Source: Vulcanimicrobiota bacterium (lineage in GTDB: Bacteria; Vulcanimicrobiota; Vulcanimicrobiia; Vulcanimicrobiales; Vulcanimicrobiaceae). Taken from it: DNA of 64,000 nucleotides. Numbering within the stretch: position 1 is the stretch's first letter; every line of letters begins with the position of its first letter. The stretch lies in assembly GCA_003151115.1 (NCBI GenBank), contig PLWS01000006.1, forward strand, positions 1 to 64,000, written 5' to 3'. The translations under genes were made by a program, and so were the position numbers. Positions 1 to 64,000 of the stretch are shown here, piece after piece. The notes under the pieces are model-generated. The model was given only the letters and a program-made list of their open reading frames with translations, had not been told where the DNA came from and searched no databases.

Positions 1-154
1 CGACTGCCATGTAAGAAATGTCGCCGTTCTTGGCGCGTGTCGTCAGCTGTTTGGCGGTCAGCCCGAACTCAGGATGATTGCGAACAAAGCTCGCGGCGGA
101 CACGAACGCGCGCTCGGGCGTTCCTTGCGAGGCCGGCTTTTGCGACGAGGACAC
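1..154 (-). CDS. Partial small protein running off the left edge
   Basis: An open minus-strand frame enters from the left edge. A GTG at 152-154 would begin MSSSQKPASQGTPERAF and the frame stays open to base 1. The residues look protein-like (NHPEFGLTAKQLTTRAK could be a short DNA-binding helix pair), but no family is recognised. It lies just downstream of the 188-568 gene in the same frame, separated only by a TGA at 188-190. It may be the next gene of a small operon or a decayed continuation of that gene. Confidence 0.3.
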   Translation of the reverse strand, partial: MSSSQKPASQGTPERAFVSAASFVRNHPEFGLTAKQLTTRAKNGDISYMAV

Positions 155-187
155 ATATCTTCTATCGGGACTTCGGTCCTCCGCGGT

Positions 188-568
188 TCAGTGCTTACGG
201 AAGGCCCCTTGGAGGCGAGGCCTGCTGCGGCGTTCCCTGTAATCAGCGCAGTGCTTGCAGCCCGCTGGGCGACAGCGGTGGCTCTGATCGCGCAGCCACT
301 TTTCGACGGCTTCCCCGCGAAACAGGTATACCTTGCCGTGCCGTACATGCGGAAGTATTCCGGCATCCGCATCTTCGCGCGCCAGGATCATCGGAATTCC
401 GAAGATACGGCGCACGTCGTGGAGCGAGATCAGGCCTCCGTCATTGGGCTTGCTGGTCTTTAGACGCGCGCCGGCTTCGATCGGAATGACCCGCTTAGAA
501 AAATTGATTCCCGACTTGCGCCCGGTTGTGGCCACTTGTGACCGTAGGCTTTTGCCCGTTACATGCAT
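188..568 (-). CDS. Small helix-turn-helix (excisionase-like) protein
   Basis: 126 residues. The central part (about residues 45-92: ISLHDVRRIFGIP, then HVRHGKVYLFRGEAVEKWL) has the layout of MerR/excisionase-type DNA-binding domains: a helix-turn-helix followed by a basic beta-wing that ends in an alpha-helix. Such proteins usually control excision or early transcription of mobile elements, which fits the recombinase operon starting at 1192 on the other strand. The C-terminus (RRSRPRLQGAFRKH) is basic and looks disordered. The start is uncertain, since several in-frame GTG codons lie inside the first 30 residues. Confidence 0.5.
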   Translation of the reverse strand: MHVTGKSLRSQVATTGRKSGINFSKRVIPIEAGARLKTSKPNDGGLISLHDVRRIFGIPMILAREDADAGILPHVRHGKVYLFRGEAVEKWLRDQSHRCRPAGCKHCADYRERRSRPRLQGAFRKH

Positions 569-605
569 TTGATCCTAACCTGTTTGGGTGATCAAGTCGG
601 AACGA

Positions 606-911
606 TTAGGATGCGCGACGCTGCAACGAATCACTGTTGATATCGGTTGCTTGCGCGGTCCGTTGCGCTGGCGCTTTTGGACGAGCTCCAAGATCCAAGT
701 CGATCCGCTCGAGAATATCGAGCACGCGCAACGAGTGCATGATGCGATCCGATGCCGCACTCAACATCATCGGCTGAGATGGCAAGGGTGCGCCCCCAAC
801 GCCGGCTCGCGCCAGTTGAGGTTTGGTCAGAAGAGCGGGCTTGCCATTGGAGGCGCCGAGGTCACGCTCGGACCCGCTCTTTTTGCGACCGATCTTCGAT
901 TTTTCGGCCAT
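606..911 (-). CDS. Hypothetical small basic protein
   Basis: 101 residues from an ATG at 909-911. The N-terminus is strongly basic (MAEKSKIGRKKSGSERD), the middle is Pro/Gly-rich, and a predicted helix contains DRIMHSLRVLDILERIDLDL. No family is recognised and no clear Shine-Dalgarno precedes it. It is co-directional with the 188-568 gene. The opposite-strand frame here is less protein-like, but this call could still be spurious. Confidence 0.33.
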   Translation of the reverse strand: MAEKSKIGRKKSGSERDLGASNGKPALLTKPQLARAGVGGAPLPSQPMMLSAASDRIMHSLRVLDILERIDLDLGARPKAPAQRTAQATDINSDSLQRRAS

Positions 912-1191
912 GATTCAACGCGTTTGTCAGGTGTGAAGAATATTCCTGAAAGCTTAATTGACCGGGCCGCCGGACAAACGTGGCAGTGGTGGTCGCGCTT
1001 TTTTCGACCGGGCCAAAAGGCCCACCAAAATTTCGAGGATCGTCATAATACGAGATTTAAAGCCAGAATTATATCTCGTGTACGCCGCGTTGTCATCCGT
1101 CTTTTTGTCAAAGAAAGGACGGCGGCGCACACTGCGACAGCTCTTCGCTTTTTGGTCGGCTTTCACAAACAAAACCAAAAAGGAGAAGAAT

Positions 1192-2175
1192 ATGTGGTAT
1201 AACCGCGATTACCAGTCGTGCAGCGAGTTGCTGCGAACCCCCCAAGAGATCCTGATTCTGGCAGCAATTCTGCCGGCGCTGCGCATCTATCGCGCCGCGA
1301 CCCACGCTCAGTCGACCATCAACAAGTATATCGCCGCATTGGCGCGCTTCATTCACTGGTGCGCACAGCACGATTACTGTCCGCTGCCGGCCAGTCCGCA
1401 AGCGCTACTGGAGTACTTGCGCTACTTGCAAGATATCGGCCACGGCATTCCCGACACGCTGGCGCAAACCAGCCCGATCGGCTGCTGGCATCACACGACC
1501 GGCCACCCGATTCCGCACAGCCGCGAGCTTGCGATCTATCTTCATGGGCTGCGGCGCATGCACGTGACCAAACGTGCCACGCCATTCTCGCGCGAAGACA
1601 TCGCGGCCCTCTGCGCGATCATCGTGCTCGAAGCGCCGCTTCGGGCCGCGCGAGACATTGCGCTCATTTGTTTCATGTTCGCGGCGGCGCTGCGCCCGAG
1701 CGAAGTGCGCAACATGCGGCGCGAAGACCTAGATTTTCGCCCACAAGGCGTGATTCTGACGATTCCCACATCCAAATGCTCGACCAACAAACCGCGGACC
1801 CTCACGCTTGCGTTTGGGCACGGGCCGCTCTGTCCGGTGCGCGCGCTGCAGCGGTGGCTATGGCTCGCGAAAATCGAGTCGGGTTATGTCTTCCGGCGGA
1901 TCGATCGCAACGATCAGTTGATCACGACCGAGCCGTTTGGCAGGAGCACGATTGCGATGATCTTCGAGCGCTACGCCGAGCGTCTTGGCTTGCGCGGCAA
2001 GATATCGCCGTACTCGACGCGCCGTGGTTGCGCGACGACGCTTATGGCTAACGGCGTCAGCCTGGATGAGACCCGGCGCCATCTCCGTCACAAGTATGCC
2101 GAGACCACCCAGGGCTATGTGGAGGATCAGCCCATCCCGTTCAATCAGAGTCTCACGCCGCTGATTCTGCCGTGA
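1192..2175 (+). CDS. Tyrosine recombinase, first of a tandem pair
   Basis: 327 residues; cuts and rejoins DNA through a phosphotyrosine intermediate. An N-terminal SAM-like core-binding domain spans about residues 35-125 and a catalytic domain about 130-315. Visible active-site positions are Arg168 (ALRPSEV), Arg277/278 in YSTRRG (the usual HxxR histidine is Ser here), His300 (RHLRHKY) and nucleophile Tyr309 (TTQGYV). A longer open frame reaches back to 958, but the strong AAGGAG at 1180-1185, seven bases before the ATG at 1192, fixes the start. The stop overlaps the next gene's GTG (GTGA). It is probably the active partner of a two-recombinase mobile element. Confidence 0.9.
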   Translation: MWYNRDYQSCSELLRTPQEILILAAILPALRIYRAATHAQSTINKYIAALARFIHWCAQHDYCPLPASPQALLEYLRYLQDIGHGIPDTLAQTSPIGCWHHTTGHPIPHSRELAIYLHGLRRMHVTKRATPFSREDIAALCAIIVLEAPLRAARDIALICFMFAAALRPSEVRNMRREDLDFRPQGVILTIPTSKCSTNKPRTLTLAFGHGPLCPVRALQRWLWLAKIESGYVFRRIDRNDQLITTEPFGRSTIAMIFERYAERLGLRGKISPYSTRRGCATTLMANGVSLDETRRHLRHKYAETTQGYVEDQPIPFNQSLTPLILP

Positions 2176-3041
2176 GCATTCTGCTGCCCTCGGCTGCGAC
2201 TGGTTCGAAGACCCGAATAAACGATGCTACGAACCTGCGCAGCTGGGGGCGCTTTTGCCAAGAACGCGCGCTCCCCGCGTTGCCCACGACGCCCGCGGCG
2301 TTGCGCGCCTACCTCAGTGACATGCCGCCGCACGTGACTGCGGCGACACTTCGTCACGTCGTCGCCTCCGTCCGTCGCTGGCACCTCGATGCCGGTTTGG
2401 CGGATCCGGCCGACGAGAACTTTGCTCAGGATCTATATCATGCCCAGAAGCGCTGCCGCGTTCCCGAGCTGCGCGCATGCCGTAGTCATGATCTTGCGAA
2501 GCTCGTTGACAGTATATCGGAAACGCCCGGCGGCTTGCGCGATATTGTGATCATTTTGCTGACATACACCGGACGCATGTCATCGTCAGCATTTACGCTG
2601 CTAAATCGTTCGGACGTTCATATCGGACCATCTGGTATGAGGCTCACGGTTTTTCAGAGAAGGCGCAGCACCGTCCTAACGTTCCGGCGGTACCAGGATG
2701 CCCGTTATTGTGTTGTAGCAGCAATGGAACGGTATTTGCGAGTTCTCAATGACGATCATCCGGCGCTCGTTCGGGTGTGCAGTCCGGGGCACATCTCGCG
2801 ACGCCGCTTGAGCCTGCGCCGTGCGATGAATGCGATTCGGTACCGGGTGAAGCGCTCCGGCCTGCCGATAAATGCCGCCACGGCGCTGCGCGCCGGCATG
2901 GTCGTCACTGCGACAAACCGTGGTGCGGATGATTATGCCATCATGCGGCAGCATGGCTATGCGCACACAAGGACCGTACGAAAACTACAAGCGCGGCTTG
3001 GATTGAATCACATCGACGTCGTCGATCGGCTGGGGATGTGA
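2172..3041 (+). CDS. Second tyrosine-recombinase-like protein, degenerate active site
   Basis: 289 residues, translationally coupled to the gene before it by a GTGA overlap. It keeps an N-terminal core-binding region (about 15-95) and a catalytic-fold region with Arg135 (TYTGRMSSSAF) and Arg240 (INAATALRAG), plus a GH-like segment MRQHGYAHTRT near 259-268. No tyrosine follows at the spacing expected for the nucleophile (about 10 residues after the histidine); the sequence reads RTVRKLQARL. It is either a structural partner of the first recombinase, as in paired-recombinase transposons such as Tn554 and RIT elements, or an inactivated copy. Confidence 0.78.
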   Translation: MSILLPSAATGSKTRINDATNLRSWGRFCQERALPALPTTPAALRAYLSDMPPHVTAATLRHVVASVRRWHLDAGLADPADENFAQDLYHAQKRCRVPELRACRSHDLAKLVDSISETPGGLRDIVIILLTYTGRMSSSAFTLLNRSDVHIGPSGMRLTVFQRRRSTVLTFRRYQDARYCVVAAMERYLRVLNDDHPALVRVCSPGHISRRRLSLRRAMNAIRYRVKRSGLPINAATALRAGMVVTATNRGADDYAIMRQHGYAHTRTVRKLQARLGLNHIDVVDRLGM

Positions 3042-3046
3042 ACACG

Positions 3047-3133
3047 ATGGCACGGACCACCGGACCGACCACAGATAACTGGAGCGATCCGCTGGCATTT
3101 GTTCTCGTCACTCGAGATCTGGACTACAGATGA
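3047..3133 (+). CDS. 28-codon micro-ORF bridging recombinase and regulator
   Basis: A 28-residue frame (MARTTGPTTDNWSDPLAFV, then LVTRDLDYR) starts five bases after the recombinase stop. Its TGA overlaps the ATG of the next gene (ATGA). There is no homology to judge by. The exact joining of both neighbours suggests either a real small protein or a translational-coupling leader for the downstream gene. Confidence 0.35.
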   Translation: MARTTGPTTDNWSDPLAFVLVTRDLDYR

Positions 3134-3882
3134 CCCATCGAATCGCTTTTAGTGCTTTCGAAAGCGTGGCTGACGCATGGTGTCTTACCGGCCACGAGCG
3201 AGCTACATTACTGGATATTGACTTAAAGACGTACGATAAATGGTATAGGGCAAACGAGTCAGTCCGGATTTCGTCCGATCAGGCACGCCGAGTAGTGCGT
3301 CTCATAAGCATCTATGACTCTACACACAAGGTTTTCGGAGATGCCGAGTATGCAAATGACTGGGTTCATAGAACCAACGCTGCTCTGGACGGCCGGTCGC
3401 CGCTGGAGGTGATGTTAGAGAGCCTCGATGGTATCAGAGCCGTCGACGGACACCTCGAACGTGTCATCGCAGACTACGCTCGCGACAACCCGTCGCGCGA
3501 TGCGTGGCTGCGCAGGCTACCTAACTCCCCGCGTATCAATCATGCCGTCGCGTTAAAGGCATTCAATCGCGTTGCCGACGCTTGGCATCTGTCGACCAAC
3601 GAGCGTTGTCAAATTCTCGGCGCTGAGCCCGGCATCTACGAAGCGTGGACGGCAGGAACGGAAAAGCCGAAGCTTTCCGAGCCGCAGATCATCACAATCT
3701 CGAAAATAATCAACATCTATGACGGGCTGCACAGGCTTTTCGGCGATGAATCATTTGCCGACCTGTGGGTTAGAGAGGCTAGTGCGGCGCTTCAGAACGA
3801 GCAACCGTTGGACCTTATGAGCCGAGATGCTGCGGGTTTAGATCGCGTCTTTGCATTGGTCATGGACGTATTGGCGATGTGA
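3130..3882 (+). CDS. Tandem-duplicated Xre/MbcA/ParS-type antitoxin-like protein
   Basis: 250 residues made of two copies of one module. Copy 1 (about 8-100) runs from AFESVADAWCLTGHERATLL to NAALDGRSPLEVML. Copy 2 (about 137-232) runs from AFNRVADAWHLSTNERCQIL to SAALQNEQPLDLM. Each copy resembles the Xre/MbcA/ParS (DUF2384) antitoxin: an HTH (VADAWxLxxxERxxxL) followed by a toxin-binding segment (IYDxxHxxFGD...ADxWVxxxxAAL). These antitoxins normally pair with RES-domain toxins, and no RES gene is visible nearby. The position as last gene of a recombinase operon suggests a transcription or recombination regulator instead. Confidence 0.72.
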   Translation: MTHRIAFSAFESVADAWCLTGHERATLLDIDLKTYDKWYRANESVRISSDQARRVVRLISIYDSTHKVFGDAEYANDWVHRTNAALDGRSPLEVMLESLDGIRAVDGHLERVIADYARDNPSRDAWLRRLPNSPRINHAVALKAFNRVADAWHLSTNERCQILGAEPGIYEAWTAGTEKPKLSEPQIITISKIINIYDGLHRLFGDESFADLWVREASAALQNEQPLDLMSRDAAGLDRVFALVMDVLAM

Positions 3883-4242
3883 AGGCCCGTAGACGCGTAT
3901 AACGTCGCGGTTTTGTCCGTTTTGCTAGCAGCGTCTCGATTTTAAACCTTACGAAGGATTTTATGACGCTGCTTCTGCGCAGCGCAGTGAGGAGTGCGGG
4001 ATTTACCGTGCGCAGCGCGCGCAACGAACTCTGCTGGGCGATGTCTGCAGACCGAATTGGGATGCACCTCCAGTGCCTCTCGACAAACTGGATCACACGC
4101 TCATCCATGATCAGGTTGAGTCTTGCGACGCCGCTCGACGCCACGCTCCACCTTCAATATCATTTGATGTCCACCGGCGGTGCGAGGCCTCGTACAGCCA
4201 GGATGTCGATGGGGCTAACTGATGCGGGAGGCCCGGCCCCCC
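3883..4242 (+). other. Region without a convincing gene
   Basis: Frames exist on both strands: a plus frame from 3963 preceded by GAAGGA, and a minus frame 3860-4144 containing MDERVIQFVERHW. Neither reads as a recognisable protein. The minus frame faintly resembles the start of an AraC-type DNA-binding domain and then loses the pattern. Best described as degenerate intergenic sequence. Confidence 0.4.
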
Positions 4243-4271
4243 TCGACAGAGACGGACTCCTTCGCTATACT
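4243..4271 (+). promoter_or_regulatory. Sigma70-like promoter for the 4306 operon
   Basis: TCGACA at 4243-4248 and TATACT at 4266-4271 are separated by exactly 17 bases. The GTG start of the next gene lies 35 bases beyond the -10. Confidence 0.55.
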
Positions 4272-4305
4272 CGGACTATGCGCAGAGTCGGCTGGGTCCG
4301 TGTAA

Positions 4306-5145
4306 GTGCCTGAGGTTAGCCTTTTCGCCGCCTACACTTTTATAGAAGCCCTCAACGATACGGACTCGCAAGCCGATCTGCGGTGGAATCTGCGAGTCGG
4401 CGAGCCCGGCCGTAAACCCACAGCCGAGCAAAAAGCGGAGAATGCAACCTTCGCGCATTGGAGCTCCCTGCTGATGCTGCTCGTTAAAGGGCACTGGTTG
4501 CCTCGGCTGGTGACAACCCAGACCATCGAAACGGTCAATGCGGTACTCGGTTCACGTCCGATTGTTCTTTCATTCACACCCTTTGGACGAAACTCGCAAC
4601 AATTCTGCACGGGTCGAACTGTTGGCGTTACTAACGATCTGCGAGACCGAATCGTGTACGACTACGGCAAGCTTTACCACAATCCGTCCCAACCGATGCC
4701 TATCGCACTTTACGAAGAGCTCGCGCGCGAAGGTATCGTCGATTGGGTCATCAACAGCACGCGCCATAACTACGAGGTGCGAAAGTGCGCGTGGGATGGG
4801 CTTTGGTTTGAGCCAAAACTCGGCGGACGTAGCCGCTTTTGCGAAGCGCGCTGTCGCCAGGACTTCAACAACGCCCGCGTTGGCAAGACCACCGGTTTGT
4901 TTCATTGCTATAAATGCCGAGACGATCGCCCGATCGAAGACTTCTCCGGTCTGGGCCTTAGCGACAATCCATTCGACGAAAACGACGCACGCTCTACCCC
5001 CTTAACATTCACCAGCATCCAGGGCTCAAGCGGCATTTACGGCGGGGACCGTATCTGCCTTTCTTGCGTGCGACAATACTTTCCGGAGTGGAGCAGATAC
5101 ATCGCGCCAATCGCAAACCGACAAGCACCGGAAGCACAGCTATGA
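4306..5145 (+). CDS. Zinc-binding protein with CGNR/treble-clef-like motif
   Basis: 279 residues with a GTG start just after a good promoter. The N-terminal 150 residues are of unknown fold. A cluster around residues 158-190 (RKCAWDGLWF, then RSRFCEARCRQDFNNAR) resembles the CGNR or treble-clef zinc fingers that follow ABATE-like domains in putative regulators (Cys161, Cys179, Cys183). A second zinc ribbon is likely from Cys201/Cys204 (HCYKC) and Cys251/Cys254 (CLSC). The stop overlaps the ATG of the following gene (ATGA), so the two are co-translated. It could be the regulator or antitoxin of its partner. Function is not established. Confidence 0.65.
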   Translation: MPEVSLFAAYTFIEALNDTDSQADLRWNLRVGEPGRKPTAEQKAENATFAHWSSLLMLLVKGHWLPRLVTTQTIETVNAVLGSRPIVLSFTPFGRNSQQFCTGRTVGVTNDLRDRIVYDYGKLYHNPSQPMPIALYEELAREGIVDWVINSTRHNYEVRKCAWDGLWFEPKLGGRSRFCEARCRQDFNNARVGKTTGLFHCYKCRDDRPIEDFSGLGLSDNPFDENDARSTPLTFTSIQGSSGIYGGDRICLSCVRQYFPEWSRYIAPIANRQAPEAQL

Positions 5146-5915
5146 CGGACACCGACGCGACTAATACGGCCGTAGTAACGTGCTGTACCACACAGACTGT
5201 CGTCGTTCCAGGCGCAATCGTGCTACAGTATGTCCGCCATACGCCGCGCGATCGCCCGACGCGCTTGTGTTTAAGCTGCGGAGCGCTCGACGGTCGCACC
5301 AATATCGCAAAGTTCAACGACCATACTATCGCCAAGGTCCGGCTGCACCACCTCGTCGCGATCGCTTCGAGCGGCACGGCAGTGACACTTGGACTCCCGC
5401 CCCTTGGAGCGATCGTGCAGCACATGCCGGCGGCGCTTACGATCGCAACCGAGTTAGACAAACGCATCGAAGACGATCTCGAAGCCGTCAAACGAACACC
5501 GCAGCTGCGTTTAGAATTACAAAATCGTCTGATCGAGCGTTTTGCGGTACGCGATTTACGACCACGCCCAATCCTAACGCCGTACCTGGGCCACCCCGCG
5601 ATCCTTCACGCTGGTCTGGCCGTGAAGTTTACCACTGACGAAGATCTCGATACCGGACACATCCGCTTTGCCAGCTATATCCCCGCGGTCTTACGACAGC
5701 CGCTCGAAGTATGGCTCGGCGTCGACGGCGCCCAACCGCGGGATGTCTTCCGCGTCATCGGAGCGCTCAGTGTCGGAACGACCATTCATTATATGCACGC
5801 CGTGGTTGAAGCGGATTCGCACATCATCACAACGGCCTATGTCGTGGATCCAAGCCGGCACATAGAATCGTACCGACGCGGTGTGCCGCTCAAAGCAACC
5901 TGGGCGGAAGCCTAA
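5142..5915 (+). CDS. Putative PBECR-type (barnase/EndoU/RelE-like) nuclease
   Basis: 257 residues. An N-terminal Cys pair (CLSCG, residues 43-47) is followed by a helical middle. The last 85 residues (FASYIPAVLRQPLEVWLG, then IITTAYVVDP and SYRRGVPLKATW) follow the pattern of phage-associated BECR-fold nucleases: a segment of the type 'P..L.DP.EVW', a beta sheet, then ITAY...YRRG. That fold covers metal-independent RNases and toxins in phage head and polymorphic-toxin proteins. The assignment rests on motif layout only. It is co-translated with the zinc-finger gene upstream, consistent with a toxin and its controller. Confidence 0.45.
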   Translation: MTDTDATNTAVVTCCTTQTVVVPGAIVLQYVRHTPRDRPTRLCLSCGALDGRTNIAKFNDHTIAKVRLHHLVAIASSGTAVTLGLPPLGAIVQHMPAALTIATELDKRIEDDLEAVKRTPQLRLELQNRLIERFAVRDLRPRPILTPYLGHPAILHAGLAVKFTTDEDLDTGHIRFASYIPAVLRQPLEVWLGVDGAQPRDVFRVIGALSVGTTIHYMHAVVEADSHIITTAYVVDPSRHIESYRRGVPLKATWAEA

Positions 5916-5923
5916 AACAAAAA

Positions 5924-5950
5924 CCGAGGGCGACTCGCCGCTCGGCCTTT
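5924..5950 (+). terminator. Likely intrinsic terminator
   Basis: Nine bases after the 5915 stop, CCGAG-GGCG pairs with CGCC-(G)-CTCGG around an ACT loop, with a one-base bulge, followed by a short T run (CCTTT). It ends the 4306-5915 operon. The next 220 bases hold no clear gene, only GC-rich hairpins. Confidence 0.5.
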
Positions 5951-6168
5951 GCATTTACGCTTTGACACGGTCGACGGGCGACCGCCGCGTGCCCGACGCA
6001 GCCTCGCGGCCTACGGGCGGCCCCGCTGGGCTAGGCCCTGGGGCATCTCTAACAGTACCCTGGCGAGGGCGTGGCAGTCAACCCCAGCCAAGGCCTTGGG
6101 TAGTGGTCCCTTTTGAGGGGGCCGCTTAGCTTGAGGGGCTACCTTGCTATTCAAAGGAAGGCTAGGCG

Positions 6169-6765
6169 GTGCGCGTTTGGCCTCCGCCTCCCGGCGTCCT
6201 CGGCAACGTGGCCCTGATTCTGACCCTAATTGTCGGCCTCGGCAGCCTCGTTTTGGCGAATGTACCAACCCCCTTCGTCATCGGTCTCTTTGTCGTCGGA
6301 GCCGCCTTGATTGTTGGCGACATAAACGCCATATACAACCGCTCAGGAAAAGACGAAGCCGACAAGGTGCTTGTGCATCGTCGCTTGGACGTTTTGGATA
6401 GAATTGCCGACGCGACCAAAGACGATTTAGTTAAGCAGCTTTGCAAAGCATACGAAGAAATTGACGCACTATCTAAGAGGCCCGCATACGCCGAAGCAGC
6501 CTATCCGCTTCTCCACGATGGGCCTGACGTGAGAACAGATTACGGGAAGGGACTTGATCGGGTCGTGCTGGACGTTGCTGCGCTCGGTGACTTTCGGGAC
6601 AAATATGATATTGAATTGCCGCACCTACTAAAATCCTTATATAAGAACGGCATTGTCCCGGACGACGCGCTAAACGCTCAACTAGCGAGCGTAACGAGCA
6701 TTGACGACCTCAAGAGCGTAGCTGCCGGGTTACTCCGAATTATCAATCAGCCGGGAATCGTCTAG
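6169..6765 (+). CDS. Two-TM membrane protein of unknown function
   Basis: 198 residues from a GTG preceded by AAAGGAAGG. Two adjacent transmembrane helices occupy about residues 10-30 (NVALILTLIVGLGSLVLA) and 34-52 (FVIGLFVVGAALIVGDI). A soluble, mostly helical cytoplasmic domain of about 145 residues follows. Small TM-plus-soluble proteins like this are common in accessory and defence regions, but no family is recognised. Confidence 0.6.
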   Translation: MRVWPPPPGVLGNVALILTLIVGLGSLVLANVPTPFVIGLFVVGAALIVGDINAIYNRSGKDEADKVLVHRRLDVLDRIADATKDDLVKQLCKAYEEIDALSKRPAYAEAAYPLLHDGPDVRTDYGKGLDRVVLDVAALGDFRDKYDIELPHLLKSLYKNGIVPDDALNAQLASVTSIDDLKSVAAGLLRIINQPGIV

Positions 6766-6775
6766 AGATAGGCGA

Positions 6776-7198
6776 CTACGGCGCGGGAGGTGCGGCCCCA
6801 AATAGCCACTCTGGACGCGGGTAGAGGTTATGCCACCGAAGCGAAAGCGACCGGCAAACGGCGTAGCCCGAATGCCAATCGTCTTCGTAATGCCCGGAGT
6901 TTTCGCCGTCCTGAATATACGTTTGGCATCGGGTTTGATATCCGATCATCGTCGAGTAATAGGCAGTGCCAAACGGTGTTGCCTCGTAAGCGAACATGGC
7001 GATCATATGCAACGCAGCTATGCTGACCCAAGCGACCGTAATCGAAAGCGCGAACTTCCAAGCGCCCTTCTTCCACTCTCCCTCTCCGATGACGCCGCCT
7101 ATGAGGTATGTTATTAGAAAATAAAAATACACCCCATAGAAGCCGATCAACAGGATAGCGAGGATTGCGCGCCAGGGCTCTTGGTCTAGAAAACTCAC
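6776..7198 (-). CDS. Three-TM hypothetical membrane protein
   Basis: 140 residues, GTG start. Hydrophobic helices lie at about residues 11-40 (ILAILLIGFYGVYFYFLITY) and 48-72 (FALSITVAWVSIAALHMIAM). The C-terminal half is polar with three Cys, and the protein ends in APPAP. The GTG overlaps the stop of the transposase remnant upstream (GTGA), so the gene probably became coupled to an old insertion sequence. No family is recognised. Confidence 0.5.
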   Translation of the reverse strand: MSFLDQEPWRAILAILLIGFYGVYFYFLITYLIGGVIGEGEWKKGAWKFALSITVAWVSIAALHMIAMFAYEATPFGTAYYSTMIGYQTRCQTYIQDGENSGHYEDDWHSGYAVCRSLSLRWHNLYPRPEWLFGAAPPAP

Positions 7199-7583
7199 GC
7201 TGCTAGACCGCCCAGCATAAGCTCCGGCAGGTTCGCCAAATCATGCAACGTCCAGATGCGATCCGTCAAACCGGCTTTGATTGCAGGCGTGGTCTTGAGC
7301 GTTTGGTGGACGCGGCAAAAAGTTATAGTTCATAAAATAGAGCGCCAGCGACCGCTGTAGATTTTCAGCCTTCTTGCTAAAGCCGTTCGTTAGCCGAGTG
7401 AAGCGCCGCATCGACATACGCATGGTGAGGTTCTGCCGCTCAACGTATGCGGTCGAAATGTAGTCCGGATCGGGAACGCCCCACACGGACGTTCTAATAA
7501 CTTTCTTGACGACCATCGGACTGTACTTGCGCTCCGGCGATTCGTCACCAAGAATACCGTAGTCTTTGACCTCTGATTAGCGT
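7195..7583 (-). pseudogene. C-terminal remnant of an IS1-like DDE transposase
   Basis: The frame reads KDYGILGDESPERKYSP, then ISTAYVERQNLTMRMSMRRF, then LYFMNYNFLPRP, the characteristic C-terminal block of IS1-related transposases. Around 7318 the homology changes frame and continues as VHQTLKTTPAIKAGLTDRIW to a TGA at 7195-7197. The N-terminal two thirds, including most of the DDE core, are absent. This is a decayed insertion sequence with a one-base frameshift; terminal inverted repeats are not evident. Confidence 0.75.
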
Positions 7584-7593
7584 CCAGAAGATG

Positions 7594-8169
7594 TCACCGC
7601 ACCCCGTAGTCCAGAAATAAGGCGCCGCCTATATTGCGTTCGCTGGACGGAGCGGCTTTTTCAGCCTCAGTTAACGCGCGTATACCGTGGTGGCAATTCG
7701 GTCCAACCGGAAGGGAGAACGCGTCACGATTCGGTGCCGGATGATATTTCGCGCGAAAGCCTTGCGCGACGAGTTCGAGAGGTACGGCCAGTCCTTCGAG
7801 CTCCAAGCATGTACCGCGTGGCACGTACGCCTCGCCAATGCGAATAATCATACCGTGCGTTTCCCCCTGTTCGAGCAGCTCACGGGCTCGCGCGCAGTTC
7901 CAAAGGCTCAAGTAATCGGTCATTGTGAGACGGCGCGCCCAATCAACCGGAAGGGCGCCGCGCTTATCCGTTTGCAGGCAGTCGTGTGGAAATTGCGCTA
8001 CCTCGGCATACAGACTCGTAAAGTCGCCATCGGCGAGGTGGCGGGCCGCGGTCTCATGGTAACGGTCGTAGCCGAGATGGGTCAGGTTAGCGGGATGGTA
8101 TGTGTCGTTTGCCCACGCCTCGGCCATCAGTTCGCGGGTACGGGTATTTAGGACGTCGATAATGAGCAC
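7594..8169 (-). CDS. Hypothetical soluble protein
   Basis: 191 residues from GTG at 8167-8169, with a good AGGGGAG about nine bases upstream. The sequence is soluble and mixed alpha/beta (LIIDVLNTRTRELMAEAWAN, then EQGETHGMIIRIGEAYVP). No domain is recognised. It is divergently transcribed from the 8302 gene, with about 130 bases between them. A plus-strand frame over the same bases (7687-8151) lacks a ribosome site and is treated as a shadow. Confidence 0.55.
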   Translation of the reverse strand: MLIIDVLNTRTRELMAEAWANDTYHPANLTHLGYDRYHETAARHLADGDFTSLYAEVAQFPHDCLQTDKRGALPVDWARRLTMTDYLSLWNCARARELLEQGETHGMIIRIGEAYVPRGTCLELEGLAVPLELVAQGFRAKYHPAPNRDAFSLPVGPNCHHGIRALTEAEKAAPSSERNIGGALFLDYGVR

Positions 8170-8264
8170 GCTGAACTCCCCTGGAAGTCAAAGTGAAAAC
8201 CCGCAGTGTTCAACCCGTAAGCGTCGCGAGGGAACATGTGTTCGATGTACAGGGGAGTAGTACC

Positions 8265-8284
8265 TAGCTGATTTCAGCTATAAT
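8265..8284 (+). promoter_or_regulatory. Palindromic operator overlapping a consensus -10
   Basis: A perfect inverted repeat, TAGCTGA-TT-TCAGCTA (8265-8280), runs into a consensus TATAAT (8279-8284), 17 bases before the ATG of the 8302 gene. A repressor dimer bound here would block RNA polymerase. The -35 is weak, which fits a regulated promoter. Confidence 0.6.
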
Positions 8285-8301
8285 TTCCCAAAACGAATTC
8301 G

Positions 8302-10128
8302 ATGCCTAAAAAAGATAAGGCGGCGCCAAACAGCCCCAAGCGACCCCGAAACCGTCTGGCAGAGGCTCGCGTCGCGGTAAGGGACGTTCCATCCACACCC
8401 GAGGGGTTGGAGGGAGGGCGGAAACCACCCGATCTTCCTGGGGCGACGTTCTACCGTTTGCGAGCCGACCTCGCCGGCAACGCGGTCGCGATCCCGGCGG
8501 TTTTCTTAACCAATCCTGAGCTTCTGATGGGTGAAGCCGAAATTCAAGGCGGGAGAGCATTTCTCTACGGGCGTGCGCCGATATCAGACCCACCTGATTT
8601 TGTGCCTTTTATAAAGCAGCAATTTGAAGTAGAAATACCCGACTCGCACCGACTGGAGTACGTACTAGTCATACGAGGTGATGGCAAACCAAAATCCTGG
8701 TACGCGCTTGCATTCGGGATCGGGCGCTATTTGCTCAAAGAGGAATATTTGGACGTAGACGGCGCGCGCGAGGTCGCCAGGCGCCAGACGATGACGCAGA
8801 AGCCCGGAGTAGCAGCGCGGCTGAACCAGTTGCGAACAAAACAGCCCTGCCTCGCTAATACAATAACGACGGAAAAGCGTGCCAACCGACCGGCGACGCT
8901 TGATGAGCTTGATTTCGATCCCTACACGAGTGTCTTAGACGCGGCGTCCGGAGCACCGCACGACAGCGTGAAATTCGGCTCGCGGCTGACTGGCGGCACC
9001 GGTATTAAAGTTCGAAAAAACTTAAGCATTGACGATCTGGCGAGCATGGCTACCAATTTGGAAAGCGCTTATTTGGATGCAGTTCAAAATGCGAGCGTCA
9101 TCGGGATAAGAATCGTTCACAATCAAGCGCTGATTTCGCAACTTGATCAGCAATTGCTCGATCTGCTAAAAGATGAGAACGAGACTGATCGGATCGCGTT
9201 CTCGCTTCCGTACTTCGAGGACGCTGAGGACAATCCGAGTCTCACCTTCACGAAAATGGGGCAAGATGTCGGGTCCTACGCCGACGATCTCGACGTTCGG
9301 GGGTATCGGAACGCCCTGAGGGATTCCGGCAAATGGGACGGTCTATCGGTCGAGTTCCTGAAAACCTCTGCTGCCGTAATCGGAGGTGGCAAGCGGCGTT
9401 TTAAAATTTATCAATGCCTCTCGGTAGTCGTAGAGTTAGATGGCAAGACGTACGTCCACGACGAACGCTCATGGTATGTCGTGCCCTCGGAGGCAAAAGA
9501 ATATATCGATGAGACGATCCGCGCAATACCGTTCTGGGAAGGTCTGCCTGATGCTTTGCAACGAGTTGAGGAGAGGGACTATAATGCGAACGTCGGGGTC
9601 GGCGAATACCTGCTCCTTGATCGCAAAAATCTTTCGGTGATCGCCGGTGAGGATCCAATTGAGATATGTGATCTGTTAACTGTGGAAAACAAAAAGTTGT
9701 CCTTCATTCATGTCAAGCGAGATTTCAGTTCAAGCACGCTTTCACATCTCTTTGCGCAAGGCCGAGTGAGCGCGTCCCTACTTCAACAGCGCGCACTGCG
9801 TGATCTGATGTTCGCACACATTTTGAGGGAAGCGCGTAGACGGCAACCTCAGCCCCCTTGGTCCAGAAGGCTAAGAGGTTATCTGGAACATTTTCAATGC
9901 AATCGAATTCGTATCGTCTATGCCATCATGGGAGATTGGGGCAATGCAGGTGCGGCGGAGCGAATACCCTTTTTCAGCAAGGTCAATCTCATCAGAGAGG
10001 TCCGAAATCTTCGCGGCCGGGACTTTGAGGTATGTCTTGGACGCATACAAATGCCTGGACCGGTATACGCCAAGCGCAAGAAGGAACGAAAGCCCAAAGC
10101 CCCCGGCGCCTCGTTGAGCAGCGAATAG
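8302..10128 (+). CDS. DUF6119 / TIGR04141 sporadically distributed protein
   Basis: 608 residues. The C-terminal half carries the marks of the sporadically distributed TIGR04141 (DUF6119) family: YVHDERSWYVVPSEAKEYID, then YLLLDRKN, then IEICDLLT, and FIHVKRDFSSSTLSHLFAQG followed by RVSASLL. The function of the family is not established. Its patchy distribution among defence genes and the IHVKR...SSxLSHLF block have led to suspicion of a nuclease-like or phage-defence role. The basic N-terminus (MPKKDKAAPNSPKRPRNR) may contact nucleic acid. It is expressed from the palindrome-controlled promoter just upstream and followed closely by a membrane partner. Confidence 0.72.
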   Translation: MPKKDKAAPNSPKRPRNRLAEARVAVRDVPSTPEGLEGGRKPPDLPGATFYRLRADLAGNAVAIPAVFLTNPELLMGEAEIQGGRAFLYGRAPISDPPDFVPFIKQQFEVEIPDSHRLEYVLVIRGDGKPKSWYALAFGIGRYLLKEEYLDVDGAREVARRQTMTQKPGVAARLNQLRTKQPCLANTITTEKRANRPATLDELDFDPYTSVLDAASGAPHDSVKFGSRLTGGTGIKVRKNLSIDDLASMATNLESAYLDAVQNASVIGIRIVHNQALISQLDQQLLDLLKDENETDRIAFSLPYFEDAEDNPSLTFTKMGQDVGSYADDLDVRGYRNALRDSGKWDGLSVEFLKTSAAVIGGGKRRFKIYQCLSVVVELDGKTYVHDERSWYVVPSEAKEYIDETIRAIPFWEGLPDALQRVEERDYNANVGVGEYLLLDRKNLSVIAGEDPIEICDLLTVENKKLSFIHVKRDFSSSTLSHLFAQGRVSASLLQQRALRDLMFAHILREARRRQPQPPWSRRLRGYLEHFQCNRIRIVYAIMGDWGNAGAAERIPFFSKVNLIREVRNLRGRDFEVCLGRIQMPGPVYAKRKKERKPKAPGASLSSE

Positions 10129-10133
10129 CTCGC

Positions 10134-11192
10134 GTGGCGGATCCTACGGCGATCGCGACCGAGCATCTAGTTAGAGCTACCTGGTTTTTGGCCGAGGTCA
10201 CTGTTGGGCTAGCGTTTGGTACGTTATTGGCTGTCGTCGTGCCGATAATTTTGCGCAAGCTCGACATCGCTCGCGAGACTCGGTCGTCACGCCGGCAGAT
10301 GATAGCGATCCTCCACCTGCTCGAAGCGCGCGTTAAAATGCTTATTGTTGGTCCGTTGATTCCTGCGGTGCGCTTGATCGCCGCTACGGAGAATCTTATG
10401 AATCGTGCGCTCGAGGCCGACATGTCTCGAGCACTGCCTCAAGACAAAATTGACGAGATTTATTTGGCTATCGTCAAGACATTCCAAACCGTGTACGAGG
10501 CGAAATCGCTGCAGAAGCAATATCATGATCAACGGCGGAACATCAGCGCGCTTGAGAAAGAGAGAGAGGGCCTCAACGGCTCCGACCCGCAGCGCGCTGC
10601 GGGGATTCAAACCGAGATTTCCGAGGCTCGTTCAAGCGCCAATGAGGTCGTCGGGGCTATCGTTTTTAACGCAACAACGTCGCGGGCGCGGCTGGTTGAA
10701 GCGCGGGCGGCCCTGGGAGATAAAAGACTGCAATCCTTGGACAAGCCCACCTCTTCCGTCGCGGAGCTTGCGCAAAAAACGTTGCGCGAGGGTCTGCATA
10801 AGCCGTTTGAGGGCGCACAGGCGGAAGAAGTGCCGGCGCGTGTACCTGCGAAAAACGGTTGGAGTGAATGGGTGCAGCGTTTTGCAGAGCATATTGGCAA
10901 GTGTATTGCGACTGAGACGGTTTATCGTGCGGACCTTATCGGGAGAGTTCCGCTCGCTTGCACGTTGCTGAGTAATGGGTTCGGAGCCTCGCTCCCGGTC
11001 TCAGCCCATGAGACGATAGAAGTTACCGCGATAAAACGGGATACACGAGCTGGCATGCGGGCAGCTTTTGATATGACCGATGATCCATGCGAAGCGGCTG
11101 ACGCTGTAATGAGCAAACTGACAACGTCGCCTCAATTCATTGCGCCAGATCAGGGTGAGGTCAATCGCATTTTGATTGAATCGCTAGGCTAG
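10134..11192 (+). CDS. Membrane-anchored coiled-coil partner protein
   Basis: About 352 residues if the GTG at 10134 is used, five bases after the previous stop. An in-frame ATG at 10032 would overlap the upstream gene by 97 bases. One N-terminal transmembrane helix (ATWFLAEVTVGLAFGTLLAV) is followed by a long charged, partly coiled-coil cytoplasmic region (for example SLQKQYHDQRRNISALEKER) with heptad-like spacing. No domain is recognised. Tight spacing makes it a likely functional partner of the DUF6119 protein, perhaps recruiting it to the membrane. Confidence 0.6.
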   Translation: MADPTAIATEHLVRATWFLAEVTVGLAFGTLLAVVVPIILRKLDIARETRSSRRQMIAILHLLEARVKMLIVGPLIPAVRLIAATENLMNRALEADMSRALPQDKIDEIYLAIVKTFQTVYEAKSLQKQYHDQRRNISALEKEREGLNGSDPQRAAGIQTEISEARSSANEVVGAIVFNATTSRARLVEARAALGDKRLQSLDKPTSSVAELAQKTLREGLHKPFEGAQAEEVPARVPAKNGWSEWVQRFAEHIGKCIATETVYRADLIGRVPLACTLLSNGFGASLPVSAHETIEVTAIKRDTRAGMRAAFDMTDDPCEAADAVMSKLTTSPQFIAPDQGEVNRILIESLG

Positions 11193-11359
11193 AGGCCGCA
11201 GGTATAAATCGAGAAGTCCAGGTGCCCCGTCTGACTAAGGATTTGCGACGATGCGGTGAGTGTGCTCATTGACGGTGAGAAACTCGTCATATTGCCCAAT
11301 AGGTACAGATCGAGCTGCACTCTTCGATAAACGCCGATGATTTTTAGTAAGGGTGTGAG

Positions 11360-11702
11360 CTAGGACTTTTCTTCCGGCAAGGGTGTTGCCGGCTCTGGGG
11401 CGCGAGTCGCCTTCTTGGCTATTTCTTCGGATGCATTTTCGTGGTGTGACAAGGAGCGACTAGTACGCGGAGTAGCGTTCGGGATTGCACTTTGTGGAAC
11501 CGAAGCTGAAGCGAGGGGGTCTTCTGGAGCCTTGTCACTCACGAACGCGTATGCTGCGGGGCGGCGTAGATGGACGAGCACCCTCGATGACCGTGTTTTG
11601 ACGGGGCGTTGCGGTCGGAATTGCGCTGGCCGGCTGCGCCTGCGGGGGCGGTGCGGAAGGTGCGCTTCCCTGGTTATTTCCTGAGGATGCTTGGTCGCTC
11701 AT
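11360..11702 (-). pseudogene. Pro/Ala/Ser-rich tail protein, apparently frameshifted
   Basis: An ATG at 11700-11702 opens a low-complexity frame (MSDQASSGNNQGSAPSAPPP onward) that stops at 11535. A second frame overlapping it from about 11580 continues in the same composition (SDKAPEDPLASASVPQSAIP ... PEPATPLPEEKS) to 11360. The matching composition suggests one disordered protein of about 110 residues broken by a single-base indel near 11,560. It overlaps the end of the 11674 gene. The remaining 11193-11359 holds nothing recognisable. Confidence 0.35.
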
Positions 11703-12510
11703 GATGTACATTTAGTATATCACAACGGTTAGCGCTGTTGCACCATCTGCTGGATGCATTGCTGGACGGCTGGACGTGATCGTGATTCACAACTCGTCCG
11801 CTCATCGCGATAGCACCGACAGTTACAAATAGAGCGATTCCCAAGTACATGAAGGCAAATGAAGCACTAAGCCACCGTGCCTTAATAATCCCAGAAGTGC
11901 CTTCGTCGATGGCGTAGTCATTCCAAGCCTCGGCTAACTCCATTTTTATTTTTGCGTTGTTGTTTAGTTCATTGGCGATCGAGGGAAGGTTATAGGTTAT
12001 TGGAGATGGCAGATCGTGCGTCTCAACAGCGTTGACTGTCCCAGCTAAGACAACTGCCAATGCCAAACAGGCCATTGCCGCGATTCCGATCGGAACATTC
12101 GGTATATTGTGCGCGCTTGCGAAGGTGATTGCAAAGCCGATGAGGGCTGTGCTTAAGACGATAACGCCCGTGGATTTTGTCTCCAAATTGCGATTGCCCT
12201 CAACTGCCCGATCGACAACAAGCATTACCTGCTGCAAGATCGTTTCCGCCGTTTCGGCCGTTTGCAGAGCTGGCGTACGTTTAAGACGTTCCTCAGCCAA
12301 CTGGCGGGCGGCGAGGCTTATGCGCGCTGGCTTCCACGGTCGAAACAGATGCAATCCGAGCAGTCGCCGTGCACCCCCGTTTATTCTTTGCCAGCTAGCG
12401 GATATTACACGCTCGAGTGTGCTCAACAGCCATTGCACGTCGTTAATCACGCGTCCGATACGCGTTTTGGCGAAGTGTCCAATCCGGTGAAAGGCTTTCT
12501 GGGCGTTCAT
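11674..12510 (-). CDS. Membrane protein with paired C-terminal TM helices
   Basis: About 278 residues from ATG at 12508-12510. A longer reading to a TTG at 12684 would overlap the upstream gene by 80 bases. After a basic N-terminal region comes a helical segment (ETILQQVMLVVDRAVEGNRN) and then two TM helices close together (GVIVLSTALIGFAITFASA and IAAMACLALAVVLAG). A third TM lies near the C-terminus (FAFMYLGIALFVTVGAIAM). The layout recalls SLATT or Pycsar-TM pore-type effectors, but sequence identity is too low to assert it. It sits in an operon with 12605 and 13615. Confidence 0.5.
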   Translation of the reverse strand: MNAQKAFHRIGHFAKTRIGRVINDVQWLLSTLERVISASWQRINGGARRLLGLHLFRPWKPARISLAARQLAEERLKRTPALQTAETAETILQQVMLVVDRAVEGNRNLETKSTGVIVLSTALIGFAITFASAHNIPNVPIGIAAMACLALAVVLAGTVNAVETHDLPSPITYNLPSIANELNNNAKIKMELAEAWNDYAIDEGTSGIIKARWLSASFAFMYLGIALFVTVGAIAMSGRVVNHDHVQPSSNASSRWCNSANRCDILNVHHERPSILRK

Positions 12511-12604
12511 GGTTATGGCTCTGTATGCTCCGATGCATAGCGTAACGAGGTTTCGCGCGATTGACGTGACGGTGATGGCGAGAATTGCGTGAGTATAGGC
12601 CCGG

Positions 12605-13555
12605 TCAGGAAACTTCGGTTTGAAACGCGACGAGCGTGAAGATACATTTACCTGCAGTATAAATGCCTGAAAGTAATAAGGCAAATACGAACGGTGCCGC
12701 CGTCGTTGTGCTCGGGAATGCGGCGAAGCAACTAGTCATAACGCCAACTCCTATGACGCTTCCGCGTAGGAATTGAACGGATAAATTACTGGCAAGATAC
12801 TTTTGGTGGGCGGATATTTGCCGTAACTGGGTGTTCGCGCTCTTTACGTGAGTAAGTATCAGGTTGGCGTGATGTTGTCGCGCACTTACGATGTCGCCCT
12901 GGGATTGTGTCCGGCTCAGATAAAGCTGTGCCCGACGGTATCGCTGTGAAAGGTGTGTTTCAAGGAACGCCAGGCGCTCATGTGTTCGCTCATCGTATAG
13001 AGACACGAAAGAATAGGAACTCGCGTTTATAGCCGCGGCAACCAGGCAGCTGAGCGAAATCATCCAACGTTGGGACCACGGGACAAGCGAAAGGATAGAA
13101 AAGTACAGCGCAGTCTGGAAAGAGCCCGTGATGACCGTGGCGCACATCAGAATCCAGTAGTTTTTGACGCGAGCATCTACCAGTTCTACGAGTCTCATAA
13201 ATCGTGGAGCCGTACCCGTGGAAGACATAGGTACGGCGTCGCGAAAGAAACTTAGAATACCGACAGAGATAACCCAGAGAGTGGCTGCGACCGTAGCAAC
13301 CGTAACGAAAAATTCTTTGTTGCCTTCCTCGTAGTACAAGGATGCCATGTTGCCAAAATAGGAAGAATAAAGATGCGGGTATGCGATATCGATTAAGCGT
13401 GCAAGTAAGAAAAGTGCAAGCAATGCCCAGAGATAGAATAGGGTTTTAACGCGCCGGATTAACGTCCGCGTTGTAATCCGCGGCGGTTCGTAAAAAAACC
13501 GATCAATGAAGTCGCCGAACGATCCGAGCCGCTGTCGTGCGAACTGTATTGCCAT
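12605..13555 (-). CDS. Polytopic membrane protein, unknown
   Basis: 316 residues with an ATG start. About six TM helices are visible: LFYLWALLALFLLARLIDIA, FFVTVATVAATLWVISVGIL, WILMCATVITGSFQTALYFS, WMISLSCLVAAAINASSYSF, GSVIGVGVMTSCFAAF and FVFALLLSGIYTAGKCIF. Between helices 4 and 5 a polar helical stretch of about 90 residues (ERLAFLETHLSQRYRRAQLY) may be a cytoplasmic coiled coil. No family is recognised. It is co-directional with the genes on both sides. Confidence 0.55.
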   Translation of the reverse strand: MAIQFARQRLGSFGDFIDRFFYEPPRITTRTLIRRVKTLFYLWALLALFLLARLIDIAYPHLYSSYFGNMASLYYEEGNKEFFVTVATVAATLWVISVGILSFFRDAVPMSSTGTAPRFMRLVELVDARVKNYWILMCATVITGSFQTALYFSILSLVPWSQRWMISLSCLVAAAINASSYSFVSLYDERTHERLAFLETHLSQRYRRAQLYLSRTQSQGDIVSARQHHANLILTHVKSANTQLRQISAHQKYLASNLSVQFLRGSVIGVGVMTSCFAAFPSTTTAAPFVFALLLSGIYTAGKCIFTLVAFQTEVS

Positions 13556-13614
13556 GCTAGGTGAGGCGCGCAGCGTGGGGTTGAACCGGATGTACTTGAG
13601 ATACGCTCATTTGG

Positions 13615-14544
13615 CTAGTGGAGAAAATGCGAGAGCGTGGCTGTGGCAGCGCCGATCCATTCGTGCCCATGAGCTACCGCCTCCGCTGAAAGATTCAGTG
13701 AGTCAACCGCGGTGGAAACGGCCTGGAACGCGGCCTTTACAATATTTTTTCGAGGTTGCGATCGGTTTAATTCTTGTTCCAACGCGCGCAGGTGCAGCGC
13801 CGCGGTCTCATCTGCATCAATAGCTTTTTGCAGAGGCATTGGCATAGCCGGTAGCGCTATCGTTGAACTTACGTTGCCGCCCGCGATATTAAACGGGGAA
13901 TCCGACACCGTTGAGTTTATGATGCTTGTGTTGATTTCTATGGCGGTTGGCATCGCTGGACGCGCCGGCTTCGTGCCATCCACCAGGGCGCGCCCATCAG
14001 GATTGAGACGCACACGCCATACAAAGACACCATTGAGATACGCGCGGCGTTCCGACTGGCCATCGAGGAGACCCTCGTACTGCAGTTGTTCCAGAGCATC
14101 ATCAACATGGTCGGGCGCGATTCGAAGCGCAGGGACAATTTCGCTAAGCCAGACGAAGTCGCGCTTTCCCGCGAGGTACTTTAAGACAGCGTCCCGGTAG
14201 TGTTCGCGAGTACGGCCTTCGTTTGCTGCCAGGTCGGCCTCGAATTGCCGAAGTGTTGCGATTGCGGTACGTCCGATTTCGATGAACCGCCTCATCTGCT
14301 CGTCGAAGGCCGGGTCGCGATCACCGGGAGCCGGCGGAACGACAATACCGCGCGAAATCTGTTGCGGAGCAATCGCCGGAAGGTCCCGCCCAGCTTGTGT
14401 AAGCTCCCTTGTGTCGAGGTAGGTTTGGTCGTCGAATTGCTGCGCGAAGGTCTGGGCCGCCTGCCGAGCGCGTATCGAATTTCCGTCGATAAGAAGAGGT
14501 TCGATCCGATCGAGGTGCGCGCCCCATTCTTGGGATGTAAACAT
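13615..14544 (-). CDS. Hypothetical soluble protein, possible winged-helix region
   Basis: 309 residues, ATG start; probably the first gene of the minus-strand run ending at 11360. The middle (about residues 110-180: EHYRDAVLKYLAGKRDFVW, then DHVDDALEQLQYEGLLDG) looks like a winged-helix domain, with two helices followed by a short wing. The C-terminal 60 residues are helical (ALHLRALEQELNRSQPRKNI). No family assignment is possible. It may sense or regulate on behalf of the two membrane proteins downstream. Confidence 0.55.
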   Translation of the reverse strand: MFTSQEWGAHLDRIEPLLIDGNSIRARQAAQTFAQQFDDQTYLDTRELTQAGRDLPAIAPQQISRGIVVPPAPGDRDPAFDEQMRRFIEIGRTAIATLRQFEADLAANEGRTREHYRDAVLKYLAGKRDFVWLSEIVPALRIAPDHVDDALEQLQYEGLLDGQSERRAYLNGVFVWRVRLNPDGRALVDGTKPARPAMPTAIEINTSIINSTVSDSPFNIAGGNVSSTIALPAMPMPLQKAIDADETAALHLRALEQELNRSQPRKNIVKAAFQAVSTAVDSLNLSAEAVAHGHEWIGAATATLSHFLH

Positions 14545-14647
14545 TAATGCGACTATAGCATATGGGCGACGGCGAAGCTAAATGTCGCAGAGGCTTCCGC
14601 GTCAACAGGCGTCGGCGCGCACAGATTCTTAGTGAGGGGTGCAAGCG

Positions 14648-14926
14648 TCACAAATTGTTGCATGTCAATTCCTTGTTTATATTGGAATACAGCACATGAT
14701 AAGGAACCGACGAAAACAATCGGTGCAATCGCGATTCACACCAAACGCCTCGACTCCAAAGCATCACCACTGTCCCTTGGAGCCCAGCTGACGCCGAACA
14801 AAGCTGTAGTGCGCTCAATATCTGATTTTTTTGGGCAGCAGACATGAACTCCACTTGGTCTGCGACGAAGACAATTATGAGATCTTCGCCCTGCTCGCGA
14901 ATGTGTGCGACCTTAAAGCGTTGCAT
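14648..14926 (-). CDS. Small protein, last gene of the TIGR04255-type cassette
   Basis: 92 residues (MQRFKVAHIREQGEDLIIVF, then VADQVEFMSAAQKNQILSAL, then GTVVMLWSRG). A compact alpha/beta fold is likely: two beta strands, a helix, and another strand. It starts six bases after the stop of the upstream gene. No family is recognised, but the sequence is clearly protein-like and the spacing argues for co-transcription. Confidence 0.6.
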   Translation of the reverse strand: MQRFKVAHIREQGEDLIIVFVADQVEFMSAAQKNQILSALQLCSASAGLQGTVVMLWSRGVWCESRLHRLFSSVPYHVLYSNINKELTCNNL

Positions 14927-14932
14927 TCGGTC

Positions 14933-15676
14933 TCACTGATTCTCGGGGCCGCCCCTACTGAGCTCTGCTGAATTAAGGCCGTGATAGCCTTCGACGATTG
15001 CATAGGGAGTTCGCCGTGAATCTTCGGCCTGACGTTCCAAGACCGTGATACCGTGATCGCGGACCAGAGATTGAGCGACGCCATCGATCCAGTCCAGGCA
15101 TCGAATGCGGTCGTCCGCATCTCGGAGGATTGCCCAAAGCCGCACTTCCGTCTCCGATTCGTACAGCACGAGGATATCACGGACTCTGCCGATGAGAGCG
15201 GGTGGCATCGCGTCGTAGAGGCCCGGGTAAAGTATGTCGCTGGCCATGCGGTCAAATGGCTCCGGAACGGCCGGACGGTCGTACCTTAATCCCAACCACG
15301 CTTTAATTTCCCGCCGGCGCAGATCATCAACCGAATTATCTCGAAATTTCTTGAGCGAATTCAGTGCTCGTGCAGTCATCGTGAGCTTCTGGCTGTCAGC
15401 TTTTAATACAAAGTCGGGGGTAATGCATGCCGCGCGGCTACGAATCCCATCCACACGAATGCCGGCCGAGGGAAAAACTGGTCGCAGTTCAATCTGCCGG
15501 CTCTGATTGGTACACTGCGTTGAATGCAAATCGCAATCTTGCGTAACGACGGCCCAGAGTCCAAACTCCTGGTCGCACTGCGTCAACGTATCGTCCGCCA
15601 AATCATAGGAGCGAACGGTCAGAGATGTCTTAAGGAGCGACCCTTGTCGCCACCCTTCCTCGAAAAGCGACGGCAT
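14933..15676 (-). CDS. Cassette protein with SQDCDL-like motif
   Basis: 247 residues. Near the N-terminus is GLWAVVTQDCDLHSTQ, a 'VV(T/S)QDCDL' motif seen in uncharacterised proteins of accessory regions; a catalytic or metal-binding cysteine is possible. The C-terminal part is mixed alpha/beta (RDILVLYESETEVRLWAILR). Its ATG directly abuts the preceding gene's stop. Function unknown. Confidence 0.62.
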   Translation of the reverse strand: MPSLFEEGWRQGSLLKTSLTVRSYDLADDTLTQCDQEFGLWAVVTQDCDLHSTQCTNQSRQIELRPVFPSAGIRVDGIRSRAACITPDFVLKADSQKLTMTARALNSLKKFRDNSVDDLRRREIKAWLGLRYDRPAVPEPFDRMASDILYPGLYDAMPPALIGRVRDILVLYESETEVRLWAILRDADDRIRCLDWIDGVAQSLVRDHGITVLERQAEDSRRTPYAIVEGYHGLNSAELSRGGPENQ

Positions 15677-16513
15677 TCAATCGGCGCTATCCTCATCGTT
15701 GTTCTCGTGAATGTCGCGGGAGGGCCGGTCGTACCACCGCAAGGGTATATTTTGAACTTCGGGCATGCTTGCCCGGGGCGATACGGCGTCCATTACGGCG
15801 CCAAAGGCTTCGCGAAATCTTCCAGCAAGCAGATGATCGGTGGCACTTATGCCGTCCCGGTCGCTCGCTGTCGAGAGGACTCTTACGATTGCGACGTCAT
15901 TGCGGCGCGTAACTTTTAGGAGAGCGATAAGAAACTGGTGGAGCGCATCGATCTTGGAGCCAATCTGTGGGGACGCCGTTTTCCCCTTGGCGATCCGCTG
16001 AAGTTCGGTGTGGGACCCGCCGATGATCAGTTCTAGCTTCCGCCAGGACCAAATCCCACTTTGGTAGATTTCTCTTAAGAGTGTATCGTAACCCGTGGTA
16101 AGGGTATGCGGTAGAACATGTTCGGTTGGCGTCTTCACGCTAACAAGGCGGAACTCGTCAGCGAGATCTGGTTGCTCCTCGGAAGTGCTATCTGCTACAT
16201 GCGCGGGCAATCGCTCATAGTCGACAACGTACGGCGAAGTAAAAACCACCAATCCGTAGGCGGCAAATGGTTCTGAGGGCCGCTGCATGTCAATGAGGCC
16301 AACATGACCAAATTTCGTTGCGCCGGGTAATGAAAATATCTGGGTTAGCTCGGCGTTGACTGTCATGAGATGACGGTCGAGGGACCATAAAATTGTCGAA
16401 TCGAGTTCGAAGGTCACGCAGTCGGTTCTACCTTGGCAATGAGGGATGAACCATTTCTTGAAAGATTCCAGTGGAGCTTTTGGCTTTGCGCCGAGAATCT
16501 GTAGCCCGCTCAT
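15677..16513 (-). CDS. Cassette protein with C-terminal Xre-like HTH
   Basis: 278 residues. The first about 150 are of unknown fold. Around residues 148-185, SGIWSWRKLELIIGGSHTEL followed by QRIAKGKT reads as an Xre-type helix-turn-helix (helix, 'GxSxTxLxRIxxGKT' turn and recognition helix). The gene overlaps its upstream neighbour by four bases (ATGA). It could be the transcriptional or target-sensing member of the four-gene cassette. Confidence 0.6.
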   Translation of the reverse strand: MSGLQILGAKPKAPLESFKKWFIPHCQGRTDCVTFELDSTILWSLDRHLMTVNAELTQIFSLPGATKFGHVGLIDMQRPSEPFAAYGLVVFTSPYVVDYERLPAHVADSTSEEQPDLADEFRLVSVKTPTEHVLPHTLTTGYDTLLREIYQSGIWSWRKLELIIGGSHTELQRIAKGKTASPQIGSKIDALHQFLIALLKVTRRNDVAIVRVLSTASDRDGISATDHLLAGRFREAFGAVMDAVSPRASMPEVQNIPLRWYDRPSRDIHENNDEDSAD

Positions 16514-17313
16514 TGGGCCTGGTCTTCCTTTGGCCTCAGCTCGAAGTGTTTGACGCCCTCGTCGCTGAGACTTGATCGTAAGAGTGCAGCGATTTCGTGG
16601 TTAATCCGTTGATAGACCGCTCCGATATCCGAGGCGCTAAACGGGGCCTGACGGAAAGAAGCCATATCGATGTCGGCCAGAAATGATTGCTGCGAAGCTG
16701 CCGGCGAGCTCGTTATATCGGCTCCTACTCCGTTCGGCAGAAAGCCATAGCGAATTGTGGCCGCATTGACAAGCGACTGGGGATCGGATTGATTCATCTG
16801 TGTGACCAGTACCCAGGTTCGCAATGTATCTGGCGTTACCAGGTTACCACCGGCCCAACCCGTAAACTCAGATCGGAACCACAACAGAAATTCCTCGATA
16901 GTGGCTGGTGCCGCATTGATGTAACGAACCCCTAACCGCTCATAGCTGGTGATCTTTCCAACTTCACCGATGGGCCCCAAAACGGACTCGAGAACGGCTT
17001 GAAAGACATCGCGAGACTTGTAGGATTCATTAATCGATAGAGTGACGTTTGCGCCCGTGATCGCGAGCTCGTGCCCCGCGCGGTCTACGAAAAGGTAGCG
17101 TTGCGCCGTCGGTGCTGCCGGCCCGATCGATATCTGGAAGGCGGCAGCGTTTTCAGTCTGTAGCGTAAAGCCCTGTAGCCGGTCTTGCAGATCGGCCAGC
17201 CCCTGGGGGGCAACCAGGTGAGCCGAAAACGGGAACACGAGTTGAACCACGGCGCGAGCCAGGGGAGGCTTCCCCATGGTGTACGAGCCTTGGGTAGCCT
17301 GAAAGACGAACAT
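16510..17313 (-). CDS. TIGR04255 family protein
   Basis: About 267 residues from ATG at 17311-17313, with AAGGATAGGT directly upstream; MGKPPLARAVV at 17277 is an alternative start. The order of conserved blocks matches the sporadically distributed TIGR04255 family: an N-terminal KPPLARAVVQLVFPF segment, a beta-rich middle with FVDRAGHELAITGANVTLSI, then SYERLGVRYIN. No biochemical role is established for the family. It leads a four-gene minus-strand operon (17313 to 14648) that looks like a mobile cassette. Confidence 0.68.
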   Translation of the reverse strand: MFVFQATQGSYTMGKPPLARAVVQLVFPFSAHLVAPQGLADLQDRLQGFTLQTENAAAFQISIGPAAPTAQRYLFVDRAGHELAITGANVTLSINESYKSRDVFQAVLESVLGPIGEVGKITSYERLGVRYINAAPATIEEFLLWFRSEFTGWAGGNLVTPDTLRTWVLVTQMNQSDPQSLVNAATIRYGFLPNGVGADITSSPAASQQSFLADIDMASFRQAPFSASDIGAVYQRINHEIAALLRSSLSDEGVKHFELRPKEDQAQ

Positions 17314-17449
17314 ACCTATCCTTGGTACCAAAAATGTTCCAAGAAAGTTCCAATTTGGTTCCGCATCGAGTATAATGTACCCCCTGCAGGCGCATTTGCC
17401 TGCCGGCTGGCCGGAATGGCCTGGCTCAATGTCAGAAAGGGGCTACCCG

Positions 17450-17584
17450 ATGAAGCCTGTTCACGCCTTGATGGTCCTGGGAGGAGCGCTGATCGCGGCT
17501 GCGGCGATCGTCCGGTTCTCGGAGCACCCTACCGTCCGCAACGCAGCCTTGGCGGCGGGGAAGGCGCTGGAAGTGTTCGGCTGA
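17450..17584 (+). CDS. 44-residue single-TM small protein
   Basis: ATG at 17450, ten bases after AAAGGGG. The product MKPVHALMVLGGALIAAAA continues to IVRFSEHPTVRNAALAAGKALEVFG: one hydrophobic helix followed by a short amphipathic tail. It may be a small membrane protein or leader; no family is recognised. Confidence 0.5.
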   Translation: MKPVHALMVLGGALIAAAAIVRFSEHPTVRNAALAAGKALEVFG

Positions 17585-17659
17585 TGTGCGCGTCAGTTTT
17601 GCCGCGCGATCTCAGCCCTGCCAGCACCGGCCGGCTTTCGTCCGAGTGCTCGTTCGCGA

Positions 17660-17965
17660 ATGAGTAGGCTCTTGTGGACTTGGGGAGGCACGTTTTTCGG
17701 GTTTCGCCGAGGGGACCGGTTGTTCACGCATGGTGTGGTCGAAGCCGGCAGATTTCATGGTGACGAGATCTACGGATCGGATGGCTACTACCTAGGCGAG
17801 ATCCGCAACGAGCGTCGACTCATCACAAAACTTACGAAGAAAAGCCGTCGACGATCTTCATTTGAGCCCAGCAGGTTAATCGGAATCGCTTCATACGTAG
17901 GGTATGTCGGTTACGTTATGTATGTCGGGTATGAGGATTTTCCGGATCCCGAGGCATTTGCTTAG
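17660..17965 (+). CDS. 4-fold beta flower-like small protein
   Basis: 101 residues. The sequence is built of short beta-hairpin units (LLWTWGGTFFGFRRGDRLF, HGVVEAGRFHGDEIYGSDGY, YLGEIRNERRLITKL), resembling the '4-fold beta flower' domain found in many accessory loci. Near the C-terminus a run of YVGY units (ASYVGYVGYVMYVGYEDF) is encoded by an imperfect short DNA repeat. Role unknown. Confidence 0.5.
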   Translation: MSRLLWTWGGTFFGFRRGDRLFTHGVVEAGRFHGDEIYGSDGYYLGEIRNERRLITKLTKKSRRRSSFEPSRLIGIASYVGYVGYVMYVGYEDFPDPEAFA

Positions 17966-18025
17966 CAGTGTAAGTGGAGCTTTTAAGGGTTTCTTTTGCG
18001 AACAGTCGGTGAAAGGGTGTTCATC

Positions 18026-18793
18026 ATGACTAAATCAGCGTGGCTAACGAGTGCGCTCACAACCATAATTACGGGAGCTTTCGCTTTTGCGGGTGCGTAT
18101 CTGGCTTTCTACGGCGCGAGACAAACGGCGCAAAATGATTATCAGCTGAAGTTCGCGCAAACGATAAACCAATCGCTGCCACATCTTCGAAACCCAGGTG
18201 AGTCTGGCATAGCCCTTGCGGCACTTTTGGCGCTAGCGCAAACCGATGTCGAGAAACGGGCCGTTATTAGTGTTGGTGTGAATGCGAATACGCCTCAAAT
18301 CCGTGAGACTTTGGCCTTATTCTTAACGACCGATTCCGATGCAAGGCGTATCGCTGGCGAGCTACCGGTACGCCATCTCATACTTTCAAGTGTTGCGCAG
18401 AATCTATATACCCAAGCTCAGCGATTTGACGGCAATTGGCCAATCGTGCATCGGATTGAAAATACGCCCGACGGTTCTTCGGTCGATCTTATTAGGGCGC
18501 TTGACCCGCAGCCGCAATCAGGTTGGGTCTACTTAGAAAACGGAGCGGGAAATCCAGAGCGTATTTCAGGGCCTCCACCGTTTCTGTATCATTTAAGGCT
18601 TCCAAGGATCATTTGGCAGTCTCCTGGGATGCTCATCGGTGGCCCAATTGGTGTGTTGCCTAGCGGAACTACGCTAAATATAGCCCGGATTTCCAGCCAT
18701 CCACTTGGCGTCGAACCCGGTCAAGGCCCGATGCTATGGGGCTGGTTTTCTCGGTATGATTTGCCTTGGTCGGAATCTGAAACGACCCAGTGA
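18026..18793 (+). CDS. Membrane-anchored hypothetical protein
   Basis: 255 residues from ATG 18026, preceded by GAAAGGG. A single N-terminal TM helix (ALTTIITGAFAFAGAYLAFY) is followed by a helical region of about 100 residues (GIALAALLALAQTDVEKRAV suggests HEAT-like packing) and then a beta-rich C-terminal domain. Such TM-plus-helical proteins often neighbour defence modules, but no family is recognised. It converges on the serine recombinase. Confidence 0.55.
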   Translation: MTKSAWLTSALTTIITGAFAFAGAYLAFYGARQTAQNDYQLKFAQTINQSLPHLRNPGESGIALAALLALAQTDVEKRAVISVGVNANTPQIRETLALFLTTDSDARRIAGELPVRHLILSSVAQNLYTQAQRFDGNWPIVHRIENTPDGSSVDLIRALDPQPQSGWVYLENGAGNPERISGPPPFLYHLRLPRIIWQSPGMLIGGPIGVLPSGTTLNIARISSHPLGVEPGQGPMLWGWFSRYDLPWSESETTQ

Positions 18794-18856
18794 TCGGCGC
18801 CCGCTGATGAGTGGTCTAGGGGCCGCTGAGACATTCAAACTCACCTTCATATAGTG

Positions 18857-20383
18857 TCAATTTTTTGAACTTAACTCGGCGCTCGAAGAGGCGGACGAGT
18901 TGGACCGTAACCACACGAGGCCCGTTTTTGACGCTCTTGCACCGCCCAACGCTTGCACCAACGCACTGGCAAGCTCGCGGCGTTGTTCGTACGGTGCCAC
19001 GTCACAGAGCTGCTGGAAATTTTGTAAAAGGGCTGAAGCTCGTTCTTGCGTCCGCTTTTCCTCATGGTCCTGTTCGAGGATTTCGGTGACCTGACTTAAC
19101 CGATCACGGCAGCTGCCTTCGTCCTCAGCAATCGCGCGAAGCTGTCGTGCAAGATCCGCTTCGACCGAGTCGTCGGAGAGAGCCAACTGCCATGCACGTT
19201 GTCGGAGCCGGTCGAACGATCCATCCCGTAAGTGTTCTTCTAATTGGCGCTGCTCATGACTCAACGCGTCGGCGTCCGAAGCGCGTTTTGCCGCTGCCCA
19301 GCGCTCGAGCACACTAGGGTCTGCTCGGAGGCTTGCGATGTCTTCTTTGAACCACCGCTCTAGAAGCTCGGCATTGATTCTATAGTTGCAAACAATACAC
19401 GCATAATACCGAACGCGTCGGTAACGGCGATAGACTTTCCTAGTTCCGTCGGCGCAGCGTCTGCTGCCACTGGCTCCCGTTGCATGGCCGTGAAACGAGC
19501 GCCCACAGGTGAGGCATTTGACGGCGCCCGAGAGCGGGTACTCGTAACCGCGCTCCTGGCGCCAACGCGGCTTCGAGCGAATGGCTTCCTGGACTTGATC
19601 AAAGAGGTCCGGGTCCACGATCGTGCCTCGGTAGCGGTGCTGATCCAAAAGCTTTCGAACGCGGGTGCACTCCCAGACGTGGCAGCGTTCCCGAATGATC
19701 GGCATACCGTTGGCATCGTGTTTTGACGTGACAACGCGATGCGGAGGTGCACCGGCTTTCATCCTCAGCGCTATTGTATGCATGCCGATGCCGGAGGCGT
19801 ACCACTCGAAGGCTTGTCGCACCCATGGCGCGCTAACGGGCTCCTCGACGTCCTGCTCTGCGCGCAGCTGGAGACCGTACGGCGATTTGTTTGACATTGG
19901 CTTACCTTGGCGCTGGCGCCGTTCCCAGCTTGCCTTGCACCGGTTGCTTTTGGCCTCGTTTTCGGCGTGACCGCCCATGGCCTGGCCAACGATCGCGGCC
20001 TGATCAGCGAACGAATCCATCGCGACCTCGCCACGATCGCGGATGTACAGCTTAACGCCGCTTTCTCGTAGCGAACGAGCGATAACGAGCGTGTCGGTCA
20101 TATCGCGCGAGAGACGGTCGAAGGATGTCGCGATTAGAAATTCCGGAAGACCGTCCCCTCCGGCTTCGAGCAGACCGAGCATTCTCGCGCACTGCGGACG
20201 CCCAATGACGTTCTTCGCCGATGCGCGCTCCTTGAACAGAACCAGCCGGCAGTGGCGGTCGCGAGCGAACTCCTCAGCCCATCGCATTTGCTCCTCCAGC
20301 GAAAGCTCCTGATCAATCTTTAATGTAGAAACCCTGCAGTAGGCCCACACGATGCCGGCGCTTGGTTGTGGCCGCTTTCTCAC
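18857..20383 (-). CDS. Large serine recombinase (integrase) at the island edge
   Basis: 508 residues, GTG start with GGAGG upstream. The resolvase domain has the nucleophile in AYCRVST (Ser19) and the conserved SFDRLSRD segment. A recombinase domain follows (about 165-270), then a zinc ribbon (CLTCGRSFHG paired with CIVC) and a C-terminal coiled-coil region (LSHEQRQLEEHL and beyond), the usual order for phage or ICE integrases. It catalyses insertion at short att sites through a phosphoserine intermediate. It lies against the truncated comEC, so comEC probably contains the attachment site used by this island. Confidence 0.93.
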   Translation of the reverse strand: MRKRPQPSAGIVWAYCRVSTLKIDQELSLEEQMRWAEEFARDRHCRLVLFKERASAKNVIGRPQCARMLGLLEAGGDGLPEFLIATSFDRLSRDMTDTLVIARSLRESGVKLYIRDRGEVAMDSFADQAAIVGQAMGGHAENEAKSNRCKASWERRQRQGKPMSNKSPYGLQLRAEQDVEEPVSAPWVRQAFEWYASGIGMHTIALRMKAGAPPHRVVTSKHDANGMPIIRERCHVWECTRVRKLLDQHRYRGTIVDPDLFDQVQEAIRSKPRWRQERGYEYPLSGAVKCLTCGRSFHGHATGASGSRRCADGTRKVYRRYRRVRYYACIVCNYRINAELLERWFKEDIASLRADPSVLERWAAAKRASDADALSHEQRQLEEHLRDGSFDRLRQRAWQLALSDDSVEADLARQLRAIAEDEGSCRDRLSQVTEILEQDHEEKRTQERASALLQNFQQLCDVAPYEQRRELASALVQALGGARASKTGLVWLRSNSSASSSAELSSKN

Positions 20384-20469
20384 CTCACGAACCTCCAGTT
20401 TGTTTCGTAGCCCATATACTATATAATCGGTACATATGACACGACGAAATCGTCGTGTGAGTATGGATA
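20384..20469 (-). promoter_or_regulatory. Serine recombinase promoter and 20-bp palindrome at the comEC junction
   Basis: An inverted repeat ACACGACGA-AA-TCGTCGTGT (20441-20460) lies between the recombinase and the comEC break. An AT-rich -10-like stretch (TATATAGTATA on the minus strand, near 20417-20430) lies between the palindrome and the GTG. The palindrome may be an operator or part of the attachment site. Confidence 0.45.
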
Positions 20470-22193
20470 CTACGGCTCGCCGTGCGGATGCGAAAGCAGC
20501 AGTGCATCGATCTCGCGCACGCCTTCGCGGCGCAGGAACGGAACAACGATGCGTTCGCCTACCGCCTCAGCGGAGGATTCGCTCCCGTGTCCTTGCCCCA
20601 AACGGCCGCCCGCGTCAACGAGAAGCGTGTGTCCGCGCGGCGTGCGAATGACGATCGCGTCGGCTTGACCGACGTCGAGCACGGTGATCCGCAGCCGGTG
20701 GTCGGGCGTGCGCGGCGGCCACGCCACCAGAAGAACGCCGAGAACGAAAAACGCCGGCGCGAAATTTTTCGCGCCGCGCTTCCAAAAAAAGACGGCGGCG
20801 GCGAGCAACAGATCATATACTGCGATCGTCCACAGCGGGGGCGGCATGGCGGCGATCGTCGATCCGGGCAGCGTCGCGAGCGTGTGAACTGTGGCGACGA
20901 TCCATGCCAAAAACCATCCGTTCAGATTCGCAACCGGCTGCGCGAGCTGCGGAATCGAAGTCAGCGCGAGTTGCATGGCGCCCAGAATCATGGTCAGGCC
21001 GACGCACGGCACGACCGCGGCGTTGGCCACGATCGCGTAAGGCGCGAAAAGCAAGAAAACGGACGCGGTCAACGGCCACGTACCGATTTGCGTCGCGAGC
21101 GTGAGCGTAAACGTTTCGCGCAAACGGGCGGGAATTTCCGCATAGCGCTCGAGCTCCTTATCGATGGAATCTGCGCAGAGCAAGATCGCGCCGACACACG
21201 AAAACGACAGCGCGAACGACGCGCTGCCGATCGCCAATGGGTCGAAGAGCGCGATAACCAGGAGTGCGCTCCGAAGATATTCCAGGCTCGCGTGGCTCGC
21301 CCGCAGGCGTACGCGGTGAGCGCAAGCGAGGCCATCGCCGCCGCTCGCATCGCGGGCAAATGGAGTCCGCTGAAGATCGCGTAGAACCACACCGCGCCGA
21401 TGGTGAGCGCGGACGCCGCGGCGCGCGGCGCACCCGGGAACCGTAGAAGCAGCAGCATCAGCGCCGCCACCACGCCGAGGTGCAAGCCGGCAGTGACCAA
21501 GACATGGACCGTTCCCGTCTCTTGAAATTCGGTTCGCAGTTCGGGCGGCAGCGCGGACCGCTCGCCCCAGAGTTCGCCGGCGAGAATCGTTGCCGACGGC
21601 TCCGGAAGACGCGCGCGCAGCTGCGCGAGCGCCCACTCGTGCGCCTTCGCGATCAGCACGTCTAGAGTCGGTGTCCGCGCCGGCAGGACGCGAAGAATTT
21701 GCGCGTTGCCGATGCGCGCGATGATCCCGCGCCCGCGTTCGATAGCACGCTGGTCGGGTTCGCCGGGATTGCGCGCGCCGTCAAAAGGTTCGACGCGGCC
21801 GCGCACCAGCACGCGAACGCCGGCGCGCGGCATCGCACCGCGAGTCGTGACGGCGAGCTTCATTCCATCGTCCGTAGCGCAAACAAAAGAGCTGCCGCCG
21901 TTTTGGACGCCGTTTGGTTCGAGAACCGTGCAGGCGATGCGCGCCGTTCTTTCGCGAATGTCCGGCTGTGCGCCCGAAACCTGCAGCGCTGCCAGGCACC
22001 AGCCTGCGCCCAGGGCGAGCCCAGCGCACGCGCGAAGCGGCAGAAGCGACGGACGTGCCAGCGCGATCCAGCCGCAAAGCACGACGCATGCGCACAGCGT
22101 CAATCCGCGCGCCTCGGGGGAAAAAGGCTGCGCGGCGGCCGCACCCAAAGCGGCCGCGGCTCCCAACAGCAAAAGCGGGGAACGTTCCGGCAC
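20470..22193 (-). pseudogene. comEC: comEC, frameshifted and 3'-truncated
   Basis: ComEC forms the inner-membrane DNA-uptake channel. The N-terminal Competence domain runs in one frame to CGRATRAWNIFGA near 21,290. Homology then continues in another frame as ALLVIALFDPLAIGSASFAL. One missing base would restore WNIFGAALLVIALFDP. The metallo-beta-lactamase-like domain begins (ITVLDVGQADAIVIRTPRGH) but breaks off at LLLSHPHGEP, just where the HPHxDHxGG metal motif should continue. Past 20,470 the sequence belongs to the recombinase island. The start is probably GTG at 22191-22193, divergent from the epimerase. Competence is likely lost. Confidence 0.85.
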
Positions 22194-22236
22194 GTATCGC
22201 AACTGCGACGAGACGGCAAGAATTAAAGGAGCTGCA

Positions 22237-23175
22237 ATGCGGATCATGGTCACCGGCGGGGCCGGTTTCATCGGGTCTCACGTGGCCGATGCGTACTTAG
22301 CGGCGGGCCACGAAGTGCTGGTTCTGGACGCGCTATGGGAACATGGCGGCGGAAAGCGGCAAAACGTGGCGCCGCGCGCACTGTTTATGCACATGGACAT
22401 CCGCGACGAGGCGATTACGCGGATTTTCCAAGAATTCAAGCCAGAGATCGTCAGCCATCACGCGGCCCAGGCGAGCGTTGCGATCGGATCGCGCGATCCG
22501 ATCTACGACGCGCAAGTCAACGTGGTCGGGCTGCTCAATATCCTCGAGAACTCGGTGCGTCACGGGGTGCAGAAGGTTATTTACGCATCCAGCGGCGCCA
22601 TATTCGGAACGCCGGAACGCCTGCCGATGAATGAGACCACGCCGCAGCGTCCTGAATCTCCCTACGGCATTACGAAAATGGTCGGCGAGCATTACCTGCG
22701 CTTTTTCCAACACGAGCGCGGGCTCGATTTCACATCGCTGCGCTACGGCAACGTCTACGGCCCGCGCCAAGATCCCAACGGTGAGGCCGGCGTGATCGCC
22801 ATTTTTATCGGCCGGTTTTTAGCTCACGAGAGCGTGCGCATCGATTCCGACGGCGAACAAACGCGCGACTACGTTTACGTGCGCGACGTAGCGGCCGCCA
22901 ATCTCGCGGCGCTGGAGCGCGGCAGCGGCGGCATGTATTGCATCGGAACCAACAAACGCACGAGCGTAAACCAGATCTACAAAGAGCTGTGCAAGGTGTC
23001 GGGATTCGAAGCGCCCGTCGTGCACGCTCCAAAACGGCCGGGCGACGCGCGCGACGCGCAGTTCGATTGCGGACTCGCCAAGAAAGAGCTCGGCTGGTCG
23101 CCCGGAACGCAGCTGAGCGACGGCATTCGCGAAACGTTCGAGTATTTTAAGGACGCGCTGCCGGTAACCCGGTGA
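22237..23175 (+). CDS. NAD-dependent sugar epimerase/dehydratase (extended SDR)
   Basis: 312 residues from ATG 22237, with AAAGGAG nine bases upstream. An NAD-binding Rossmann motif sits at the N-terminus (VTGGAGFIGSHVADAY) and the catalytic Ser/Tyr-Lys set is visible (YASSGAIFG and SPYGITKMVGE, i.e. YxxxK). It probably acts on a nucleotide sugar such as UDP-glucose in cell-envelope polysaccharide synthesis. The exact substrate cannot be read from sequence. The stop overlaps the GTG of the following methyltransferase. Confidence 0.88.
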   Translation: MRIMVTGGAGFIGSHVADAYLAAGHEVLVLDALWEHGGGKRQNVAPRALFMHMDIRDEAITRIFQEFKPEIVSHHAAQASVAIGSRDPIYDAQVNVVGLLNILENSVRHGVQKVIYASSGAIFGTPERLPMNETTPQRPESPYGITKMVGEHYLRFFQHERGLDFTSLRYGNVYGPRQDPNGEAGVIAIFIGRFLAHESVRIDSDGEQTRDYVYVRDVAAANLAALERGSGGMYCIGTNKRTSVNQIYKELCKVSGFEAPVVHAPKRPGDARDAQFDCGLAKKELGWSPGTQLSDGIRETFEYFKDALPVTR

Positions 23176-24245
23176 AGATACCACTCGCGCTCGTGCGTGT
23201 GGCGACGCCCGTCGTTATGTGGGCGGCATCCCTGCGCCGCCGGGCGCTTCCGCCGCAATTTGCAGTGCTTGAAATGACGACGGCGATATGGCCGGCGCTC
23301 GCGCTGCGCGCGATCGTACGGGTCGGTATCGCCGACCGGCTGGCGCGCGGTCCTGCCACACCTGACGAGCTCGCGCGCGATTTGGTTCTGCACGAACCCA
23401 GCGTGCGGCGCGTTCTACGATTGCTTTCCGGGTACGACGTCGTACACGAAGCGCGAAACGGCCGCTTTGAACTTACGCGTATCGGACGCTGCGCCGCGCG
23501 CGACACGCCCGAAAGTGTCGCGGATTTCGTTCGCTACGCCGGCGAGCCGTGGCAGTTGGACTCATGGGAACGTTTGAGTGAAACGCTGCGCACCGGCGTT
23601 CCGGCATTTGAAATCGTCCACGGCACCAGCTTTTTTGAATACGCCGGCACGCATCCCGAAGCGGGCGAACTCTTCGATAGCGCAATGACGGCAGTCGCGC
23701 CTCTTTACGGTTTTGCGGTAGCGCACGCGTACGACTTCTCGCATGCCTCCCCGGTTGCCGACGTCGGAGGCGGATCGGGCCTGATGTTGCGCGCGATTTT
23801 GCGCGCCTACCCGGATGTTCAAGGCGTACTCTTCGATCTGCCTGGCGCGATCTCGCGCGCTCCGCAGGTGCTCGGCGACGAGCGTGCGCGCGTACGCGTC
23901 GAGGCCGGCGATTTTTTCGAACTGGCTCCGTCCGGCGCGCGAACCTATCTGCTCAGTCACGTCCTGCACAACTGGGAAGACGAGCGGGCGGTGAAGATCC
24001 TGTCCAACGTCCGCAAGGAACTGCCGGCAGACGGGCGCGTGCTCATCGTTGAAACGCTTCTCTGCGACAAACCGAACCGTTGGAGCGCCGGAAATCTGAA
24101 CGACGCGCAGATGCTCTCGCTCGTGCGCGGCCGCGAACGCACGCGCGCGGAGTATGCCGACTTGCTTCGCCAAGCCGGGTTCACAATCAAACGCATCATC
24201 CCGACAGCGGCCGCCGAGTCGATCCTCGTTTGCGCGCCCGGCTAA
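23172..24245 (+). CDS. O-methyltransferase, acetylserotonin-OMT-like
   Basis: 357 residues, GTG start overlapping the epimerase stop. An N-terminal winged-helix dimerisation domain (ARDLVLHEPSVRRVLRLLSG) precedes the class I SAM domain: PVADVGGGSGLMLRAIL binds SAM, and YLLSHVLHNWEDERAVKIL contains the His/Asp region typical of PF00891 enzymes. It transfers a methyl group from SAM to a hydroxyl on a small molecule; the substrate is unknown. Its TAA and the leuS TAG overlap at their ends in opposite directions. Confidence 0.85.
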   Translation: MKIPLALVRVATPVVMWAASLRRRALPPQFAVLEMTTAIWPALALRAIVRVGIADRLARGPATPDELARDLVLHEPSVRRVLRLLSGYDVVHEARNGRFELTRIGRCAARDTPESVADFVRYAGEPWQLDSWERLSETLRTGVPAFEIVHGTSFFEYAGTHPEAGELFDSAMTAVAPLYGFAVAHAYDFSHASPVADVGGGSGLMLRAILRAYPDVQGVLFDLPGAISRAPQVLGDERARVRVEAGDFFELAPSGARTYLLSHVLHNWEDERAVKILSNVRKELPADGRVLIVETLLCDKPNRWSAGNLNDAQMLSLVRGRERTRAEYADLLRQAGFTIKRIIPTAAAESILVCAPG

Positions 24246-26707
24246 GCGACGATGTTGAGTAACTTGTCCGCAACGAAAATGCGCTTGCGGACTTCTTTTC
24301 CTTCGAGCTGAGCTTGTACCGGCGGCTGCGCGATCGCGAGCGCATACGCTTCGTCTTCTCCGATTCCGGGCGCCACGTCGAGGCGCGCGCGAATCTTGCC
24401 GTTCACCTGCACCACCAGCGTAATCGACTCCACCGCCAGGGCGCGCTCGTCCGGCTCGAGGTAGCGTTCCAAATGCACGCTCGTATCGTGTCCTAACCGC
24501 TCCCATAACTCGTCGGCCAGATGCGGTGCGAAGGGCGCGATGATCAGCGGCAGCGCATGAACGGCGTAGCCGACCGCCGGCGAATCCGGCGCGCTCTGTT
24601 CGAGCGTCGTGAGCGCGTTGACGTATTCGTCGAGCTTCGCAACGGTCGTATTGTAATGAAAGCGGCGCGAGAGCGTTTCGTCGACGGCGGATTTCGCCGC
24701 GACGTGCACGGCCCGCAGCAACGCTTTTTCGTCCTCGCTCGAAACTTCAGGCAGTGCGCGCGGATCGGCTTGCTTGGCGCGTTCCAAAAACGGCTCGCAT
24801 GCGCGCCATACGCGGTTCACGAACCGGACGCGGCCGTTGATGCCCTCGTCGGTCCAGTCGCTCGTGTCTTCGGGCGGCGTGACGTAGAGTAAAAACAAGC
24901 GCATGGCGTCGACGCCGCGCTGTTCGACGATCTCGTCGATCCCGATCACGTTGCCGCGCGATTTGCTCATCTTCTCGCTGTTGTAGAGCACCATTCCTTG
25001 GTGGAACAAGCGCGTGATCGGCTCGTCCGCTCCCGTCACCCAGCCGCGGTCGTGAAAGAATTTATAGAAGAAACGCGAGTAGAGCAGGTGGAGCACCGCG
25101 TGCTCCGCGCCGCCGATATATTGATCGATCGGCATCCAGTACCGAGCGATTTCCTGATCCCACGGCTTGTTTGCGTTGTTGGGATCGAGATAGCGCAAAT
25201 AATACCAGGACGACTCGAAGAACGTGTCCATCGTATCGCTCTCGCGTTTTGCGGGGCCGCCGCACTTCGGGCAGGTCGTGTTGCTGAACGCCGGGTCGTT
25301 GGCAAGCGGCGAGCCTTCGCCGGTGATCGGAACGTCGGCCGGCAGCAGCACCGGGAGCTGATCGTCGGGCACCGGCACTTCGCCGCAGCGCTCGCAATAG
25401 ACGATCGGAATCGGCGTTCCCCAATAGCGCTGGCGCGAGACGAGCCAGTCGCGCAGCCGATAATTGACTTTGGGTTCGCCCAGCCCGAGCGCGACGAGCC
25501 GGTCGGCGATGGCTTTACGCGCGCGCGCACTCGACATGCCGGTGAAATCGCCGCTGGCGACCAGCCGCCCGTCTTCCAGATACGCTTCGTGCAGCGGAGC
25601 GCTGAGATCCGAACCCGGCGGTGCGACGACCATGGCGACCGGCAGCGCGTTCTTGCGCGCGAATTCGAAATCGCGTTGATCGTGCGCCGGCACGCCCATG
25701 ACTGCTCCGGTGCCGTATTCGGCGAGCACGTAATTCGTCACCCAAACCGGCACGCGTTCCTTTGAAAGGGGATTGATCGCGTAGGCGCCGGTGAAAACGC
25801 CTTCCTTTTCCATGAGGCTCGTGCGTTCGAGTTCCGATTTGGAACGCAGACTTTGCGCGAACTGCTCCACGGCATTGCGCGCCTTCTTGGTAACGATGCC
25901 GGCAACCGCCGGGTGTTCGGGCGCGACGGCCAAGTAGGTCACGCCGAACAGCGTGTCCAGGCGCGTGGTGAAAACGCTGATGCGCTCTTCCGAGTTCTCG
26001 ATGGCGAAGCTGAATTGCGCGCCCTCGCTGCGGCCGATCCAGTTGCGCTGCATCGTCCGCGTGCGTTCCGGCCAGCCATCCAACGTATCGAGATCGTCGA
26101 GCAGCCGGTCGGCGTAATCGGTGATCTTCAAGAACCACTGCGAGAGATTGCGTCGCTCGACCAGATTCTCGCAACGCCAGCAGCGGCCGTCGATCACCTG
26201 CTCGTTTGCAAGCACGGTGCGGTCGTGCGGGCACCAATTGACCGGCGCTTCGCGCTTGTACGCCAAACCGTGTTCGTACAGCCGCAAGAACAGCCACTGG
26301 TTCCAGCGGTAATAGTCCGGTTCACATGTCGTGATCTCGCGCGACCAGTCGTAGCCCGTTCCCATCAGCCGCACTTGGCGCTGCATGTTGGCAATGTTCG
26401 CACGCGTCCACTTGCCAGGGTCGGCTCCGTGCGCGATCGCAGCGTTTTCGGCGGGTAAGCCAAACGCGTCCCAGCCCATCGGATGGACGACGTTGTAGCC
26501 GAGCATGCGCATCATGCGCGCAATCGCGTCGCCCAGCCCATAATTTTTCGCGTGGCCGATGTGCAGATCGCCCGACGGGTATGGCAGCATCTCGAGCGTG
26601 TAATACTTTTGCTTCCGCGCATCTTCGCGCGCGCGGAAGATGCCCTGTTCGTCCCAGCGCTGCTGCCACTTTCGTTCTACGGCTCGATAATCGTAAGCGT
26701 CGGCCAT
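24242..26707 (-). CDS. leuS: Leucyl-tRNA synthetase
   Basis: 821 residues; charges tRNA-Leu. HIGH motif in PYPSGDLHIGHAKNY (about residue 40) and KMSKS in EKMSKSRGNVIG. A zinc-binding insertion has YCERCGEVP and TCPKCGG, and the CP1 editing domain lies between about 220 and 420. The C-terminal anticodon-binding domain ends LVVQVNGKIRARLDV ... VADKLLNIVA. The open frame extends upstream to 27079, but MADAYDYRAVERKWQQRWDE is the family N-terminus, so 26707 is chosen. Divergent from comEA. Confidence 0.97.
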   Translation of the reverse strand: MADAYDYRAVERKWQQRWDEQGIFRAREDARKQKYYTLEMLPYPSGDLHIGHAKNYGLGDAIARMMRMLGYNVVHPMGWDAFGLPAENAAIAHGADPGKWTRANIANMQRQVRLMGTGYDWSREITTCEPDYYRWNQWLFLRLYEHGLAYKREAPVNWCPHDRTVLANEQVIDGRCWRCENLVERRNLSQWFLKITDYADRLLDDLDTLDGWPERTRTMQRNWIGRSEGAQFSFAIENSEERISVFTTRLDTLFGVTYLAVAPEHPAVAGIVTKKARNAVEQFAQSLRSKSELERTSLMEKEGVFTGAYAINPLSKERVPVWVTNYVLAEYGTGAVMGVPAHDQRDFEFARKNALPVAMVVAPPGSDLSAPLHEAYLEDGRLVASGDFTGMSSARARKAIADRLVALGLGEPKVNYRLRDWLVSRQRYWGTPIPIVYCERCGEVPVPDDQLPVLLPADVPITGEGSPLANDPAFSNTTCPKCGGPAKRESDTMDTFFESSWYYLRYLDPNNANKPWDQEIARYWMPIDQYIGGAEHAVLHLLYSRFFYKFFHDRGWVTGADEPITRLFHQGMVLYNSEKMSKSRGNVIGIDEIVEQRGVDAMRLFLLYVTPPEDTSDWTDEGINGRVRFVNRVWRACEPFLERAKQADPRALPEVSSEDEKALLRAVHVAAKSAVDETLSRRFHYNTTVAKLDEYVNALTTLEQSAPDSPAVGYAVHALPLIIAPFAPHLADELWERLGHDTSVHLERYLEPDERALAVESITLVVQVNGKIRARLDVAPGIGEDEAYALAIAQPPVQAQLEGKEVRKRIFVADKLLNIVA

Positions 26708-26779
26708 CGGAAAGACCCATATAGGGCCGGAAAGGGCGCTAACCCTTTCCTCGCGCGCCGGCCGGCGTGAATGTAAGGC

Positions 26780-27424
26780 GTGAAAATTTTGGCTGTCGCG
26801 GGCGCGGCCGTTATCTTGGTCGCGCTCGCTTTTCTGCATCCGGCGCCGCGTCCGGCACTTCAAGCCGCCGATGCCCTCGGGTCTCGACTCGGCTCGACCG
26901 CGGTTCCCTTCGACATGCGTTTCGAACGAAACGCTGCTCAGGACAGGCTGGCTCACCATGACAAAGTGGGGGCTCACCATGACACTCGGGCGCAGCTCGT
27001 CGTCTACGTCGCGGGCGAGGTCCGGCGTCCCGGGTTGTACCGCGTTCCGCCCGGCGCGCGCGCGAACGATGCGGTGCAAAAGGCGGGAAGCTTTTCAAAC
27101 GCCGCCGACCGCGCCGCCGTGAACCTGGCCGAGATCGTGCAAGACGGGGAAGAGATCCGCGTACCACGTACCGGCGAAAGCGCTCCCCGCGCACGCAAGC
27201 CGGTGCGCAAGAAGCGCCAGCGCGTCCGCATGAGCGTCGACCTGAACTCCGCAAGCGCCGGCGAACTCGCGCAAGTGCCCGGTCTCGGGCAGACGCTGGC
27301 GGAGCGCATCGTCGCCTACCGCGCGCAGAACGGCCCGTTTGCCTCGCTCGACGAACTGACCGACGTGTCGGGTTTCACGCAGCGGCGCATCGACACGCTG
27401 GCGCAATACCTCGTCGTACGGTAG
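26780..27424 (+). CDS. comEA: ComEA-type DNA-binding competence protein with repeat insert
   Basis: 214 residues. The N-terminal membrane anchor is ILAVAGAAVILVALAFL. An SLBB-like domain follows (VVYVAGEVRRPGLYRVPPGA), then a linker, then two helix-hairpin-helix motifs (DLNSASAGELAQVPGLGQTL and FASLDELTDVSGF). ComEA binds incoming double-stranded DNA outside the membrane and hands it to ComEC. Between the anchor and SLBB domain lies an in-frame stretch encoded by a dispersed repeat (about residues 41-70). The GTG start has only a weak ribosome site. ComEC nearby is broken. Confidence 0.88.
   Translation: MKILAVAGAAVILVALAFLHPAPRPALQAADALGSRLGSTAVPFDMRFERNAAQDRLAHHDKVGAHHDTRAQLVVYVAGEVRRPGLYRVPPGARANDAVQKAGSFSNAADRAAVNLAEIVQDGEEIRVPRTGESAPRARKPVRKKRQRVRMSVDLNSASAGELAQVPGLGQTLAERIVAYRAQNGPFASLDELTDVSGFTQRRIDTLAQYLVVR
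26903..26986 (+). repeat. Dispersed palindromic repeat inserted in comEA
   Basis: Contains the hairpin GCGTTTCG-AA-CGAAACGC (26918-26935), a TTCCCTTCGAC...CTGCTCAGGACAGG segment and two copies of GCTCACCATGACA 21 bases apart (26951 and 26972). The same building blocks (CCCTTCGAC..., CTGCTCAGG, CTCACGATGACA) occur in the gyrA-trx intergenic repeat at 41724-41892. Both ends keep the comEA reading frame. Confidence 0.65.
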
Positions 27425-27455
27425 CAAGAGAGCCCTATTCGGCGGCGAAGGCGAA

Positions 27456-29246
27456 ATGATGCAGCCCCCGCTGCCGCCGCGCGAAACTTTGCCGGCGGTT
27501 ATCCGACGTTCGCTCGAGCAGCCGCGCGAAGCTGCATTGCTGGAACGCGCCGGCGCTACCTGGAATGCGACGTCTTCGGAACGCGTGATGGATCGCGTCG
27601 AGAATCTCGCGTATGCCATTCGTTCGTCCGGCGTGCAGGCCGGCGATCGCATCGCGCTGATCGCGGCGAATTGCGTCGACTGGATCGTCGCGGACTTTGC
27701 GATACTCTTCGCCGGCTGTGCGGTCGTGCCGATCTTCCCGACGCAAGCTTCCGATCAAGTCGCGTTCATTTTGCGCGACTCGGATGCCAAGCTCGTCTTC
27801 GCGGACACGCCGCAATCGGCGGAACGCATGCGTACGCTGACACAGGCGCCGGTCGTCGTGTTCCAAAGCCGCGGCGACGATTCGCTGGATCGTTTCGAAG
27901 AACGCGGTGCGCGCGCGCGCACCGAGCATCCGGGCGACATCGCGCAATGGGAAGCGGCGCTCAAACCGGACGATCTCGCCGTTCTGATTTACACCTCCGG
28001 TACGACGGGCGAACCGAAAGGCGTGATGCTTTCGCATTACAACGTCGCGTTCAATGCGGAATCTTCGTTCAGCAATACCTTCGACGTGCTGCCCAGCGGT
28101 TCGAACGTGCTCTCGATATTACCGTTCTCGCACATCTACGAGCACATGATTCTCTACGGCTACATGCTGCGCGGAATGCACCACTACATCGCGCACGACG
28201 TAGAGAAGCTGCTCGACGATCTGCGCGACGTGCATCCCGTCACGATGACGGCCGTTCCGCGCCTCTTCGAGCGCGTAATCGCGCGCGTCGTTGGCGTGGC
28301 GAAGTCCGAAGGCGGTCTGCAAGCCAAGATCGTGCCGTGGGCGCTCAACGTCGGCCGGGATTACATGAGCGCCAAGATGCGTGGAAAAGATCCGGGCGCG
28401 GTGCTTTCGCTGCAGTACCGCGTCGCACACTCGCTCGTGCTGCGCAAGATCCGTCCACGTCTGGGTTTAGACAAACTCATATTTTTCGTTAGCGGTTCCG
28501 CCGCGCTGCATTTTGATGTGGCGATGACGCTGCTCGGCTGCGACATTCCGATCGTCGAAGGCTACGGCCCGACCGAATGTTCGCCCGTCGTCACCGTAAA
28601 TACATTCGAGAACAACCACTACGGCACGGTCGGCAAACCGATTCCGGGAGTGGAGGTAAAAATCGCGGACGACGGCGAGGTGCTGGTTCGCGGCCCCGGG
28701 GTGATGCTCGGATACTACAAGAACCCAGCGGCCACGGCCGAAGCGCTGAACGGCGGCTGGTATCACACCGGCGACGTCGGCGAACTCGATGCCGACGGGT
28801 TTCTGCGCATCACCGATCGCAAAAACGAACTCTTCAAAACATCAGGCGGCAAGTTCATCGCGCCCGCGCGTTTGGAGTCGGCGATCAAACGATCGGTCTA
28901 TGTGAATCAAGCGCTCATCGTCGGCGAAGGACGCCCGCATCCGGTCGCGCTGATTTCACCGAACTGGGAATTGCTGCGCCAGGAGCTGGGCATCGCGCCG
29001 GACATTCCGGCCGGAACGCTGGCGGAACGCAGCGACGTGATCGCATTCATGACCGATCAGGTTCGCCGGCAAACCGCGGACTTGGCGACGTTCGAACAAG
29101 TCTGGCGCATCGCCGTGCTTTCGCGCGATCTCACCATCGAAGACGGAGAGCTTTCGCCGACTTTAAAAGTCAAACGGCGGATCGTCGAAAGCCGCTACGC
29201 AGCTCCGATAGGACGCCTCTACGCCGAAGAAGCCGCGCGCGCTTAG
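27456..29246 (+). CDS. Long-chain acyl-CoA synthetase (AMP-forming)
   Basis: 596 residues. The AMP-binding P-loop is LIYTSGTTGEPKGVMLSH, followed by VEGYGPTECSPVV, the hinge/adenylate motif WYHTGDVGELDADGFLRITD and the catalytic Lys region FKTSGGKFIAP. It activates fatty acids to acyl-CoA by way of acyl-AMP and is probably peripheral to the inner membrane. The length and C-terminal lid match FadD15/Faa-type long-chain ligases. It lies co-directionally 31 bases after comEA and just upstream of a PadR regulator. Confidence 0.92.
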   Translation: MMQPPLPPRETLPAVIRRSLEQPREAALLERAGATWNATSSERVMDRVENLAYAIRSSGVQAGDRIALIAANCVDWIVADFAILFAGCAVVPIFPTQASDQVAFILRDSDAKLVFADTPQSAERMRTLTQAPVVVFQSRGDDSLDRFEERGARARTEHPGDIAQWEAALKPDDLAVLIYTSGTTGEPKGVMLSHYNVAFNAESSFSNTFDVLPSGSNVLSILPFSHIYEHMILYGYMLRGMHHYIAHDVEKLLDDLRDVHPVTMTAVPRLFERVIARVVGVAKSEGGLQAKIVPWALNVGRDYMSAKMRGKDPGAVLSLQYRVAHSLVLRKIRPRLGLDKLIFFVSGSAALHFDVAMTLLGCDIPIVEGYGPTECSPVVTVNTFENNHYGTVGKPIPGVEVKIADDGEVLVRGPGVMLGYYKNPAATAEALNGGWYHTGDVGELDADGFLRITDRKNELFKTSGGKFIAPARLESAIKRSVYVNQALIVGEGRPHPVALISPNWELLRQELGIAPDIPAGTLAERSDVIAFMTDQVRRQTADLATFEQVWRIAVLSRDLTIEDGELSPTLKVKRRIVESRYAAPIGRLYAEEAARA

Positions 29247-29313
29247 CTCGCTCCATTTAGATGAGGTCCTGCGGGGCCCCATCAAGAGCAAAACGCTCTT
29301 TCCCGTCTTAATC

Positions 29314-29610
29314 TTGCACTTGCTCAAAAAGAAGCCGGATCACGGCTACGGACTGATGGCGCGAATCGAAGCCCTGTGCGGCGACCTGATCGCGGTCAAT
29401 ACGAACAAGATCTATCCGCTTTTGCGGCGTTTGGAAGAGCGCGGTTTTCTGACCGCGAAGTGGGATCGGCCCTCAAAACGGTCGCGCCGCGTCTACGTGG
29501 TCACCACGGAGGGAGAGGCGCGGCTCAATCGCATAAAGAGCGCGATGCTGCCGTATCTCGATGCGATGAGCGCGGCCGTTAAGGATCTTAAGAAGGAACT
29601 CTACCGTTGA
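29314..29610 (+). CDS. PadR-family transcriptional regulator
   Basis: 98 residues from a TTG. Winged-helix signature: HGYGLMARIEALCGD, then NKIYPLLRRLEERGFL, then SRRVYVVTTEGEARL. Homology extends upstream in frame (LDEVLRGPIKSKTLFPVLI, typical of PadR), yet no ATG/GTG/TTG lies between that segment and the preceding in-frame stop. Either a CTG is used or the natural start was lost. It overlaps the downstream peptidase by TTGA and probably represses this operon. Confidence 0.82.
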   Translation: MHLLKKKPDHGYGLMARIEALCGDLIAVNTNKIYPLLRRLEERGFLTAKWDRPSKRSRRVYVVTTEGEARLNRIKSAMLPYLDAMSAAVKDLKKELYR

Positions 29611-31160
29611 GAAAACTTGCCGCTTTCCTATTGTTCTTCGCATTCTGCGCGCCGTTGGTGCCTGTTTCGGCCGCTCCGCCGCGCGCGCCGGCGCAAGCTG
29701 TGGTTTCACCGCCGCCCGACGTCTCCGACGGCGAAACGCCCGACGCCGTTACGCAGCACACCGTTACGATCGACGGGCAGCCCTACGCATACACCGCCCG
29801 CGCCGGCACGATTACGCTGCGCAACGATAAGGAAGTCCCGACCGCACGCGTTTTCTACACGGCCTACACGCTGGACGGCTCGGATCCGGGTTCGCGCCCG
29901 GTGACCTTCCTTTATAATGGCGGTCCGGGCAGCTCGACGATGTGGCTGCGCATGGGCTCGTTCGGACCGGTTCGGGTGCTCGCGGCCAATGCTGCGCACA
30001 CCGGGCCGCCGCCGTACCGCATCGCGAACAACTCTTACAGCTTGCTCGACAAGAGCGATCTGGTCTTTATCGACATGCCCGACAGCGGCTTTGGCCGCAT
30101 CACCGGCGCCGGTACGCCAAAGACGTTCTTCGGTGTCGATCAAGACGTCGCCGCGTTTGCGCAATTCATCCAGCGCTACCTCACAAAATTCGGACGCTGG
30201 AATTCGCCGAAGTTCTTGTTCGGCGAGAGCTACGGTACGACGCGTTCCGCGGCGCTAGCGAACACACTGCTCAACCAAGGCATCGCGCTCAACGGCGTCG
30301 TGCTGCTTTCCTCGATCCTCAACTTCGGTTTGGATTTCGGCAACGGCGATCCGATCGCCGCCGGCGATTGGGCATACGTGCTCTACTTGCCGACGGAGGC
30401 TGCCGCGGCGTGGTATCACGGCAAGGTCCGCAACCGGCCGGCCGACCTTACTGCATTCTTGCAGCCGGTCGAGCAATTTGCGCTCGGCGAGTATCTGGAC
30501 GCGCTCTACAAAGGCTCGACCTTGAGCGCATCGGAACGCAACGACGTCGTTCACAAGTTGAGCGCCTACCTCGGCGTTTCCGAACAGTACGTGCGCGAAA
30601 GCAATTTGCGTATTCCGTACTATCGCTTCGAGCAGCAGCTGTTGCGTTCGCAGGACGCGATCATCGGCCGCCTGGACGCCCGCTATCAAACGTACGCCTT
30701 AGATCGCGCCGCCGACGAAGGCCCGGCATGGGATCCGACGGATTCGTCGATCGACGCGCCCTACACGACGGCGATCAATCAATACCTGCGCAGCGACCTC
30801 AAGTACGACACGACGCTGCAGTACCGTCCGAATATCTACGGCATCATCTACGCAAACGGCAGTTCCTGGGATTTCACGCACAACCGGCGCGAGCCGCCCA
30901 ACGTCGCCCCCGACTTGGCCGAAGCAATGACGCAAAATCCCAGCCTCAAAGTCTTTTCCGCTAACGGCTACTACGACTTCGCGACGCCGTACTTCGCGAC
31001 GGAGTATACGCTGCAGCATCTGAGCATCGCGCCGCAACTGCAGAAAAACATTACGTTCGGCTTCTATCAGTCCGGACACATGGTCTATCTCAACGAGTCC
31101 GCGCTCGCACAATTCAAGACCGACCTGGCCCGCTGGTACGACAGCGCGCTCGCACGCTGA
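29607..31160 (+). CDS. S10-family serine carboxypeptidase-like protein (copy 1)
   Basis: 517 residues with an N-terminal signal peptide (LAAFLLFFAFCAPLVPVSA). The alpha/beta-hydrolase triad is visible: Ser in FLFGESYGTTR, Asp in NGYYDFATPY and His in QSGHMVYLN. An oxyanion region is at FLYNGGPGSST. S10 enzymes remove C-terminal residues from peptides, here probably in the periplasm or outside the cell. The TTG start overlaps the PadR stop. The following gene is a paralogue, indicating local duplication. Confidence 0.88.
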   Translation: MRKLAAFLLFFAFCAPLVPVSAAPPRAPAQAVVSPPPDVSDGETPDAVTQHTVTIDGQPYAYTARAGTITLRNDKEVPTARVFYTAYTLDGSDPGSRPVTFLYNGGPGSSTMWLRMGSFGPVRVLAANAAHTGPPPYRIANNSYSLLDKSDLVFIDMPDSGFGRITGAGTPKTFFGVDQDVAAFAQFIQRYLTKFGRWNSPKFLFGESYGTTRSAALANTLLNQGIALNGVVLLSSILNFGLDFGNGDPIAAGDWAYVLYLPTEAAAAWYHGKVRNRPADLTAFLQPVEQFALGEYLDALYKGSTLSASERNDVVHKLSAYLGVSEQYVRESNLRIPYYRFEQQLLRSQDAIIGRLDARYQTYALDRAADEGPAWDPTDSSIDAPYTTAINQYLRSDLKYDTTLQYRPNIYGIIYANGSSWDFTHNRREPPNVAPDLAEAMTQNPSLKVFSANGYYDFATPYFATEYTLQHLSIAPQLQKNITFGFYQSGHMVYLNESALAQFKTDLARWYDSALAR

Positions 31161-31167
31161 GGACAGA

Positions 31168-32673
31168 ATGAAAAAAGTACTTGCGATAGTTTCCGCCCTA
31201 GGCGCGCTCTCGATGCTCGCTGCCACGCCGGCTCCCAAGCCTTACGTGCCGGCTCCGCCGCCCGATGCGATAACCCACCACGTTGCCTCGATCGGCGGTC
31301 AAACGATTCCGTACACCGCGCGCGCGGGTACGATCACGCTGCGCAACGACAAGGATCAGACCACGGCGCACATGTTCTACGTGGCCTACACGAAGAACGG
31401 CGCCGATCTCAGCCGCAGACCCGTAACGTTTTTCTACAACGGTGGCCCCGGCAGTTCGACGATCTGGCTGCACATGGGATCGTTTTCCCCGGTACGCGTT
31501 GTAACAGCCAATGCCGTGCCGAACGCATCGGCGCCATACGGCTTGAACAGCAACCGCTACAGTTTGCTCGATAAATCCGATCTCGTCTTCATCGACGCGC
31601 CGAACACCGGCTACAGCCGCGTGATCGGGTACGGCGATCCGAAGGACTTCATGGGCGTCGACCAAGACGGCCGCGCGTTCACGCAGTTCATTCAACGCTA
31701 CATCACGCAGTTCAACCGCTGGAATTCGCCCAAGTTTCTCTTTGGCGAAAGCTACGGCACGACGCGCGACGCCGTGCTCGTGAACATGCTGCAAGATGCG
31801 GGCGTGCAGTTCAACGGCGTGGTCTTCCTCTCGACGATCCTCAATTTCGGATTGACGGGCCTGGGCGGATCGAATCCGATCGCGGGCGGCGACTGGGCGT
31901 ACGTGCTGTATCTGCCGAGCGAAGCCGCGACGGCCTGGTATCACCACATGGTTCCCAACCGGCCCGCGAGTCTCGCAACGTTTCTTGCGGGAGTCCAACA
32001 ATTCGCCGGTACGCAGTACATGCACGGACTCGCGCAGGGCGACCGGCTGAGCGCGGCGGGGCGCGACGACATCGTCAGCAAGCTGCACGCCTATCTCGGG
32101 CTCTCGGAAACCTACATTCGCGATTCGAACATGCGCATCTCGTATCCGAGCTTTCAAAAAGAGCTGCTGCGCAGCCGCAATCAAATCGTCGGCCGCCTGG
32201 ATGCGCGCTTTCAAACCTACGGCTTGGATACCGCGGCTGATTCGCCGGAATGGGATCCGGCCGACGTTTCAGTGACCGGCGCTTTTGTCGGCGCGTTCGA
32301 ACGCTACGTGCACGATCAGCTGCACTACTCGAGCAACTTGATCTATCGTCCGACCGCTTACACGCAGCTGGGAGCGCGTTGGGACATGCATCACAACGGC
32401 AACGACCCGCCGGCGAACGTCGCGCCCGATCTCGCCCAGGCGATGAGCGAGAATCCGCACCTCAAAGTGCTGCTGGCCGGCGGATACTACGACTTCGCAA
32501 CGCCGTATTTCGCGGCCCAATATACGCTCAACCACTTGGGCCTGGCGCCCGCGATTGCGCGCAACATCACCTACAAGTTCTACCAGTCCGGACACATGGT
32601 CTACTTGAACACGCCGTCGCTGGCGCAGTTCAAGGCCGACTTGTCGCGCTGGTACGACTCTGCGATGCGCTAA
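31168..32673 (+). CDS. S10-family serine carboxypeptidase-like protein (copy 2)
   Basis: 501 residues, co-directional seven bases after copy 1 and collinear with it along its length (ITLRNDKDQTTAHMFYVAYT here; RNDKEVPTARVFYTAYT in copy 1). Signal peptide LAIVSALGALSMLAATPA. The triad is conserved: FLFGESYGTTR, GGYYDFATPY and QSGHMVYLN. Probably secreted. Differences in the loops may shift substrate preference. Confidence 0.88.
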   Translation: MKKVLAIVSALGALSMLAATPAPKPYVPAPPPDAITHHVASIGGQTIPYTARAGTITLRNDKDQTTAHMFYVAYTKNGADLSRRPVTFFYNGGPGSSTIWLHMGSFSPVRVVTANAVPNASAPYGLNSNRYSLLDKSDLVFIDAPNTGYSRVIGYGDPKDFMGVDQDGRAFTQFIQRYITQFNRWNSPKFLFGESYGTTRDAVLVNMLQDAGVQFNGVVFLSTILNFGLTGLGGSNPIAGGDWAYVLYLPSEAATAWYHHMVPNRPASLATFLAGVQQFAGTQYMHGLAQGDRLSAAGRDDIVSKLHAYLGLSETYIRDSNMRISYPSFQKELLRSRNQIVGRLDARFQTYGLDTAADSPEWDPADVSVTGAFVGAFERYVHDQLHYSSNLIYRPTAYTQLGARWDMHHNGNDPPANVAPDLAQAMSENPHLKVLLAGGYYDFATPYFAAQYTLNHLGLAPAIARNITYKFYQSGHMVYLNTPSLAQFKADLSRWYDSAMR

Positions 32674-32677
32674 AGGC

Positions 32678-35600
32678 TTAGCGTCCCAGCATCTGCAGCG
32701 TTCGCACAGCGGACGCTGCTTTCTTTTGCAGGATACGGAACGCCAAGTATTGCGATGCGGTGGGCCGAGCGGCGCCGCTTTCGACGTCGCCTTGCAGCGT
32801 TTCGAGCGCCGAACCGATGTACCGCAAGCTGGTGAAATCCTGTGCGGGTTTGCCAACCGAATCGTCGGGCGTATTCTTGGGCGCGCTGCCGATCACGGCG
32901 TTTAGCTGCGCCAGCTGCGCCGGCGTGAGCTTCGAACCGCGCGACTTCAGCAACGTCGCGGCGCGAGTTTGGGCATCCGTCACCTGTGCGCTGAGCGCAG
33001 CAATCGAGCGCGCGAGTTGAAGCTGCGCTTGCAACGCTGAGGTGCTGGCGGGATAAAGTGGATTGCGCGCAATCGTCAAGGGCTGCGAGTACGTCGCGCC
33101 GTTTACGAGCATGCGAACCGTGTATTGCCCGGGAGCTACGATCGGGCCGCCACCACGCCGCCGTGAAGCTCCCGGCGTGCTGTAGTGCAGATCCCAGACG
33201 TAGCGGTGCAGTCCCGGATCGCTCGACGGCGGAAGCTGCGGTTTGACCCAAAACGCCGGAATGTTGAGCGCGCTGGGATTAACGACGGTCGGTGCGTCCG
33301 CCGAGGACCACTGCCTCAGCACGTTGCCGCCGGCACCTAAAACTTGCAAACGTACCGGCGTACGCGCTTGCCCGATCGAGTAATAGATAATGGCGCCGGA
33401 CGACGGATTCTCGGCGGTCGGCTCATCGGGCGGGATCGGCGTACCTTGATCGGAGCCGGGCTGCCACTCATAGGTGAGCGAGGGCTTGAAGAGATGTGCG
33501 CTGGCGTTTGCGACCGCCGGCGTCAATTGCCGCAGCGGCGAAGCGTCGTCGAGTATCCAGAAAGCGCGACCGTGCGTTGCGAGGACGATGTCGCTGCCGT
33601 TGAAGACGATGTCGCGCATTGAAGCGGTCGGCAGATTCAGCTGCAGTGATTGCCAGTTCGCGCCGTCATCGAATGAAACGTAGACGGCGCGCTCGGTTCC
33701 CGCATAGAGCAGGCCGCGGCGCCGCGGATCTTCGCGCACGACGTTGACCGATTCGGCCGAGGGAATTCCATTGGTAATGGCCGTCCAATGCGCGCCGAAA
33801 TCGTGCGTCTTGTAGATGTAGGGATGGTTGTCGTCCAGGCGATGGCGGTCGATCGCCGCGTAGGCCGTGCCGGCATCGAAGTGCGACGCGTCGATGATGC
33901 CGACTTTGCTCCACGGCGTTAATTGCGGCGGCGTGACGTTCTGCCAGTGTGCGCCTTCGTTGCGCGTGATCCAAATCAGCCCGTCGTCGGTGCCGGCCCA
34001 TATCTCGTGCGCCCGCGCCGGTGACGGAGCGATCCAGTACACGACTCCGCGGCGCGGAAGGCCGGTGCTGTCGGCGATTGTCGGCGGATCGAGATTCGGC
34101 GGAACGGTGGTAAATTTGCGCGTTAGGTCGGGGCTCATGATCGACCACGAGTTGCCGCCGTCTGGCGACCGGAAGATTTGCTGGTGGCTCATGTAGATCA
34201 CGCGCGGGTTTTGCGGCGAGACCACAATCGGCAGCGTCCAGGTGTTGCGCCAGACCGTATCCGGATACTGAACCGTCGGATCGATGGAGAGTTCCCATCC
34301 AGTGTTGATGTTTTCGTAGACGCCCGAAACGTCGTAGAGTCTTCCGGGGTGCAGCGGATCGGGAGCGATCGTGCCGCTCTCGCCGCCGACGTCCATGGGA
34401 CGCCAATCGCGGAAGCTTATTCCGCGCGCAGTCGTTCGGCTGGGCACGGCCATGGCGCCCGAATCTTGCTGCGCGCCGTAGACCCAATAGGGGAAGCGGT
34501 TGTCCGTGATCGCGTGATACATCTGACCCGTGGGCTGGTTGTACCAGGAGCTCCACGTTTTTGCGCCGTCGATCGAAACCACGGTGCCCTGATCGCTGCC
34601 GAGAATCACGCGGTTCGGATCGTCCGGATAGATCCAGAGCTGATGATAATCGTCGCCGCCCGGCGCGCCCTTGATTGCCGTGAACGACTTGCCGGCGTCG
34701 GTCGAACGGTACGTCGAGGTGTTCATGACATAGACTTCGTCGCGATTTTTGGGATCGGCGGTAACTTTACTGAAGTACCACCCGCGCGTCCAGATCCGCG
34801 TTTCGCCGTCGATCTTCGCCCAATTCGCGCCGCCGTCGTCGGAACGGTAAATGCCGCCGGTTTTTACGGCGTTCGTGTCAACCAGCGCGTAGATGCGGTT
34901 TGAATCGGCGGGCGAAAGCGACACGCCGATGTGTCCGACCTGCCCGGGGAATCCGTTGCCTGAAATCTGGGACCACGAGCTGCCGCCGTCGGTGCTCTTG
35001 TAGAGTCCGCCGCCAGGGCCGTTGCTTGGCGGATATACGTTCCACGGCGGACGGCGCGTTTGCCAAAGCGATGCGAAGATAACGTTTGGATTGGACGGGT
35101 CCATCGAAAGATCGATCGCGCCGGTGTTTTGATCTTTGTAGAGGACTTTGCTCCAGCTCCGGCCGCCGTCGGTAGATTTGAAGACGCCGCGTTCGGCGTT
35201 GGGGCCGTACTGATGTCCCAGCGCTGCGACGAATACGACGTTTGCGTCTTTCGGATCGACGACGATCTTCCCGATTTGGTTCGTGTCGGTTAACCCGATG
35301 TGCGACCACGTTTTGCCGGCGTCGACCGATTTGTACATCCCGTCGCCGTGCTGGATATCCGAACGCATGTCGGCTTCGCCGGTTCCGACGTAGATGACGT
35401 TTGTGTCGCTCGGCGCCACCGCGATCGCGCCGATCGACGCAACCGGAACGCTGTCGAAGATCGCAAACCAGGTGCGCCCGGCGTTGTCGCTTTCCCAAAC
35501 GCCGCCGCCGACGGAGCCGAAGTAGAATTTTTCGGGCTGTCCGGGCACGCCGGTTACGGCGAGCGCGCGTCCTCCGCGGAACGGGCCGATAAGGCGCCAG

Positions 35601-35713
35601 TGAAGTCCGCCGAGCGCGGAAGCCGGGTAGGTTTGGGCCGATGCCGGGCGCGCGGTCAGAACCTGCGGGGCTAGAAACGCGAGCGTCAGCGCGGCTGCAT
35701 AAAATCGTCGCAC
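32678..35713 (-). CDS. Secreted BNR/sortilin-like beta-propeller protein
   Basis: 1011 residues, GTG start, signal peptide AAALTLAFLAPQVLTARPASA. Many Asp-box (S-x-D-x-G-x-x-W) repeats are seen, for example STDGGRSWSK, STDGGSSWSQ, SDDGGANWAK, SPDGGNSWSI, THDFGAHWTA and SFDDGANWQS, arranged as tandem beta-propellers of the VPS10/sortilin type. The C-terminal 250 residues are a separate domain with a helical end. Related proteins are annotated as glycosyl hydrolases, but no catalytic residues can be assigned. It converges on the S10 peptidases. Confidence 0.85.
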   Translation of the reverse strand: MRRFYAAALTLAFLAPQVLTARPASAQTYPASALGGLHWRLIGPFRGGRALAVTGVPGQPEKFYFGSVGGGVWESDNAGRTWFAIFDSVPVASIGAIAVAPSDTNVIYVGTGEADMRSDIQHGDGMYKSVDAGKTWSHIGLTDTNQIGKIVVDPKDANVVFVAALGHQYGPNAERGVFKSTDGGRSWSKVLYKDQNTGAIDLSMDPSNPNVIFASLWQTRRPPWNVYPPSNGPGGGLYKSTDGGSSWSQISGNGFPGQVGHIGVSLSPADSNRIYALVDTNAVKTGGIYRSDDGGANWAKIDGETRIWTRGWYFSKVTADPKNRDEVYVMNTSTYRSTDAGKSFTAIKGAPGGDDYHQLWIYPDDPNRVILGSDQGTVVSIDGAKTWSSWYNQPTGQMYHAITDNRFPYWVYGAQQDSGAMAVPSRTTARGISFRDWRPMDVGGESGTIAPDPLHPGRLYDVSGVYENINTGWELSIDPTVQYPDTVWRNTWTLPIVVSPQNPRVIYMSHQQIFRSPDGGNSWSIMSPDLTRKFTTVPPNLDPPTIADSTGLPRRGVVYWIAPSPARAHEIWAGTDDGLIWITRNEGAHWQNVTPPQLTPWSKVGIIDASHFDAGTAYAAIDRHRLDDNHPYIYKTHDFGAHWTAITNGIPSAESVNVVREDPRRRGLLYAGTERAVYVSFDDGANWQSLQLNLPTASMRDIVFNGSDIVLATHGRAFWILDDASPLRQLTPAVANASAHLFKPSLTYEWQPGSDQGTPIPPDEPTAENPSSGAIIYYSIGQARTPVRLQVLGAGGNVLRQWSSADAPTVVNPSALNIPAFWVKPQLPPSSDPGLHRYVWDLHYSTPGASRRRGGGPIVAPGQYTVRMLVNGATYSQPLTIARNPLYPASTSALQAQLQLARSIAALSAQVTDAQTRAATLLKSRGSKLTPAQLAQLNAVIGSAPKNTPDDSVGKPAQDFTSLRYIGSALETLQGDVESGAARPTASQYLAFRILQKKAASAVRTLQMLGR

Positions 35714-35771
35714 GTGCGTTGCTTCACGCTGATTCTAGGCGTGCCCTCGTTCTGCGCCGAAGCGGCTCGCG

Positions 35772-36554
35772 GTGGATATTTTCGCGTCGCTTCCCGTGTA
35801 TTTGGGCGGCCCGCTTTTCGTTTTTGGCTTCGTCGCGCTCTCCGTCGGCGGCGGCCTGTTGGCGCACCGCTTTTTTCCGAAGGCCGTGCTGGAAGAGCAC
35901 AACGATATCGCCGGCTTTATGTTCGCGGTCGTCGGCGTCGTGTACGCCGTTTTGCTTGCGTTCTTGGCGATCGCGGTCTGGGAGCGTTTCGATGCTGCCG
36001 AGACGCGGGTTCACGACGAAGCCAACCAGATCGTCGTGGTCTACCGCCGCGTCGACGCGTTTCTGGCCCAGCGCGCGTCGCTGCGCAAGAAGATCTCTCA
36101 GTACGTCGACCTGGTGATCTCCGACGAGTGGCCCAAGATGAATACCGGGCAGAGCAGCGAGCGTGCAAATCGTCTGATCGAAGACATCGCCTACCAAGCG
36201 CGTCACCTAAACGCGACGACGGCCACGCAGCAAACGCTGCTGACGTCGATTATCGACGGTCTGCAGGAGACGATGATGGATCGCAACGATCGGCTGCTGC
36301 TCAGCAACCGGGGCCTCAACGCATTCTTGTGGACGATCTTATTCCTGGGCGCGGGCGCGGTCATCGTGTTTTCTTACCTGTTCGCTTATAAAAGTATGGG
36401 CGCGCAGGCGGCGATGACCGGGCTGTTGGCTTTTACGCTCGCGCTGGTCCTCTACTTGATCGCCGTTGTCGATTACCCGTACCGCGGTGACGTCCGCATT
36501 CAGGTCGGCCCGTTTATCGAGGCATCGCATACGATGCGTTCGATCGGCTATTAA
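35772..36554 (+). CDS. DUF4239-type membrane protein
   Basis: 260 residues, GTG start. Four TM helices in two pairs: LGGPLFVFGFVALSVGGGLL with IAGFMFAVVGVVYAVLLAFL near the N-terminus, and AFLWTILFLGAGAVIVFSYL with MTGLLAFTLALVLYLIAVVD near the C-terminus. A cytoplasmic helical loop of about 110 residues (EANQIVVVYRRVDAFLAQRA) lies between. This matches the DUF4239 layout; function unknown. It is divergent from the BNR protein. Confidence 0.75.
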   Translation: MDIFASLPVYLGGPLFVFGFVALSVGGGLLAHRFFPKAVLEEHNDIAGFMFAVVGVVYAVLLAFLAIAVWERFDAAETRVHDEANQIVVVYRRVDAFLAQRASLRKKISQYVDLVISDEWPKMNTGQSSERANRLIEDIAYQARHLNATTATQQTLLTSIIDGLQETMMDRNDRLLLSNRGLNAFLWTILFLGAGAVIVFSYLFAYKSMGAQAAMTGLLAFTLALVLYLIAVVDYPYRGDVRIQVGPFIEASHTMRSIGY

Positions 36555-36557
36555 AGT

Positions 36558-36704
36558 CTAGTGAACGAACGCGAAGCCGATTAAACCGGCGACCAGGCTC
36601 AGCGCGAAGACGAAGATAAAGATCCAGACTCCCAGGCGCAGCAGCGCTTGTACGCGGCGCCGCGACGTTTGCGTCGTGTACTTGACCTTAGGTTTTCCGC
36701 TCAC
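36558..36704 (-). CDS. 48-residue single-TM protein coupled to rsfS
   Basis: A GTG overlaps the rsfS stop (GTGA). The product has a basic N-terminus (SGKPKVKYTTQTSRRRVQAL) and one TM helix (LGVWIFIFVFALSLVAGLIG). Similar short membrane proteins often end conserved operons; function unknown. Confidence 0.55.
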   Translation of the reverse strand: MSGKPKVKYTTQTSRRRVQALLRLGVWIFIFVFALSLVAGLIGFAFVH

Positions 36705-37021
36705 GAGCTTTGCGCTTGCCGCTCGGACGCTTGCGCCCAAAGGCGTTCGAGGTTGTAGAACGCGCGCTGCTCCGGCGTAAAAACGTGCACCACGACATCT
36801 CCGAGATCGATCAAAATCCAACCCCCATCGGTGTATCCCTCGAGACGGCCGACGCGCATGCCGGCCTCTTTGATCTTTTCTGCGATGCTGTCGGCGATTG
36901 CCCTGGTTTGCACCTTCGAACGCCCGGTGACGATCACGAACTTGTCGGCGATGATCGTTCTGCCCGAGACGTCGATCTCCATGAAGTGTTCGCCCTTTTT
37001 ATCCAGTGCGGCTGTCCGCAC
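36701..37021 (-). CDS. rsfS: Ribosomal silencing factor RsfS
   Basis: 106 residues. It binds ribosomal protein uL14 and blocks 30S-50S joining when nutrients are scarce. The family signature is clear: DKKGEHFMEIDVSG, FVIVTGRSKVQTRAIADSI and GWILIDLGDVVVHVFTPEQR, followed by FYNLERLW. The GTG at 37021 is the best start; homology may extend a few residues further (LADILEIV), but no standard start codon is available. Part of the tsaE-tsaB-rimI-yqeK-rsfS operon. Confidence 0.93.
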   Translation of the reverse strand: MRTAALDKKGEHFMEIDVSGRTIIADKFVIVTGRSKVQTRAIADSIAEKIKEAGMRVGRLEGYTDGGWILIDLGDVVVHVFTPEQRAFYNLERLWAQASERQAQSS

Positions 37022-37025
37022 GATC

Positions 37026-37622
37026 TCAAGAATGTCCGCCAGTGGTGGCCTCCGTCATAGGTTGCGCGCCGAATCTTTGCATTGCGTCCGCCGTTTGCGG
37101 AGCGAGCGGCAAGTGCTTGCTGCTAAGATACCGCAAAGACGACTCGATCGTTGCGCGCATCGCTCCGGGAAGGTCCCGCCCTGCCATTTCTGCCAGGGCC
37201 GCCCGCTCGGGATAGTCGCGTCCCGGTTCGAGACCGTCGGCTAAATAGAGAACGCAATCCAGCACCGACATCTCACCCGCCGCCAGCGTGTGCTTGGCGA
37301 TCGCCGAGCGAATGTCGGCATCGTCCACGCCGAACTCCGCGCGCGCGAGCTCGGCGCTGAGCGGCGCATGCAGCACGATCGGGTGCGCGCGTTCGAAATC
37401 GCTGATGGGGACGCCGCGCCCCTCGCATTCCGCGAGGAGCCGTTCGCCGGAATAGAGCCGCGCTAAGTCGTGAAGCATCCCGGCCTTACGCGCTTTGCCC
37501 GGATCCGCGCCATGAATGCGCGCCAAGTTTTCCGCCATCCGCGCGACGCGCACGCAATGCGCGTAGCGGTAATCTTGTCCGATGTGTTTGCGAACGCGCT
37601 TGCAGAGCTCCGTAAAGGTCAC
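37026..37622 (-). CDS. yqeK: HD-domain phosphohydrolase YqeK (Ap4A hydrolase-like)
   Basis: 198 residues from GTG 37622, overlapping the rimI stop. HD metal-site residues: YRYAHCVRVARMAENLARIH (His), KAGMLHDLARLYS (HD), PIVLHAPLSAELA, AIAKHTLAAGEMS and LDCVLYLADGLEPGRDY. YqeK enzymes hydrolyse diadenosine tetraphosphate symmetrically in Gram-positive bacteria and usually sit next to rsfS, as here. The longer open frame upstream (to 37940) is an antisense-like shadow of rimI. Confidence 0.9.
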   Translation of the reverse strand: MTFTELCKRVRKHIGQDYRYAHCVRVARMAENLARIHGADPGKARKAGMLHDLARLYSGERLLAECEGRGVPISDFERAHPIVLHAPLSAELARAEFGVDDADIRSAIAKHTLAAGEMSVLDCVLYLADGLEPGRDYPERAALAEMAGRDLPGAMRATIESSLRYLSSKHLPLAPQTADAMQRFGAQPMTEATTGGHS

Positions 37623-38155
37623 TCGGCGAGCGTCGAGCGCAGCGCGCGCAGCCGGTTCACGTAAATCTCGCTCTTGAGATTGCCGGCCCACATGACCAGC
37701 GCGTTCTCGTTGTTGTCGCTGTAGTAGCCGCGGCGCGTGGAAACCGTCGTAAAACCGTATTTGCGGTAGAGCGCCTGCGCGACGTCGTTGCTTTCGCGAA
37801 CCTCGAGCGTCATCCAAGACGCACCGCGCGCGATCGCCTCGTCGAGCAACTTGACGAGCATGATTTCGCCATACCGGCGTCCGCGGTATCGCGGCTCGAC
37901 GGCGATCGTCGTGATGTGCGAATCTTCGAGGATCACCCAAATGCCGCCGTAGGCCACGATGTCGTCGCCGATACGCCCGACGTAGTAATGCGCGAGCTTG
38001 TTATCGTTGAGCTCTTGGTAAAATGCGTTTGCCGGCCATGTGGTCGTGAACGACTGCTGCTCGATTCGCATGACTTCGCGCACATCTGCGCCGGCCATCG
38101 GTGCGATGGAGAGGCGCTCGTCGCCGGCGGCGAGCGGGCGCGGATCGAGTTTCAC
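37619..38155 (-). CDS. rimI: GNAT acetyltransferase RimI
   Basis: 178 residues, GTG overlapping the tsaB stop. The acetyl-CoA binding motif A is ITTIAVEPRYRGRRYGEIML, and motif B is YRKYGFTTVSTRRGYYSDNN, followed by ENALVMW. RimI acetylates the N-terminus of ribosomal protein bS18 and often clusters with the t6A genes tsaB and tsaE, as here. Confidence 0.92.
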   Translation of the reverse strand: MKLDPRPLAAGDERLSIAPMAGADVREVMRIEQQSFTTTWPANAFYQELNDNKLAHYYVGRIGDDIVAYGGIWVILEDSHITTIAVEPRYRGRRYGEIMLVKLLDEAIARGASWMTLEVRESNDVAQALYRKYGFTTVSTRRGYYSDNNENALVMWAGNLKSEIYVNRLRALRSTLAE

Positions 38156-38793
38156 TTCTTGGGAACGCTTACAGCCGGGAGCTCGCCGTAATCGGCGCGG
38201 ACTTCGTGCAGCGAGCGTGCAGGTTCGCGCTGCGCCGCCAGCATTGCGATCGCAAGTGCGGCGGGCGCGATTGCGCGTGGAAGAATCGTCACTTCAGTTC
38301 CGCGTTCGCCAAGCGGCGCGCGCACGTCCTCCGCGCCGTTTCCGGTCAGGACGAGCGCCGGCGGAAGCACGGGCTCCAGCGTTTCGAGCACGTCGCGGAT
38401 GTACCCGGACGCGCGGCGTTCCGCACCGGCCGCCCGCAAGCGAACGGAGATTACGCCTTCGCGGCCGCGCACGACCGTAAGTAAGGGGCGCCCGGCTGCG
38501 TCGATCCCGCATTCGAGCGCGTCGAACGTCGAGACGCCGCAGAGCGGCACGTTCCAACCGAGCGCGAGTGCCTTGGCGTAGCTGATGGCGATGCGGACGC
38601 CCGTGAAGCTCCCCGGCCCGATGCCGACGCCGATGCGGTCCACGCGTTGGCTTCCGGCGACCTCCGCGATGGCGCGCATCCCGCCTTCCAGCGCGGATTT
38701 GCCCGGCAGCTCTTTGGTGGCGGCGGCACTCCCGTTCTCGAAAAGCGCGGCTGAAAACGAACCCAAGCCCGCATCGATACCGAGCACCGTCAT
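38152..38793 (-). CDS. tsaB: t6A biosynthesis protein TsaB
   Basis: 213 residues; ASKHA-fold partner of TsaD in making N6-threonylcarbamoyladenosine at tRNA position 37. Family marks: TVLGIDAGLGSFSAALFENG and the GVGIGPGSFTGVRIAISYAK motif, then GWNVPLCGVSTFDALE. The ATG overlaps the tsaE stop (ATGA). tsaD itself is not in the window. Confidence 0.93.
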   Translation of the reverse strand: MTVLGIDAGLGSFSAALFENGSAAATKELPGKSALEGGMRAIAEVAGSQRVDRIGVGIGPGSFTGVRIAISYAKALALGWNVPLCGVSTFDALECGIDAAGRPLLTVVRGREGVISVRLRAAGAERRASGYIRDVLETLEPVLPPALVLTGNGAEDVRAPLGERGTEVTILPRAIAPAALAIAMLAAQREPARSLHEVRADYGELPAVSVPKK

Positions 38794-39191
38794 TGTTTTT
38801 GCACGCGTACGCTCCGGGGTTCGTCACCCTTGCCTTCGATCGCGATCGCGTAATTGGGCCGCGGCAAAATGTTTCCGGCGCGTTCGCACCATTCGATCAG
38901 CACGATCGACGTGCCGTCGAAGGCTTCGTCCAGACCGAGTTCGGCCAGTTCCCGGTCGTCCTCGATCCGGTACAGATCGAGATGGTCGATCGGCGGCGTG
39001 CCGTCGTAGCGGTGCCAGAACGTAAAGGACGGACTCGTCGCCTCCCTGCCCTGAGCGAGCCCTTTCACGAAGGCCGTTTTTCCCGAGCCCAGGGCACCGG
39101 AAAGACCGACCACGTCGCCGGCTTTTAGGCCTCGTCCGAACTCGGCTGCGAACGCGCGCAGCTGCGCTTCATTGTAAAATGTTCGTTCCAT
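38790..39191 (-). CDS. tsaE: t6A biosynthesis ATPase TsaE
   Basis: 133 residues. The P-loop is LSGALGSGKTAFVKGLAQG, then SPSFTFWHRYDG, then DHLDLYRIEDDRELAELGLD and IVLIEWCERAG. TsaE drives the TsaB-TsaD complex by ATP binding and hydrolysis. It is the first gene of the minus-strand operon and is divergent from gyrA, with only 25 bases between the start codons. Confidence 0.93.
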   Translation of the reverse strand: MERTFYNEAQLRAFAAEFGRGLKAGDVVGLSGALGSGKTAFVKGLAQGREATSPSFTFWHRYDGTPPIDHLDLYRIEDDRELAELGLDEAFDGTSIVLIEWCERAGNILPRPNYAIAIEGKGDEPRSVRVQKQ

Positions 39192-39216
39192 CTTTACGGC
39201 GAATCAGCGTCGTGCA

Positions 39217-41721
39217 GTGAATAACGATATCATAACGCAGATCAACGTCGAAGACGAAATGCGGGAGAGTTACCTCTCCTATGCGATGTCGGTCATTGTA
39301 TCCCGGGCACTCCCCGATGTGCGCGATGGCCTCAAACCGGTCCAGCGCCGCATCCTGTTTGCGATGCGCGAAATGGGCATGGACCCCACCAAGCAGCACC
39401 GCAAGTGCGCCGGTATCATCGGCGAAGTTTTGAAATCCTACCACCCCCACGGCGACAGTTCGGTGTACGACGCACTCGTGCGCTTGGCGCAGGATTTTAC
39501 GCTGCGCTATCCGCTGGTCGACGGCCACGGCAACTTTGGATCGATCGATCCCGATCCGCCGGCCGCTTACCGTTATACGGAAGCCCGCCTGGCGCGCACG
39601 GCGCTCGAGGTGCTCAGCGATATCGACAAAGAGACGGTTCCGTTCGTCCAAAATTTCGATAACCAGGGAACAGAGCCGAGCGTTCTCCCCGGAAAACTGC
39701 CGCAGCTGCTGCTCAACGGTTCGAGCGGCATCGCCGTCGGCATGGCGACGAATATTCCGCCGCATAACCTGAACGAAATTGCCGATGCCATCGCGGCCAT
39801 CATCGACGATCCGAAAGTTGACGACGACGCTTTATGCGCGATCGTGCAAGGTCCCGACTTCCCGACCGGCGGCGCGGTCATGGGGCACGAGGCGATCAAG
39901 GAAGCCTACAAAACGGGACGCGGCTCGATTATCATTCGCGGCAAGGCCGAGATCGTCGAAGAGCGCGGCAAGCACAAGATCATCATCTCCGAGATTCCGT
40001 ACCAGGTTTACCGCGGGCGCATCGTCGAGGCGATCGCCGAAGCGCACGCCGAGAAGCGTATTCAGGGCATCTCTGCGCTGCACGACGAGTCCAATCGTAA
40101 AGGCATGCGCGTCGTCGTCGAGCTGCAGCGCAGCGCGACGCCCAAGATCGTGCTCAACCAGCTTTACAAGCATACGCCACTGCAATCGTCGTTCGGCTAC
40201 AATATGCTTGCCCTGGTGCCGGCCGGTCCCCCGCGTGCCGATGGTTCGGTGCCGCTCGAACCGCAAGTGCTCCCGCTCAAGGCGTTGCTCGAACACTACA
40301 TCGCGCATCGCAAAGACGTCGTATACAAGCGCACGGCCTTCGATTTGCGCAAAGCCGAAGAGCGCGCGCACCTGCTCGAAGGCTACCGGATCGCGCTCGA
40401 CAACATCGACGAAGTCATCGAGATTGTGCGCGGCAGTCAAACAACCGACGAAGCGCGCGAAAAGCTTACCAAGCGCTTCAAACTCAGCGACGTGCAAGCC
40501 GCCGCCATCGTCGACATGCGCCTGCGTACGCTGGTCGGACTCGAGCGGCAGAAGATCGAAGACGAATACCGCGACCTCATCAAACTGATCGCGGAGCTGC
40601 AAGACATCCTCAAGAGCCCGCGCCGCATCTTGGCTATCATCAAAGCCGAAGTGCAGGACATCAAGAAAAAATTCGGTGACGACCGTCGCACGGAGATCAT
40701 TCCGGCCGAAGACGAGTTTTCGGTCGAGGCGCTGATTCCGAACATCGACGTCGTAGTGACCTATACGGTCGGCGGCTACATCAAGCGCGTCTCGGTCGAC
40801 ACGTTCAAGACGCAGAATCGCGGCGGCCGCGGCGTCATCGGCATCGCGAACCTCAAGCAAGAGGACATCGTGCGCAATTTCTTTATCACCAAGACGCACG
40901 ATCACGTCCTGTTCTTTACCAACAAAGGCCGCGCGTACCGACTGCGCGGATTCGAAATTCCCGACACCACGCGGCAAGCGCGCGGCACGGCGCTGGTCAA
41001 CCTGCTCACGCTGCCGCCGGGCGAAGAAGTTTCGGCCGTTTTCCCGGTCACGCAATTCGGTGGCGAGCACTACATGGTCATGGTCACGCGCAAGGGCGTC
41101 ATCAAGAAGACGAAGCTCGACGAGTTCGCCAACGTGCGCCGCAACGGACTCAACGCCATCAATCTCGACGAGGGCGACGAGCTGCTTTCGGTCGACCTCT
41201 CCGACGGCACGCGCGACATCATTCTGGCGAGCGTGCGCGGCATGGCCGTGCATTTCAACGAAAAAGGCGTGCGCCCGATGGGACGCAACGCGCGCGGCGT
41301 GAAAGCGATGACGCTCGACAAGGGCGACTCGCTGATCGCGATGGACGTTGTCGAAGACGAGCGCCGCGAAGTTTTACTCGTCACCACGCGCGCTTTCGGC
41401 AAACGTACTCCTATCAGCGAATACCGGCACACGGCGCGCGGCGGCAAAGGCGTGAAAGCTTTTGCCAAGGAGCGCGAGGATATCGGCCAAGTCGTCGACC
41501 AGATCTTGGTCGCGCCCGACGACCAGCTCCTGATGATCACCTCAGCCAACCAAGTGATTCGCATCAAGGTCGGCGAGATACGCAAAGCCGGCCGCTCGAC
41601 TAAGGGCGTACGCCTCCAGCGCCTGGGCGAAGGCGACGAAGTCATCGCCATCACCAACCTGGGCAAGCAGGCGGCGCAACTCACCGAGATCACCGGGGAG
41701 CCGCAGCAGACGGAATTGTAG
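39217..41721 (+). CDS. gyrA: DNA gyrase subunit A
   Basis: 834 residues, GTG start. Catalytic tyrosine in [11 protein letters not shown]. The quinolone-determining region reads [19 protein letters not shown], keeping the usual Ser and Asp/Tyr positions of susceptible enzymes. The C-terminal beta-pinwheel contains the GyrA box variant [10 protein letters not shown], which distinguishes it from ParC. It works with GyrB (outside the window) to introduce negative supercoils. It stands alone between tsaE (divergent) and a large intergenic hairpin. Confidence 0.96.
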
Positions 41722-41723
41722 TT

Positions 41724-41892
41724 CGCCCCTCGCCCTTCGACTCGCGCGCTAGGGCGCGCTGCTCAGGCCCCTTCGACAAGCTCAGGACTCGAGAACCTCA
41801 CGATGACAACGGGAGGGCCACCGCAAAGTGTCATCCTGAGCTTGTCGAAGGACCCCGAGCAACGCGCCCGGGGCGCGTCTGTCGAGGGGCGA
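41724..41892. repeat. Large imperfect palindrome between gyrA and trx
   Basis: Nested inverted repeats. The outermost is CGCCCCTCG at about 41724 with CGAGGGGCG at about 41883. An exact 18-base inner arm CCTTCGACAAGCTCAGGA (41770-41787) pairs with 41834-41851, and the innermost is GATGACA with TGTCATC. It belongs to the same family as the repeat inside comEA. As RNA it would form a long hairpin that could end gyrA transcription or protect mRNA ends. Confidence 0.75.
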
Positions 41893-41942
41893 AACTCAGT
41901 GGCCCGCACCTATGTTGAACACTATGGAGGAATGAACTACCA

Positions 41943-42269
41943 GTGAGCGCTTTAGCCGACGTAACCCAAACCGATTTTCAACAGGAAGTTTTAGGATCGG
42001 GGCAACCCGTTCTCGTCGACTTTTGGGCGCCGTGGTGCGGGCCATGCAAGATGCTTTCGCCGGTGGTTGAGAAAGTCGCGGCGTCGCATGCCGGGCGCGC
42101 GAAATTCGTTAAACTCAATACCGACGAGAATCCGCACTTGGCCGGCGAGTACCAAGTCTCGGGAATTCCGTGTCTCATTCTTTTCAAAGGCGGCAAAGCC
42201 GTCGATCGCATCGTGGGGTACGTTTCGGAGCAAACGATCACGTCGATGCTCAGCAAACATTTGAATTGA
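41943..42269 (+). CDS. trxA: Thioredoxin
   Basis: 108 residues, GTG start with GGAGG upstream. The active site is FWAPWCGPCKMLSPV, with the cis-Pro loop YQVSGIPCLILFKGGKAVD. It reduces disulfides in the cytoplasm. A four-codon frame ATG-AAC-TAC-CAG-TGA at 41932-41946 lies between the ribosome site and the GTG and overlaps it, possibly coupling translation. The stop overlaps the putative selA TTG. Redox proteins close to Sec genes are a plausible functional grouping. Confidence 0.94.
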   Translation: MSALADVTQTDFQQEVLGSGQPVLVDFWAPWCGPCKMLSPVVEKVAASHAGRAKFVKLNTDENPHLAGEYQVSGIPCLILFKGGKAVDRIVGYVSEQTITSMLSKHLN

Positions 42270-43597
42270 GGCAGCTGCCGGCCGTAAACCGGTTTCTCGA
42301 CGACCCGCGAATCGCCACGTTCGAGGGCATAGTCGGCAGAGAGCATGTCAAACGCAGCATCGCGCAGACGTTGGAAGATGCGCGGCGCGCTCCGGTAAAC
42401 GGCGGTTACTCCTTTGAGGCGCTCTCCGCATCGATCATCGATCGCTTGCAAGCGGGCGCCTTTGAATCGCTCGTTTCCGTCATCAACGCGACCGGCATCT
42501 TGCTGCACACGAACCTTGGCCGCGCTCCGCTCGCGGCGGCGGCGCTGGCGGCCATCGATCGCATCGGCGCAAGTTATTCGAATGTGGAATACGACTTAGA
42601 GCGGGGCGAACGCGGATCGCGCTACGGACGCGCCGTTTCGCTGCTCACTTCGCTGACGGGCGCGCAAAGCGCGCTCGTCGTCAACAATTGCGCGGCGGCG
42701 GTCTTGCTGGTCCTGGACACTTTTGCCAAAGGCCGCGACGTCATCGTCGCGCGCAGTCAGCTGATCGAGATCGGCGGCGGCTTCCGTCTGCCCGACGTGT
42801 TGGAACGCAGCGGCGCGCGCCTGGTCGAAATCGGCGCCACAAATAAAGTGTACATCGAAGACTACGAGCGTGCGCTCTCGGCCCACACGGCGCTGCTGAT
42901 GCGCGCGCATCCGTCGAATTACGCGATAACCGGATTCACGCACGAACCCGAACCCGAAGAGTTGGCCGAACTCGGCCGGCGCACGGGTGTTCCCGTGCTC
43001 GAAGATTTGGGAAGCGGAGCGTTCTGCGATCTCGCGCAGTATGGGCTCGCGCACGAGCGGACGGTGCAAGAAGCGATCGCCGGCGGCATCGACCTCGTCA
43101 CGTTTTCCGGCGACAAGCTTTTGGGCGGCCCGCAAGCCGGAATTATCGCCGGCTCCGCACCGCTGATCGCGCGCATGCGCGCCAATCCGCTCTTGCGAGC
43201 GTTGCGTGTAGACAAACTGACGCTAGCCGCGCTCACGGAGACCTTGCGCATCTGGGCCGCTCCGGAACGGCGCAACGAAATCCCGCTGTACGCCATGCTC
43301 TCGGTCACGATCGAAGCATTGCGCGCGCGTGCGAGTGCTTACGTCAAAGCGATCGGCGGCGCTGAAATCTGCGAGACCACGTCATACGCGGGCGGCGGAT
43401 CGCTGCCCCAATCGGCACTCCCGTCGATCGGCATCGCGCTACAACCGCCGGGCGGAGCAACTGTTGCGGCAGCGGCCTTGCGAAAGAACGATCGGCCCGT
43501 CATTGCGCGCATCGAAGACGGCCGGCTCATTCTCGACCTCCGAACGATCGCACCCGCCGAAGATCGCGTCGCGGTAGCAGCGCTCAAAGCGCTGTAA
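42266..43597 (+). CDS. selA: L-seryl-tRNA(Sec) selenium transferase
   Basis: 443 residues from a TTG overlapping the trx stop. The upstream open frame to 42170 lies within trx, and homology starts at LRQLPAVNRFLDDPR. It is a PLP enzyme converting Ser-tRNA(Sec) to Sec-tRNA(Sec) with selenophosphate. Motifs: GILLHTNLGRAPLAA, NVEYDLERGERGSR, VNNCAAAVLLVLD and the PLP lysine in FSGDKLLGGPQAGII. It is followed five bases later by selB, and tRNA-Sec is at 57430. selD is not in the window. Confidence 0.95.
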   Translation: MRQLPAVNRFLDDPRIATFEGIVGREHVKRSIAQTLEDARRAPVNGGYSFEALSASIIDRLQAGAFESLVSVINATGILLHTNLGRAPLAAAALAAIDRIGASYSNVEYDLERGERGSRYGRAVSLLTSLTGAQSALVVNNCAAAVLLVLDTFAKGRDVIVARSQLIEIGGGFRLPDVLERSGARLVEIGATNKVYIEDYERALSAHTALLMRAHPSNYAITGFTHEPEPEELAELGRRTGVPVLEDLGSGAFCDLAQYGLAHERTVQEAIAGGIDLVTFSGDKLLGGPQAGIIAGSAPLIARMRANPLLRALRVDKLTLAALTETLRIWAAPERRNEIPLYAMLSVTIEALRARASAYVKAIGGAEICETTSYAGGGSLPQSALPSIGIALQPPGGATVAAAALRKNDRPVIARIEDGRLILDLRTIAPAEDRVAVAALKAL

Positions 43598-43601
43598 CTC
43601 C

Positions 43602-45464
43602 ATGCACATCGTCGGCACGGCGGGGCACGTCGATCACGGCAAGTCCGCGCTCGTCAACGCGCTGACCGGAACCAATCCCGATCGCTGGCTGGAGGAGCAG
43701 CTGCGCGGCATGACGCTCGATCTCGGCTTCGCACACTTGGACCTCGACGGTATTGAAGCCGGAATCATCGACGTCCCCGGCCACGAACGCTTCCTGCACA
43801 ACATGCTCGCGGGCGCAGCCGGCATGGAATTGCTGCTGCTGGTCGTTGCGGCCGATGAAGGCGTGCGCCCGCAAACCGTCGAGCATTTGCAGATTCTGCG
43901 CTATCTCAACGTTCGCGAAACGATCGTCGCGGTCACGAAATCCGATCTCGTTTCGCTCGAGGATCTCGCGCGCAGTTGCGACGACATCCGTCGTTCGCTG
44001 CACGGAACGATCGCGCAGGACGCACCGCTGTTGCCTGTTTCCAGCACCACGCGCGCCGGCTTGGACGAATTGCGGACGCACATGCGATCGGCGTTGGCAC
44101 AACTTCCGCCGCGCGCTCAGGAAGCGCCGGCGTACCTGCCGATCGATCGCGTCTTCGTCTTACCGGGCCACGGGACGATCGTGACCGGCACGCTGATGCA
44201 GGGAACGCTGAGTACCGGCGATCGTGTAAAACTGGAGCCGAGCGGAAAGCCGGTGCGCATTCGCAGTCTGCAGAGTTTCGGAAAGGCACAGCAAACCGTT
44301 GCGGGCGGCGCGCGTGTCGCCGCGAATCTGCCGGGCGTCGAAGTCTCGGAGATCGCGCGCGGAGAGATGCTCGTCGCTCCCGAGCTCGCCCCGGCTCAAA
44401 CGTTTGCCGTGCAGTTTACGCCGCTGCTTGAAGCGCTGCCGATCTTGCGCCGCCGCAACGCGATCCGCGCGTACATCGGTTCGGCCGAGATTTTGGGAAC
44501 GCTCGTGCTCGACGAGGAACCGCGCGAAGGCGCGGCCATCGGGGGCACGCTGTTCTTGCGGCGCGCAACCGTTGCCTATCCCGGAACGGCATTCGTCGTC
44601 CGGCGTCTGTCGCCGAAAAATTTGCTCGGCGGCGGCCGGATCGAAACCGGTGCGCGCGCCGCCGAGAAGCGCGATGCAAGATCTCATGACGAGGACGCCG
44701 TGCTCGGCGTCTTGCATCGCGGTCTTGCAGCGCTGACGGCAACGGAGATCGCGCGCGAAGCCAATCTGCGCGAAGCGCGCGTCGAAGCGCTGCTCAAGAA
44801 ACTGGAAAGCAGCGGCGACGTGCTGGCGATCGCACGTCCGCAGGCCTACGTTGAGGCCGCGCACGCGGAGAATCTGCTGCACGCCGCGCTGCGTTTTTTG
44901 GAAGAATCCGAAGCCCGCGAACCGTGGGCGATGGGCGCCACATCGGTCACGATCGCGCGCGCGCTCGGCGTTCCCGAAGCGCTGCTAGTTCGCGTTCTGA
45001 ACGCTTTGGCCGACGAAGGCCGGCTCGCGCGGCGCGCGGGCTTTTTCTCGACGACCATATACAACCCGCAACTTACTCCGGAGCAACAGGCGTTCTTTGA
45101 AGAGCTCGTACCGGTCGACCCGTCGAACCCGTTACTCCCCGCCGAGCTGGCAGCCGTCTCGGCGCGCGTTCGACAATCTGCGGTTTCCGGCGCAGGGAGG
45201 GCTTTCGATATGCTTCTTGCCAAAGGAGTCTTCGTGAAGGTGAACGAGGAGCTGTACCGCGGGACACAAATCGCGCAGATTCGCGCGCGCTTGCAAGGGT
45301 TCGTACGCGAGCACGGCCGCATGACGATGGCGGAATTCCGCGATCTGATCGGCACGTCGCGCAAATACGCCGTTCCGCTTTTGGAATGGTTCGACGCGCG
45401 TGGAATAACGGTGCGCAGCGGCGATTACCGGATGCTTCGCACAGCTGCCGAGGTGCAAGCGTGA
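43602..45464 (+). CDS. selB: Selenocysteine-specific elongation factor SelB
   Basis: 620 residues. G1 motif [18 protein letters not shown]3 [16 protein letters not shown]4 AVTKSDL, then the EF-Tu-like beta-barrel domains, then C-terminal winged-helix repeats (about 345-615, e.g. [20 protein letters not shown]) that bind the SECIS hairpin of selenoprotein mRNAs. It delivers Sec-tRNA to in-frame UGA codons. The stop overlaps the next gene's GTG. Confidence 0.96.
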
Positions 45465-46458
45465 TCGATACCCGCGCGCTGCCCAAGGCGGAATTGCACG
45501 TGCACATCGAGGGTACGTTTGAGCCCGCACAGATCTTTGAATTCGCGCAGCGCAATAACGTGAAGTTAGCGTACCCCAGCGTCGCCGCACTCGAAGAAGC
45601 TTACAAGTTTACGGACCTGCAGTCGTTTCTGAATCTTTATTACGCGGCGATGGCGGCAATCCGTACCGAGCGTGACTTCGAAGAGTTGGCGACCGCGTAT
45701 TTGCAGCGCGCCCAATCTCAAGGCGTAAAACATGCGGAGATCTTTTTCGATCCGCAGGCGCATTTGGAGCGCGGTCTGAGTTTCGATACCGTTATCAACG
45801 GCTTGTGGGCCGCGCTGCAGCGAAGCAGCAGCGACTTCGGGATAACGACCGCGCTGATCATGTGCTTTTTGCGCGATCAACCCGAGGCGTCGGCGATGCA
45901 GACGCTCGAGTTTGCGCTGCCACATCGCGACAAGATCATCGCGGTGGGCTTAGATTCGGCCGAGCTCGGAAATCCGCCGTCGAAATTTCAGGCCGTATTC
46001 GATCGCGCTCGCGCGGCCGGTTTCCTAACGGTCGCGCACGCCGGTGAGGAAGGGCCGCCGGAATACGTTTGGGAGGCGCTCAACCTTCTGAAAGTCTCGC
46101 GCGTCGACCACGGCGTACGGAGCATGGAGGACCCCATGCTTGTCAAGCATTTGGCGCAAACACAGATTCCGCTGACCGTCTGCCCGCTTTCCAACGTGCG
46201 CCTGCGCGTGGTCGACCGCATGCAGGACCATCCGCTGAAGCGCATGATGGATGCCGGCCTGCGCTGCACGGTCAATTCCGACGATCCCGCATATTTCGGA
46301 GGATACGTCGCCGACAATTACAGCGCCGTCTACGACGCGCTGCAGCTGACTGACGACGACCTGGTACAGCTGGCGCGCAACTCGTTTACGTCATCTTTCA
46401 TGGACGACGCGACCAAACAGCGCTACATCGATGAAATCGACGGAGCGGTAGCGGCAAT

Positions 46459-46462
<4 letters not shown>
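45461..46462 (+). CDS. Adenine deaminase (Aah1-type amidohydrolase)
   Basis: 333 residues from GTG 45461 (GTGA overlap with selB). The metal-binding start is [20 protein letters not shown]. It has [10 protein letters not shown] and [20 protein letters not shown], then [29 protein letters not shown] and [13 protein letters not shown]. The GNPPSKF and [10 protein letters not shown] blocks are diagnostic of the adenine deaminase subgroup rather than adenosine deaminase. It converts adenine to hypoxanthine and ammonia in purine salvage. The ATGA overlap with clpB indicates one transcript. Confidence 0.9.
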
Positions 46463-49079
<2,617 letters not shown>

Positions 49080-49080
<1 letters not shown>

Positions 49081-49640
49081 TGTTTATGGAACTCGCGTTC
49101 AGCGAGCAGATGCACTTTCTGCTCGAAGCGATCAAAGATATACAAGGCACGATTCGAGCGGTTGATACGAAGGTCAGCATCCTGCTGGCCGCGCTGGCGA
49201 TTCCTTTGCCGCAAGTCGCGCTATTTTTCTCCTACTGGCACGGGCGCGGCTTTTCGCCGACGTGGGGCCACGTTCTGATGGTTCTGGGTATCGCGCTTTA
49301 TGTGACGGCGGTGTACGTCGCCGTCAAAACGTTGGTCGGAATCGGCGATGCAACGGGACACATTCGCGGCGTGCGGATGCAAAACACATTTTATGCGGGC
49401 GGAATGTTCCGATTAGATTGGCGTGACTCGCTGGCCGACCGTCTCTCGGTAAAATCGTCGAAGACCGTTGACGAGTACATGGCGTCGCTGCCTACGACGC
49501 GCAGCGGTATGGTCGAGGAGCTGGCGATCGAAATGATGGCGCTGGCGTACATCCGCGACATAAAACTCTACCGGCAGCGGCTGGCATTTGTGGCCACGGT
49601 CACTGCCGGCGCGGTCGCGTTTATCGCACTTATTGTGTAA
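49080..49640 (+). CDS. Pycsar-TM/DUF5706-like membrane protein
   Basis: 186 residues; the GTG overlaps the clpB stop base (an ATG at 49086 is also possible). The N-terminal helix ending in AVDTKVSILLAALAIPLPQV, followed by a second TM helix (VLMVLGIALYVTAVYVAVKT) and a C-terminal TM (LAFVATVTAGAVAFIALIV), resembles the two-TM effector module of Pycsar/CBASS TM proteins (DUF5706). No nucleotide cyclase lies beside it, so a defence role is speculative. It might instead be a core-genome membrane protein of the same fold. Confidence 0.5.
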
Positions 49641-50016
49641 TCTTGATCGTGAAGCTTTGCGTGCGCGCAGGCAGCGAGTTCTTGATCCACGGACGGCTGT
49701 AAGAAAACACGACCTTGGCCGAGCCGATATGCATCGCTTCCAAGACCCAGATTTGTTCGCCACCCGCGCCGACGATCGTGCGCCCCACCGGCCGCCGCTG
49801 AAATGCCGAGCCAAAGACGGACACATCTGCGTTGGAGGGCTTCGCTGTCCAAGAGTATCCGGTCGTCGGATTGCTTGGCAGCGCAATGATAAACTCTTGG
49901 CCGTTTTTCACCGTCACGGTGACCGACGGATCGGTATTGACCGTCGTATTGACCGGATCCGCAATCGCCGGCGCGGTAAGCGCGACCGCGAAAAGAATGC
50001 CGAAGAACGTTTTCAT
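49630..50016 (-). CDS. Chagasin-type (I42) cysteine protease inhibitor, copy 2
   Basis: 128 residues from ATG 50014-50016, one base after the preceding gene. Signal peptide FFGILFAVALTAPAIA. The inhibitor loops are present: SNPTTGYSWTAKPS (the NPTTGxxW loop), VGRTIVGAGGEQIWVLEA and YSRPWIKNSLPARTQSFTI. I42 proteins block papain-like cysteine peptidases, presumably in the periplasm. The gene is convergent with 49080, overlapping it by 11 bases. Confidence 0.85.
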   Translation of the reverse strand: MKTFFGILFAVALTAPAIADPVNTTVNTDPSVTVTVKNGQEFIIALPSNPTTGYSWTAKPSNADVSVFGSAFQRRPVGRTIVGAGGEQIWVLEAMHIGSAKVVFSYSRPWIKNSLPARTQSFTIKITQ

Positions 50017-50017
50017 C

Positions 50018-50403
50018 TTACTTGACCGCCACGGCAAAGGTCATCGTGCGCGCGGGCTTCACGCCTTTTTGCCAAGGGCGCGAGTATGAAAAGGTAATCT
50101 GTGCCGTGCCCGGCTTGTTGGCTTTGCAGATGAAGATCTGCTGGCCGCCGGCGCCCATCAACGGTTTGGCCGTCGCGGCGGGCCCCTGATACGCCGAACC
50201 CCACACGGTTACAACGCCGTTCGAACTCTTGCCGGTCCAGGAATATCCCGTTGTCGGATTGCCCGGAATGGCGATCAAGAACTCTTGTCCCGCCGTGACG
50301 CTTACGGGCGAAGACGTGAAGACCGTTCCGTTATAGGTGTCGGCCAAGGCCGGTGCCGCCGCGCCAACCGCGAAGAGAATAGCAAGAAGCGCGCCTTTGA
50401 AGT

Positions 50404-50407
<4 letters not shown>
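50018..50407 (-). CDS. Chagasin-type (I42) cysteine protease inhibitor, copy 1
   Basis: 129 residues, paralogue of the following gene. Signal peptide LLAILFAVGAAAPALA. Loops: GNPTTGYSWTGKSSNG, GAGGQQIFICKANKPG and YSRPWQKGVKPARTMTF. The ATG overlaps the typA stop (ATGA), so both inhibitors are probably read through from typA. Confidence 0.86.
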
Positions 50408-52233
<1,826 letters not shown>

Positions 52234-52270
52234 GAAGGGCGGGTTCGCGCTCGGGCGCGAAGCTTCCGGT

Positions 52271-53257
52271 ATGGCCGCGCCAACGATCGAACGCATCGGC
52301 GAGCATCTGTTCGTGAATGCGGATTGCGTGCGCGGCGCCGCCGCGCACCTGGCCGACGGCAGCGTGGATCTGATGGTGACCGATCCGCCCTATGGGATCG
52401 AAGGCGATCGCCTCGACCGGCATTACAACCGCGACGAGCGCTTCGTCGACGATGGTTACGTGGAAGTGGACGCGCGCAAATATGCGAGCTTTAGCCGCGC
52501 CTGGATCGCGCAGGCCGAACGCGTGCTCAAGCCGGGCGGCCAGCTCTACGTCGTCTCGGGCTATACGAACCTGTACGACGTGCTCGGCGCCTTACGCAAA
52601 ACGAGCCTGCGCGAGATCAATCACATTATTTGGAAGTATAACTTTGGCGTATACACGTCGTCGAAATTCGTCTCGTCACACTACCATATTCTTTACTATG
52701 CCAAGCCGGGCGGCAGGCGGCGCTTCAATTTACAGTCGCGTTTCGCGCTGGACCAAACCGCCGCGGACGGCCGGTCGCTCAACTACCGCGATCGCGAAGA
52801 CGTTTGGAGCATCAATCGCGAGTACAAACCGGGGCAGCGCAAAAACAAGAACGAGCTGCCGAGAGCGCTGCTAAAGAAAATTCTCGCCTATAGCAGCAAC
52901 GAAGGCGAGCTCGTGTGCGATTTTTTTCTGGGCGGCGGTTCGACGGCCGCCGTCGCCATCGGCATGAACCGCCGGTTCGTTGGTTTCGAAGTATCGGAGC
53001 GCACGTTTCGAAGCCGGGTGCCCGAGCTGCGAAAGATCGTTCCTGGTTCGCTTCTTGACGTGCCACCGGAAGCGCACGTCGTGCGCAACCGGGGAAAGTC
53101 ATGGAGCGCCGAGGAGCTCGAACAACTGCAGGGCCGGTTTCGGGAATTGCATGCGTCGGGTGCGACGCGCGGCGCAATAGTCGCTACGCTGAGTGCAGAG
53201 CTCGAAAGAGGCGCTTGGGCTATTCGCAAGCGCCTCCGTTCGGCTGGCAGTTTCTAA
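52271..53257 (+). CDS. Site-specific DNA methyltransferase (beta-class N4/N6)
   Basis: 328 residues if the ATG at 52271 is used, divergent from typA with 37 bases between. Catalytic motif IV is LMVTDPPYGIEGD near residue 37. SAM-binding motif I comes later (CDFFLGGGSTAAVAIGMNRR, about 220), so the order IV...I is beta-class. A C-terminal helix-turn-helix-like tail of about 60 residues (SAEELEQLQGRFRELHASGA) follows. No restriction enzyme is adjacent, so it may be an orphan epigenetic methyltransferase. Confidence 0.88.
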   Translation: MAAPTIERIGEHLFVNADCVRGAAAHLADGSVDLMVTDPPYGIEGDRLDRHYNRDERFVDDGYVEVDARKYASFSRAWIAQAERVLKPGGQLYVVSGYTNLYDVLGALRKTSLREINHIIWKYNFGVYTSSKFVSSHYHILYYAKPGGRRRFNLQSRFALDQTAADGRSLNYRDREDVWSINREYKPGQRKNKNELPRALLKKILAYSSNEGELVCDFFLGGGSTAAVAIGMNRRFVGFEVSERTFRSRVPELRKIVPGSLLDVPPEAHVVRNRGKSWSAEELEQLQGRFRELHASGATRGAIVATLSAELERGAWAIRKRLRSAGSF

Positions 53258-53297
53258 CTGAGCAGTAGGCTCTGGGCCACCCTAGAATCCACGCGTC

Positions 53298-53837
53298 GTG
53301 AGTCCCGAATGGCTGGCCGCAGCCTCGTCCTTAGCGACGCTTTTCGTCATCGGCCTGACCGCCTATGCGGCTCTGCGCCAGATCTCGCACCTGCGGTCGG
53401 GCAATCAGGTCGCGGCGCTGCTGCCGCTGACCGAAAAGTACCAGACGCCGGAAATCCAAGATTCGCTGGATTACGTAATCGGCAAGCTGAATTCGGATCT
53501 GCGGGACCCGGAGGTTCGCGCGGGTCTCCTCGCGCGACCGAGTTCCGGGCGCGCGCGGCAAGCGAACAAGATTTTCAACTTTTACGAATCGGTGGGCGCG
53601 CTCGTCTGCGCGCGCGCATTAGATCTTCAATTGGTTCTGCGGTACTTCACCCTTCCGAGCGAAATGTGGGAGATTGGCAGCGACTTTATCGCGTTGACGC
53701 GCAGCACGCGCGGCGACGAAGTCTTCGAAAACTTTGAAGCGCTCGTGGCCATGCAGCTCGCCTATGAAAAGCATCACGGCACGTCGCTCTATCCGCGCGG
53801 CCTTCCGCGAATGAAAGTGCCACCGAATGTCGCCTGA
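53298..53837 (+). CDS. Single-TM hypothetical protein, paralogue 1
   Basis: 179 residues, GTG start. N-terminal TM helix (LAAASSLATLFVIGLTAYAA) followed by RQISHLRSGNQVAALLPLTE and a helical domain with IFNFYESVGALVCARALDLQ, a DUF4760-like layout. It shares the MSPEW start, QxxHxRxGNQVA and PRGxxRM blocks with the next gene. Function unknown. Confidence 0.68.
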   Translation: MSPEWLAAASSLATLFVIGLTAYAALRQISHLRSGNQVAALLPLTEKYQTPEIQDSLDYVIGKLNSDLRDPEVRAGLLARPSSGRARQANKIFNFYESVGALVCARALDLQLVLRYFTLPSEMWEIGSDFIALTRSTRGDEVFENFEALVAMQLAYEKHHGTSLYPRGLPRMKVPPNVA

Positions 53838-54390
53838 ATGGGTTACCGCGGCATCCGCGGGCTTGACGCTAGTGGTCATCGCCGTCACCGCATTTGCCGC
53901 CATCCGGCAGATGGGTCACATGCGGATGGGCAATCAGGTTGCGCTGTTTACCGCGTACAACACCGAATGGAACTCGCCGCAATTTTCGAAAGCCTTTGCG
54001 TTCGTGCGGACGCTTCGCGCCGGGGACTTAGACGACGAAACGCTGCAAGGGTTCGTAACGGGCTCGTGGCCTGGCGATCTTCATGCGATCCGCTTGATCG
54101 CGAACTTCTTTGAGGACATGGGCGCGTTCGTGTACGCCGGAATCCTTTCCAAGGATATGGTGTGCACCTTATATAGTTCGAACGTTATGGAAGTTTGGGA
54201 AAGCCTTTCTCCAATCGTGTGTTACGTTCGCGCCGGACGAAAGTCACAAGCCATCTGGGAGTTTTTTGAATACCTCGCCGTGGCAAGCGAGGACCATATT
54301 GCAGCCAGCCCGGAGGGAAGCTATCCCAGAGGCGCCCGGCGCATGCCGGTAGACGACTCGCTCGCCAATCGTCCCAAAAACCGCCAATAA
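53827..54390 (+). CDS. Single-TM hypothetical protein, paralogue 2
   Basis: 187 residues; the ATG lies 11 bases inside the previous gene. Collinear with it (MSPEWVTAASAGLTLVVIAV, then RQMGHMRMGNQVALFTAYNT, then NFFEDMGAFVYAGIL and SYPRGARRM). The pair arose by tandem duplication. Convergent with the serine hydrolase, with two bases between the stops. Confidence 0.68.
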   Translation: MSPEWVTAASAGLTLVVIAVTAFAAIRQMGHMRMGNQVALFTAYNTEWNSPQFSKAFAFVRTLRAGDLDDETLQGFVTGSWPGDLHAIRLIANFFEDMGAFVYAGILSKDMVCTLYSSNVMEVWESLSPIVCYVRAGRKSQAIWEFFEYLAVASEDHIAASPEGSYPRGARRMPVDDSLANRPKNRQ

Positions 54391-54392
54391 CG

Positions 54393-55679
54393 TTAGGACG
54401 CGTTCTCAAGAATATAGATGCCGATACGATCCGCCGGGGCTCCGACGTACGGCGCGCAAGCCGGATCGGGGGAGGGCGTCGCATCGACCGGCGCGCGGTT
54501 TGTTAGCACCACAACGCCGGTGGTCGGCGCGCCGGATGTCGGCGCGATCATTCCGATCCAGCTGTTAAAGCCGTCCGTTACGCCGTCTTTGCTGATCATC
54601 GGGACAGACTTTGAGGTCGGGATCGCCCACGCCGTGGCCTGCGGTGCACCATCGCCCGTAAAAATCCCCGAGACCGGCGTTTCGGCCGTTGCCATCGCCT
54701 TTGCAATCGAGGCGGGCGTTCCCGATTGTTGCATCGCTGCGGCGAGGTATTTGATCATGTCGGGCAGCGTCGAACGCAGCGCGCCCGCCGCCGGCCATGC
54801 ATCGAGCGGCCATGTTTGAACCGCCGTGGTTCCATCGCAGTTGTAACCCTGCGCATGCGGTGTCGGCACGGCGCCGACGTCGTAGGTATTTGACATCCCC
54901 AGCGGCGTCAATATTTTTTCTTTCGTTACCGTAAACCAGTCTTGTTTGTAGACGCCTTGAATGACGTAGCCGAGCGTTCCGAAGCCGATGTTTGAATAAT
55001 CGTATGCATGCGGCGTGGGCGAAGGCGGGGCCGGCGAGGGAAACTTTTCGACGAACTGGATCAGCTCATTCGGCGAATAACACGGCCGTCGCGAAAGATC
55101 GCTTTCACCCGGCGGTGTATCGGGCAGACCCGACGTATGCGTCGCGAGCATCGAGATCGTCATCTGCGCCATGTCGCCGTAGCCGGCCGTCGGCACGGGA
55201 GTGGGAGTCGGCGGAGGGCTACAGCCTGCGCCGACGGTGTCGCCGTCCGAGAGCGTGTCGATGAAGGCCGCGGGATTGTCATTCGGGGAAACGAGTCCTG
55301 CGTTATACGCTTGCGCTACGAGCATCGCTGTAAACGTTTTCGTTAGCGAACCGAGCTCCATGATGCTGGACGGTCCCATGCACGTTGCATTCTGCTGGTC
55401 GGCATAGCCCCAATAGTAGACATACGCGGTCCCATTCTGATAGAAGCCGATCGCGCCGCCGGGTACAGCTTTGGTTTGAGCAACGGCTGCCGAAAAGAGC
55501 GAAGCGACCGCTGACGGCAGCGGCGAAGGCGATGAAGAAATGCAACTTTGCAGAGCACCGGGAGCGGGCGGGTTCCAGACAGTACTGCCGGCGATGTACT
55601 TGTGCCCACACCCGGCAACGGTCACTGCGACGGCGACCATGATGCAGAGCGCGGAAGGCAAAAAATGTCGATTCAGCAT
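54393..55679 (-). CDS. Beta-lactamase-family serine hydrolase lipoprotein
   Basis: 428 residues. Signal peptide with lipobox (MVAVAVTVAGCGHK; acylated Cys at about residue 24). The penicillin-binding-protein/class C fold shows SxxK in MELGSLTKTFTAML and YxN in AYDYSNIGFGTLGYVI, plus ATHTSGLPDTPPGE. Probably an outer-membrane or periplasmic esterase, peptidase or transpeptidase; substrate unknown. The gene starts 58 bases from the tRNA-Sec half copy. Confidence 0.87.
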   Translation of the reverse strand: MLNRHFLPSALCIMVAVAVTVAGCGHKYIAGSTVWNPPAPGALQSCISSSPSPLPSAVASLFSAAVAQTKAVPGGAIGFYQNGTAYVYYWGYADQQNATCMGPSSIMELGSLTKTFTAMLVAQAYNAGLVSPNDNPAAFIDTLSDGDTVGAGCSPPPTPTPVPTAGYGDMAQMTISMLATHTSGLPDTPPGESDLSRRPCYSPNELIQFVEKFPSPAPPSPTPHAYDYSNIGFGTLGYVIQGVYKQDWFTVTKEKILTPLGMSNTYDVGAVPTPHAQGYNCDGTTAVQTWPLDAWPAAGALRSTLPDMIKYLAAAMQQSGTPASIAKAMATAETPVSGIFTGDGAPQATAWAIPTSKSVPMISKDGVTDGFNSWIGMIAPTSGAPTTGVVVLTNRAPVDATPSPDPACAPYVGAPADRIGIYILENAS

Positions 55680-55736
55680 CCCTTACCAGGTATGAAAGCC
55701 CGCGCGAAAAACCTGCGGACTCTAATAAGGAAGCAT

Positions 55737-55774
55737 GGGAGAGTACGGGTCTGGTGGCCCGCACGGTCTTCAAA
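55737..55774 (+). repeat. 38-bp copy of the 5' half of tRNA-Sec (putative att site)
   Basis: Identical to bases 1-38 of the intact tRNA-Sec gene (57430-57467). Identity begins exactly at the first tRNA base and ends in the anticodon loop (CTTCAAA). Sequence before and after differs. This is the pattern left when an element integrates inside a tRNA gene and supplies a replacement for the displaced half. Confidence 0.9.
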
Positions 55775-55967
55775 CGCCTCCAAGCGTTTCCTGACTACTC
55801 CGCCTAATTCCGGAAAAGCCCGAGTTTATTGGGAATTCCAAAGTTCGCAGCCCTGACTATTCCGGACTAGGACTGGTCGATTCTCCTGCGTCAGTGACAA
55901 ATTCGTGACAGGTTCGCTGGCGTCTCATGAAGCTTTTAAGCATCGCGAATGATCTACGGCGATGAAT

Positions 55968-56617
55968 CTACGAATCACACAAGTCGTCTTCAAATGGTGG
56001 CGGGGGTGCAGCGACATCCTCGATTACCATCCATCCCCGCCGATTTCTATACGCGCCGTCAAGTACTTTGACGAACAACGTGCGGCCTCGAAATTGCGGG
56101 TAGTAGCCTAGAACTTTGACCTTTACGTCCGTTGGAAGATCAATAGCCTTGGCGGCGCCTTGACGCGGTGCCAGGGTTAGGCCGTCGGACCAATCGCGCT
56201 CCATCGGGATCACGGTACCAACTGGGATGCTAGGCTGAAGCAAGCATGCCGCAACGTAGCCCGTCCAGCCAACGTTAATCGCTCGCACTTTCGCGAAGGG
56301 TCCGAGCTGGCGGTCAGTCCCGCTTCGAGCGGGAATGATCGCCTCAATCTTTACGGGCGTGCCGTGATTGGCGGTGAAGCATTGCTTTGAACCACTCTGC
56401 TCCCACCACTCGACTACGGCATCGACGGATGGGCACACACTTTGCCGCCGGTCCGTTGCGTCGGTATTGTCGTGGCCTATGTACGCCACTATGCCAACTC
56501 GAAAATGGCGCAGGGAGCATCGTAGCCGCCTGAAACGTCGCGAGGCTCTCCGGCGCAACCCACAAGCGTCGTCAATATGGCCGCAGCGACAAAAGCGTTC
56601 CACTGACTGGTCTTCAC
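55968..56617 (-). pseudogene. Lipoprotein gene with frameshift near its N-terminus
   Basis: A GTG at 56615-56617 opens a clear lipoprotein signal (MKTSQWNAFVAAAILTTLVG then Cys), which stops after APCAIFELA at about 56,490. Another frame then carries the rest: YIGHDNTDATDRRQSVCPSV through FRGRTLFVKVLDGAYRNRRG and WMVIEDVAAPPPPFEDD. The second frame has no good start of its own. A single-base indel near 56,490-56,510 would join them into a lipoprotein of about 210 residues. Family unknown. Confidence 0.6.
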
Positions 56618-56674
56618 ACTAACTTTGTACCACAAAGTAGTATGCCTTTCAATCAAGCTGCGCCGCAACGGCAG

Positions 56675-56704
56675 TTGACTGCAGGTAACATATATGTTAC
56701 TATT
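56675..56704 (+). promoter_or_regulatory. Toxin-antitoxin promoter with 16-bp palindromic operator
   Basis: TTGACT (56675-56680) and TACTAT (56699-56704) are 18 bases apart. Between and overlapping them is the perfect palindrome GTAACATATATGTTAC (56685-56700), suited to binding the HigA-like antitoxin for autoregulation. Confidence 0.68.
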
Positions 56705-56713
56705 TAGCTTACG

Positions 56714-57061
56714 ATGCCGCTGACGGTCGTTGAGTACGCTCGGGTCGACGGTTCAAGACCTTATCAGAGGTGGTTCGATGATCTTGCGCCTCAGGCCGCC
56801 GCAAAGATTGCGACAGCCAGAGCGCGCTTGGAAATGGGCAATACTTCGGCAATCAAGTGGTTCGGCGTCATCGGCGAATATCGGATTGATTGGGGGCCCG
56901 GCTATCGAATCTATCTTGCGAGGGACGGCGAGGACCTCGTACTACTGCTCGGTGGCGGGACCAAACAGCGCCAACGCGTGGACATTGAACGCGCCAAGGT
57001 ACTTTGGGCAGAATACAAGGCGCGAAAGGCCGCGGCCGCAAGATCGAGAGAGAGAAGGTGA
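56714..57061 (+). CDS. HigB/RelE-type (Gp49-like) toxin
   Basis: 115 residues matching phage-derived Gp49-like RelE/HigB toxins: VVEYARVDGSRPYQRWFDDL, then IGEYRIDWGPGYRIYLARDG, then LVLLLGGGTKQRQRVDIERA. Members cleave mRNA on the ribosome; the conserved basic residues (Arg in EYRI and GYRI, Lys/Arg in TKQRQ) are present. The antitoxin follows four bases after the stop, in the toxin-first order usual for HigBA. Confidence 0.88.
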   Translation: MPLTVVEYARVDGSRPYQRWFDDLAPQAAAKIATARARLEMGNTSAIKWFGVIGEYRIDWGPGYRIYLARDGEDLVLLLGGGTKQRQRVDIERAKVLWAEYKARKAAAARSRERR

Positions 57062-57065
57062 ACAC

Positions 57066-57389
57066 ATGGCTTTGACTCGGGATTCCAGACATACAGTCGT
57101 TGATCGCGTAAAGCGCGATCCCGCTTTCGCAAAGGCTCTCCTCGATGAGGCGGTGACTCTCTTTCTCAACGGAGAGCCCGATACGGCGCGCCTCGTGCTG
57201 CGTGATCTTGTGAACGCTACCGTCGGATTCGAGCGGTTGGCCACTGCAACGGGCAAACCGGCAAAGAGCTTACATCGAATGCTTTCAACGAACGGCAATC
57301 CGAGTATGGACAATCTTTCAATGATACTGGGCGTGCTCCGCAAGAAGCTGCAGGTGAAACTTGCAAGCCGTACCGTAAGGGCCGCTTGA
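57066..57389 (+). CDS. HigA-type antitoxin
   Basis: 107 residues. The C-terminal Xre-like helix-turn-helix reads GFERLATATGKPAKSLHRML, then SMDNLSMILGVLRKKLQVKL. The N-terminal helix (DPAFAKALLDEAVTLFLNGE) is the family's toxin-binding region. It probably binds the palindrome at 56685. It ends 40 bases before tRNA-Sec. Confidence 0.86.
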   Translation: MALTRDSRHTVVDRVKRDPAFAKALLDEAVTLFLNGEPDTARLVLRDLVNATVGFERLATATGKPAKSLHRMLSTNGNPSMDNLSMILGVLRKKLQVKLASRTVRAA

Positions 57390-57429
57390 CAACCAGAACA
57401 GCAAAGATCGAAATCCGTTCGTCGATCAC

Positions 57430-57523
57430 GGGAGAGTACGGGTCTGGTGGCCCGCACGGTCTTCAAAACCGCTGAGGCCGGCGCAAGCCGGCTGGTAGGT
57501 TCGATTCCTACACTTTCCCGCCA
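57430..57523 (+). tRNA. selC: tRNA-Sec (anticodon TCA)
   Basis: 94 bases including an encoded CCA. Acceptor GGGAGAGT pairs with ACTTTCCC (8 bp, against 7 in ordinary tRNAs). The D stem has 6 bp with a 4-base loop (CGGGTC-TGGT-GGCCCG). The anticodon loop is CTTCAAA, the long variable arm GCCGGC-GCAA-GCCGGC, and the T arm GTAGG-TTCGATT-CCTAC. These are the hallmarks of bacterial tRNA-Sec (8/5 type). It works with selA and selB 12-15 kb away. Its first 38 bases are duplicated at 55737. Confidence 0.97.
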
Positions 57524-57594
57524 ACCGCGCCTTTTCGCCTTATTTGGCGGGCGCTCACGCGACGGATGCTTAGTCGCGATCCACTAACCATCCA

Positions 57595-58806
57595 CTACGC
57601 GCTGGATTTGCCGCTAATCGCTGCGGCCAGGGTGCTTCCGAGATACGCGTCGAGGGCAGTTGCCTTCTCACGCTTTTGGTCGGTGAGCAAGTGAGTGTAG
57701 ACGTTCGCGGTAATGCCGATGCTCGCATGACCGAGGGACTTGCTTACAATGGCGAGCGGAACCCCCGCAGCAAAGCTAAAGCTCGCGTAAGCATGCCGTA
57801 GGTCGTGGAAGCGAAAGTGCGGGAGTTTCTCACGGCGCACCAAGCGCGCGAACCGACGAGAGAGTTCGTTAGGGTTCCACAGATCGCCGGTCGGCATGGT
57901 GAAAACGTAGCCTTCTTTTACGCGGCGGCGCGCTTCGAGCTCGCCAAAGAGCATGTCGAAACGCCCGCGCTGCTTTTGCCGATGCTCCCTGAGCACGTCG
58001 ATTAGGAACGCCGGAAGATGGTCGGTGCGCTGCGAGTTTTTCGTCTTAGTGTCGCCGATGACGACGCGCTTCTCAATGTTTGCGGCAGAGCGGCGAATCG
58101 CGAAGGTGGCCGCTTCGAGGTCAAAGTCGCTCCAACGAAGCGCGCACAGCTCCGAGCGGCGAGCGCCGGTAGCGATGGCGGTCGCGACGATGGCAAAGAG
58201 CTCTGTGCCCTGCGCTGCTCGCAAGAGGTTCGCGGCGTCGGCGGGCGTTAGCCCGGCACGTTCGACGTGCTCGCCGCGTGGTAGCTCGACCTTTTTCGCG
58301 GCGTTCTCGTTGAGCATCCCTTGTTTCACGCCCCAGGCAAGTACCGCGCGGACCAAGACGAGCAAGTTCCGCAGGCTCGTTGCTCCGAGCGGTTTACCTT
58401 TTCGCTTCGTGCGGGATGTGTCTTTGGCGCCGTCGAGCATTCTCTGCACGTTAATCGCGCGCAAGTCGCGCAGCTTTATCGCGCCGATCACAGGACGGAT
58501 ATGCTGCTTGAGGTTCCGTTTATACCAAGCGAGAGATGTGGGCGCCTTCGAGCGTGCTTTCGATTCGAGATACAGGTCCGCGAGCTGGTCGAACGTCATG
58601 CGCTCGCCGGATGCGATCCCACCATTCCTAATGCGCTCCGCGAAAGTTTGGAGTGCATGAGAGGCTTGCGTTTTAGTCGCGGCGAGAACGACATCCGATT
58701 CGCCCTTGTAGCGAAGCTGCCACTTTCCTTGCGCGATTTCCCGCAATGATCCGGTGTTGCGTTGACGGCGTCTCCGGTGAGCGCTGCGGCTATGGTTCGT
58801 ATTCAT
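57595..58806 (-). CDS. Tyrosine integrase adjacent to tRNA-Sec
   Basis: 403 residues from ATG 58804-58806 with AAAGGGA upstream. The Arm-type N-terminus is basic (MNTNHSRSAHRRRRQRNTGS). A SAM-like core-binding domain spans about 70-155. The catalytic set is Arg in TGARRSELCALRW, His-x-x-Arg in FHDLRHAYASF, His in SLGHASIGITANV and nucleophile Tyr in VYTHL. It points toward the tRNA 72 bases away, the usual arrangement for tRNA-targeting integrases, and probably belongs to the element extending right past 64,000. Confidence 0.93.
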   Translation of the reverse strand: MNTNHSRSAHRRRRQRNTGSLREIAQGKWQLRYKGESDVVLAATKTQASHALQTFAERIRNGGIASGERMTFDQLADLYLESKARSKAPTSLAWYKRNLKQHIRPVIGAIKLRDLRAINVQRMLDGAKDTSRTKRKGKPLGATSLRNLLVLVRAVLAWGVKQGMLNENAAKKVELPRGEHVERAGLTPADAANLLRAAQGTELFAIVATAIATGARRSELCALRWSDFDLEAATFAIRRSAANIEKRVVIGDTKTKNSQRTDHLPAFLIDVLREHRQKQRGRFDMLFGELEARRRVKEGYVFTMPTGDLWNPNELSRRFARLVRREKLPHFRFHDLRHAYASFSFAAGVPLAIVSKSLGHASIGITANVYTHLLTDQKREKATALDAYLGSTLAAAISGKSSA

Positions 58807-58932
58807 AAATTCCCTTTCTTGCTCTTGCGGAGTTGAAGGTACATCGTCAACGCCCCGTCCCATCCGTCACCCTCGGAAGCTCGACGCGTAAATACCACGT
58901 TCCGTCAATGCGACCGCGCTGGATATAACCTT

Positions 58933-59802
58933 TCACTGAACGTTTCTCTTTCTCGTTCTTGCAAGTTGCGGTTGGCGCTGCTCACCTACTTTTTGGGTGT
59001 GCGTTTGCGTCACCGTGCGCCAAGACTCGTACTCGTTACGGAACGTGCGTCTTTTTAAAGGCGGCCATGACTCTTGAAACTCCCCCGTCCACTCGTCGAG
59101 AATCCGCCACGCTGCATCGCGTGCGAGGTAAGGTGCCAATGACGAGCTCGCATTCCTGTAGGCAAGCCGCGCAGCTTCGGAGCGAACACCACGCATCGGA
59201 TGGGCAGAGATGTCATTATCTCGACAAACTTTTAGCCAAGCCGCGTTGAGCAGGTCTGCACCAGCGGAAGCGATCGATTCTGCAATATATTTCCTTGCCT
59301 CGTCGAGCCCTAGCTCTTTGCCGTCTGCGACTTTGTGATATAGCAGCTCGTTTTCGAGCGATATGTTTTCGAGCGCTGCGTTGATCTCTGGCTCGACGGC
59401 AAGCGGGAGCGCCGCGTGTAAATCCAGCGCGCAGCGCACGCCAGCTTCGCCGCTTTCGGCTAGATGGGCCATAAACGCAATAAGCGGCGCATCATGACCT
59501 GCCGCGTACAATGCCGTCGGCCCATTCTCCCAAGAAAGACCACAACGGTAAAACGCCTCACCGATTGCAAACACGTTGCTGGGCGTTGGCGTCCGTAGGC
59601 CGTGCAGGTAGCTGTAGATCAAAGCAGCTCCGCGTTCACGCTTCCGGGCCTCCCGCAGTCTAACATCGAGCTGCTCTACCGAGGGCAACTGGCTTTCCGA
59701 TTTGGACCGGCGACGTAGACGAGCCCCAAGATAGGCTTTCCAGCGTGGCCGTATATGCTTATCGCGAGCGGTTACGTATCGGGCCATGCTTTGTTTTACC
59801 AT
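58933..59802 (-). CDS. Hypothetical helical protein of the satellite element
   Basis: About 289 residues from the ATG at 59802; an ATG at 59838 is also possible. All-helical: SVEQLDVRLREARKRERGAA, then SNVFAIGEAFYRCG resembling a short Xre-like turn, then LPLAVEPEINAALENISLEN. Basic at both ends. It may be the element's repressor, lying divergently from the excisionase-type gene, but no family is confirmed. Confidence 0.5.
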   Translation of the reverse strand: MVKQSMARYVTARDKHIRPRWKAYLGARLRRRSKSESQLPSVEQLDVRLREARKRERGAALIYSYLHGLRTPTPSNVFAIGEAFYRCGLSWENGPTALYAAGHDAPLIAFMAHLAESGEAGVRCALDLHAALPLAVEPEINAALENISLENELLYHKVADGKELGLDEARKYIAESIASAGADLLNAAWLKVCRDNDISAHPMRGVRSEAARLAYRNASSSLAPYLARDAAWRILDEWTGEFQESWPPLKRRTFRNEYESWRTVTQTHTQKVGEQRQPQLARTRKRNVQ

Positions 59803-59900
59803 AGAACGTATTGCCTGTCTAGTACGTCGGACTCCCATCCTGTTATACTGGGTAAATCTTAGAAATAATGGAAAACACGGAGTTTTACGAAAGGCAGAAT

Positions 59901-60086
59901 ATGAATAATACAGAACCCGCGACCCTCTCGGTTGCCCAGGCGGCTAGGCTTCTTGGCGTCTCGCGCGCGGTGGTGTACGAGGCCGTAAAGGGGCCCGGCG
60001 CGTCGATCCGCGCGATTCGGCTAGGGAGAAGAATCGTGATCCCTAGGGTCTCGCTCGAAGCAACGTTATCTGGCGACAGCCCCTAG
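59901..60086 (+). CDS. Excisionase-family HTH protein
   Basis: About 61 residues from ATG 59901, preceded by GAAAGG; an ATG at 59868 is also in frame. MerR/Xis-type domain: TLSVAQAARLLGVSRAVVYE, then AIRLGRRIVIPRVSLEATL. It would bend DNA for excision or activate the plus-strand operon that follows. Divergent from the 58933 gene. Confidence 0.82.
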   Translation: MNNTEPATLSVAQAARLLGVSRAVVYEAVKGPGASIRAIRLGRRIVIPRVSLEATLSGDSP

Positions 60087-60098
60087 GAGCGCCCGGCT

Positions 60099-60362
60099 AT
60101 GTCGCATCCATTCCTAATCGCAAGTCTAGCCGAGCAGGAGACCACAGCTGCATTAGCTCCCATGCGGTACTTAGTCCGCAGTGCTATAAGGCGAGCAGAA
60201 AGCGGCACCGGCATTGATCAAGTCGCGGTCGATGTTGAAGCTCCCGAATGGCAGGCCGCCCGAGCGAAAGCGACGCGACTCTTTCATGAAGAACTTGCGC
60301 GCCAACGCGAGAGCGCTGTTGATCTGCTTTCACTCGACTTGCTGAAGCGCGGCGAGGCATGA
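60099..60362 (+). CDS. Small hypothetical protein upstream of the DUF3631 gene
   Basis: 87 residues (MSHPFLIASLAEQETTAALA onward), mainly helical; ends in LLKRGEA. The stop overlaps the next ATG (ATGA). No family is recognised; an early-operon accessory protein of the element. Confidence 0.55.
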   Translation: MSHPFLIASLAEQETTAALAPMRYLVRSAIRRAESGTGIDQVAVDVEAPEWQAARAKATRLFHEELARQRESAVDLLSLDLLKRGEA

Positions 60363-61609
60363 GCTTACAGATGTTGGCCTCAGAGGCAGCGCCTCTGCTA
60401 GTTGAAGTCGAGACGATTCTTATGCGGTATGTCGTCTTAGAGGAAGATGAAGCATTCGCGATTGTGCTTTGGGTAATGCATACGCACGCGTTCGAGGCTA
60501 GCGAATGCACTCCTTACCTTTCGATAACGTCTGCGGAGAAAGGTTCCGGCAAGACGCGGTTGCTCGAAGTGCTCGTTCACCTTGTCGCACGCCCCTGGTT
60601 TACGGGGCGAGTAACTGCTGCTGTGCTTGTGCGGAAGATCGACAAAGATCACCCAACACTGCTGTTGGACGAGAGCGATGCTGCGTTCGGAAGTGACAAG
60701 GAATACGCGAATACGCTGCGCGGGGTTCTCAATCAAGGCTATCGTCGCGGCGGCAAGCATTCCGCTTGCGTACCGAGTGGAAAGACGTTCGAGCTTCGCG
60801 ACTTTGACGTGTACTCGCCAAAAGCAATCGCGGGGATCGGTACGTTACCCGATACTGTCGAGGACCGCTCGATTCCAATTCGCCTGCGGCGCAAGGCGCC
60901 GACCGAAACCGTCGAGCGTTTGCGGCTGCGGACGGCTCCCAATGAGTTCAGTCCCCTGCAACAACGGCTAGAGTCTTGGGGTCAAGCATTCGTGCAGAAG
61001 CCTCGCCGCGACGTTACGCTACCGGATGAGCTTGGCGACCGCGCAGCGGATTGTTGGGAACCGCTGTTTGAGATTGCAGAAGCAATCGGGCCGGCAGCGG
61101 CTCAACGGGCGCGGCTCGCATCTGTACGGTTGTCTGGGCGCTCGTATCGCGAAGACGAATCCCTTGGCGTACGGCTGCTTTCGGATATTCGCGCAACTTT
61201 CGAGGAAATCGGCAGCGACCGTATTAGCTCCGCACAACTCGCGGAGCTTCTAAGCCAGCGCGAAGAATCACCTTGGGGTCCTCGTTACGGACAACCGTTC
61301 GGCCCCCGGAACGTTGCAAAATTGCTCAAGCCTTACGGTATAAAACCGAAAACCATCCGCGACGGAGAGGTTACGATGAAAGGATACCATCGCGACGACC
61401 TCGCGGACGTTTGGAGATTCTATCTGCCGTCCACCCCCGAGCAAACCGTAACAAGCGTCACACCGTCACAAACACCGCCACGCTCGCCGCGAATCGTTAC
61501 GGACGTTACGGATGTTACGCGCGTACAGGATGGGCGCATTGCTCGATTTACGTCGGTAAGCGAAACGCTAGACGAGATTATAGGGAGCTTGAGGATGCCA
61601 CCTGATTAA
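60359..61609 (+). CDS. DUF3631 ATPase/primase-helicase-like protein
   Basis: 416 residues. Walker A ITSAEKGSGKTRLLEVLVHL, Walker B TLLLDESDAAFGSD, then LRGVLNQGYRRGGKH and the DUF3631 signature AIAGIGTLPDTVEDRSIPIR followed by LRRK. C-terminal DNA-binding-like region (WGPRYGQPFGPRNVAKLLKP). Such proteins occur as replication or primase modules in phage satellites and plasmids. With int and xis it indicates an autonomously replicating satellite or integrative element. Confidence 0.85.
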   Translation: MSLQMLASEAAPLLVEVETILMRYVVLEEDEAFAIVLWVMHTHAFEASECTPYLSITSAEKGSGKTRLLEVLVHLVARPWFTGRVTAAVLVRKIDKDHPTLLLDESDAAFGSDKEYANTLRGVLNQGYRRGGKHSACVPSGKTFELRDFDVYSPKAIAGIGTLPDTVEDRSIPIRLRRKAPTETVERLRLRTAPNEFSPLQQRLESWGQAFVQKPRRDVTLPDELGDRAADCWEPLFEIAEAIGPAAAQRARLASVRLSGRSYREDESLGVRLLSDIRATFEEIGSDRISSAQLAELLSQREESPWGPRYGQPFGPRNVAKLLKPYGIKPKTIRDGEVTMKGYHRDDLADVWRFYLPSTPEQTVTSVTPSQTPPRSPRIVTDVTDVTRVQDGRIARFTSVSETLDEIIGSLRMPPD

Positions 61610-61686
61610 GACCGTGTTACGTCGGACTGGCCGTCCCTTCGCGCGCGCGCGTGGGTGGGGTAAGGCTAAGGAGATCACCAGTCGCC

Positions 61687-62778
61687 CTAGCGTGGCATGC
61701 CGACGTTAAACATATTCGCTATATATTGCTCGATCATTTTCCGATCCATCTCCAAGTAGTCTATCCCATCTCTCTTGATGTGGCGAAGCACGGAACCCGG
61801 TCCACTTTGAGCCGTCATTTTGAATAAGCCGGTTTTCCCCGACTTCATATCAACGACAGAAAACGCCATAAAATAATACGGTGCGCTCAGCTCTAGCCTA
61901 CCAATTGCCTTGACATTAAGACTATCCATCGGGTCATGAATTGGCGTAATCGCCATTACATAAGTGTCTCTTGCCGTAAGTCGCTGATCTGCGAAAGCCA
62001 GATGTGTAACCTGAACAGCGGTATACCTGCCCATATTTTGGTAGACGGCAACAACGTTTGATGGCAGATAATTGATCGTTCCATCGTCTTCGATCCTGAC
62101 GTTCCAGAACGTGAGCATGAACTTTTCTACCGCTCGGAAACCAGCCGATGTCAATATAATCATCTCACCTCCGTACCCGTAAGCTGCCTCAAGGTTCTTT
62201 CCCGACGATAGCTCTTCGGTCACCAAGCCGCCGATTTTGGTAAGGCCCACTAATACAGCCTTATCCCATGCGAGAGCCACAGAATCGGAATGACCGCGCA
62301 TGTCCGCACCAGTCAGTAAATTCGTAAAGTGCTCGGTTCCAGACCCTATTATCTCGTGTGTAACCTTTCTCGCGCGAGACCCCGGAGCGGCTGACCAAGA
62401 GAAACAAGTAGGTCTTGAGCGCATCGTCCAGCCAGCCACAGATGCGCCGTTCGAATACTTAGTATTGAATCGCTGAAATGCATCGTCCAATTCGTGTATA
62501 GTAGGCGCCTTTGTTGAGAAGCGGTGCTCAAGATCGGCAAAAACCTCTTCGCCAGCTTTAACCGAGCCGGTAAACCCGGCGACAAAGTTATCGTTAAAAA
62601 TGTGAATCTTGCGACGCATCCCGGCGACGCGTCGATCTAAATGCCCAAAAGGTGATGAATTAATGTCAGGCCGTGTTGGTAGAAATATATGAGGCTTCGT
62701 CGTGTCATTATCAGTGAGAAGAAAATCGCCGATGATCGTTGGGATGCCCTCTATCCGAAGCGCGGCAACGACAGACAT
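61687..62778 (-). CDS. Proteasome/HslV-like Ntn-hydrolase, putative defence effector
   Basis: 363 residues from ATG 62778 with AAGGAG upstream. The N-terminus aligns with HslV and 20S beta subunits: Ser2 where the mature Thr1 lies, Asp18 in PTIIGDFLLT (Asp17 equivalent), Lys57 in RRKIHIFNDNFVAGFTGS (Lys33 equivalent, correctly spaced to the FxG turn). KAGEEVFADLEHRF matches the following helix, and HEIIGSGTEHF recalls the GSG...A segment. The C-terminal 190 residues are a novel extension. Probably a self-processing peptidase or amidohydrolase. It follows the SIR2 gene by 56 bases. Confidence 0.7.
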   Translation of the reverse strand: MSVVAALRIEGIPTIIGDFLLTDNDTTKPHIFLPTRPDINSSPFGHLDRRVAGMRRKIHIFNDNFVAGFTGSVKAGEEVFADLEHRFSTKAPTIHELDDAFQRFNTKYSNGASVAGWTMRSRPTCFSWSAAPGSRARKVTHEIIGSGTEHFTNLLTGADMRGHSDSVALAWDKAVLVGLTKIGGLVTEELSSGKNLEAAYGYGGEMIILTSAGFRAVEKFMLTFWNVRIEDDGTINYLPSNVVAVYQNMGRYTAVQVTHLAFADQRLTARDTYVMAITPIHDPMDSLNVKAIGRLELSAPYYFMAFSVVDMKSGKTGLFKMTAQSGPGSVLRHIKRDGIDYLEMDRKMIEQYIANMFNVGMPR

Positions 62779-62834
62779 CTATGTGGAACTCCTTCTTGCG
62801 ACTGCTTGGCAGCCTCCCTAATGAACTTGAACGC

Positions 62835-63866
62835 CTAGGCCCGCAAGAACTCCTCGATACTCGTTCCAGCGACCAGATTGCTGAATCCGTCCCCTGTTGG
62901 CAGGAAATCGGCCTTAATTCTGTAGGCCTTAAGGCGATCTACTACACGGTCCGCCTCGCCGCGACCGCCACAAGCGACTGCAATAATGAGCCGACGCGTA
63001 TTCTTCGCGAGTAGGCTGAAGAAATGACCTTCGCGAGCTTGAGAACCAATTATTAAGACCTTGGTCGCTGCTACCGCGCACTGCCGAATCTGAGGGACGT
63101 GTTCAGGCGGACACACGAACCCCCGCTTCCCGGTCGCGGGAATCGCTATCGCGGGGACCATGGCATTTTTCATCGGACCATTCCATCCGATCGGTCGTTC
63201 CACGGTGGAGACGTATTCATTTTGAAGATTGTATAAGGAACCGAATTCAATTTCTGCAGCTCTGTCAATAACAGTCAACGCCAGCTTCAACTGATCTTGA
63301 GTTTCGAAGTTCTCGAACATTGGTGCAGTGATTTCGCGCGACCAATTAACAGAGCCATGAGGCTTGAAAAGTTTATAGGTGGATTGGTTCCAATACGCGT
63401 TAAAATTGTTGAAGAGCACTGGTGTCGTCCGAGACTTCAAAGCATGCTCAATCAATAGGTCGTAATTGAACGTGACAAAACAGACTGGGCCGCCATCTTT
63501 GAAATTGGCTTCGATCTTATCTATTAGGACGTTGTGATTGAGTCTATCTTCCTTGCTCGTCCAGTCTCTTCCGCAAGTCGCAATGTTGACTTGGAGGTAC
63601 CAACGTATGGCCATCAACTGTCTCTTGGATTCGGGGGTGTTTTCCTCGCGAAGGTCCTCGAGCTGATCTTCGATGAAATCGCAGTTCCTTAAGCGCTCGA
63701 TATTAGCGGGTGTTATGCCAAAGCACGTTGCCGCTAGCTCGAAAATCGGCTGCTTGAAGATGTCCCGCATCAATGGAGGGCGCGACTCGTCATGCCCTCC
63801 GCTGACCGGCGGGCGTGACCAAATCGAATCGTAGGAAGCTCCAGCACCGCAGATCACTATTAGCAT
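62835..63866 (-). CDS. SIR2-like NAD-binding defence protein
   Basis: 343 residues from ATG 63864-63866; the longer frame to 63968 is unlikely, because the fold starts at MLIVICGAGASYDSIW. SIR2 landmarks: the GAGAS nucleotide loop, VCFVTFNYDLLIEHALKS, YKLFKPHGSVNWSRE (catalytic His region) and TKVLIIGSQAREGHFFSLLA. Prokaryotic SIR2-like proteins of this type commonly deplete NAD+ on phage infection. It is the first gene of a minus-strand pair with the Ntn-hydrolase. Confidence 0.83.
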   Translation of the reverse strand: MLIVICGAGASYDSIWSRPPVSGGHDESRPPLMRDIFKQPIFELAATCFGITPANIERLRNCDFIEDQLEDLREENTPESKRQLMAIRWYLQVNIATCGRDWTSKEDRLNHNVLIDKIEANFKDGGPVCFVTFNYDLLIEHALKSRTTPVLFNNFNAYWNQSTYKLFKPHGSVNWSREITAPMFENFETQDQLKLALTVIDRAAEIEFGSLYNLQNEYVSTVERPIGWNGPMKNAMVPAIAIPATGKRGFVCPPEHVPQIRQCAVAATKVLIIGSQAREGHFFSLLAKNTRRLIIAVACGGRGEADRVVDRLKAYRIKADFLPTGDGFSNLVAGTSIEEFLRA

Positions 63867-64000
63867 CGTTGAGCCTCGGTTTAATCGCCCTTCACAATTT
63901 GGGATGAATACTTGGCTCAGCGGAGGGAGCCGAGTTGGTGACAGGCCAAGGGGAACGTCGGTGCTCAAATCTCACTTCGTCGCAACCCTGTTTTGGACTG

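Follow-up and report, generated by a model that had tools for sequence, protein, structure and literature searches.

A conserved TIGR04255 cassette of three co-evolving genes with predicted operator repeats and a predicted MazF-like protein fold

Three genes, not four, make up a cassette that encodes a TIGR04255 family protein, an HTH protein of Xre type and a protein bearing a conserved QxCD motif; the cassette forms an operon, is preceded by operator repeats, occurs on mobile elements and co-evolves as one unit. The cassette lies in the window, which is the whole 64,000-nucleotide stretch of Vulcanimicrobiota DNA that was analysed. With moderate confidence, we regard it as a three-component toxin-antitoxin-like module with an effector of MazF fold, mobile and probably acting in abortive infection or stress.

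Gene content, conservation and mobility

The cassette and the gene downstream of it are arranged as follows.

16510..17313, minus strand: gene 1, TIGR04255 family protein, 267 aa (NCBIfam TIGR04255, 61.6 bits)
15677..16513, minus strand: gene 2, Xre-type HTH protein, 278 aa, with a variable N-terminal half (HTH_31 via homologues)
14933..15676, minus strand: gene 3, QxCD protein, 247 aa (AlphaFold2 model, conserved motifs)
14648..14926, minus strand: gene 4, 92-aa protein (open reading frame)

An earlier note on this DNA, made from the sequence alone, had described four minus-strand genes with overlaps or gaps of fewer than ten bases, and the open reading frames agreed with this description, with a 4-nt overlap (ATGA) between genes 1 and 2, 0 nt between genes 2 and 3 (TGA directly followed by ATG) and a 6-nt gap between genes 3 and 4. 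The start of gene 1 was placed at the ATG at 17313, and an alternative TTG start upstream at 17331 is possible. Gene 1 had been called TIGR04255-type, and this was confirmed by its match to the NCBIfam model (sporadTIGR04255) over residues 15-257, well above the curated cut-off of 30 bits; its cassette homologues match the same model in 17 of 17 cases. Genes 2 to 4, each taken alone, gave no Pfam, NCBIfam or PADLOC match above cut-off. Identity with a known anti-phage defence system was rejected, since none of the four proteins matched a PADLOC model.

In a scan of public bacterial and archaeal genomes with the QxCD protein alone as the query, and thus without bias towards TIGR04255, 21 loci were found, mostly in Actinomycetota. 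The three genes occur together in 19 of these loci, 18 of them intact and one (L064) with all three genes present but frameshifted; the other two (L071 and L072) are remnants without an intact trio. At two loci, L065 and L066, the QxCD gene points away from its two partners yet still adjoins them, showing a linkage that goes beyond simple co-transcription. Among the 148 genomes searched in the window's own phylum, TIGR04255 occurred 25 times in 22 genomes, and the trio was found at 8-9 of these 25 loci: in eight, the genes that follow TIGR04255 on the same strand encode first an HTH-type protein and then one bearing a [QE]-x-C-D-[IL] motif; in the ninth (L039), they are an HTH protein gene and a partial third gene. 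L059 is on the same contig as L040 and was not treated as an independent locus.

Furthermore, all five of the TIGR04255 loci inspected on plasmids carried the trio; they come from Sphingomonas, Chroococcidiopsis, Kocuria, Rhizobium and Paenarthrobacter and cover Alphaproteobacteria, Cyanobacteria and Actinomycetota; PLSDB typing classified three of the five plasmids as conjugative and one as mobilizable. A Rhizobium IE4771 record listed as TIGR04255 (H6) was left out of this plasmid count. Some cassettes have ordinary chromosomal flanks, with no recombinases within the fetched stretches, and no relatives were found in viral contigs, phage records or PHROGs. The earlier note would have been contradicted by genes occurring independently of each other; genes 1 to 3 were instead found linked in at least four phyla, as well as on conjugative plasmids, and gene 4 was not conserved with them.

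A 92-residue protein is encoded as the earlier note had stated, and its gene lies on the same strand immediately beyond the short gap after gene 3, an arrangement that would suit a four-gene system with this protein as a required subunit. However, gene 4 had one good match in the 148 phylum genomes (51% over 47 aa), located in a same-genus genome, 56% complete, that had no TIGR04255 or QxCD match, and no other cassette locus showed a 92-aa gene, the gene calls in the fetched loci being those of a simple heuristic by which small genes may be missed or misplaced. Gene 4 is probably a passenger outside the conserved cassette; the membership previously given to it is not upheld, and a four-gene system is very improbable.

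Pairwise protein distances over 20 loci were strongly correlated between the TIGR04255 and HTH proteins (r 0.906), the TIGR04255 and QxCD proteins (r 0.900) and the HTH and QxCD proteins (r 0.886), and correlations as high were obtained in 0 of 5000 permutations, with species relatedness uncorrected. When 35 TIGR04255 proteins were placed in a maximum-likelihood tree, the 21 cassette members fell on one side of a branch with 100/99 support, and one long-branch row (L051) also grouped on the cassette side. Cassette and non-cassette labels required 2 changes on this tree, compared with 11.1 for shuffled labels. The TIGR04255 protein of the window and its nearest relative were nested inside an Actinomycetota cluster, a position that fits horizontal transfer.

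In the window, the cassette is carried by an island, at whose edge the following features were identified.

18857..20383, minus strand: large serine recombinase at the island edge, belonging to the carrier and not to the cassette (Pfam Resolvase 6e-19, Recombinase 1.9e-5)
20476..22409, minus strand: N-terminal portion of comEC, which the island interrupts between HPHG and DH (tblastn of intact G105 ComEC)

When the intact ComEC of a same-genus genome (G105) was used in tblastn, residues 4-647 were located in the window and residues 647-838 on contig C5 (L083, about 16733-17316), which places the break in comEC at this motif; the far end of the island falls on a different contig. In a second genome (G103, L084), a C-terminal fragment of comEC adjoins a related recombinase (70% DNA identity), and comEC of a third genome (G104, L110) is interrupted too, at a different point. 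The compact and transferable cassette on an island that had been described from the sequence was thus borne out by the linkage of the trio, the plasmids and the mobile island.

Several duplications were also observed. In L083 (contig C5, 268000-287900), two copies of the C-terminal end of comEC lie within about 5 kb, and a 1-kb stretch is duplicated at 80.6% (9572-10564 and 12030-13032). In the window, a 41-bp direct repeat (97.6%) is found at 55734-55774 and 57427-57467, with about 1.7 kb between the copies, and covers the 5' end of a tRNA-Sec gene at 57430; these repeats may mark the two ends of a small element that inserted at selC. A duplicated gene is suggested by two stretches in tandem, each about 1.35 kb long, at 29790-31142 and 31312-32658, with 67% DNA identity.

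Predicted structures of the QxCD and TIGR04255 proteins

Structure prediction of the QDCDL protein and its cysteine had been proposed in the earlier note. The AlphaFold2 model of gene 3, built with 17 homologues, reached a pLDDT of 87.8 and consists of an N-terminal domain (about residues 1-136) and a C-terminal alpha-beta domain (about residues 137-236), the latter matching several kinds of small alpha-beta domain. The N-terminal domain aligned with MazF-mt1 and MazF-mt3 in VIA-align (Z 8.8, 98-103 residues, 3.1-3.2 A), and MazF, Kid or CcdB chains filled most of the first 50 places in the VIA-align list for the gene 3 model. Z at rank 50 was 6.4, compared with the 4-5 usual for models that lack a clear match. 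Foldseek matches were weak, with a best E of 0.026 for any chain and 0.033 for MazF-mt9. From the model, the N-terminal domain is predicted to share the SH3-barrel fold of MazF, Kid and CcdB.

A link at the sequence level between the QxCD protein and MazF was rejected, since PF02452 (MazF/PemK) matched neither gene 3 nor any protein of the whole genome and profile-profile comparison by hhalign of gene 3 with 14 MazF sequences gave a probability of 0.2; therefore, only the claim of a common fold stands. A PDB profile search with the QxCD protein found nothing. Because MazF and CcdB have one common fold and different targets (PMC7180214), the target of the QxCD protein cannot be read from its fold.

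The QDCDL motif that had been noticed in gene 3 is present as VVTQDCDL and is conserved across the family, as are a QG and an RP motif. G12, C48 and R134 are invariant in 20 of the 20 aligned proteins, and Q11, Q46, D49 and P135 are kept in 19 of 20. Together with the missing sequence link to MazF, the conservation of C48, R134, D49 and Q46 would agree with a different reading, in which the MazF likeness is superficial and the QxCD protein is an enzyme using C48 with D49 and R134. No invariant histidine, as needed by a classical cysteine protease or hydrolase, was found in the 17-protein QxCD alignment, which argues against a classical cysteine protease, and the domination of the fold list by one superfamily down to rank 50 also speaks against such an enzyme, which we consider improbable.

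The AlphaFold2 model of gene 1 (pLDDT 80.9) has a duplicated alpha-beta structure, for which the best VIA Z was 8.0. It matched TBP, SAM decarboxylase and phosphagen kinases weakly, with Foldseek values of 1.5e-5 to 4e-4 and large rmsd, and no fold was assigned to TIGR04255, since all of these matches were weak. No SecB-like structural match was seen, the single match in a PDB profile search (E 1.1) was meaningless, and no mention of TIGR04255 was found in the open-access literature searched.

Operator repeats and the HTH protein

The assignment of gene 2 as an Xre-like HTH protein, also made in the earlier note, is supported through its family, because its own sequence stays below the Pfam cut-off: 11 of the 14 members of the aligned family match HTH_31, with a best value of 5.9e-8. 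The antitoxin Xre-like HTH model PF20432 reached at best 17.6 bits in gene 2 homologues, below its gathering cut-off of 25.8, and a PDB profile search with gene 2 found generic HTH chains only. By eye, the C-terminal part of gene 2 resembles the Xre-RES antitoxin family. Elsewhere in the window, at 3130-3882, a 250-aa plus-strand protein with an HTH-like start and a GRSPLEVML stretch is Xre/MbcA/ParS antitoxin-like by eye.

Direct repeats were identified upstream of gene 1, next to a possible promoter element.

17324..17364, minus strand: predicted operator, four copies with an 11-bp period (repeat spacing enriched upstream of cassette operons)
17369..17374, minus strand: possible -10 element TATACT, directly upstream of the operator (read from the sequence)

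The minus strand reads TATACT-N4-GCGGAAC-N4-TTGGAAC-N4-TTGGAAC-N4-TTGGTAC, with the first bases of the four copies at 17364, 17353, 17342 and 17331. A sigma-70 consensus scan did not pick up TATACT at this position; TATAAT/TATGCT-like hexamers precede the repeats at several other loci. When repeats were defined as 8-mers identical at 7 or more positions, a spacing of 11 was found at 12 of 25 cassette loci, compared with 0.5 in shuffled sequence (maximum 4), and none of the other spacings from 8 to 21 was found at more than 3 of the 25 loci. Of the 389 other genes in the fetched loci, 5.1% had such a repeat (Fisher 1.4e-8 vs cassette), as did 1 of the 12 TIGR04255 genes that lie outside the cassette clade. 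The repeat sequence differs by subgroup (TGGAAC, TGTCCAAC, TGTTCAC, TTCACAC and TGTGAAG), and the spacing of 11-12 bp is kept.

A spacing of about one helical turn would suit tandem copies of a protein that bind along the same side of the helix. The HTH protein is presumably the binder, and the operon is predicted to be autoregulated via the conserved 11-bp direct repeats.

The conserved operator, which points to regulation, the presence of cassettes on conjugative plasmids and on a recombinase-bearing island, and the weak match of TIGR04255 to the DNA-binding TBP fold might also be explained by an accessory operon of mobile elements with a regulatory and non-toxic role, in which the HTH and TIGR04255 proteins would regulate the island or plasmid that carries them and the MazF-like SH3-barrel would be a nucleic-acid or protein-binding part with no toxic activity. 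However, cassettes are also found in the ordinary chromosomal flanks described above, and the repeats were seen at the promoter of the cassette alone, with the low rates given above at other TIGR04255 loci and other genes. A purely regulatory operon is possible but doubtful.

Proposed function and comparison with known systems

For the toxin-antitoxin-like module that we favour, we infer toxicity, neutralisation, a trigger and a role in defence as follows. The QxCD protein, with its MazF/CcdB-like domain, would be the effector; the Xre-type HTH protein would repress the operon via the 11-bp direct repeats and would probably keep the effector inactive as an antitoxin; and TIGR04255, the third component, would most likely sense a trigger or stabilise the complex. 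Engagement of TIGR04255 would free the effector and growth would stop; the module is thus likely to arrest the cell during stress or phage attack. In most type II systems, the antitoxin gene precedes the toxin gene, and the order of the cassette, HTH followed by QxCD, agrees with this.

Strong PADLOC matches were found in the flanks of five cassettes: DrmA and DrmB at L034, HsdS and HsdR at L044, a CD-NTase accompanied by a SAVED-type effector and TRIP13 at L045, a type IIG or DrmMI protein together with an HKD-Snf2 helicase at L061, and at L063 an enzyme resembling those of type III restriction. These belong to DISARM, to CBASS and to restriction systems of types I, IIG and III. Defence genes thus lie beside 5 of 25 cassette loci and beside none of the 16 random regions, a difference that is not significant by locus (one-sided Fisher 0.07), the controls being few, drawn from four phylum genomes and unmatched for Actinomycetota; the six PADLOC matches in the random regions were weak and generic. 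The association is suggestive. The defence or toxin module supposed in the earlier note is plausible, with indirect support from the predicted MazF-like fold, the HTH protein and the operator, and its tie to defence genes remains at the level of a suggestion.

Outside the cassette clade (L030, L032, L033, L035, L037, L042, L043, L046 and L048-L050), TIGR04255 likewise heads a short same-strand operon; unlike in the cassette, its partner is a protein of about 150 aa, and an unrelated third gene follows, which varies and encodes a DUF7689 protein (1.1e-22), a metallo-beta-lactamase-like protein (1.9e-5) or, with a match below cut-off (0.0046), a HicA-like protein. Tentatively, there may be a large and so far undescribed class of three-gene defence modules that have TIGR04255 in common as a sensor or assembly component and exchange adaptor and effector from clade to clade, the effector being the MazF-fold QxCD protein here and DUF7689, metallo-beta-lactamase-like or HicA-like proteins elsewhere.

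The cassette resembles the Xre-RES systems (MbcTA, ParST) in that an Xre-type HTH protein, with a C-terminal part alike by eye, is followed by an effector; it differs from them in lacking a RES-domain toxin and in the low PF20432 score. In CmdTAC, a toxin-antitoxin-chaperone system, CmdC senses a phage capsid protein (PMC11618068). The cassette likewise has three components, the third of which could stabilise the antitoxin and sense infection. CmdT, however, is an ADP-ribosyltransferase and CmdC a chaperone, and for TIGR04255, with no SecB-like match, a sensor role is suggested by analogy.

The closest likeness in the predicted fold of the first domain of the effector is to the type II systems MazEF, PemIK and CcdAB, with which the cassette also has in common a short operon, a DNA-binding protein encoded ahead of the effector, predicted operator repeats in the promoter, and location on plasmids and islands. 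Unlike in these systems, the QxCD protein has no detectable sequence similarity to MazF, carries a second, C-terminal domain and has the conserved QxCD motif, and the cassette has an Xre-type HTH partner plus a third gene, TIGR04255. The part of Makarova and colleagues (PMC2701414) drawn on here gives AbrB, RHH and PHD antitoxins as MazF partners and does not show an Xre-MazF pairing.

If the cassette is a three-component toxin-antitoxin or defence module, it would add a MazF-like effector with an Xre-type partner and would offer a starting point for studying the TIGR04255 proteins of many bacteria. TIGR04255 is a named family without a described role, and the link of one of its branches to a fixed pair of partners, with a predicted effector and a conserved operator, turns it into a testable system. 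New here are the 11-bp direct-repeat operator, the confident model of the QxCD protein, in which the N-terminal domain has a fold like that of MazF, CcdB and Kid, and the island inserted in comEC.
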